Source: a virus
IMG/VR virus record: IMGVR_UViG_3300025978_000022
Location: 1 to 30,473 of that record
DNA length: 30,473 nucleotides
Reading direction: 5' to 3' (one strand)
Every line of letters starts with the position of its first letter. Position 1 is the first letter of the stretch. A program made the translations under genes and the position numbers. The notes beneath the pieces are model-generated. The model was not told the DNA's origin and searched no databases. It worked only from the letters and a program-made list of their open reading frames with translations. Shown piece by piece: positions 1 to 30,473 of the stretch.

Positions 1-111
<111 letters not shown>

Positions 112-125
112 TTAAGGAGAATAAT

Positions 126-515
126 ATGGCAGAACAGGAAACAGTAACGGTTTTTAACAAAAGCCGTCGTCCATGGGAATTAATCGCGTTTGACGGTACT
201 AAGGCAACTATTAACCCCGGCGAATCAATGACGTGCCGGAAAGATTACGGGCAACGAATGGCAAAATTATATCCCCGTGAACTTACAACCAGTAATCCGA
301 CGGTTGTTGTGGATACAGAAGCATTGAAACGCCGTGAACAGTCAGTAAAAGACAAAGAAGCTGCACTGAAAGACAGGGAAACGCTGCTTGATGCGCGTGA
401 AAAAGAGCTTGACAAACTGGAAAAAGAAATATCTGAACGGGAAGAGAACATTGCAGGTGTTTCTGATTCCGCGTCGAAAAAACACGCAGGACGTCCGCCG
501 AAAACTGGTAATTAA
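126..515 (+). CDS. Putative head-proximal phage protein with coiled coil
   Basis: 129 aa with a good ribosome site (GGAG, 116-119) before ATG 126. Residues 1-60 form a small domain with the segment KRPW-like/INPGES, of a kind I associate with genes just downstream of DUF2184 capsid genes. Residues 65-108 are almost pure heptad-like Lys/Glu/Leu/Arg (EKELDKLEKEI), a clear coiled coil. The tail is basic with an AGRPPK AT-hook-like motif. It heads the neck gene run. Exact role unknown; a head completion or capsid accessory protein is the best guess from position. Confidence 0.6.
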   Translation: MAEQETVTVFNKSRRPWELIAFDGTKATINPGESMTCRKDYGQRMAKLYPRELTTSNPTVVVDTEALKRREQSVKDKEAALKDRETLLDAREKELDKLEKEISEREENIAGVSDSASKKHAGRPPKTGN

Positions 516-521
516 ATCGTA

Positions 522-539
522 GCCCGTGATTGTACGGGC
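522..539 (+). other. Hairpin upstream of HNH gene
   Basis: GCCCGT and ACGGGC form a 6-bp stem around the loop GATTGT, just after the stop of the coiled-coil gene. No T-run follows, so it is not a standard terminator. It may be the left edge of the inserted HNH gene or an RNA-level element that limits its translation. Confidence 0.35.
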
Positions 540-575
540 AAATATGGTTCAGTAGCGAAATTGAGAGTTTAATTT

Positions 576-1067
576 ATGAAATGGTCAGAAAAAGATTTTA
601 ATATTCTTTTGGTATATTATCCTATTGGCGGGTATAAACTTGTCAATACACATCTTGATGTTAAAAGGACAAGAATATCAATTGTACGAAAAGCAATACA
701 CAGCAATGTTTGTATGGATGAAACAAACAAGCACGTCTTGTTTTCTGAACAAGGTAAAAAAACTTGCAAAAAAATACGCGGTGAAGATAATCCTAATTGG
801 AAAAACGGAATATCAAAAGACAATTATCATTATAAAAAACTGCAAATGCAAAGATATCCAGAACATGTAAAGGCAAGGGAACTTGTAAACAGAGCGTTAA
901 AATCAGGAAAAATATCTAAAATGCCTTGTGCAGTTTGTGGAAATAATAATGTTGTTGCGCATCATCCTGATTATTCAAAGCCATTAAATGTTATTTGGTT
1001 ATGTAGAAAACATCACAGGGAATTACATGATGGTAAAATAAATTTATCATGTGCAGCTGTGCGATAA
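576..1067 (+). CDS. HNH endonuclease (probable homing endonuclease)
   Basis: 163 aa. The C-terminal third carries the phage HNH signature: CAVCG (two Cys), then VVAHHPDYSKP with the paired His of the active site, then WLCRKHHRELH with the second Cys and the last His. Such free-standing HNH enzymes nick or cut DNA and spread as selfish inserts in phage genomes. The N-terminal part (about 1-50) is probably a DNA-binding region, and residues 75-90 resemble the NPNWKNG motif seen in HNH/NUMOD-type proteins. It sits between two structural genes with longer spacers than its neighbours and looks more AT-rich, consistent with recent insertion. Confidence 0.85.
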   Translation: MKWSEKDFNILLVYYPIGGYKLVNTHLDVKRTRISIVRKAIHSNVCMDETNKHVLFSEQGKKTCKKIRGEDNPNWKNGISKDNYHYKKLQMQRYPEHVKARELVNRALKSGKISKMPCAVCGNNNVVAHHPDYSKPLNVIWLCRKHHRELHDGKINLSCAAVR

Positions 1068-1091
1068 ACAGCAACTTTCAAAGGGGGTTTC

Positions 1092-1523
1092 ATGTCAATA
1101 TATACGCCAACAGCAGCAACATTTAAAGCACTTTTTGACCGCGGACAATTCACATACGGCGATGATTTGCCCGCTGTCCGTGATTCTGACATAACAAAAG
1201 CAATCGCAGAGGCAGAGGCAATCTTTAACCAGAATATTTATCCTACGGACAAACCAGAAATAGGAACAAAAGCTGAACTGCACCTTACGGCGCATTTCCT
1301 GCAGTGTGACCTTGAAGCGGCTGATTCCGGCGGACAGGCAAAAAATCAGCAGGTTTCAAGAAGTGCCGACGGGATATCAGAATCGGTGAATATTCCAGAC
1401 TGGATGAAGCAGGGAGATTTTGCCCTGTATTCAACAACGTATTACGGACAAAAATATTTGTTGCTTTCCCGCCCATATCTCGGCGGAGCTGTTTTCACAG
1501 TGGGAGGAGCGACACAATACTAA
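1092..1523 (+). CDS. DUF4054 head-tail connector (neck) protein
   Basis: 143 aa, preceded by a strong AAAGGGGG ribosome site. The N-terminal pattern TAATFKALF...D.PAV.DSDI..AIAEAEAIFN, the middle segment ELHLTAHFLQCDL and the C-terminal Y.STTYGQ.YLLLSRPYLGGA are typical of DUF4054, whose members attach to the portal and form the adaptor ring of the neck. It is the first firmly recognised neck gene and is followed by the virion morphogenesis and neck terminator genes, the normal order. Length agrees with the family. Confidence 0.85.
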   Translation: MSIYTPTAATFKALFDRGQFTYGDDLPAVRDSDITKAIAEAEAIFNQNIYPTDKPEIGTKAELHLTAHFLQCDLEAADSGGQAKNQQVSRSADGISESVNIPDWMKQGDFALYSTTYYGQKYLLLSRPYLGGAVFTVGGATQY

Positions 1524-1690
1524 TGAATAAAACCACAGATAAAAAATACGAAAAATTGATTGATAAAATATTAAAAACCTCAAAGATTGTTGACAATGAA
1601 ACTGGGATTGAATTTAATGTAATTTCAAAAGTTATGTCATACAATCCTTTCCATATTTCTATAGAGATAGAACCAGTAATAAGGATTTGA
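1523..1690 (+). CDS. Small hypothetical protein (55 aa)
   Basis: The ATG at 1523 overlaps the stop of the DUF4054 gene by one base (TAATG), a common translational-coupling arrangement. The peptide is Lys/Ile-rich (starts MNKTTDKKYEKL, ends IEIEPVIRI) with no Cys and no membrane segment. I do not recognise it. Its support is the tight junctions on both sides and a start that uses the ribosome site of the preceding gene's end (GGGAGGAGC, 1502-1510). Confidence 0.55.
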   Translation: MNKTTDKKYEKLIDKILKTSKIVDNETGIEFNVISKVMSYNPFHISIEIEPVIRI

Positions 1691-1692
1691 TT

Positions 1693-1887
1693 ATGAATAA
1701 CAAAATTGCAAAAAAACAGCGGAAAGAACAGTTAAAAGGCTATCGTGAAGCAGGGCAAATCTACTGGACGAACGACATGGAAAAAGCAATACGCAAAATC
1801 AGAAATGAAAAATACAGCTGGATGGCTGCAGCTATAGTTGAGGCTGTACTTTTGGCTGCATGTATGATATACCATTTTTATGGGTAA
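1693..1887 (+). CDS. Small membrane protein (64 aa)
   Basis: The ATG at 1693 is preferred over an in-frame TTG at 1687 because AAGG lies 8 bases upstream. The N-terminal 40 residues are basic and helical (KKQRKEQLKGYREAGQ). The C-terminus is one hydrophobic segment of about 20 residues (WMAAAIVEAVLLAACMIYHF). It overlaps the next gene by 8 bases. A membrane protein among neck genes is unusual. It could be a host-interaction gene inserted in the operon. Function unknown. Confidence 0.55.
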   Translation: MNNKIAKKQRKEQLKGYREAGQIYWTNDMEKAIRKIRNEKYSWMAAAIVEAVLLAACMIYHFYG

Positions 1888-2362
1888 GTTCCAGTTTTCG
1901 GACGGACAGTCAGAAATACACGGCGATTTTTCTCAACTAGAAAACCTGATAAAGGAACTGAAAACAGATCACTCCGTTGACGTCGGAGTATTTGAAACTG
2001 CAAAAACTCCAGAAGGTAAACAGGTTGCAGAATACGGAGCGTACAACGAATTCGGAAGTATAACCGTCGCAGACCGGCCGCCAAAACGCTCTTTTATCCG
2101 TATGCCAATTGAAACGAAACAGAGTGAAATAAGTGCATATGTCGATAAACACGCGCAGGAACACATTGAAAAAGGCGATATAAAAGCAGTTTTCGAGGAT
2201 ATCGGGATTGCGTGCGAATCAAAAATACAGGAAGCGTTTGACACACGGGGATTCGGCGCATGGAAACCAAATGCAGGAAGCACCGTAAAACAAAAAGGAA
2301 GTGATGCACCTCTTATTGTTGACGGAACGCTGCGAAAAGCAATAACACACAGGACAAAATGA
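1880..2362 (+). CDS. Virion morphogenesis protein (Mu gpG / HK97 gp10-like tail completion)
   Basis: 160 aa. The family pattern is visible: VDVGVFE...VAEYGAYNEFGS...RPPKRSFIRMPIE in the first half, then a helical region, and at the end AWKPNAGSTVKQKGSDAPLIVDGTLRKAI, the usual LIDTGxLRxSI-type ending. Members help complete the head-tail junction or tail. The gene overlaps the membrane-protein gene before it and is directly followed by the next neck gene. Confidence 0.8.
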   Translation: MGKFQFSDGQSEIHGDFSQLENLIKELKTDHSVDVGVFETAKTPEGKQVAEYGAYNEFGSITVADRPPKRSFIRMPIETKQSEISAYVDKHAQEHIEKGDIKAVFEDIGIACESKIQEAFDTRGFGAWKPNAGSTVKQKGSDAPLIVDGTLRKAITHRTK

Positions 2363-2363
2363 A

Positions 2364-2954
2364 ATGAGTATGCCATATGTAGGACATGTCCTTAACGGAT
2401 GGACGATGCCATATAAATGTTATTTTATCACCCAGACAATTAAAAATCACGTACCCGTAAATATTTCGCTGGTTAAAATACTGCGTCTGTGTTTGCAGCC
2501 GCTTACTCCGGAGGAAATACGACGAAAGCCTGAAAATGAACGGTCATGGAAATGGTATTCGGTCCTTGTCAAATCTTCAGAGAAAGAAATGAATACCGAC
2601 GATTTATTATATGCTAAAGGGATTTTTTACCGGATAGATACAGTACAGCCATGGAACGATACGGGATACAGGCGGTATCATGCCACACAATACTACACAG
2701 GAAAAGGCCCCGTTTATTCTGTAATTTACAAACCTAATGGGGCAGATTCAGGAAATCCTCCGGATGAATATGCATATCAGAAAGGATATGTAGCAGTTAT
2801 CGCAGGTAAAAACACTCTTTCACGAACTGATTATAATTTCACGGGATGGAATACCTCTTCAAATGGATCGGGTACGTCATATTCCGAAGACGATGAAATT
2901 GAAATCGGAACCTCAAATATCACATTATATGCACAGTGGAGCGAAGCTGTATGA
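2364..2954 (+). CDS. Neck/head-closure protein with C-terminal InlB B-repeat-like domain
   Basis: 196 aa. Residues 1 to about 120 are a phage-type domain (lower-collar position between morphogenesis and terminator genes; ends with a YRRYHATQYYTGKGP segment). Residues about 140-195 match the InlB B-repeat / Listeria-Bacteroides repeat: a TDYNFTGWNTSSNGSGTSYS core, followed by a short acidic stretch and ITLYAQW. That repeat is a beta-grasp surface module found mainly in secreted bacterial proteins. The fusion on a neck protein would place an immunoglobulin-like decoration on the collar. N-terminal assignment rests mostly on position. Confidence 0.6.
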   Translation: MSMPYVGHVLNGWTMPYKCYFITQTIKNHVPVNISLVKILRLCLQPLTPEEIRRKPENERSWKWYSVLVKSSEKEMNTDDLLYAKGIFYRIDTVQPWNDTGYRRYHATQYYTGKGPVYSVIYKPNGADSGNPPDEYAYQKGYVAVIAGKNTLSRTDYNFTGWNTSSNGSGTSYSEDDEIEIGTSNITLYAQWSEAV

Positions 2955-3454
2955 CAATAAAAGCTGTAATGATACTGCTCGGAGATATAATACAGAAATA
3001 CATGTCACTCGAAGATGACCAGATTGTGTTATATTCGTCCGACTGGAAAATGCCGGACGACGACAGAATATATATAATCATTTCTTATTCCGGTACGTCA
3101 CAAAATGTTTTGAACCTGAAAAGCGAATTTAATAGCGCGGATAATACCGAAACTATGAGTATGGCAGCTCATGAAAGATTTACTATCGATATCATGCAGA
3201 GCGGGGACGAAATTCTTGAAACAGTTCAGAAAATATTTTTTGCGCTTAAATGCCAGAATTCCATTTCTTTACAGGAAATAAATAATATTTCGATATGGCG
3301 GGAAGGGAAGGCAATCGATTTAACTGCTATTGAAGGCGCAGGAGCGTTGCGCAGATATCAGATTCCCGTTATAATTTCAAACGTACAAAGTAATAAATCG
3401 GCTGTAGATTACTTTGATAAATTTACACAGCCGCAAACACAAACGGAGGATTAA
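2951..3454 (+). CDS. Neck/tail terminator protein (gp12-like, LIC_12616 type)
   Basis: 167 aa from the ATG at 2951, which overlaps the previous stop as ATGA; an in-frame ATG at 2936 has no better ribosome site. The pattern ILLGDIIQKYMSL...QIVLYSSDWKMPDDDRIYIIISY, then a central HERFTIDIMQSGDE and a late YQIPVIIS strand, is that of the phage neck terminator family that caps the tail tube and joins it to the neck. It lies directly before the sheath gene, the standard place. Confidence 0.7.
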   Translation: MTIKAVMILLGDIIQKYMSLEDDQIVLYSSDWKMPDDDRIYIIISYSGTSQNVLNLKSEFNSADNTETMSMAAHERFTIDIMQSGDEILETVQKIFFALKCQNSISLQEINNISIWREGKAIDLTAIEGAGALRRYQIPVIISNVQSNKSAVDYFDKFTQPQTQTED

Positions 3455-3459
3455 AAAGC

Positions 3460-4959
3460 ATGGCAACATTATCGTTAGCTAATGTAATAACAGTAACGCT
3501 TTTATCGGCACTGTCAGGGATAGCAAACGCCAATACGTCAATTCTGGCGCTTATTACCCATGAAGCGCCTGTAGATTCCGGTTACGGAGATTACGGAATC
3601 TATTATGATTCTGCGTCTGTATCAACAGATTTCGGAAGTAATTCCGTTACGTATGAACTGGCTGAATTGATTTTTAGTCAGTCACCAAACATTTTATCTG
3701 GCGGTGGATATCTTGTAATCATCCCACTGAATCAAAGTGCATCGGCAACTGCTGCTACTATACTCGGTGATTCTGCTGTAGATTTAACTAAACTTACCGC
3801 AACGGATTATCACATAAAAGCTGCGGTTGACGGAGGATCTGCAACAGAAATAACAATTGGTGAACTTGACTTAACCAGTCTTGAAACAGCGGAAAGTTCC
3901 CTTAATGCCTATGCACTTGAAACAGCAGGACTTGTTTTTTCTCTTACGGGAGAACTTGGGGCTGCATCTGTCACGCTTTCATCTTTAACAACCGGGGCAA
4001 GTTCTGCAATTACATTATCTGATTCTGCATCCGGTACTGATATTGCTAAAAAACTTGGAATATCAGAAAAAACAGCAACCGGAGCAGCTGCAGGAGTTGA
4101 GAGAGTAAAAGATGCAATACTTCGTACATATGGATCAATAGATTATTTCGGAGTTATTCTGTCTGAAAAACAGACTGATGCAAACCTGCTAGAAATTGCA
4201 GCAACAATGCAGACTCTTGATAAAATGCTTGTCGTAGGCAGTAATCTTTCTGCTGATTTTACATCTGATACAGGCGTTTTTACAAAGATTACATCAAAAA
4301 GTTATACACATACTCGTTGCCTGTATCATTCTGTTTCGGCAGATGATGCTTTACAGTTTGCAGCCGGATATTCAGGCAGAGGATTTTGTATCAATTTTGA
4401 CGGAACAAATACTGTACATACTATGCATTTGAAAGATATTACAGGATTAGCCGAAGATACCGGATTAACACAGACTTTGCTTACCAAAGCAAAAAATAAC
4501 GGCGTTGACTGTTATGCTTCTCTTGGAAGTGCCGGCGGATCCGTGCAAAAAGTCTTTACATCAGGTGCTAATGGCTGGTTCGATTATATTTACACATCAC
4601 TGGCGTTCAAATTGAGGATCATTACTGCCGGATTCAATGCCCTGGCAACGACAAATACAAAGCTCCCACAGACAGAAGAGGGCATGAATTCCCTTAAAAA
4701 GGCATATCGTGAAGTTTGTACACAGTTTGTTTCAAATGGGGCGTTTGCTCCGGGAACATGGAACAATTCGACTACATTCGGAAAACCGGAAGACCATATC
4801 AGAAATATTTCTGACGTAGGCTATTTTGTATATTCCGATCCGATAGCAAGCCAGAGTCAGGCTGTACGGGAAACAAGGAAGGCACCGTCTGTATATATTG
4901 CGGCGAAGGCGTCCGGCGCAATCCATTCAAGCGATGTAACTGTTTACATAGAACAATAG
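3460..4959 (+). CDS. Contractile tail sheath protein (DUF3383 family)
   Basis: 499 aa, with the ribosome site GGAGG at 3446-3450. The length and the order of regions fit DUF3383 sheaths: an N-terminal SLANVITVTL strand, variable alpha/beta middle domains with IDYFGVILSEKQTDANLLEIAATMQTL, a GYSGRGFCINFDGTNTVHTMHLKDI core, and a C-terminal handshake strand with IASQSQAVRETRKAPSVYIAAK (residue runs shortened). The protein polymerises around the tail tube and contracts on infection. Tube and chaperone genes follow. Confidence 0.88.
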   Translation: MATLSLANVITVTLLSALSGIANANTSILALITHEAPVDSGYGDYGIYYDSASVSTDFGSNSVTYELAELIFSQSPNILSGGGYLVIIPLNQSASATAATILGDSAVDLTKLTATDYHIKAAVDGGSATEITIGELDLTSLETAESSLNAYALETAGLVFSLTGELGAASVTLSSLTTGASSAITLSDSASGTDIAKKLGISEKTATGAAAGVERVKDAILRTYGSIDYFGVILSEKQTDANLLEIAATMQTLDKMLVVGSNLSADFTSDTGVFTKITSKSYTHTRCLYHSVSADDALQFAAGYSGRGFCINFDGTNTVHTMHLKDITGLAEDTGLTQTLLTKAKNNGVDCYASLGSAGGSVQKVFTSGANGWFDYIYTSLAFKLRIITAGFNALATTNTKLPQTEEGMNSLKKAYREVCTQFVSNGAFAPGTWNNSTTFGKPEDHIRNISDVGYFVYSDPIASQSQAVRETRKAPSVYIAAKASGAIHSSDVTVYIEQ

Positions 4960-4973
4960 GGAGGTGAAAAAAT

Positions 4974-5429
4974 ATGGCAAGTGTAGCATTAACAGGAAAT
5001 GATACAACAATACTGAATACCCGGATAATGACCGATTTTGCGGAAGGAGATTGTGTAAATTTTGAAGTCCCGAACAATCTCGTAGAAGTAAAGCCCGGGA
5101 AAAATGGAAACGCTATTTATGCATTGAATGCAGCCGGAGCACAGATAAATGTAACTATGCGCCTTATCGCAGGGAGCGCAGACGATAAATACATGAACTC
5201 TGAAATGAATACGTATAAAAATGACCCTCCGTCATATACGCTCATTGCGGCAGAGTTTGTAAAACGGGTAGGAGACGGAAGCGGAAATATCACAAATATT
5301 ATTTATCAGCTTTCCGGGGGAGTTATTCAGAAATCCGTACCGACAAAAGAAAATGTGAATGGAGATACCGAACAGGCAGTTTCTGTTTATACTTTGGTAT
5401 TCACGAACAGCAAGAGGGTATTGAGCTGA
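4974..5429 (+). CDS. Tail tube protein (DUF3277 / KPP10-type structural protein)
   Basis: 151 aa, preceded by GGGAGGTG. Typical tube features: TGNDTTILNTRIMTDFAEGD near the start, NLVEVKPGKNGNAIYALN in the middle and VSVYTLVFTNSKRVLS at the end. Members stack as hexamers to form the inner tube through which DNA passes. Placement directly between sheath and chaperone genes supports the call. The stop overlaps the next start (TGATG). Confidence 0.82.
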   Translation: MASVALTGNDTTILNTRIMTDFAEGDCVNFEVPNNLVEVKPGKNGNAIYALNAAGAQINVTMRLIAGSADDKYMNSEMNTYKNDPPSYTLIAAEFVKRVGDGSGNITNIIYQLSGGVIQKSVPTKENVNGDTEQAVSVYTLVFTNSKRVLS

Positions 5430-5869
5430 TGAAAATATTCAACGGAAAAGAACTGGATATTACGCTTGGTTCTTTTCAAGAGGCAGACAATCTTTTTAAG
5501 GCTGTCTGCCGTGCCCTGAAAGGAAATAAAATTGATCTTCCTGACAGTCTTAAAAGCGATTTGTCAACAGGGCAGTTATCGGGAATTCTTGACATGCTCC
5601 TGTCGGTAATTTCTGACGATGAAATAGAATCCTGTATTTTTGAGTGTGCTAAACGGTGTGGAATAGGTCCGACTCACGAAAAAATAAACATTGAATATTT
5701 CGATATTTCCGAAAATAGGCAGGAATATATTCCGGTGATGCTTGAAATAGCAAAGGCAAATCTTGCCCCTTTTTTGAGCGGCATCACTTCATCATTAGGA
5801 GTACCGGACATACAGAAAATAATGTCAACACTCCAGAAACAGAAATCAACTATCCCGAAGAAAAAATGA
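5429..5869 (+). CDS. Tail assembly chaperone, first frame
   Basis: 146 aa, starting in overlap with the tube gene. A helical protein of the size and position of the tail assembly chaperones (G-like) that coat the tape measure before tube growth. It ends in a Lys-rich run on an A6 stretch (5861-5866) just before TGA. A second open frame in the -1 phase begins at the same place, as in the G/GT pairs of lambda and Mu. No sequence motif is decisive; the call rests on order, length and the overlapping partner. Confidence 0.65.
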   Translation: MKIFNGKELDITLGSFQEADNLFKAVCRALKGNKIDLPDSLKSDLSTGQLSGILDMLLSVISDDEIESCIFECAKRCGIGPTHEKINIEYFDISENRQEYIPVMLEIAKANLAPFLSGITSSLGVPDIQKIMSTLQKQKSTIPKKK

Positions 5870-6009
5870 TTGCTCTGCGGCTTGCAAAAGAAGGATACTG
5901 GGGAGGAGATCCTGAACGCGTTCTAAACGGGCGCGTTGATTTAGTCCTTGAGGCCGCAGAGTACGAAGTTTTCATAAACAAATATATTGAAGCTGGTGCC
6001 GGAAGTTAG
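5866..6009 (+). CDS. Tail assembly chaperone, second frame (T-like part of a G-GT pair)
   Basis: A 47-residue frame starts at an ATGA overlap with the first chaperone stop and ends TAG 6007-6009. It is also open upstream of the ATG in the -1 phase, so a slip on the A-rich run (5858-5866) would give a longer G-GT fusion reading NYPEEKMIALRLAKEG across the junction. It can also be translated alone by reinitiation. The sequence (a GDPERVLNGRVDLVLEAAEYE helix) looks like real coding sequence. The gene is short, so check against related phages. Confidence 0.6.
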   Translation: MIALRLAKEGYWGGDPERVLNGRVDLVLEAAEYEVFINKYIEAGAGS

Positions 6010-6033
6010 CCCTGTATAAACAGGGCTTTTTTT
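6009..6033 (+). terminator. Rho-independent terminator after the tail chaperone
   Basis: GCCCTGT (6009-6015), loop ATAA, ACAGGGC (6020-6026), followed by seven T (6027-6033). It lies immediately after the chaperone frame and should stop or weaken tail operon transcription before the tape measure gene. Confidence 0.85.
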
Positions 6034-6034
6034 A

Positions 6035-6406
6035 TTATTCCGGGTTGTTCGTTGAGCCTAAAAACTCTTCATTTCCTTCGTACGGGATGCAATATTCCCA
6101 ACTGTCAGTCATACAACAATAACTGAATTCACTTCTGTTGATATGTCTTTCAAAAAAATCAGTACTCCAAATTTGATTGATTTTGTCTCTTACAAGCACT
6201 TTTTCAAACGGTTTGAATTCGTGCTCCGGTTCTTTGTATGGTTCTGCATGAGCAAATACACCTCCATCTGCTCTAAAAGGGAAGCCCAATAATTCAAAAC
6301 CATAAACAACGCGCCTTACCTTATCGGCTTTTTGATTATTCCATACCCAACAGTCAACCGGTTCATCTCTTTTCATTGCGTCAAGCAACCATTCAGGACA
6401 ATTCAT
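6035..6406 (-). CDS. Accessory (moron-type) phage protein of unknown function
   Basis: 123 aa on the minus strand, inside an otherwise + tail operon. The start is preceded by AAGAGGT. The second half has the pattern FKPFEKVLVRD...W..DFFERH...C.PYEGNEEFLGSTNNPE, which I recognise from many gut phage and bacterial proteins of unknown function. The first half holds a small WVWNNQKADKVRRVVYG segment. It has its own promoter (6427-6454), almost identical to that of the DUF7666 gene at 29988. Position, orientation and private promoter are classic moron traits. Confidence 0.7.
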   Translation of the reverse strand: MNCPEWLLDAMKRDEPVDCWVWNNQKADKVRRVVYGFELLGFPFRADGGVFAHAEPYKEPEHEFKPFEKVLVRDKINQIWSTDFFERHINRSEFSYCCMTDSWEYCIPYEGNEEFLGSTNNPE

Positions 6407-6426
6407 ATTAATACCTCTTGTATTAC

Positions 6427-6454
6427 ATTATAACATTGTAATGCACTCTGTCAA
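6427..6454 (-). promoter_or_regulatory. Promoter/operator of the moron gene
   Basis: On the minus strand TTGACA (+ coordinates 6449-6454), a 16-base spacer and TATAAT (6427-6432). The spacer and -10 contain a near-palindrome from GCATTACAATG to AATGTAATA. The 41 bases from -35 to the ribosome site match those at 29940-29980 with one difference. Confidence 0.8.
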
Positions 6455-6461
6455 GATGCAA

Positions 6462-6490
6462 TTGCAGATTCCGTGATAATTATATATAAT
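6462..6490 (+). promoter_or_regulatory. Putative promoter of the tape measure gene
   Basis: TTGCAG (6462-6467), a 17-base spacer and TATAAT (6485-6490), then six bases and the ATG at 6497. With normal start spacing the transcript would begin at or next to the ATG, so the message would be leaderless. No Shine-Dalgarno sequence is present. Confidence 0.5.
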
Positions 6491-6496
6491 ACAGTT

Positions 6497-7930
6497 ATGA
6501 ATATTCTTGATTTGTTCGCACATATCGGATTAAAAGCCGATACCGGACCTGCAAACGAATTCCTCAAAACAATTACAGGGACTCAGGGACAACTGCTAAA
6601 GGTTGTTGCGAGTACTCTGTCTTTTGCAACTGCAATCAAAACGATGAATGCAGCTTTCAATGATGCTCTGGGACTTGCGAAGTTTGAGCAGAATACAGGA
6701 ATGTCGTCGGAAGCTATGCAGCGGTGGACGCAGGTTGCAGATCAGGTAAATGGCGCCGGCGCGTCAGTAGCGGCAACTCTTGACGCAATAGCGGCAAATC
6801 AGGAAAAAATAAAATTCGGTGAAGGAAACATTTCCGGATACCAGCTTTTAGGCATAGACCCGAAACAGAATCCAATAGATATACTCGAACAAATAAGGAC
6901 AAAATCTGCCGGACTGCCGAACGAAATGAGACGGAATATTGCTCAGGAATTCGGAGTTTCCCGTGATTTAGTCGCAACTCTCGAATTAACAAATGAGCAA
7001 TTTGATAAAATGTCTCAAAATGCCTTCGTAATTCCAGAATCGTCTATACAGGGGCTTATGAAGGCACGCGCTGAACTTGTACAGCTTAAAAATCAGATAA
7101 AATTTACTCTCGATGAAGCTGTTGTGAAAGCATTACCGTTAATTGAAACCGTTGAAAAATGGATTATGAAAATAGTAACGGCGGTGAGCAATGCAGGAAT
7201 AATGATTGACAGACTGGTTAAATATACAATCGGCTGGAAAAATGCAATTATCGGCCTTGTAGGCATTTTTGCGCTGCTTAATGCGTCTTTTCTTGCGTCT
7301 CCGATAGGACTTTTTACGATAGGTATTATTGCGCTGATTGCCGTCCTTGATGATTTATATGTGTATTCCTCCGGAAAAGGAAAAAGCATAATGGGATATA
7401 TTGTCAATAAATTCCCTGCAATTGGAAAAGCATTTCAATGGTTGACCGATTTAGTACAGGGGCTTGTTGAAATATTGAAATTCATATTTACCGGAAATAC
7501 AGATTCTTTAGATAAATTTATTGATAAATGGAGTAAATTAGGAGGAATTTTTACCGGAATTGCAAATGTAATTAAAACGATAAAAGATTTTTTTGCTGAT
7601 GATAAAACTGGTAAAAAACAATCATGGCTTGATAATTTCAAAGCAATGCAAAGTACTATGTTTGATGTTATACTTAAATCAAATCCTGTTACAGCTCCTT
7701 TTGCATATATTAAAGATATTGCATCAAATTTATTTTCTGGAGGAGCAAAAAAAGACAGTAAATCTTCTTCTGGAAATTCAACATCTACTACAGAAAACAG
7801 TTATAATTTCACCGTTACTGTTTCCGGTGCCGATAATCCGGAATCAACGGGAGAAGCTGTAGCAAACCATGTACAGAAAAAACTTACCGGAGTTCAGACA
7901 AACAGGTCAGGGAGTAAAACAGAAAAATGA
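6497..7930 (+). CDS. Tail tape measure protein
   Basis: 477 aa from the ATG at 6497; a GTG at 6473 is in frame but has no ribosome site and lies inside the promoter. Helical N-terminus (LFAHIGLKADTGPANEFL, a TMP-like start), a Gln/Ala-rich helical body, a hydrophobic pair of segments at about residues 250-290 (IIGLVGIFALLNASFLASPIG and following), and a Ser/Lys-rich tail. It sets tail length and is ejected with DNA. It is short for a tape measure: using about 0.15 nm per residue, the tail would be near 70 nm. Confidence 0.82.
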   Translation: MNILDLFAHIGLKADTGPANEFLKTITGTQGQLLKVVASTLSFATAIKTMNAAFNDALGLAKFEQNTGMSSEAMQRWTQVADQVNGAGASVAATLDAIAANQEKIKFGEGNISGYQLLGIDPKQNPIDILEQIRTKSAGLPNEMRRNIAQEFGVSRDLVATLELTNEQFDKMSQNAFVIPESSIQGLMKARAELVQLKNQIKFTLDEAVVKALPLIETVEKWIMKIVTAVSNAGIMIDRLVKYTIGWKNAIIGLVGIFALLNASFLASPIGLFTIGIIALIAVLDDLYVYSSGKGKSIMGYIVNKFPAIGKAFQWLTDLVQGLVEILKFIFTGNTDSLDKFIDKWSKLGGIFTGIANVIKTIKDFFADDKTGKKQSWLDNFKAMQSTMFDVILKSNPVTAPFAYIKDIASNLFSGGAKKDSKSSSGNSTSTTENSYNFTVTVSGADNPESTGEAVANHVQKKLTGVQTNRSGSKTEK

Positions 7931-8727
7931 GCGCAAATCTTGACTTAGATACATATCTTTCCGCTGAAAATTCTGTTATAGTATCCTATCCGGGAGCACA
8001 GGGAATATCTGGATTTATTTTCGATATTCCTACAGGTGAACGGATAACACTTTCTTCTGATATTTCAGAACATTATACAGAAAATGGATCATATGTTAAT
8101 GATCATATTGTAAATAAGCCTGTCGAAATTACCCTTGACGGATTTATTGGAGAGCTTGTATATACCAAACCGAAAAAAGGAAGTCTTGAATATACGGCGA
8201 ATCAGATTACAGATGCATTGCAGTCTGTTGATGCATATACAGGGCTTGCCGGATACACAGCGGAAATGTCACAAAAGATAGCTGCCCTGGCTTCACAGGT
8301 TGCTTATGTTGCGAATCAGTACAACGCCATAAAAAAGAAAGCTACAAATCTACTCAATTATTTATCCGGAAGTGAATCGACAGAAACTCTGCAGCAGGCA
8401 GCTTATAAAAAACTTTACGGTTTTTGGAAATCGAAACAGACAGTTTCCGTACAGACTCCGTGGCAGTATTATGCAACAATGGCAATTGCAAGTATTGTCG
8501 CGTCCCGGGATGATAAATCAGATGATTATACCGATTTTTCTATTACGTTGAAGGAAATGCGGTTTGCCGATGTAGAAACAACGACGTTTGACCCGAAATC
8601 ATTTTCCGCAGTTGACGCGCAGTCATCAGCAACTAAAAATATCGGGAAAGTTTCAGGAAGTACAACAGATCCAAATTCAGGATTATATGATGCTGCAACT
8701 GTATTTCACGGGGGGCAACTGTATTGA
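7927..8727 (+). CDS. Baseplate/tail Dit-like protein (DUF6046-like)
   Basis: 266 aa, ATGA overlap with the tape measure. N-terminal beta domain with ITLSSDISEHYTENGSYVNDHI and KPVEITLDGFIGEL, the pattern of Dit-like tail proteins that must read 'ExxVTENxxVADHVxxxPxxITLxG' in relatives. The middle is helical (a YTAEMSQKIAALASQVAYV helix). Residues about 180-215 return to the beta domain (TPWQYYATMAIASI...SITLKEMRFADVET). It forms the ring at the tube tip linking tail and hub. The order TMP-Dit-plug-hub-spike fits cyanophage Pam3-like baseplates. Confidence 0.75.
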   Translation: MSANLDLDTYLSAENSVIVSYPGAQGISGFIFDIPTGERITLSSDISEHYTENGSYVNDHIVNKPVEITLDGFIGELVYTKPKKGSLEYTANQITDALQSVDAYTGLAGYTAEMSQKIAALASQVAYVANQYNAIKKKATNLLNYLSGSESTETLQQAAYKKLYGFWKSKQTVSVQTPWQYYATMAIASIVASRDDKSDDYTDFSITLKEMRFADVETTTFDPKSFSAVDAQSSATKNIGKVSGSTTDPNSGLYDAATVFHGGQLY

Positions 8728-9086
8728 CGCTTATTAATGGTATTACTGCATATCCAACACAGACTTTATCCGTTTCCGACCCGAACGGAAACGGGGATAT
8801 CACATTTACATTATATTATCGAAGCAGAACAAGGGAATGGACGGCAGATATATCATTTGGAGATAATTTTACTGTCAACGGAATAAAACTCGTTGTTTCT
8901 CCAAATCTGCTTTACCAGTGGCATAATAATATTCCGTTTGGGCTGCTCATTCAAAGTAAAGACGGACTCGACCCTCTTTTTATTGATGATTTTATTTCCA
9001 ACGGAAGAGTAAAAATGTTTCTGCTTACTAGTTCCGAAGTTGTTACAATGCAGAATCTTGTTATTTCCGGTGAGGTTATGGGATGA
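8724..9086 (+). CDS. Baseplate plug protein (Pam3 plug-like)
   Basis: 120 aa with a TTG start (8724) overlapping the previous TGA; there is no usable ATG upstream. All-beta protein with TFTLYYRSRTREWTADISFG and NPSLLY-type strands (VSPNLLYQWHNNIPFGLLI). These match the baseplate plug family that lies between hub and Dit rings. Short overlaps on both sides show translational coupling. Confidence 0.7.
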   Translation: MTLINGITAYPTQTLSVSDPNGNGDITFTLYYRSRTREWTADISFGDNFTVNGIKLVVSPNLLYQWHNNIPFGLLIQSKDGLDPLFIDDFISNGRVKMFLLTSSEVVTMQNLVISGEVMG

Positions 9087-9928
9087 AATTCCTTAGAAAT
9101 TATCAGATTACAATAACTTCCCCTGCAGGATATACGGTAAAAATAGAACCGCCGTTTTCTGCCGATATACAGGTAGACAGGTCCATGCGTGCGTCAATGA
9201 ATAACTGTGATATTACCCTTTATAATCTTGCTCCATCGACGAGGGCTGTAATTTATAAAGACAAATACACATGGACGCAGTACTGGCAGATGTCAGTTAT
9301 GGCCGGATACGAAAATAATCTGTTTCAAATATTTCTTGGCAACATAACCGAAGCGTATTCCTATAAGCAGAATACCGACTGGATAACAAAAATTGTTGCC
9401 TATGACGGAAGTTATCAGATTAATAACGGTTTTATTGCACAGTCTTTTTCATCCGGGACGAATATAAAAGATATCATAAAACAGGGCGTTACTTCACTTC
9501 CAAAAATGCTTTTCGGAAGTATGGGAAGTGCAACTGATGGAACACTTTCACGCGGATTTGTTGCTCTGGGCAATCCATTTGAGAGCATAAATACGCTGAC
9601 AAATAACGAAGCGTTTGTTGATGAAGAAACGCTTCATGTATTAGGAAATACCGAAGTATTGAAAGGTGACGTTTTTTTGCTTGACGGGAATAATATTTTT
9701 GAAACTCCGCGCCGGCGCGATGCATATCTTGAAATAACAACTATTTTTTCGCCTGAAATAAAAATTGCGCGTATCGGGCAGATTAAAAGTGCCGATACGC
9801 GCTATAATGGACAATATCAGATATGGGGAGTTAAGCATACTCTGTCCGTCCGTGGAGACAGCGCAGGAGACGCTACAACGGAACTATCGTTAAATGCAGG
9901 CGCTAAAGTTTTTTCGGAGGTATCATAA
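9083..9928 (+). CDS. Baseplate hub protein (gp27/gp44-like)
   Basis: 281 aa, ATGA overlap. The N-terminus reads NYQITITSP...PFSADIQVDRSMRASMNNCDITLYNL, the typical opening of hub proteins in this group. A YNGQYQIWGVKHTLSVRGD segment near the C-terminus fits the last hub domain. It would form a trimer at the tail tip that carries the spike encoded by the next gene. Lysozyme motifs are not visible, so this hub is structural only. Confidence 0.75.
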   Translation: MKFLRNYQITITSPAGYTVKIEPPFSADIQVDRSMRASMNNCDITLYNLAPSTRAVIYKDKYTWTQYWQMSVMAGYENNLFQIFLGNITEAYSYKQNTDWITKIVAYDGSYQINNGFIAQSFSSGTNIKDIIKQGVTSLPKMLFGSMGSATDGTLSRGFVALGNPFESINTLTNNEAFVDEETLHVLGNTEVLKGDVFLLDGNNIFETPRRRDAYLEITTIFSPEIKIARIGQIKSADTRYNGQYQIWGVKHTLSVRGDSAGDATTELSLNAGAKVFSEVS

Positions 9929-9931
9929 AAT

Positions 9932-10561
9932 ATGGACATAGATGTAAGCAATGAATTACCTCCAGACCTTAATACAACGCTTGATAATTTGAAAAAAGAA
10001 ATATTTTCAACATTGAATTGCATTCAAATCGGAAAAATCAACTCGATAAAATCAGACGAAGGGACGGTTGAAGTAGAATTACAGATAAAAAGGCTTGCAG
10101 TAGACGGGACGAGCACAACAATACCAGTCCTCACAGACTGCCCGTATTTCGTCCTGCAGGGCGGAGGAGCATATATTGATATGCCGATAACTGCAGGAGA
10201 TTACTGCATCGTACTTTTCAATGACAGAGATATTGATAACTGGTGGAGCACAGGAAACCAGTCAACTCCGAATACAAATCGGAAACATCATTTATCAGAC
10301 GGATTAGCACTTATTGGAATAACACCAAAACAAAATGCTCTGGAAATGAACGGTTCAACAATCGGTATAAGAGGTGTGAATAAAAAAATAAATATAGATA
10401 ATAATTCAGAAAAATTTGATACATGGATTTCTGATTTCATTGATGCAATTGTGGCAATAAAAACATTTGGCTCGCCTGCAACGCATTCTCTTGAACCATC
10501 TACAATACAGGCGTTAAATACATTAAAAACACGTGCTCTTAATCTTTTTGGAGGTTCTTAA
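9932..10561 (+). CDS. Baseplate spike protein, Gp138/gpV family
   Basis: 209 aa. The N-terminal OB-like domain (residues 30-125) has IGKINSIKSDEGTVEVELQI, LTDCPYFVLQGGGAYIDMPI and GDYCIVLFNDRDIDNWWSTG, the signature of the Gp138 N-terminal domain. HHLSDGLALIGI follows, the usual link to a short beta-helix. The protein forms the membrane-piercing spike. Here the C-terminal needle is short (about 70 residues), ending with a helical tail. Confidence 0.85.
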   Translation: MDIDVSNELPPDLNTTLDNLKKEIFSTLNCIQIGKINSIKSDEGTVEVELQIKRLAVDGTSTTIPVLTDCPYFVLQGGGAYIDMPITAGDYCIVLFNDRDIDNWWSTGNQSTPNTNRKHHLSDGLALIGITPKQNALEMNGSTIGIRGVNKKINIDNNSEKFDTWISDFIDAIVAIKTFGSPATHSLEPSTIQALNTLKTRALNLFGGS

Positions 10562-10562
10562 A

Positions 10563-10787
10563 ATGGCAGTAGTACAGGCGACAATAAAAGCAGCTTTAGA
10601 TAATCTTTCTGCAGAAATGGAAGAAAGTCCAATGACTGATTCTGATTATGATAATGCTCTTGCAGGAATAATAAGAGATGCCATATTATCAGCTACAGTA
10701 ACAACCCCTGCTGGAGTTGCTGTACAGGTATCAGTATCATCCGGGACAGGCGATACAACCGAAGCAGGAATAGGAACAGTATCATGA
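10563..10787 (+). CDS. Small baseplate-region protein, unknown (74 aa)
   Basis: The ATG at 10563 is chosen because GGAGG (10550-10554) is well placed. A longer in-frame start at 10533 would lie inside the spike gene. Residues 5-45 are helical and acidic (KAALDNLSAEMEESPMTDSD), and residues 45-74 are beta-prone, Thr/Val/Gly-rich. Comparable small genes sit between spike and gp25-like genes in related phages. I do not know a function. It may be a spike-tip or wedge accessory protein. Confidence 0.6.
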   Translation: MAVVQATIKAALDNLSAEMEESPMTDSDYDNALAGIIRDAILSATVTTPAGVAVQVSVSSGTGDTTEAGIGTVS

Positions 10788-11131
10788 TTGTACGCGGACT
10801 TGATGTAAACAATGATTGGACTTTTGGATCAGGAAAACAGAATTATTTATCTGATGCCGATGCAGTAAAACAGTGTATAATGACAAGACTTAAATCATGG
10901 AAAGGAAATTGTTTTTTTGATACAGATGCAGGTGTGGACTGGAATAATTATCTGGACCTCGGCACAAAAACGCTGCTTGATCTGGATATAAAAAGAGTTA
11001 TCCTAGGAACTGATAAAGTATTGAAAATAAGCTCGTATAATAGTACACTTGATACCGAAAACAGGAAATTAACAGTGAGTGCAAAAGTAGAAACTTTTTA
11101 CGGCACTTTAACAATTAACGAGGCTGTATGA
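10784..11131 (+). CDS. Baseplate wedge protein, gp25/W-like
   Basis: 115 aa, ATGA overlap both sides. RGLDVNNDWTFGSGKQNYLS at the start, then a conserved Arg/Lys-rich helix (CIMTRLKSWKGNCFFDTDAG) and a closing pair of strands. This is the size and layout of gp25-like wedge proteins, the sheath-initiating part of the baseplate. Position directly before gpJ is diagnostic. Confidence 0.78.
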   Translation: MIVRGLDVNNDWTFGSGKQNYLSDADAVKQCIMTRLKSWKGNCFFDTDAGVDWNNYLDLGTKTLLDLDIKRVILGTDKVLKISSYNSTLDTENRKLTVSAKVETFYGTLTINEAV

Positions 11132-12315
11132 GTGACACACTGGATGAAGATGGGTTGACACTTGAAACTCTGACAGAATTAAAATCGGATCTTGTAACGG
11201 ATTTTAAAAATATTTATGGCAGCGATATTAATGTCGATTCCGACACTCCCGATGGACAATTAATAGGAATTATTGCACAGATAGCAACGGATATAAGAGA
11301 GATAATCTCAAATATATATAATTCTATGGATCCTGATACTGCATCAGGATCAACGCTTGATCAGAGATGTGCAATAAATGGGATACAGCGGAAAAGCGGA
11401 ACATTTACGATCGTTCCTATTACCGTAGCAACTACAAAAAACGCATTCCTTATAGGACTCGACGACAGTTCAGAATCAGTTGATGATATCCCGTCAGGAA
11501 TATTCACTATTAAAGATGATTCCGGTAATTTGTTTTATTTACTTGCGTCAATTACAACAGAAATAGGTTCTCAAACATTATCTTTCCGTGCAGCTGATAT
11601 AGGTAATGTGTCCGTAACTGCAGGAACAATAACAACTATAGTAACCGTAACCGCAGGAATATCGTCTGTTATAAATGACTCGAGCGTTACCCAACAGGGG
11701 GTAGACGAAGAAACAGACGCAAATCTACGCGTTAGGAGACAGCTGGCCATTGGGAAAACAAGTCAGGGATATACAGATTCTATTGCAACTACTATTTCAG
11801 AACTTGATGATGTAGAATCTGTAATTGTAAATGAAAATGATACAGATACAGAGGATGCAAATGGTATCCCTGCTCACTCTATATGGATAGTTGTGCAGGG
11901 AGGAAGTGATGATGATATAGCTGCGGCTATTTATGCAAAACGTCCTGCTGGTGTAGGCATGAAAGGCGATGAAGAAGTTTATATAGAAAGAGCAGATACT
12001 TCGGAAGTGGTCATGTATTTTGACAGACCTACAGATGTTCCTTTATATATTAAATTTACATTGGCATCATCAAGCTCAGGAACAATTGATACGGATATAA
12101 TTAAAACTGATATTGTAAACAATGTGTTATATGATATTGGAGACAGTGCCACAACAGACACGATTATAACATATTTAAAAACACTTTCAAATAAATATAT
12201 TATAACAGAATGTCGCGTGTCTACGGACAATACTAACTGGTATGAAACAATTACAGCTCCATCTTTAAAAGATAGATTTACATTGAGCACCGCAAATATT
12301 GAGATAACTACATGA
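11128..12315 (+). CDS. Baseplate J-like protein (gp47 / gpJ family)
   Basis: 395 aa. The N-terminal core has DLVTDFKNIYGSDINVDSDT followed by DGQLIGIIAQI, the classic gpJ opening, and DPDTASGSTLDQRCAINGI shortly after. The middle includes GVDEETDANLRVRRQLAIG and GYTDSIATTISELDDVESV. It builds the wedge arms that join hub to fibres. Overlaps of a few bases with both neighbours fit a single operon. Confidence 0.9.
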   Translation: MSDTLDEDGLTLETLTELKSDLVTDFKNIYGSDINVDSDTPDGQLIGIIAQIATDIREIISNIYNSMDPDTASGSTLDQRCAINGIQRKSGTFTIVPITVATTKNAFLIGLDDSSESVDDIPSGIFTIKDDSGNLFYLLASITTEIGSQTLSFRAADIGNVSVTAGTITTIVTVTAGISSVINDSSVTQQGVDEETDANLRVRRQLAIGKTSQGYTDSIATTISELDDVESVIVNENDTDTEDANGIPAHSIWIVVQGGSDDDIAAAIYAKRPAGVGMKGDEEVYIERADTSEVVMYFDRPTDVPLYIKFTLASSSSGTIDTDIIKTDIVNNVLYDIGDSATTDTIITYLKTLSNKYIITECRVSTDNTNWYETITAPSLKDRFTLSTANIEITT

Positions 12316-12998
12316 GCGAAAATTCAAACTTGATTGAATATTATAAAAATTTACTCATTCTGCAATATTCAGGATTAACAAAAGCATCTGCAACAATACA
12401 GGCGATAGCAGAAAAAATTATCCTGTATGATTTACTTGTTTCTATCCGGGATGGTTTTAACATTGATACAGCTGTAGGCAAACAGCTTGATATACTTGGA
12501 AAATATACAGGCGTGTCAAGAGAATTGTACAGCTCTTTATCTGATGAAGATTACAGATTCCTTATAAAAATGGCAATTGTAAAAAATTCAACGAACGGAT
12601 CATTAAAAGAAATTGATGATCTTTTTACATTGTTTTTTGATTCTCAAATAATTGTTTTTGACAATCAGGACATGTCTATAACGATAACATATGATCCTGC
12701 TATTTCATCAATTATTACTGTTGCAAAAACAAATAGGATCATCCCCAAGCCGGCAGGAATAAAAATTATATTAACTCCATTTTCTGATGTCGTTAATAGT
12801 GTATGGTATACAAAAATTACAACCAACAATAGTGATCTGATTATAACATATGATTCTGAAATTATGATTATTACCGGTACAGATATTTATTATGGTTTAT
12901 TTGTAATAGGGACTGGATCTGATAATGGAGTTATAAGTACAGGCACAGGAAATGATGTAATAGGCACTAATGATCAAACAGCATATATTGTATACTGA
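12312..12998 (+). CDS. Baseplate protein of DUF2612 family
   Basis: 228 aa. N-terminal helical half: YYKNLLILQYSGLTKASATI, then a DGFNIDTAVGKQLDILGKY segment and DEDYRFLIKMAIVKNSTNGS, all hallmarks of DUF2612, which takes the place of Mu gp48 / P2 gpI. The C-terminal 60 residues are a Gly/Thr/Asp-rich extension (VIGTGSDNGVISTGTGNDVI) that probably anchors the fibre encoded next. Confidence 0.85.
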   Translation: MSENSNLIEYYKNLLILQYSGLTKASATIQAIAEKIILYDLLVSIRDGFNIDTAVGKQLDILGKYTGVSRELYSSLSDEDYRFLIKMAIVKNSTNGSLKEIDDLFTLFFDSQIIVFDNQDMSITITYDPAISSIITVAKTNRIIPKPAGIKIILTPFSDVVNSVWYTKITTNNSDLIITYDSEIMIITGTDIYYGLFVIGTGSDNGVISTGTGNDVIGTNDQTAYIVY

Positions 12999-13019
12999 AT
13001 ATAGAAGGAGAAAACAGGC

Positions 13020-13772
13020 ATGAGCGTAATAAAAAAAATAAATATCAATGGCGTTGCTTATGATATAAATGCACAGAATCTAACCGATGAAGATGTGACA
13101 ATACCCGGAAATAAATATTTTTCAAATATTCCAAAATTCCCAACAATAGCAAGCGTATCTGACTCGTCATCAAGCGCCGCTAATTCTGCATTTGTGCAGG
13201 CGGTTGTGCAGGCGGCAGCTGCACTAAAATTAAGCATTTCGGCTTTAGGTACAAATTGGCAAACGGCATTGGCAGAAGCTCTCGCCAATGCACATGTACC
13301 ATCATCTCCATCAGCTCTTGCAATATCTGCTTCGGAATCAGTGGCACTTGCTCAAGCCGTTGACATAACACCGACAAGTGGCAGCACTAAACATATAACC
13401 AGCGGAGGGGTATATGATGCTATATACATCTCCGCTGCCGGGCCATGTGTAGGATATGTAGCTGGAAGTGCCAATGGGATACCATATAAGCATGGATTTG
13501 TTCGTAACTGGGATACTAACACAGGTGCAGATATATATAATGCGTTATCAGCCGCATTACCTGTTAATGAAGATTGGTGTTCACTGTCAGGGATGTTCAG
13601 TGATTCTTCTGTCAATGTTTACATAGTGAGTCAGGCACATAGAGCTAACAGCACAACAATAGCTATTACAGCAACGCAAGTAAAAGCGGGATCTACTGAT
13701 TCTACCTCAACATATAGCTTTACCGCTAGTACCAGCTCTACAGTAACTAATTTTTCTCATTTATCTTGGTGA
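13020..13772 (+). CDS. Tail fibre / receptor-binding protein
   Basis: 250 aa, with GAAGGAG before the start. The N-terminus (INGVAYDINAQNL) is the kind used to attach fibres. The middle is Ala/Ser-rich helical, then GSTKHITSGGVYDAI, a motif common just before fibre tip domains. The C-terminal 100 residues are beta-rich, ending in Trp, and are probably the receptor-binding part. Last gene of the + tail operon, closed by a strong terminator. Confidence 0.7.
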   Translation: MSVIKKININGVAYDINAQNLTDEDVTIPGNKYFSNIPKFPTIASVSDSSSSAANSAFVQAVVQAAAALKLSISALGTNWQTALAEALANAHVPSSPSALAISASESVALAQAVDITPTSGSTKHITSGGVYDAIYISAAGPCVGYVAGSANGIPYKHGFVRNWDTNTGADIYNALSAALPVNEDWCSLSGMFSDSSVNVYIVSQAHRANSTTIAITATQVKAGSTDSTSTYSFTASTSSTVTNFSHLSW

Positions 13773-13776
13773 TAAT

Positions 13777-13806
13777 AAAAAACCGGAGTTCATCACTCCG
13801 GTTTTT
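13777..13806. terminator. Bidirectional terminator between fibre and lysis operons
   Basis: A-run plus CCGGAGT (to 13789), loop TCATC, ACTCCGG plus T-run (13795-13806). Symmetrical, so it serves both the + fibre gene ending at 13772 and the - lysis gene ending at 13810. Confidence 0.9.
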
Positions 13807-13809
13807 ATG

Positions 13810-14016
13810 CTATGCAGATGTTGAATCTGAATCCGTTACGAACTTCGAACAGATTGTAAGGAAGGCCGTAACCCCGATACCGATACACGATACGATAATG
13901 GTCGCTTTTGAAGCGCTTATTACGCTGGTTGCACCAAGATATACAAGTACGGCATCAACTCCGGTTTGGACTCCGCCTGTAATACCGGAAATAAGTGTAT
14001 ACACTTTCTGCTTCAT
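13810..14016 (-). CDS. Small holin-like membrane protein (68 aa)
   Basis: AAGGAG ribosome site before the start. Two hydrophobic segments, about residues 18-36 (TGVDAVLVYLGATSVIS) and 40-60 (TIIVSCIGIGVTAFLTIC), a basic start (MKQK) and an acidic Ser/Asp tail. Size and topology fit a class II holin, which opens the inner membrane at lysis. It is the last gene of the lysis operon. The family is not recognised, so holin is an inference from context. Confidence 0.55.
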   Translation of the reverse strand: MKQKVYTLISGITGGVQTGVDAVLVYLGATSVISASKATIIVSCIGIGVTAFLTICSKFVTDSDSTSA

Positions 14017-14051
14017 ATCTAATTTTCTCCTTCCGACTTATGCGGAATAAT

Positions 14052-14348
14052 TTATTTTTTAACGGTTTCTGCCGCTAAATTACGATTAAGTATATCTACT
14101 AATTTTTTGCATGACAAGCAGTATTTTTCCAAATCGGAAATATAGTTGTCCTGATAAGTGATATATTCGTTAAGTCCCTGCCAAGACGATACGTCAACAT
14201 TTTTTATTCGACGTTCCGGCATCGTTGGTAATGTCAGAAGTGCTGCTTTTATTTCAGTTTTATTTATCTGCTTTGTTGTTGTGCATCCCACCAGCAAGCT
14301 CATTGTTATGAGCAATAATATCAGCAATATGTTTTTTTGCATCTTCAT
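14052..14348 (-). CDS. Outer-membrane spanin subunit (Rz1-like lipoprotein)
   Basis: 98 aa. Signal peptide with the lipobox LLVGC (Cys at about residue 22), so the mature protein is a lipoprotein. The remainder is helical with two further Cys in a YCLSCKKL segment. Its first 89 bases lie inside the 3' part of the upstream inner-membrane gene in another frame, the overlapping layout of Rz/Rz1 spanin pairs. It would fuse with the partner to break the outer membrane at lysis. The start has a weak ribosome site; MQKN two codons later is an alternative. Confidence 0.68.
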   Translation of the reverse strand: MKMQKNILLILLLITMSLLVGCTTTKQINKTEIKAALLTLPTMPERRIKNVDVSSWQGLNEYITYQDNYISDLEKYCLSCKKLVDILNRNLAAETVKK

Positions 14349-14553
14349 TATCTGCTTTTCCGGCCTCCTCTTCCGTTTTTATATGGTTTACGATGTCTAC
14401 GGTGTGTTCGTCGTAATATTTTTTGAGCACAGAGATATTTCCAGCTTGCGTACTGATTACTTTTTTATCGGTAAAATGCTGTTTTATCAAAAAAACAATA
14501 AAAAAGCACTCTAAAACTGATACGCAAATAAAAATAACAAGCGTTACGATCAT
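14260..14553 (-). CDS. Inner-membrane spanin subunit (Rz-like)
   Basis: 97 aa. One N-terminal membrane helix (residues 2-24, VTLVIFICVSVLECFFIVFLI), then a charged helical periplasmic domain (YYDEHTVDIVNHIKTEEEAG) ending in a His/Asn-rich tail. It starts in ATGA overlap with the preceding gene and contains the start of the lipoprotein gene in a second frame. Together they form a plausible two-component spanin. No sequence family is recognised; topology and nesting are the evidence. Confidence 0.65.
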   Translation of the reverse strand: MIVTLVIFICVSVLECFFIVFLIKQHFTDKKVISTQAGNISVLKKYYDEHTVDIVNHIKTEEEAGKADNEDAKKHIADIIAHNNELAGGMHNNKADK

Positions 14554-14774
14554 TGTTTTGTGTCCCCGAATCTGATGTCTTTTATTTTATCCATAATGAT
14601 GGAAAAATAAACCGGTGTAAAACAGGCTGCTTCGCCGCAACCTGAAAAAATAATGTCGCTTATGCTTACGTTTTGAAGTCCACCGGAAATGAACTTCCCT
14701 GCGCTCCATCCTGCAACCCATACGGCTGCAATTATCTGACCCAAAAGACTTGCATCTTTTCCCTTGATATCCAT
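14550..14774 (-). CDS. Putative holin or antiholin (74 aa)
   Basis: Ribosome site GGAGG upstream. Two moderately hydrophobic stretches: residues 10-32 (LGQIIAAVWVAGWSAGKFI) and about 38-60 (ISDIIFSGCGEAACFTPVYF). It lies directly after the putative endolysin gene and before the spanin pair. Two holin-like proteins in one cassette could be holin and antiholin. Small size, membrane character and context only. Confidence 0.5.
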   Translation of the reverse strand: MDIKGKDASLLGQIIAAVWVAGWSAGKFISGGLQNVSISDIIFSGCGEAACFTPVYFSIIMDKIKDIRFGDTKQ

Positions 14775-15176
14775 TTAAGCGACCTCCATTGTTATGATAC
14801 GGTACGGTGGATCATACGGATTTGATGTATCTATTTTACCGCTGGTTATGCAGACAGATACGTCAAGCGGATTGTATGTAACCTGTCCGTCAATCATACC
14901 GACAAAATGATTATAACCGTTGTTTGTCCATTTTGCAACATATTTTGCGCCTTTAGCAGGAGGAGCAAACGACTTGGTCACATTTGCCCGTACTCCAAAG
15001 TGAGCATAAACTTTTACCGCATCAAGGACGGTACAGTCTTTGTCGATTGCCCCTTTCCCGACAAGCTTGTCAAAGTCTGTAATCAATGATTCCTCTGGAA
15101 TCCTTGCACACCATAAATAACAGAACGCAAGGCATCCATATTCTCCGATTGTTTTGCATTTAGACTGTATATTCAT
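14775..15176 (-). CDS. Putative endolysin, cysteine-peptidase-like (DUF261-like)
   Basis: 133 aa from the ATG at 15176 (GAGG 8 bases upstream); a TTG at 15182 is also in frame. An early EYGCLAFCYLW segment puts Cys15 at the start of a helix. A NHFVGMIDGQVTYNPLD segment supplies His90 and Asp105. This Cys-His-Asp order resembles C39/NlpC-type peptidases, and the opening resembles DUF261 proteins known from spirochaete prophages. In a lysis cassette, peptidoglycan cleavage is the natural role. Family match is from memory and should be tested. Confidence 0.5.
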   Translation of the reverse strand: MNIQSKCKTIGEYGCLAFCYLWCARIPEESLITDFDKLVGKGAIDKDCTVLDAVKVYAHFGVRANVTKSFAPPAKGAKYVAKWTNNGYNHFVGMIDGQVTYNPLDVSVCITSGKIDTSNPYDPPYRIITMEVA

Positions 15177-15186
15177 TTGCAATACC

Positions 15187-15672
15187 TCACTTTTTTATCG
15201 TTGCATAGTAATCCATTGCGGTCTTATAGTAAGTCATTACCATTGCTGTTTTATATTTATCAGGCAGATCACTCCAGTTTTCATCGATCTCTCTTAAGTC
15301 AGCAGTTTTTATATCAAGCCTGTCTTTGTTATATTTCTCATACTGCTTTTCCAGCAATTTAATAAACGCCTTGCATTCCTTATCGTCTTTTTTTGCTGTC
15401 CAGTCATTTGTAGCAGTCACCTTTTTATCAAGAGCGTCAAGACGTTCATTCATCGCATTAAACTTTGGAGTCAAATATTGATCCGCAAGCTGCCCGACGA
15501 TTTCTTTTGCAACCTGCGTTTTTGTCTTTGATCCGTCAACATCTGACAAACTCAATTTAATAGTTGTAAATGATGTTAAAAACACCAATCCAAAGATTGC
15601 TATTATTACCGAAACTCCAGCAATAATTTTGTTTCGAAATGATTTCATTATCCATACTCCTATTTTTCCCAT
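15187..15672 (-). CDS. Membrane-anchored coiled-coil protein of the lysis region
   Basis: 161 aa from the ATG at 15672, which has AAGGAGG upstream; a second in-frame start (Met9, 15648) also has AGGAG. One membrane helix, about residues 18-38 (IIAGVSVIIAIFGLVFLTSF), then a long charged region with heptad-like stretches (FNAMNERLDALDKKVTA) facing the periplasm. The two closely spaced ribosome sites could give two products, as in dual-start holins, but the protein is larger than a holin. Function unknown. Confidence 0.55.
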   Translation of the reverse strand: MGKIGVWIMKSFRNKIIAGVSVIIAIFGLVFLTSFTTIKLSLSDVDGSKTKTQVAKEIVGQLADQYLTPKFNAMNERLDALDKKVTATNDWTAKKDDKECKAFIKLLEKQYEKYNKDRLDIKTADLREIDENWSDLPDKYKTAMVMTYYKTAMDYYATIKK

Positions 15673-15716
15673 ATTATTATATCCTCCTTAATCCAAAATG
15701 AATGTTATTCCGCCGT

Positions 15717-15738
15717 AAAAGCTGCATCCTGATGCAGC
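15717..15738 (-). terminator. Weak terminator or attenuator after the minus-strand fibre gene
   Basis: In minus-strand sense GCTGCAT, loop CAGG, ATGCAGC, then only four T. It lies between the fibre gene and the lysis genes and may reduce readthrough rather than stop it. Confidence 0.4.
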
Positions 15739-15754
15739 ATATGATACATTTTAT

Positions 15755-16558
15755 CTATGCGCTGGGTAAGTAAAAAGCACCGCCACCATACACACCGATT
15801 ACCGACGATATGCCCGTTCCTATTGCTATTCCATCATTTGGATACACTAATACATCCGCAGTCGAACTGCCATGGACAATCTTGACGTTAAAAGACATGT
15901 TGTATCGGATAGTGGGTGTATCCACTGCTACTACACCTCGAAGATTGTTTGTTGCAAATGTCGTAGGAAGTCCTGATATAGATGCAATCACAGCTGCCTC
16001 AGCAAGAGTATAACTTGTCGCTGTTCTATTGATAAACTGCAAAAATAATATATTCCCCACAAGATAAGCATAGGCGTTATTATAGTATTCCGTCGCAAAA
16101 TTATAAGTTATCGTCAGTTGTGTTACAGCCGTAGCAGTCTGCAGCGAGGCAATATTTGTGGTCCCTAATACAAGCGGGACCCACGTAACAGTTCCGGCAG
16201 TCGCAATATACCCGAAATAAACATATCCCCCTGTCCTGAAAGCCAGATACCTTGCCCCTGTTGCGGAATACCCACCACCAATGCAGGATATATAGTATGC
16301 ATTTGCATCAGGCACATTTGTTGCAGTTGAACCGAAAACGGCAAAATCTCCTACATGCGGTAGCGATGTTATCACATCCGTATTTAGTGCCGACAATGCT
16401 GCAGTATTTGCCACAATTCCCCGGTTAAGACCTGCATAATATTTTTTTAGGACTGATGATGCAGTAGACCAGAATATTCCCAGATCAGACGCCGAAGGAA
16501 GCCCGAAATCAAGAGCACTGATATATTTTATATTATCAGTCGTTAAATTTTCAGCCAT
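15755..16558 (-). CDS. Second tail fibre / receptor-binding protein
   Basis: 267 aa, AAGGAAG ribosome site. Helical N-terminus (SALDFGLPSASDLGIFW) followed by a long Ala/Thr/Gly/Tyr-rich beta region (e.g. GGYSATGARYLAFRTGGYVYFGY), and a C-terminus with IGVYGGGAFYLPSA. Composition and pattern are those of phage fibre or tip proteins. It is on the opposite strand to the first fibre, in one operon with lysis genes. Exact receptor unknown. The two fibres do not look like simple copies. Confidence 0.6.
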   Translation of the reverse strand: MAENLTTDNIKYISALDFGLPSASDLGIFWSTASSVLKKYYAGLNRGIVANTAALSALNTDVITSLPHVGDFAVFGSTATNVPDANAYYISCIGGGYSATGARYLAFRTGGYVYFGYIATAGTVTWVPLVLGTTNIASLQTATAVTQLTITYNFATEYYNNAYAYLVGNILFLQFINRTATSYTLAEAAVIASISGLPTTFATNNLRGVVAVDTPTIRYNMSFNVKIVHGSSTADVLVYPNDGIAIGTGISSVIGVYGGGAFYLPSA

Positions 16559-16754
16559 GTTTTACTTCCTTGTTCTGAATATTTATGTCGGAAATTATCT
16601 TTTTAAGATATTCAATGACTAACGTATTCAAACTGTCTGCTATACCTTTTTCTTCTTCCGTGCATCCGTCTTTATCATATAAAACGGATGTATTAATATC
16701 AGCAAAGGTTTCAACATCTTTTTTCGCTTTAATTGTTACCTGTAATTGTACCAT
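16551..16754 (-). CDS. Small hypothetical protein, first gene of the fibre-lysis operon
   Basis: 67 aa; its last 8 bases overlap the fibre gene. Starts with a beta-like MVQLQVTIKAKKDV and ends with a helix (NTLVIEYLKKIISDI). No ribosome site is visible before the ATG; a -10-like TAAAAT ends 8 bases upstream, so a leaderless message is likely. Not recognised; might be a short fibre-related or chaperone protein by position. Confidence 0.55.
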   Translation of the reverse strand: MVQLQVTIKAKKDVETFADINTSVLYDKDGCTEEEKGIADSLNTLVIEYLKKIISDINIQNKEVKHG

Positions 16755-16762
16755 ATACGTGT

Positions 16763-16791
16763 ATTTTACAAGTCTTTATTAAATACGTCAA
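16763..16791 (-). promoter_or_regulatory. Promoter of the fibre-lysis operon
   Basis: On the minus strand TTGACG (+ 16786-16791), 17-base spacer, TAAAAT (+ 16763-16768), 8 bases, then the ATG at 16754. Divergent from the early operon promoter at 16806. Confidence 0.6.
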
Positions 16792-16805
16792 TGCTGTAAA
16801 AAATG

Positions 16806-16842
16806 TATTGCATTGATTATAACATTGTGATACAATGCAATA
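16806..16842 (+). promoter_or_regulatory. Early operon promoter with palindromic operator
   Basis: A perfect inverted repeat with 10-bp arms, TATTGCATTG (16806-16815) and CAATGCAATA (16833-16842), spaced by 17 bases. The arms coincide with a -35 (TTGCAT, 16808-16813) and a -10 (TACAAT, 16831-16836) at 17-base spacing, so a bound regulator would block polymerase. The ribosome site AGGAGG follows. Confidence 0.7.
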
Positions 16843-16862
16843 ACAGGAGGCTAAGAAAAAGC

Positions 16863-17024
16863 ATGAAAAAAGAAAATGAAGAAAAGATGTATGTCAGAAT
16901 TGATATACTGTGCACGGAATCGTTCAAAAAAGAGTATTTCGCGAATATCAAAGAAGGAAATAAATCCGACCATATCCGCGAACTGATGGAAAAAGACAAC
17001 GATGCATTATCGAAGTCAAAATAA
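16863..17024 (+). CDS. Small RHH-like DNA-binding protein (candidate regulator)
   Basis: 53 aa with ATG 16863 after AGGAGG (16845-16850). After a charged start there is a short strand (KMYVRIDIL), a helix (TESFKKEYFANI), a turn (GNKS) and a second helix (DHIRELMEKD), the beta-alpha-alpha plan and size of Arc/CopG ribbon-helix-helix proteins. RHH dimers bind palindromes with the strand pair. It is the first gene downstream of the longest operator palindrome in the window, so autoregulation is a natural guess. The fold call is by eye. Confidence 0.5.
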   Translation: MKKENEEKMYVRIDILCTESFKKEYFANIKEGNKSDHIRELMEKDNDALSKSK

Positions 17025-17355
17025 GTATCATGCCGTCAAGACGAAAATCGACGGCGTGATATATGACAGCAGAAAAGAGGCAGCACGGGCGTGTGAACTC
17101 ATGATGATGGAAAAAGCAGGCGTAATATCTGACCTGAAATTTCAGGTGCCGTTTTTGCTTCAGACGGCATTTATCCACGATGATAAAAAGTACCGTAAAA
17201 TAGAATATTTTGCAGACGCAACATACTATGAAAACGGGCAATATATCGTTGAGGACACAAAAAGCCCTGCTACCAAAAAGAACAAAGAATACCGGATAAA
17301 GAAAAAACTGCTTCTTTTCCAGTATCCTGATATCACTTTCAGGGAGAACTTATAA
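17002..17355 (+). CDS. DUF1064 protein, predicted phage nuclease
   Basis: 117 aa, overlapping the RHH-like gene by 23 bases. NKYHAVKTKIDGVIYDSRKE at the N-terminus, then IEYFADATYY and YIVEDTKSPATKKNKEYRIK: an endonuclease-like core with Asp and Glu-x-Lys-type residues (E-D-T-K) as in VSR/PD-(D/E)XK folds. DUF1064 is common in phage replication regions. Exact substrate unknown. Confidence 0.82.
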   Translation: MHYRSQNKYHAVKTKIDGVIYDSRKEAARACELMMMEKAGVISDLKFQVPFLLQTAFIHDDKKYRKIEYFADATYYENGQYIVEDTKSPATKKNKEYRIKKKLLLFQYPDITFRENL

Positions 17356-17600
17356 TGGAGGATGAAAGAAGTAAAAAAGAAATTTGTCCTGAAACGGGTA
17401 AAACATGTTATTCCGAACGCGGCGCAAACGAAATTATAAATAAATGCCGTCGGGGAATGACATATATTGAAAGCGGGCATACGGTAAAAAGGAAGTATGG
17501 CGCAAAAAATATACCTAAAAGGAAATATTTTTGTACCTACTGTGGTGCTTATCATCTAACACATTTGCCATATTATAAGGAGAAAAAAGAACATGAGTAA
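17355..17600 (+). CDS. Small zinc-ribbon-like protein
   Basis: 81 aa. First Cys pair C.ETGKTC near residues 11-17, then a late CTYCGAYHLTH motif (residues about 59-69) that should bind zinc. Small proteins with a YxCxxCGxYHLT ending are common beside DUF1064 and recombination genes in phages. The ATG overlaps the previous TAA by one base. Role unknown, likely nucleic acid binding. Confidence 0.65.
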   Translation: MEDERSKKEICPETGKTCYSERGANEIINKCRRGMTYIESGHTVKRKYGAKNIPKRKYFCTYCGAYHLTHLPYYKEKKEHE

Positions 17601-18591
17601 TCCATTCGGAGAAATAGAAACAGTAAAGCAACCTGGTATGATTGCAGAACAGGCACGGTCGATAACAGAAGTACAAGCACAGGTTGTACTTGCTCGTCAA
17701 TTTCCGCGTGACCCATTGCTTGCAACAGATAAAATTTTAAAAGAATGCCGGCGCGTGTCTCTCGCCGAACAGGCAATCTACAGCTATCCAAAAGGTGGGC
17801 AGCAGATAACAGGACCATCCATCCGGCTTGCGGAAGCAATTATACGGTCGTGGGGAAATTGTCTTGCCGGACTCACAGAAGTTGACAGAAATAAAGAGTC
17901 ATCATCCATGCTGGCGTATGCATGGGATTTAGAGACGAACACCATGATTCGGAAAGAATTTAAAGTACCTCATTCGAGAGATACAAAAAAGGGGAAACAA
18001 ATTCTTACCGACGACAGGGATATTTATGAAATGACTGCAAATCAGGGAGCAAGGAGAATGCGAGCATGTATTCTTGGTCTTATCCCCGGGGATGTAGTTG
18101 ATGCCGCTATGGAAGAATGCAATAAAACATTGACAGCCAATGTTGGAAGTGTTCAGGATGCAATAAAAAATATGCTGTTGGTATTTGAAAAAATCGGCGT
18201 TACAAAGCAGATGATTGAAAAACGGCTGCAGCACAGAATTGAATCAACACAGGCTGCTGAAATTGTTTCTTTGCGCGGTGTGTACAATTCAATACGTGAT
18301 CACATGGGTTCTATCGATGATTATTTTGAAAAAGAAAAAGAACCTGAAAGCGTCGTAAAGACGGCAGAAAAATCTTCTGAACCGTCGGCAGAAAACGCGC
18401 TCAACGACGGATTTTCCCTCGAAACACCTCTTTCTGTTAAGGAAATGATTGTGAAACTGGAAGAATATTCAAGAGACGAAACATTACCGCAGATAGCATT
18501 GAGAGAAATACAGGATATTCTTGAATCCGGAGAGGAAGATCCAGAAAAACTTGATGCATTATTGAACAAAATCAAAACAGCTAAAAAATAA
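17593..18591 (+). CDS. Conserved phage protein, probable recombination function
   Basis: 332 aa, GGAG ribosome site. Residues 20-180 carry a highly conserved phage/plasmid core: EVQAQVVLARQFPRDP, RRVSLAEQAIYSYPKGGQQI, GPSIRLAEAI, WDLETNT, then a DDRDIYEMTANQGARRMRAC region and LIPGDVVDAAMEEC. I recognise this family as usually lying next to a Cas4/RecB-like exonuclease, as here (19796), which suggests a ssDNA annealing or recombination role. The function is not proven to my knowledge. The C-terminal 90 residues are acidic and low in complexity. A terminator follows. Confidence 0.6.
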   Translation: MSNPFGEIETVKQPGMIAEQARSITEVQAQVVLARQFPRDPLLATDKILKECRRVSLAEQAIYSYPKGGQQITGPSIRLAEAIIRSWGNCLAGLTEVDRNKESSSMLAYAWDLETNTMIRKEFKVPHSRDTKKGKQILTDDRDIYEMTANQGARRMRACILGLIPGDVVDAAMEECNKTLTANVGSVQDAIKNMLLVFEKIGVTKQMIEKRLQHRIESTQAAEIVSLRGVYNSIRDHMGSIDDYFEKEKEPESVVKTAEKSSEPSAENALNDGFSLETPLSVKEMIVKLEEYSRDETLPQIALREIQDILESGEEDPEKLDALLNKIKTAKK

Positions 18592-18598
18592 AATGCAT

Positions 18599-18625
18599 TA
18601 TCCCCGTTAATTCGGGGATATTTTT
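18599..18625 (+). terminator. Terminator after the recombination-type gene
   Basis: TATCCCCG, loop TTAATT, CGGGGATA, followed by five T (18621-18625). It separates the first early operon (16863-18591) from the next promoter. Confidence 0.85.
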
Positions 18626-18627
18626 AA

Positions 18628-18668
18628 CACTTTGCTGTTGACAAAACAATGCAATGTATTATAATACT
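18628..18668 (+). promoter_or_regulatory. Promoter, first copy of a 41-bp direct repeat
   Basis: Contains TTGACA (18638-18643), 16-base spacer with CAATGCAATG, and TATAAT (18660-18665). All 41 bases are identical to 20352-20392. A GGAGG ribosome site for the gene at 18686 follows. Confidence 0.85.
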
Positions 18669-18685
18669 TGATATGGAGGTTATGA

Positions 18686-19372
18686 ATGAACGAAATGACA
18701 AAATCATCTGCCAAAGAGCAGGAATCGGAACAGGCGGCAGCTCTGCTTAAAACACAGGCTGACACAGTTATAGTATCGAACAAAGAAGAGTATGACGCTG
18801 CTCTTGCCGTTGACAAAAAGGCACGGGAAGCGAAAAGAGCTTTTCACGAATGGTTTGACCCGATTGATGATGCGAGCAAAAAGCAGCGCGCGACAACAAT
18901 TGCGCAGGGGAAAAAGATTGATGAACCACTTGATTATGTGGTTAAAACCATAAGCCGGAAAACATCGGCATGGTACTCCGCTGAACAGGCGCGGATCAGA
19001 GCAGAACAAAAAGCGGCAGAAGATGCAGCGCGCAAAGCGGCAGAGGATGCGGCACTGATGGCAGCAGAGCTGCTTGAAAAATCGGGAATGACCGCTGCTG
19101 CCGATGCGATTCTTGAAACTCCGGTCGCAGTACCGAAAGTTGAAGTTCCTGTTTTCGATAAACCGGAAGGAATTTCATATAGGACACAATATTCTGCGGA
19201 GGTTATTTCCATGCCTGACCTGATTCGGGCAGTATTCGAGGGCAAGGCATCTTCGGCATATCTCATGCCTAATATGACTGCGCTTAATTCATGGGCACGC
19301 GGTACAAAAGGGGCCGACAGTATCCCCGGCGTAAAAGTTGTAAAAGAAACTTTGCAAGCGAGGAAAATATGA
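18686..19372 (+). CDS. Phage coiled-coil protein of the recombination region
   Basis: 228 aa. N-terminal two thirds are helical; residues 95-125 are an Ala/Glu/Lys-rich coil with repeated AEDAARKAAEDAALMAAE. The C-terminal 65 residues form a separate small domain (ISYRTQYSAEVISMPDLIRA, then LMPNMTALNSWARGTKG and PGVKVVKE), seen in many phage proteins near exonuclease genes. It may bind DNA or the recombination proteins beside it. Start chosen at 18686, six bases after GGAGG. Confidence 0.65.
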   Translation: MNEMTKSSAKEQESEQAAALLKTQADTVIVSNKEEYDAALAVDKKAREAKRAFHEWFDPIDDASKKQRATTIAQGKKIDEPLDYVVKTISRKTSAWYSAEQARIRAEQKAAEDAARKAAEDAALMAAELLEKSGMTAAADAILETPVAVPKVEVPVFDKPEGISYRTQYSAEVISMPDLIRAVFEGKASSAYLMPNMTALNSWARGTKGADSIPGVKVVKETLQARKI

Positions 19373-19602
19373 AAAAGGAAGATTGTGAAAAAGGTCAGAA
19401 AATTCTTGATAAAATAAAATCAGTATCGAATGAACTTTCCGACATGAAAGATTATAAAAAAACGTCAACAAAATTTAATATCAGTTTTAATAATAAATTT
19501 GCTGATATTGATCAAGTTACATTCAACACGGTAATGACGATAATGATTTCTTTCAAAGAATCAGAATTAGAAAAGCTCCAAAAAGAATTTGACGAACTGT
19601 AA
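19369..19602 (+). CDS. Small hypothetical helical protein (77 aa)
   Basis: ATATGA overlap with the previous stop and GAGG (19360-19363) upstream. Lys/Glu-rich with a helical start (KGQKILDKIKSVSNELSDM) and a helical end (FKESELEKLQKEFDEL). No Cys cluster or membrane segment. Not recognised. A hairpin terminator follows directly. Confidence 0.55.
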   Translation: MKKEDCEKGQKILDKIKSVSNELSDMKDYKKTSTKFNISFNNKFADIDQVTFNTVMTIMISFKESELEKLQKEFDEL

Positions 19603-19609
19603 TAAAAAT

Positions 19610-19638
19610 CCTGCCAGAAATGGCAGGTAAGGTTTTTT
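19610..19638 (+). terminator. Hairpin terminator that overlaps the next ribosome site
   Basis: CCTGCCA, GAAA tetraloop, TGGCAGG (19610-19627), then TAAGG and six T (19633-19638). The ATG of the next gene starts at 19639, so the only ribosome-binding bases lie in or next to the stem. It could act as terminator, translational switch or both. Confidence 0.7.
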
Positions 19639-19806
19639 ATGAACGAAAACAAAATCATTGCCTTGTCAACCAATTCCGAAAATATAGGCAAGAAAAAAGG
19701 ACTTTTACTTCAGGCGGCAGCACGGTGCCGTCATAACGGTAAATGCGAAATGTGCGCATTGTGGATTTCAATGTACAAAAAAATGGTAGCAAAGTATGAA
19801 CGTTAA
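19639..19806 (+). CDS. Small Cys-containing protein (55 aa)
   Basis: The frame starts right after the hairpin T-run and overlaps the exonuclease start by 11 bases. It has C-x5-C-x2-C spacing in CRHNGKCEMC plus one His, suggesting a metal site. Basic overall (KKKGLLLQAAARCRHNGK). Translation of the exonuclease is probably coupled to this frame, because the nuclease start lacks a clear ribosome site of its own. Confidence 0.5.
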   Translation: MNENKIIALSTNSENIGKKKGLLLQAAARCRHNGKCEMCALWISMYKKMVAKYER

Positions 19807-20365
19807 ATTCAATCCGGAACGTCACGAATATTCTGTTACAGACAGGATTATCCCGTCAGTAACTCAAATATTGAAAAATGCCGGATATATTGACGACAGA
19901 TATTTTACAGCAGAGTCCCGTGACCGGGGGACTGCGGTACACGAACTGTGCAGACGATACACAGACGGTATCCGAATAGACAAAACAGGACGAAGCCTTG
20001 AGTCGCTGGAATATGTCAATGCATTTGCAAAGTGGATGCAGGAAAAACATGTGTATGTTATTCTGTCAGAAACAATTGTGTACGGAAATATTGACGGCCA
20101 CGAATATGCAGGTAAATTTGATATTCTTGCAGAAATAAATGGTAAGCGCGTCCTAGTTGACCTGAAAACAGGTGGAAAAATAAAATGGCATTTGATGCAG
20201 CTTGCGGCATATGCTATCGGATTTCTTCCTGATGGAAAAAGGACAAATCCTGACAGACTTATGGATCTGTATGTAATCCCAGACGGAAAATACAGGGAAT
20301 CGTATATCAATCCCGTCGAACTGCCTGAACAAATAAATCTGTTCAAAGATGCACTTTGCTGTTGA
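19796..20365 (+). CDS. PD-(D/E)XK exonuclease (Cas4/RecB-like)
   Basis: 189 aa. IIPSVTQILKNAGY near the start, RDRGTAVHELC (the conserved His motif), then a GKFDILAEING segment followed by VLVDLKTG, giving the Asp and the D-x-K active-site residues, then a QLAAYAIGF helix. Typical of phage recombination exonucleases that resect DNA ends. The last codons (ALCC and TGA) lie in the 41-bp promoter repeat at 20352, so the natural C-terminus may have been replaced. The active site is intact. Confidence 0.82.
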   Translation: MNVKFNPERHEYSVTDRIIPSVTQILKNAGYIDDRYFTAESRDRGTAVHELCRRYTDGIRIDKTGRSLESLEYVNAFAKWMQEKHVYVILSETIVYGNIDGHEYAGKFDILAEINGKRVLVDLKTGGKIKWHLMQLAAYAIGFLPDGKRTNPDRLMDLYVIPDGKYRESYINPVELPEQINLFKDALCC

Positions 20366-20392
20366 CAAAACAATGCAATGTATTATAATACT
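20352..20392 (+). promoter_or_regulatory. Promoter, second copy of the 41-bp direct repeat
   Basis: TTGACA (20362-20367), 16-base spacer, TATAAT (20384-20389); all 41 bases equal to 18628-18668. It starts inside the exonuclease gene and supplies its stop codon, then drives 20409 onward. Confidence 0.85.
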
Positions 20393-20408
20393 GGCATGGA
20401 GGTTGTAA

Positions 20409-20711
20409 ATGGAAAGAATGACGGAAATAGAAACCTTGCAGAAAATGATTAATAATCCAAGGTGCAGTTGTGAAAAAATAATGTGTGACGAATGTTTTTA
20501 TGGTGATAAAAAATTATGCCCTGCAAAAAAAGAAATACAAGATCGTTATGAAAAAATACAAATGGGTATTTATCTTCAAGATGAAAATGATCTTTATAAT
20601 GTCATTCATAAATTCATTTCAGAAATAAGACGTATGAACGAAAGATTGGCAGAAATGGAAGAAATCTGTCGTAAAACCACAGAAAAGTTTCAATGGATTA
20701 AAAATGCTTAA
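20409..20711 (+). CDS. Hypothetical Cys-rich/coiled-coil protein (100 aa)
   Basis: GGAGG upstream. The N-terminal half has five Cys (CSCEKIMCDECFYGDKKLC), likely a zinc site. The C-terminal half is a charged helix (FISEIRRMNERLAEMEEICR). First gene of the third early transcription unit. No family recognised; probably a small DNA- or protein-binding phage factor. Confidence 0.6.
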   Translation: MERMTEIETLQKMINNPRCSCEKIMCDECFYGDKKLCPAKKEIQDRYEKIQMGIYLQDENDLYNVIHKFISEIRRMNERLAEMEEICRKTTEKFQWIKNA

Positions 20712-20895
20712 ATTTGATACTATAATTGAGAGCATAACGATATGTCCTTATAGAAAATTTGATAAATATAATAATTTTATCATGGTTGGCAGTATAGAAT
20801 GTTCTCATTGCCTTTGTTATAAGGGCATAGGAGCATGTCACAATACAATAATCTGTGAAGCGGAGGAAAACAATGTCAATGTCAAAAAAGGCTAA
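20704..20895 (+). CDS. Small Cys-rich phage protein (63 aa)
   Basis: Overlaps the previous gene by 8 bases. A CPYRKF segment, then VGSIECSHCLCYKGIGACHN: C-x2-C-x-C-type cluster preceded by the VGSxEC pattern of small phage zinc proteins of unknown role. Overlaps the next gene by 23 bases. Compact overlapping order supports coding. Confidence 0.6.
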   Translation: MLKFDTIIESITICPYRKFDKYNNFIMVGSIECSHCLCYKGIGACHNTIICEAEENNVNVKKG

Positions 20896-21196
20896 AGAAC
20901 CGTGGGAAATTGGAACAAGAACAATAGACATGTCTTGTGATTTTACAACAGTACAGACAAGTGGAAAATCACAAGATACGGAATATGATTTTATCCCGAA
21001 GCATAAAAAGTGCATCATGCTTGTTGAAAAAGGCGTAAATCATCTTACGGAGCACGAGTTTCAAGATTGCTTGTATCTGTCTGCATCGGCTCCGGCGATG
21101 TATCAATTTTTACAGAAAATGTATCTGTCTGAAACAGACGCAGACAAAGCAACTAAGATTCGCGCCGTGTTGAGAGCGGCAAGGGGAAGAAAATGA
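20873..21196 (+). CDS. Hypothetical protein (107 aa)
   Basis: ATG 20873 selected because GCGGAGG lies just upstream; an in-frame ATG at 20855 is further from any site. No Cys cluster or membrane segment; the C-terminus is helical (TDADKATKIRAVLRAARGRK). The central segment LTEHEFQDCLYLSASAPAMYQFL is probably the folded core. Not recognised. Overlaps the next start (ATGA). Confidence 0.55.
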   Translation: MSMSKKAKEPWEIGTRTIDMSCDFTTVQTSGKSQDTEYDFIPKHKKCIMLVEKGVNHLTEHEFQDCLYLSASAPAMYQFLQKMYLSETDADKATKIRAVLRAARGRK

Positions 21197-21504
21197 AAAA
21201 GTACGTAGAAAAACAGGAAGAAACAACGAATATTCTCTCTGATTGGGTAGGGATAATCCTTGACGACGGAACCATCGGAGTTGTATTGCGTATCAGCAAA
21301 TTTGCATATCACATTATATGTAACACCTGCGCTAATTCTCACGCCAACACAATCTGCGGGAACAAAGAATGCGACGGGTTAAGTGTTAAAGATACCATTA
21401 ACAAATGGAAGGCTGAGACAAGTGCGGTTGCAATCAAAAACATTTACTGTTTCGACTCCTTTAAGGAGATGATGCAGTGGTTCACCGATGGAATAAAAGA
21501 GTAA
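21193..21504 (+). CDS. Hypothetical protein with Cys/His cluster (103 aa)
   Basis: ATGA overlap. The N-terminal strands (WVGIILDDGTIGVVLRI) look like a small beta-barrel. In the middle C..C.....H....C..KEC gives a possible zinc site (CNTCANSHANTICGNKEC). The C-terminus is a short helix (FDSFKEMMQWFTDGI). Not recognised. Confidence 0.55.
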   Translation: MKKYVEKQEETTNILSDWVGIILDDGTIGVVLRISKFAYHIICNTCANSHANTICGNKECDGLSVKDTINKWKAETSAVAIKNIYCFDSFKEMMQWFTDGIKE

Positions 21505-21514
21505 GGAGACAAAC

Positions 21515-22093
21515 ATGAAAGGATACGATGATTTTTTTGTTGTAGAAAAAGAACAGATGCCACTTTATTTTTCTGACTTCAAATTTCTGACAAATGCAAT
21601 CAGCAGGGACGAAATCAGATATTTTATGACATTTGTTTTATGCGAAAAAGAAAATGACCATCTTGTTATGGCCGCAACTGATGGACGCCGAATACATTTA
21701 CTGCGGCCTGTAAATGAAGATGATTTCGGCATAAAAGAGGGAACCTATAAAGTACTTGTCAATACTGCAAAAGAAATAATTTTTGCACATTGTGATGATA
21801 ATTCCGGAATTATTAATCATGGCAAGTTTCCGAATTATAAAAAAGTTGTTCCGGAAGGAACTATTCGCGATAAGCTCGAAGATATTTCTTTCAACAAATC
21901 AAAAAATTATGATATGCGTAATATTATTGCTTTTTCTAAAAAACTTGATGATGATTCTCTGTTTAATATTAATTATTTAACAGATTTGGCACCGTTCAGC
22001 TGGGATGTCTATTTTTATGAAAAAAAATCAGGAGCAGTTAACTTTATCAGCGGAAACAAACAGGCAGTAATCATGCCGACGTGCGAGAGGTGA
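21515..22093 (+). CDS. Shortened sliding-clamp-like protein (DnaN family, domains 2-3)
   Basis: 192 aa, AAGGAG upstream. Recognisable DnaN landmarks in order: FVLCEKENDHLVMAATDGRR (cf. the ATDGHRL of clamp domain 2), GKFPNYKKVVPEG (cf. GRFPDYRRVLP at the domain 2-3 border) and the C-terminal QAVIMPT (cf. the YVVMPMRL end). There is no room for domain 1, and domain 3 is shortened. A normal bacterial clamp is about 370 aa and dimeric. This form may make a different ring, bind host polymerase as a decoy, or tether another enzyme. No polymerase gene is present in the window. Confidence 0.65.
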   Translation: MKGYDDFFVVEKEQMPLYFSDFKFLTNAISRDEIRYFMTFVLCEKENDHLVMAATDGRRIHLLRPVNEDDFGIKEGTYKVLVNTAKEIIFAHCDDNSGIINHGKFPNYKKVVPEGTIRDKLEDISFNKSKNYDMRNIIAFSKKLDDDSLFNINYLTDLAPFSWDVYFYEKKSGAVNFISGNKQAVIMPTCER

Positions 22094-22099
22094 CAACAA

Positions 22100-22126
22100 A
22101 AAGCCCGGACTTTTCATCCGGGCTTT
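22100..22126. terminator. Bidirectional terminator between clamp and capsid genes
   Basis: AAAGCCCGGA (22100-22109), loop CTTTTCA, TCCGGGCTTT (22117-22126). Convergent genes end at 22093 (+) and 22131 (-). Confidence 0.88.
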
Positions 22127-22130
22127 ATCA

Positions 22131-23123
22131 TTAAGTCGTCGGTGTCAAATCGCAGTAAAGCATTTCACGCGGGCGGGCAACCATTACACCGGATGTCTGA
22201 CCATAAGCAAGCTGTTCGAAATCGAATCCGTTAAGTGTGTACGCCTGATTCATTGTAAAGTCAACAGGAATAGACATTTTGAGCGTTTCGGGATCATTAC
22301 GGTATAAAACGTATCTGTCCTTTCCTTCGGGATTGTACGCGCTCTGACAATAAACCATCGGCACAATCTTGATTTCCTTACCTGCCTGATCCTTGAAAAC
22401 CTGTTCAAGATATGCTTTTTTTGTGATATTCGGATACAGAGAGCTTGCAGCAGAACCAAATCCGAGATAATCGGCAGCCGGTATCATGAACACATCCGGG
22501 AACATACGGGTGTAGTTCGTATTCAGGGCATATGTAGAAAGTACTGCACCTACAAATGTCTGGAATTCCGTGTCATCCATCGCGCTGATTTTCTTAGGAA
22601 TCAGTGTCGTATTGATAGTTACATCAGAATTTGTGAGAAGCCCTGTCAGACTGGTATCAATATTCAGCCCGTTAAAAGATGCTGCCTGAATGCCGAGGTC
22701 CCAGTTCTTTTTGAGCGACGCCATTTTTCCTTCGACAACATCCCAGTTTCCGACGTTTGCGGCCTCTGCAATCTCCGCAATGTTCCACGTACATTTTTTG
22801 CGCCATGTCTTGACTGGCATACGGATCTGTCCGAGAGCGACACTTGTCTGCGGAATACGGGAACCGCCCTGATTTACAAAGCCGTCCTCAAAATTGCCGC
22901 CTTCCTGAAATTCAAGGTTCTGGACAATTTCACTTTTCCATGCGGCTTCTCCGACATCAACGGGCATGTAATCGCCCGGCATGATTTCAAAAAAAATCTG
23001 TTTGATAACTTTTGCGCGGATATAACTCATTGAATCAATAAGAAATTTGAATCCGCTGCTTGTGATATCAACGTCACCTGCGGAATTGAACAGTCTCATT
23101 CCGCGAATTGTCTGTTTAGCCAT
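22131..23123 (-). CDS. Major capsid protein (DUF2184 family)
   Basis: 330 aa, AAAGGAG before the start. The family order is visible: a PGDYMPVDVGEAAW segment, then GGSRIPQTSVALGQIRMPVK, WNIAEIAEAANVG..., a WDLGIQAASFNGL helix, MIPAADYLGF, and a C-terminal QLAYGQTSGVMVARPREMLY. DUF2184 proteins are HK97-fold capsid subunits. The gene follows the cement and protease genes, as in related phages. Confidence 0.9.
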   Translation of the reverse strand: MAKQTIRGMRLFNSAGDVDITSSGFKFLIDSMSYIRAKVIKQIFFEIMPGDYMPVDVGEAAWKSEIVQNLEFQEGGNFEDGFVNQGGSRIPQTSVALGQIRMPVKTWRKKCTWNIAEIAEAANVGNWDVVEGKMASLKKNWDLGIQAASFNGLNIDTSLTGLLTNSDVTINTTLIPKKISAMDDTEFQTFVGAVLSTYALNTNYTRMFPDVFMIPAADYLGFGSAASSLYPNITKKAYLEQVFKDQAGKEIKIVPMVYCQSAYNPEGKDRYVLYRNDPETLKMSIPVDFTMNQAYTLNGFDFEQLAYGQTSGVMVARPREMLYCDLTPTT

Positions 23124-23143
23124 GTTCTGTTTGTTCTCCTTTT

Positions 23144-23638
23144 TTATGCGCCGGCGGTTACTGCGTCAGATTCCACCATGACGCGCACAATGTCACCCTG
23201 GACCGCTTTATCAAGCAGGTAGCCCAGATAGGCTTTTGTTCCAACCGCCTGCACGCTTCCCGGGGTCCCGTACACGCCGGAAACTTTCGCTCCGCGATTC
23301 AGTGCAGCTGATGCAACGAGGTTGATAACGGCATCTTTTACCGCAATCTCTACAATTTCGCCCGGCTTGAATTCAGCCTGTTTCAGGTTACGTTTTACGA
23401 CGCCGAAAATAGTATCAGTATCGGCAGTGCGCTTTGTGATAATCGGAGGACCGACAAGATCACTTGTTCCGAGATCGGTAAGTTTTACCGTCTCTCCGGC
23501 AATCAGCCTGTTTGTGCTGGTATCGTCGGGATTATATCGGCAGGAAATAACATGTTCCCCACCGAAAAAGCTCAAATCAAGGTCGCCGACGGCTTTCCCT
23601 TGCTTGAAACTGTTTATACTCTGATAATTCGTTGCCAT
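23144..23638 (-). CDS. Capsid cement/decoration protein (Gp24/DUF2190-like)
   Basis: 164 aa, GGAGG upstream. Small all-beta protein with AGETVKLTDLGTSDLVGPPI, DTIFGVVKRNLKQAEFKPGE and EIAVKDAVINLVASAALNRG, the repeated layout of cement proteins that lock the capsid surface. Located between protease and capsid genes, the standard order in this group. Confidence 0.78.
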   Translation of the reverse strand: MATNYQSINSFKQGKAVGDLDLSFFGGEHVISCRYNPDDTSTNRLIAGETVKLTDLGTSDLVGPPIITKRTADTDTIFGVVKRNLKQAEFKPGEIVEIAVKDAVINLVASAALNRGAKVSGVYGTPGSVQAVGTKAYLGYLLDKAVQGDIVRVMVESDAVTAGA

Positions 23639-23641
23639 GTG

Positions 23642-24709
23642 TTATTTACCTCCATTTGCTACAAAAGAACTGTAGCGCACTTTTCCGCGTTCAAGCCGTG
23701 CTGACTGTGTATCAATTCCCTCAAGTGGACTTGTGCCTTCCGCATTTTTCGCCGAGTTTTTGAGAGACTGATTTACAACGCGTTTTGCAGGAGCAGAGTT
23801 TGTGACCGTTTTTTTGTTCGGGTCATCCTCTCCTTTCGGATCGGTTGTATCAGTAACGGCGTTTTCCTCGACTTCTCCGCTCTCTTCTCCGCCGTTCATT
23901 TCTCCGTATCCAGCTTTGAGATCCGCAACAGATACTTGTGTTCCATCCGGAAGAGTGATCATATCATCATCCTGCAATTCCTGCGGGAGATTACCGTCGC
24001 CCTGTTTCATCTGATATGCCTCAACAAGTTCGTACAGCGGCACTTTTGTTCCGTCCGACATTGCAACTGTTGTTTCAGCATTGACCATGACAGGCTTATT
24101 ATCCGCGTCCGGTTCTGTGTGCTGCGGCGCAACTGCTGCAGGCTGTGCAGGTTTTTTATCCGCTGCAGGGGCTGCCGCCGGAGCTGCGTTTTTCTTTTTC
24201 ATCCCAAATAAGGCCATTATTCCGTGCCCTCCTTTACTGTTTGCATAAATTTGACTTCCTTCATATCGGGGACGTGCGACTATCGCCATATGCAGATAGT
24301 GTCCGTTCACGACTTCGGAATCATATGGTATCTGATGCCATTCGCCACCCTCTTTATCTTCATCCACTTCATAAGCACATGAAACGGAAAAACCTTTTTT
24401 ATCAATCGCGTTGATTGCATCTTCGTCCCATACCGTAAATTCCACATACTGCCATCCATCATCACCCCAGTAAGGTATTCCCGTCACAAGACCTGATGCA
24501 GGATTGGCCGACAAATCAGAAAAGTTAAAACTGTTTGTTTTATCCGATCCGTCGTGTTCGTTCGGAATAAAAATAACAGGACAATTTCTAAAAGTCGGCG
24601 CCATACTATCCAAAGCGGGCTTTCCCACAAGGACAGTACCCTGATTCTTGTCATCGTAAGAGATTAATCCGGGTTGTATAAATCGGCATTTGTAACTCTT
24701 CGGTTCCAT
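23642..24709 (-). CDS. Prohead protease (DUF2213)
   Basis: 355 aa. Residues 1-160 are the DUF2213 protease domain: GTVLVGKPALDSMAPTFRNC, the NEHDGSDKTN loop holding the His of the active site, GYSVSC-like GFSVSCAYEVDED and VNGHYLHMAIVARPR (second conserved His region). The rest is a disordered Ala/Pro- and acid-rich scaffold-like tail ending with GKVRYSSFVANGGK. It may thus combine protease and scaffold. The ribosome site is weak (GAG at -13); a -10-like box ends 7 bases before the ATG. Confidence 0.85.
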   Translation of the reverse strand: MEPKSYKCRFIQPGLISYDDKNQGTVLVGKPALDSMAPTFRNCPVIFIPNEHDGSDKTNSFNFSDLSANPASGLVTGIPYWGDDGWQYVEFTVWDEDAINAIDKKGFSVSCAYEVDEDKEGGEWHQIPYDSEVVNGHYLHMAIVARPRYEGSQIYANSKGGHGIMALFGMKKKNAAPAAAPAADKKPAQPAAVAPQHTEPDADNKPVMVNAETTVAMSDGTKVPLYELVEAYQMKQGDGNLPQELQDDDMITLPDGTQVSVADLKAGYGEMNGGEESGEVEENAVTDTTDPKGEDDPNKKTVTNSAPAKRVVNQSLKNSAKNAEGTSPLEGIDTQSARLERGKVRYSSFVANGGK

Positions 24710-24716
24710 TTGTGAT

Positions 24717-24745
24717 ATTCTCGAGCATTAAGATAATTTTGTCAA
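24717..24745 (-). promoter_or_regulatory. Putative promoter of the protease-capsid operon
   Basis: On the minus strand TTGACA (+ 24740-24745), 17-base spacer, GAGAAT (+ 24717-24722). The -35 forms a perfect 8-bp-arm palindrome (TTTGTCAA-GTTG-TTGACAAA, 24738-24757) with the -35 of the divergent island promoter. Confidence 0.5.
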
Positions 24746-24749
24746 GTTG

Positions 24750-24778
24750 TTGACAAATATATATAATTGTATTACAAT
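24750..24778 (+). promoter_or_regulatory. Promoter of the accessory island
   Basis: TTGACA (24750-24755), 17-base spacer, TACAAT (24773-24778), followed by GCA (the ACAATGCA element shared with other early promoters) and ATGGAGG. Confidence 0.7.
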
Positions 24779-24799
24779 GCACTGTATGGAGGAAACGAA

Positions 24800-24943
24800 A
24801 TGATAACAGTATTTTATTTTTGTAAACAGATTGGAATATTATTATTATCAATTTTTGCAGTATGCATTATCGTGTCGGTTATTGCTGTTGTTTTAATAGC
24901 AATAATATCTGAGATACTGGGCAGAGACAAAAATGATGATTAG
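24800..24943 (+). CDS. Membrane micropeptide (47 aa)
   Basis: GGAGG well spaced before the ATG. One long hydrophobic stretch from residue 12 to about 37 (GILLLSIFAVCIIVSVIAVV and following Leu/Ile/Ala), then an acidic/charged end (EILGRDKNDD). First gene of the accessory island. Possibly an early membrane effector (superinfection exclusion, lysis control). Function not recognised. Confidence 0.6.
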   Translation: MITVFYFCKQIGILLLSIFAVCIIVSVIAVVLIAIISEILGRDKNDD

Positions 24944-25004
24944 AGAAATAATTTTGTCTGTTTTGTTTGTTTTTTTAATATATGCCTTAATCTGTATTTT
25001 GTAA
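24933..25004 (+). CDS. Membrane micropeptide (23 aa)
   Basis: Begins inside the end of the previous gene in another frame. MMIREI followed by a pure hydrophobic helix (ILSVLFVFLIYALICIL). No strong ribosome site (GGGCAGAG is somewhat upstream). Similar in length and character to the peptides at 26040 and 27455. Confidence 0.4.
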   Translation: MMIREIILSVLFVFLIYALICIL

Positions 25005-25014
25005 GGGGTTAAAT

Positions 25015-25218
25015 ATGCATGAATTAGAAGAGAATCAGGAAATTACTTTTGTGTTTGTTCCATCGAAAGGAAAAACTAAAGATGGAACATGTGGTAAATG
25101 CTGCTTTGATGTCGGACAGAAGCTTGAAAGCCTGTGCCCTGAAATTGCATGTACCCATGATACACGCAAAGATCACAAGGACGGTTATTATATATGCGCC
25201 GTCAAGGATAATGTATGA
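25015..25218 (+). CDS. Small Cys-rich phage protein (67 aa)
   Basis: AAGGGG ribosome site. Six Cys: a CGKCCFD cluster, then LCPEIAC and a final Cys near the end, with His in THDTRKDH. The 'TCxxCxF...CP...C' layout is common in small phage proteins that probably bind zinc. Overlaps the next start (ATGA). Confidence 0.6.
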   Translation: MHELEENQEITFVFVPSKGKTKDGTCGKCCFDVGQKLESLCPEIACTHDTRKDHKDGYYICAVKDNV

Positions 25219-25598
25219 ACTTTTTAGTTATAAGCTGGTGGGTATTGTTCGGGATTGTTCCTCAGCAGAAAGAAGCTATCGGAACCGGGATAGTAGATTT
25301 GAAATCAAGCCCGGCTACTGTAGCAGAAGTTGGTTTTAATATTATTGCTGATAAACATTTTCTAGTTGAATTCTCAATAGAAAATTATCAGTATAAATCT
25401 ATCGATGGATTATTTTTTAATCCGTACCGTGTTGATTATAGGTTTAAGACCGGTGTCATATTTAATGATCATATTTCTATTTTTTTTGATCATGAATGCG
25501 ATCATCCGATAGTATCATGTAATATTCCGAATTCAAATCCTGATTTTTTAAGTCAGGAATCAAGAATATATGTAAAATTTGAAGGTATATCAAAATAA
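25215..25598 (+). CDS. Hypothetical beta-rich protein (127 aa)
   Basis: Hydrophobic N-terminus (MNFLVISWWVLFGIV) that could be a signal peptide or anchor. Then alternating strands (VAEVGFNIIADKHFLVEFSI, FFNPYRVDYRFKTGVIFN) and a FFDHECDHPIV motif with two His, one Glu, one Cys and two Asp. Strand pattern with an N-terminal signal suggests an exported or envelope protein. I recall similar phage genes but no function. A perfect AT-rich hairpin overlaps its stop. Confidence 0.5.
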   Translation: MNFLVISWWVLFGIVPQQKEAIGTGIVDLKSSPATVAEVGFNIIADKHFLVEFSIENYQYKSIDGLFFNPYRVDYRFKTGVIFNDHISIFFDHECDHPIVSCNIPNSNPDFLSQESRIYVKFEGISK

Positions 25599-25617
25599 TC
25601 ATCATTATTTTGATATA
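25586..25617. other. Perfect 14-bp AT-rich inverted repeat
   Basis: TATATCAAAATAAT (25586-25599), loop CATC, ATTATTTTGATATA (25604-25617), overlapping the stop codon of the 127-aa gene. No T-run. A weak terminator, RNA-processing site or operator. Confidence 0.6.
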
Positions 25618-25639
25618 AAATGGCACGGAGAATATACAA

Positions 25640-26043
25640 ATGAAAGAAATAGGAATGTTATTCAGCACGGACATGGTACACGCCATTGTTGACGGTAGAA
25701 AAACGCAAACAAGGCGATTGATAATAACGAAAATATTTTATATCGCTCTGATAAAATGTTTGATGACATGGAATCATTCGATTGGAGCTGGAATCCATCT
25801 CTACATATGCCAAAAAAGTATGCCCGTATCTGGCTTAAAGTCACGGGTATCAGTGTTCAACGGATAATAAAAATAACAGAAGAAGAAGCTCTTGCAGAAG
25901 GATTTATTCAAAATGGATGTAAAGCACGATCTCGATTTTTTGGGTATATGGTTAACAAATATGGAGACAAGGATAAAGACGAAAATGAATTTCTTGACAG
26001 CTGGTGCTGGGTTATTACTTTTGAAGTCGAGGAGCGTGTATGA
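25640..26043 (+). pseudogene. ASCH-like phage protein broken by a frameshift
   Basis: The first frame (25640) opens with a GGAG site and reads KEIGMLFSTDMVHAIVDGRKTQTRRLI, the classic N-terminus of phage ASCH-domain proteins (runs shortened: VDGRKTQTRRL). The matching continuation (LHMPKKYARIWLKVTGISVQ, then EEEALAEGF and a Trp-rich LDSWCWVITFEVEE end) is in a different frame. The join would fall near 25718-25732, where one missing base restores RRLI-NNENIL. The usual central part is short. Either a true mutation, a phase-variable site or an assembly error. Confidence 0.7.
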
Positions 26044-26111
26044 CAAATAAGCAGTTTTTTATCGGATGTGGTATAATGATTGTAATTCTATTATTGGCGG
26101 TGTATTTATGA
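26040..26111 (+). CDS. Membrane micropeptide (23 aa) coupled to the transglycosylase
   Basis: GAGGAG ribosome site; ATGA overlap with the gene before and with the gene after (26108), so it is built into the translation chain. The peptide is MTNKQFF then a hydrophobic helix (IGCGIMIVILLLAVYL). Its place just before an exported peptidoglycan enzyme suggests a tiny holin-like or localisation role. That is inference. Confidence 0.55.
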   Translation: MTNKQFFIGCGIMIVILLLAVYL

Positions 26112-26542
26112 GAAAAAAGTTATTCTGGGTATCTTTTGTTCTTTTCCTCTGCAGTGCGTGTTATGCTTATGACATGACTAAAATCTATCAAATCGGTGAT
26201 AAATCAGGTGTCCCCCGGTCTGTTGTCCGTGCACTTATGCAGGAAGAATCCGGCGGAAAAGAAGATGCAAAAAGCCGGGAGATAAACGGATATTGCAGCC
26301 GGGGATTATTCCAGATTTATGAAAATCCGGAAAACCTGAACTGGCTGCTCTGGATGTTCTGGGATGGGTCTGATTTTAACATAAATAACGCCTATGATAA
26401 CGCAACTGTTTCCCTGCGGTACCTGTCATGGCTGCACGAATGGCAAGGAACGTGGTACGAGGCGCTTATTTTTTACAACTGCGGAAATAATCGCAATGAA
26501 AAATCATGTGCTTATGCAAAAAGAATAATTAACGCGAGGTAA
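26108..26542 (+). CDS. Exported lytic transglycosylase (SLT-like)
   Basis: 144 aa from the ATG at 26108; an upstream in-frame ATG (26066) lies in the micropeptide gene. Signal peptide MRKKLFWVSFVLFLCSACYA with a likely cut after Ala. Mature part: SGVPRSVVRALMQEESGG has the catalytic Glu of SLT domains (the EESGG position), then SRGLFQIYENPENLN (cf. S.GLMQ) and ALIFYNCGNN (cf. A.AYNAG). It cleaves peptidoglycan, perhaps on entry or at lysis. It lies in the island opposite to the head genes, not in the lysis cassette. Confidence 0.78.
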   Translation: MRKKLFWVSFVLFLCSACYAYDMTKIYQIGDKSGVPRSVVRALMQEESGGKEDAKSREINGYCSRGLFQIYENPENLNWLLWMFWDGSDFNINNAYDNATVSLRYLSWLHEWQGTWYEALIFYNCGNNRNEKSCAYAKRIINAR

Positions 26543-26546
26543 AAGT

Positions 26547-26870
26547 ATGGTTACTTATGAAGGAAACGGCAAGGAAATTGTTTTTATCTGCGGCCCGATA
26601 ACAGGCGTTGAAGATTATCGCGAAAAATTCAATTCCGCACAGGAACGACTTGAATCTATGGGATACATAGCACTCAATCCTGCCTTACTCCCTGAAGGAA
26701 TGCCACACGATTATTACATGCCGATAACATGCGCAATGATTGACGCAAGCAAAAAAGTGTTCCTTCTCACGGGCTACGAAAATTCGATAGGATGTGCGAA
26801 AGAAATTGATTACGCTGTATTATCCGGAAAAGAGGTGAAACGGTATGACTATAACGGGGACGCTGTATAA
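26547..26870 (+). CDS. DUF4406 nucleoside deoxyribosyltransferase-like protein
   Basis: 107 aa, GAGG site. IVFICGPITGVEDYREKF at the start is the DUF4406 hallmark, then MGYIALNPALLPEG and late MIDASKKVFLLTGYENSIGC followed by AKEIDYA. The fold is that of nucleoside 2-deoxyribosyltransferases, so modification or salvage of nucleosides is possible. In phages the precise substrate is unknown. Overlaps the next gene by 26 bases. Confidence 0.85.
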   Translation: MVTYEGNGKEIVFICGPITGVEDYREKFNSAQERLESMGYIALNPALLPEGMPHDYYMPITCAMIDASKKVFLLTGYENSIGCAKEIDYAVLSGKEVKRYDYNGDAV

Positions 26871-27099
26871 AATAATGGATACATTGCCGGAACGGAATAT
26901 TTCCGGCTGGCAGTTATTTGATATGGTTTCCTCTGTCACAGGGAAAAACACTTATCCGTCAACGCTTATATCAATGGCGCGCAATTATGCTGATATTACA
27001 GGCAGTGACTTTGATTGCGTAGACAGGCAAAAATCTATCTATCATTTTAAGCCATCCGGTTTTACAATAGGAAATTCGATTATCTGGGGGAAAGAATGA
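26845..27099 (+). CDS. Hypothetical winged-helix-like protein (84 aa)
   Basis: ATG 26845 with GAGGTG upstream, within the end of the DUF4406 gene. ERNISGWQLFDMVSSVTGKN, TYPSTLISMARNYADITG and DFDCVDRQKSIYHF resemble small phage proteins with a helix-turn-helix-like core and a final strand pair. Fold proposal only. ATGA overlap with the YopX gene. Confidence 0.55.
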   Translation: MTITGTLYKIMDTLPERNISGWQLFDMVSSVTGKNTYPSTLISMARNYADITGSDFDCVDRQKSIYHFKPSGFTIGNSIIWGKE

Positions 27100-27458
27100 G
27101 AGAAATTAAATTCAGAGCATGGGATAATGAAAACAAGCATTTTGTTAACGAATCTCAAGTATTTATAAACTTGGAAGGGTGTGTTTGTGCTGAAAGTTCA
27201 GACGATGGAACAGTCTGTGCTTTCAAAAATCAAGAAATTTTAACATTCTAACAGTATACCGGATTGCATGACAAAAACGGTGTAGAGGTGTATGAAGGTG
27301 ATATCCTTAAAGATAAATACGGAACTATAGGAACTGCACATTGGTATGGTTCTGGATTTGAATTTATAAACACCAGCGGATATATGGATAACGGTAGTGA
27401 TTGGGAAATTATCGGAAATATCCACGAAAATCCTGAATTATTGGAGGTAACAAAATGA
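27096..27458 (+). pseudogene. YopX-family gene with an in-frame stop
   Basis: The frame starts MREIKFRAWDNENKHFV, the standard YopX opening, and ends with LHDKNGVEVYEGDILKD, WEIIGNIHENPELL, the standard YopX ending. A TAA at 27249-27251 interrupts it exactly before QYTGLHDKNG, without changing frame. A full protein would be 120 aa. YopX is a common phage protein of unknown function. One substitution could explain the stop. Readthrough is possible but unproven; a TTG at 27264 could restart translation. Confidence 0.8.
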
Positions 27459-27526
27459 GCGACAATTTGTTTTTTGTTATTTTAACAATCGTGTGCTTCA
27501 TGTTTGTGTATTGCATGGCTCATTGA
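27455..27526 (+). CDS. Membrane micropeptide (23 aa), last gene of the island
   Basis: GGAGG (27442-27446) and ATGA overlap with the YopX stop. MSDN then a hydrophobic helix (LFFVILTIVCFMFVYCMA) and a final His. Ends 6 bases before the stop of the convergent Mu F-like gene, with no terminator between. Confidence 0.5.
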   Translation: MSDNLFFVILTIVCFMFVYCMAH

Positions 27527-27532
27527 AAATAG

Positions 27533-28453
27533 TTATTCCAGTATCCATATTTTCTGACACCTGCAGTTATAATCTTCTCCTGCATGTGCTCTGCGTCCAG
27601 TGCGCAGGTCAACAACAGGAGGAGAATCAAAACTGATTATCTGCCCGTCAAGATATTTGTGCGTCGCTCTTACTTTTTCGTCATGGCTGGTGCTCCACCT
27701 GTATCGGCGCACTCCGGCTTCAGATGCGCGGTCCATTGACAACTTACTGAAAAATAATCCTGTTTCCTGCCGCGCGAGAAAGTGGGCTTTGTTTGCGGTT
27801 ATGTTGTATTCGCGCTGAATCATATAAACGAGAGATTCGTCCGTTCCCGTGGTCTGGTATTCCTGTACCATGTCGCGTAATCGTTTAATCTGTTCATCTT
27901 TCCAGTTTTTAATATTTAACTGCTGATTTTCTGTGTAGTCCTGTCTTAGCCTTTTCTGCGTTCCTTCGGATATTTCCGGCATTACGCCAATTTTATACAA
28001 ATCCTTTTTTATGTCATCCTGCATAATCCGTAACGGTAAATTATCACCCAGGGACAAATCTTTTATATTACGGTCGATGTTGTTTTCGCATTCGTCAATA
28101 GCCCGATTCATGCGCGCCGTAATCTGCTTTTTTTTATCCTCTGCATACATTGCAGCGGAATAAATATCCGAGCCGGCGCGGCCTTTCCATATCCCCGACC
28201 GCCTGTCGTATCTTGCAAAAAGGGATAGTTCCCGTGAAATACGCGCGTTGAACTTACCGGAAAAAACGCCATCTTTGTATTGTACTTTCCCCTCTCGAAT
28301 TGCTGCAATCAGGTGAGAATATGACGACAGAGAGTTTAATTTTACGTCTTTTTTACCCACGGACTGCACAATAGGCGCGTAAAACTGCTGATAGAAAAAA
28401 TCAAGCATTTTTTTGTAGACGGGACTGTAATATTCCGGTTTATTTTCCTGCAT
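27533..28453 (-). CDS. Mu F-like head morphogenesis protein
   Basis: 306 aa. N-terminal helical body; the C-terminal minor-head domain is clear: ITANKAHFLARQETGLFFSK, YRWSTSHDEKVRATHKYLDG, and AGEDYNCRCQ (the conserved 'P.Cxxx' end motif with two Cys). Such proteins bind the portal inside the head and are ejected or needed for assembly. It follows the portal gene by 7 bases, but is cut off from the protease gene by the 24.8-27.5 kb island. Confidence 0.88.
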   Translation of the reverse strand: MQENKPEYYSPVYKKMLDFFYQQFYAPIVQSVGKKDVKLNSLSSYSHLIAAIREGKVQYKDGVFSGKFNARISRELSLFARYDRRSGIWKGRAGSDIYSAAMYAEDKKKQITARMNRAIDECENNIDRNIKDLSLGDNLPLRIMQDDIKKDLYKIGVMPEISEGTQKRLRQDYTENQQLNIKNWKDEQIKRLRDMVQEYQTTGTDESLVYMIQREYNITANKAHFLARQETGLFFSKLSMDRASEAGVRRYRWSTSHDEKVRATHKYLDGQIISFDSPPVVDLRTGRRAHAGEDYNCRCQKIWILE

Positions 28454-28460
28454 GTAAAAA

Positions 28461-29897
28461 TTATCCCTTAACTTTCGATATTGCGTTAGTAACCATATCT
28501 TTTATGCTGTTCTTTATTACCTGTATTTTATTCAACCCGTTGTCCTGCTGCACTGGCATTACTGATTCCTGACCGTTAGGCGGTACAGGATTTTCAATAA
28601 CATTTTTTGCCAGCTCTGAACTGATAATTTCCTCTTTTGCCATTTCATCTGCGATGTTTTTAGCCTGAAACATGCCTCTGTCATATAAAGACATGAAAAA
28701 GTTCCCGCGAGATTCTTTTATCTGTGCCGCTTCAAGTTCCGGCGTCTCTTTCAGCTTCGGGAATGAGAATCTGAATTCAGGGCAGTATCCCCACAGGTTG
28801 TAACAGGCAAATTCTATGCACTGCCGGATTACCGGCTTCATTTTGAGCTGTATTTCAGACTCAACCATCTGATTGTAATTATCGAGGTCACTTTCACCGG
28901 TTGAAAAACCTGACGCGGAAAGTCCGAACAGTTTCGTCATAGGCATACGGAGAGCGGACGCAACACCGATACGGTTCTCCCGTTTCACATCAGCAAGACC
29001 TGTAAAGGTCATTGACTTTGATTCGAACTGTTCGTCTTGGTCCAAAACAAGAGCATTGACGTAATTTTTCATCTGATTGGCAAGTTGTATACGTTTTGTG
29101 ATGGCATCTGACCCGCCGCGTGTAAGCATCCTGTTTGCTAAATCTTTAATGTGGTAAATGTCAATTTTTGATTCGTCGAGGATTTCGTACAACACATCAT
29201 CAGTTTTAAGGTAATTGTTCAGGTCGCGGATCATCCGTTCACCTTCGCTCATTCCCCAGCCGCGCAACTGACGGCGAATATATGACGGTGCGCGCTTTCC
29301 GGATCCAATAATCAGATGTGACCTGTCAAGTTTCTGTCCGTTCAGGTAAAAAATATCCGAGTCCATCATGTCGTCATATGTAAGATAGTCCGGCTGTTCC
29401 TCCCCAGTTACGGATAGCTGCCAGCGGTCGACATCATAAAATTCAATAGGGGCCTTAATAAGCCGTCGTTTATTTATCGGCTTTTCGGGGTCTTGGTCAC
29501 AGTTGATTATGATTGCCGCCCCTCCGTACAGGCGTACCCATGACCAGAAATCTTCAAGATGCTTCCATACATCATTCTGCTCGAACCAGTCAAGTATTTC
29601 GTCGACATCTTCCGGCTGTAACTGTCCTGATTCTATTTTTATTCCCTTTGCAAGTCCATCCTGAATCGGAAGCTGTATAGCTGTCTGAAACAATCCGAGA
29701 TTTGCGTACATATATGTGAGTATAATTCTATTCAGAGTTAAAAGGCTGTAATTCTGCGAATATGCAACAGTCCCATAACTAGAAAGCGTGCTCCCTCCTG
29801 TTGCAAAATTCATTGATGTGGGGTCTATGGCTAGGGATGCGGCTACATCCGACAAGGAATTATTTAATTGTGTTCTTGCGTGTTTTCTTCTTGACAT
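28461..29897 (-). CDS. Portal protein (DUF1073 family)
   Basis: 478 aa from the ATG at 29897 (MSRRKHAR); an in-frame GTG at 29915 lies inside the promoter. Family landmarks: YMYANLGLFQTAIQLPIQDG, WSWVRLYGGAAIIINCDQ, FYDVDRWQLS, GSGKRAPSYIRRQLRGWGMS, MPMTKLFGLSASGFSTGESD followed by NYNQMVE. It forms the dodecameric DNA gate at the head vertex. No ribosome site is visible; a -10-like TACATT ends 6 bases before the ATG. No terminase gene lies upstream in the window. Confidence 0.9.
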   Translation of the reverse strand: MSRRKHARTQLNNSLSDVAASLAIDPTSMNFATGGSTLSSYGTVAYSQNYSLLTLNRIILTYMYANLGLFQTAIQLPIQDGLAKGIKIESGQLQPEDVDEILDWFEQNDVWKHLEDFWSWVRLYGGAAIIINCDQDPEKPINKRRLIKAPIEFYDVDRWQLSVTGEEQPDYLTYDDMMDSDIFYLNGQKLDRSHLIIGSGKRAPSYIRRQLRGWGMSEGERMIRDLNNYLKTDDVLYEILDESKIDIYHIKDLANRMLTRGGSDAITKRIQLANQMKNYVNALVLDQDEQFESKSMTFTGLADVKRENRIGVASALRMPMTKLFGLSASGFSTGESDLDNYNQMVESEIQLKMKPVIRQCIEFACYNLWGYCPEFRFSFPKLKETPELEAAQIKESRGNFFMSLYDRGMFQAKNIADEMAKEEIISSELAKNVIENPVPPNGQESVMPVQQDNGLNKIQVIKNSIKDMVTNAISKVKG

Positions 29898-29903
29898 GAA
29901 TAA

Positions 29904-29932
29904 AATGTACACCACATAACAAACATTTGCAA
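29904..29932 (-). promoter_or_regulatory. Putative promoter of the portal operon
   Basis: On the minus strand TTGCAA (+ 29927-29932), 17-base spacer, TACATT (+ 29904-29909), six bases, ATG. The same spacing to ATG as at the tape measure gene. Confidence 0.45.
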
Positions 29933-29939
29933 TAATGTC

Positions 29940-29967
29940 TTGACAAAGTGCATTACAATGTTATAAT
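29940..29967 (+). promoter_or_regulatory. Promoter/operator of the DUF7666 gene
   Basis: TTGACA (29940-29945), 16-base spacer, TATAAT (29962-29967). The near-palindrome ATTACA...TGTAAT covers spacer and -10. One difference in 41 bases from the moron promoter at 6427-6454; AAGAGGT follows as ribosome site. Confidence 0.82.
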
Positions 29968-29987
29968 GTAATACAAGAGGTGATTAT

Positions 29988-30473
29988 ATGAAAGCGTATA
30001 AAGTTATTAATCCTGATTGGACATGCCGTGGTTTTAAGTATGAAGTAGGGAAATCCTATCATTGCGATGGGAAAATAAAAATATGTTCAAACGGTTTCCA
30101 CGCATGTGAAAAAGCTGCAAAATGCTTTGATTATTATGATTTTAATTCATCAAATCATGTGTGTGAAGTTGAATTATCAGGAGAAATAATATCCGACGAA
30201 AAAGGGAAATCATGTGCAAGCGACATTTTAATTATCAAAGAAATTGCATGGTCAGAGCTTCTTACCGTCGTGAATGAAGGAAAAAACTGTACGGGCTTGT
30301 GTAACACGGGTGACCGGAACACGGGTGACTGGAACACGGGTGACTGGAACACGGGCGACCGGAACACGGGCTTGTGGAACACGGGCAACCGGAACACGGG
30401 TGACTGGAACACGGGCTTGTGTAACACGGGTGACTGTAACACGGGCAACTGGAACACGGGCAACTGGAACACG
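29988..30473 (+). CDS. DUF7666-type protein with NTGxx repeats (partial)
   Basis: 162 codons to the window end with no stop. Residues 1-100: MKAYKVINPDWTCRGFKYEV, SYHCDGKIKICSNGFHACEK, CFDYYDF...VCEVELSGEI, IKEIAWSELLTVVNEGKNCTG, which I recognise as the DUF7666 domain of gut phage proteins. From codon 101 the chain becomes perfect five-residue repeats (NTGDW, NTGNW, NTGLC, and so on), which should fold as a beta-helix. It has its own promoter and points away from the portal gene, like the moron at 6035. Function unknown. Confidence 0.75.
   Translation, partial: MKAYKVINPDWTCRGFKYEVGKSYHCDGKIKICSNGFHACEKAAKCFDYYDFNSSNHVCEVELSGEIISDEKGKSCASDILIIKEIAWSELLTVVNEGKNCTGLCNTGDRNTGDWNTGDWNTGDRNTGLWNTGNRNTGDWNTGLCNTGDCNTGNWNTGNWNT
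30303..30473 (+). repeat. 15-base tandem repeat encoding NTGxx
   Basis: Eleven full copies of a 15-base unit (consensus AACACGGGYGACTGG) plus six bases, reading NTG followed by two variable residues (DR, DW, LW, NR, LC, DC, NW). A degenerate copy (CTGLC) precedes at 30288. The window ends inside the array. Confidence 0.9.

Follow-up and report, generated by a model that had tools for sequence, protein, structure and literature searches.

A gene for a 53-aa protein (P0001, 16863-17024, plus strand) lies behind an exact inverted repeat (S1, 16806-16842) that covers its likely promoter, and the half-site of this repeat is enriched in promoters of the window (the whole stretch of DNA analysed, a virus record of 30473 bases) and of two related contigs, L005 and L006. 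As read from the sequence, the small P0001 gene is real and follows a promoter of the operator type. The most likely single model, tentative as it is, would make P0001 an autorepressor of the RHH type. The rival explanations considered here overlap, and the likelihoods attached to them do not sum to one.

The ATG of P0001 at 16863 is preceded by AGGAGG. Codon use of the gene was 0.388 bits per codon, as compared to 0.13, 0.36 and 0.61 at the 5, 50 and 95% points of true genes (median 0.363) and 0.04 at the 95% point of off frames. Since the in-frame stretch from an earlier ATG (16803) to 16863 scored -0.448 bits per codon, 16863 is the likely start. P0001 heads a phage nuclease/recombination gene cluster: the next gene (17002-17355, plus strand), which overlaps it by 23 bases, encodes a DUF1064 or phage resolvase-type nuclease, and a protein with a profile match to phrog_3657 is encoded in the same cluster (17593-18591, plus strand). 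A role for the latter in recombination is a guess from the adjoining nuclease genes. Scanning with 17593-18588 yielded two viral loci and one genome locus at 41-49% identity, and no homologue was present in six portal-sharing records. Scans for relatives with 18686-19369 and with the capsid found none.

The S1 repeat (plus strand) consists of perfect 10-bp arms separated by a gap of 17, TATTGCATTG at 16806-16815 and CAATGCAATA at 16833-16842, and contains the half-sites TGCATT (16809-16814) and AATGCA (16834-16839). A sigma70-type promoter was assigned by eye beneath it (16808-16836, plus strand), with a -35 box of TTGCAT (16808-16813), a 17 bp spacer and a -10 box of TACAAT (16831-16836) with an upstream TG+1. 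The arms overlie both of these likely boxes, which bears out an earlier note that had described a perfect palindrome over the gene's own promoter. The promoter was absent from a consensus promoter scan, and its -35 box is only half-matching. Perfect repeats with arms of at least 10 and a gap of at most 30 numbered seven in the window versus a mean of 1.15 and a largest count of 4 in 40 shuffled windows, and the length of the S1 repeat alone is therefore unremarkable. Two of the seven, at 13778-13806 and 22100-22126, appeared terminator-like by eye. The same note had taken S1 for the longest operator, which it is not, as the longest perfect inverted repeat listed is at 25586-25617 (arms of 14, gap of 4). 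This repeat lies at the end of the ORF at 25215-25598 and just 5' of an ATG at 25640, and is A+T-rich with no T run after it. What counts for S1 is its position on a promoter, together with half-sites that are common to other promoters. The exact S1 operator, with gaps of 15-19, was seen in no other record of viral_contigs, in a scan that may omit the window's own record or near-identical ones.

The half-site TGYATT, on either strand, was found in all six candidate operator promoters of the window (S1-S6) and in six of the seven promoters examined in L005 and L006. S2 (6419-6454, minus strand) has TTGACA at 6454-6449, TATAAT at 6432-6427 and a 27-nt site at 6445-6419, and precedes a lone gene for a 123-aa protein (6035-6406, minus strand). 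S3 (29940-29975, plus strand) carries a 27-nt site identical to that of S2, and would drive the gene starting at 29988. S4 (18638-18667, plus strand) lies before 18686-19372, and S5 (20362-20391, plus strand), identical to S4 in that stretch, lies before 20409-20711. S6 (24750-24781, plus strand) shows TTGACA, a spacing of 17 bp and TACAAT (TGTATTACAATGCA), and is followed by a series of small co-directional genes. As S3 nearly duplicates S2, and S5 likewise S4, the six sites represent fewer independent events. The two genes behind S2 and S3, at 6035-6406 (minus strand) and 29988-30473 (plus strand), are moron-like, in that each is a lone gene next to structural genes that run the other way, and the strong promoters of the two are almost identical. 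The product of 29988-30473 contains many NTGDWNTG-type repeats, and the gene runs off the contig.

The frequency of the half-site was estimated in two ways. In the first count, 14 regions were taken, S3 and S5 were excluded because they duplicate S2 and S4, and promoters of the contig L009 were left out as copies of those in L006; the 12 non-duplicate promoters contained 17 half-sites against 3.7 expected, a number reached in none of 2000 shuffles. Since S1, S6 and the L006 promoter L006e had been found by means of the motif, a second count was made on promoters picked by a TTGACx...-10 pattern outside coding sequence, for which 9 of 18 scan lines were used. Four lines were dropped as copies (two in L009 and two in the window) and five as coding (L006 4833; L011 1849 and 2115; window 8612 and 8878). 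The nine promoters so chosen from the window, L005 and L006 held 12 half-sites against 2.4 expected (none of 3000 shuffles), that is, 12 in nine stretches of 48 nt as compared to 0.14 per 48 nt across the window. No half-site occurred in 60 bases at each of the five TTGACx matches inside coding sequence. Control promoters from other phages also contained none, and with three found were too few to use. The earlier idea of a regulon is upheld and extended by these counts, which take in L005 and L006 as well as the window. The enrichment across three records (none of 3000 shuffles), along with the density of the half-sites, argues against the view that S1 arose by chance in AT-rich promoter DNA and is bound by nothing. 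That reading, for which one could cite the occurrence of perfect repeats with arms of at least 10 at a rate near one per shuffled window (mean 1.15) and the inconsistent half-site spacing, we consider very unlikely.

The arrangement of the half-sites varied, and the other promoters have the half-site in common with S1 but neither its full dyad nor its spacing. They faced each other 25, 21, 13 or 8 bases apart from start to start, stood back to back 7 apart, or followed in tandem 5 apart, and among the 14 promoters five had a single half-site and one had none. An L005 promoter that matches S3 has kept the right half and not the dyad. Such variation would not be expected of one rigid dimer bound to a palindrome, but might be of a protein that recognises short half-sites in differing arrays. 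A 13-base block is common to S1, S2 and S3, and its score was equalled or exceeded in 8 of 200 shuffled windows. In S2 and S3 the block includes the -10 box, whereas in S1 it has the opposite orientation, a reversal that fits a binding site for a protein better than the copying of a promoter element. S1 also shares a stretch of 14 bases, ATACAATGCAATAA, with a promoter of L006 and L009. We also tried a pattern of TTGACA...ACAATGCAAT...GGAGG and rejected it: the stretches fetched from the five contigs in which it was seen shared no protein with the window (E 1e-5), and these appear to be chance matches.

In the model that we favour, the promoter of P0001 would be of the sigma70 type, with the operator arms lying over both its -35 and its -10 box. 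The P0001 product would be a small DNA-binding protein of the RHH type that occupies both TGCATT half-sites of S1 as a dimer or a pair of dimers. Once abundant enough, it would shut its own promoter by occlusion, and it would damp other promoters with the same half-sites.

Whether P0001 has the RHH fold is, in our estimate, evenly poised. No RHH match was obtained in the Pfam, NCBIfam or PHROG libraries, and the best sequence match in the PDB had an E of 0.48. PF01402 matched nothing at E 10 in 17 virus records, while 14 of 14 control genomes were matched, nine of them over the cut-off. We also used a profile of our own, built from 30 RHH_1 domains. With hhalign, residues 11-43 of P0001 aligned to positions 5-39 of this profile, covering the strand, helix, loop and second helix, at a probability of 16% that was equalled in 2 of 600 shuffles. 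P0001 ranked first by this probability among 326 frames of the window, two of which were higher by raw score. In hmmsearch P0001 reached 3.7 bits, as did 150 of 20000 shuffles, with a match to GNKSDHIRELME alone, and its frame ranked fourth of 696. All 30 true RHH_1 domains gave 88-98% when tested one by one on a profile of the remaining members from which those at least 45% identical had been removed, although such domains score well by construction, having been picked by their RHH_1 match. Against a profile of nine divergent RHH_1 members, P0001 fell to 0.8%, a value equalled in 54 of 600 shuffles. The proposal of an Arc/CopG-type RHH protein is weakly supported, by a profile signal that lies above shuffles; the score is far below that of true RHH_1 domains and the signal fails with the divergent profile. 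The same RHH profile of our own found nothing at E 1 in frames of loci L002-L067. A weak match to the RHH profile was present at 4503-4760 (minus strand) of G006, a relative without half-site promoters (E 0.01 for that record); its best stretch, at 10.3 bits, scored better than that of P0001.

Structure prediction gave a different picture from the strand-helix-helix plan that had been put forward for P0001. The AlphaFold2 model (single sequence, monomer) was of low confidence, with a mean pLDDT of 68.6 and none of 53 residues at 90, and showed three helices, at residues 3-16, 19-31 and 36-51. The first of these (pLDDT about 65-70) occupies the place of the RHH strand, and the plan is thus not reproduced. 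Helices 19-31 and 36-51, with GNKS at 32-35 between them, are at the positions of the RHH helices in this low-confidence model, and residues 9-15, the strand candidate, alternate in a strand-compatible manner when read from the sequence. Because the N-terminal strand of RHH proteins pairs only between the subunits of a dimer, the monomer model neither confirms nor excludes the fold. Foldseek returned one match to the low-confidence model, at E 6.3, which was not an RHH repressor, and VIA-align 2 gave no Z of at least 2 against that single chain, a comparison that is uninformative with such a model.

P0001 might instead be a small accessory early protein with no role in DNA binding, for example a factor that interacts with the host or its defence, or a recombination helper. 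Genes of this kind are common in phages, and P0001 is the first gene of its nuclease/recombination cluster, is charge-neutral (net charge 0; 12 K/R and 12 D/E residues), has an all-helical model, albeit of low confidence, and is an orphan. Homologues were absent from the viral_contigs, phages and plasmids collections, from nine records reached through loci, and from 398 genomes in the phylum to which the Ruminococcaceae genome behind L004 belongs, a phylum that may not be that of the host; among 17 virus records that included the window's own, only the window matched. This absence says little, since the P0001 locus was seen in none of the contigs fetched for L005, L006, L009 and L011. An accessory role sits less well with the RHH profile signal above shuffles and with the finding that, of the six operator promoters in the window, S1 alone has perfect arms of at least 9 at a gap of at most 30, and we rate it as credible but rather doubtful.

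Being behind a half-site promoter does not single out P0001 as the candidate master regulator that the note had proposed, since six promoters of the window carry half-sites. It had been thought to be the only obvious DNA-binding candidate, a view overturned by a gene for an 84-aa protein downstream of S6 (26845-27099, plus strand), whose product is a predicted winged helix conserved in relatives. Its AlphaFold2 model (pLDDT 81.9; H3-13, E17-20, H21-32, H38-52, E55-60, E65-69) is predicted to follow the winged-helix order H1-S1-H2-H3-S2-wing-S3. The leading Foldseek matches were winged helices, including Fur, Zur, PerR and PhoB domains (best E 0.025, probability 0.99; none at E 0.001 or better), and the best Z in VIA-align was 8.3, although a Z near 8 can reflect a common arrangement and winged helices are also found in proteins with no DNA-binding activity. 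The 84-aa protein matched nothing in Pfam or PHROG. Copies that are 77% identical are encoded in L006 and L009, together with the same kind of promoter half-sites, and by reading, the L006 relative is also downstream of a half-site promoter. However, the gene is about the seventh of its run and not promoter-proximal, and a homologue is also present in L010, where the three promoter-like matches of the 44.8 kb record have no half-site. On these predictions, we judge it credible but unlikely that the 84-aa protein regulates the half-sites, with P0001 just one of its targets.

A regulator encoded outside the contig, whether a host protein or a repressor from phage sequence that the record lacks, also has to be weighed. 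The window comes from a contractile-tail phage, as judged by matches to sheath, baseplate, portal and capsid, and at 30.5 kb the record may be a fragment. As the related record G006 measures 44.8 kb, part of the phage, and with it a regulator, may be missing from the window. The large terminase was absent among the 40 window proteins searched, a subset of the window's genes; L006 has a candidate upstream of its portal, which we take to be a large-terminase gene from its translation alone. L006 also encodes a 61-aa HTH-like protein (1621-1806), with a best match to HTH_28 at E 0.0055, below the cut-off, but its TTGACA promoter (L006d) lacks a half-site. An outside regulator appears credible but improbable to us.

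Gene order differs between these records. The window's first gene has a homologue in G006 that lies downstream of the capsid gene, no more than 0.85 kb away and in the same direction. In the window itself, the end of the capsid gene abuts early genes of opposite strand, and the first gene is found at the other extremity (regions 1-515 and 22131-23165). Either the head and tail modules are differently arranged as compared to G006, or the contig is rearranged. The gene at 14775-15182 (minus strand) matched DUF261 exactly at the cut-off (26.1 bits). DUF261 is linked to Borrelia, and the match was considered as a possible hint of a spirochaete host; a literature search on this gave nothing relevant.

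A further reading is that P0001 founds a family of tiny phage repressors not seen so far, whose divergence puts them beyond RHH profiles and which act on variably spaced TGYATT half-sites and jointly tune recombination genes, early genes and lone accessory genes. This we hold to be unlikely. Should P0001 prove to be the repressor, it would be a compact one, with six operators occurring naturally in the window and similar promoters in relatives, and a convenient case for a short protein that reads variably spaced half-sites. Independent of P0001, the shared promoter half-site is a handle for finding the regulator of a poorly sampled environmental phage group.

Among known systems, the Fur/PerR-type winged-helix domain resembles the model of the 84-aa protein in shape. 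The Fur-type matches were 3-15% identical to it among the matches listed, and with 84 aa it lacks a second domain; on this evidence it is not a member of that type. Arc of phage P22 and CopG are about the size of P0001 and cover the promoter of their own operon. They differ in that P0001 has no sequence match in the PDB and a model without the strand. The viral protein F55 is small, as its name suggests. PMC5569661 names Arc and CopG, and describes SvtR and F55 as RHH repressors of viruses, each of which binds the promoter of its own gene and further promoters of the virus. SvtR of SIRV1 resembles our model as a 6.6 kDa repressor of its own gene that also binds three other genome sites and uses an inverted repeat, an imperfect one, whereas its best site is ~80 nt from the promoter boxes (PMC5569661). 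A sequence relation between SvtR and P0001 was not found. F55 of Sulfolobus spindle-shaped virus 1 also resembles the model, in that it acts on its own and several early promoters through repeated short sites and controls early genes (PMC5569661). The virus and promoters are archaeal in that case, the sites are tandem ATAGATAG repeats, and the RHH fold and binding are established (PMC5569661), whereas for P0001 both are hypothetical. Given the precedent of SvtR and F55 (PMC5569661), P0001 as an RHH autorepressor, even if confirmed, would join a known kind of viral regulator.
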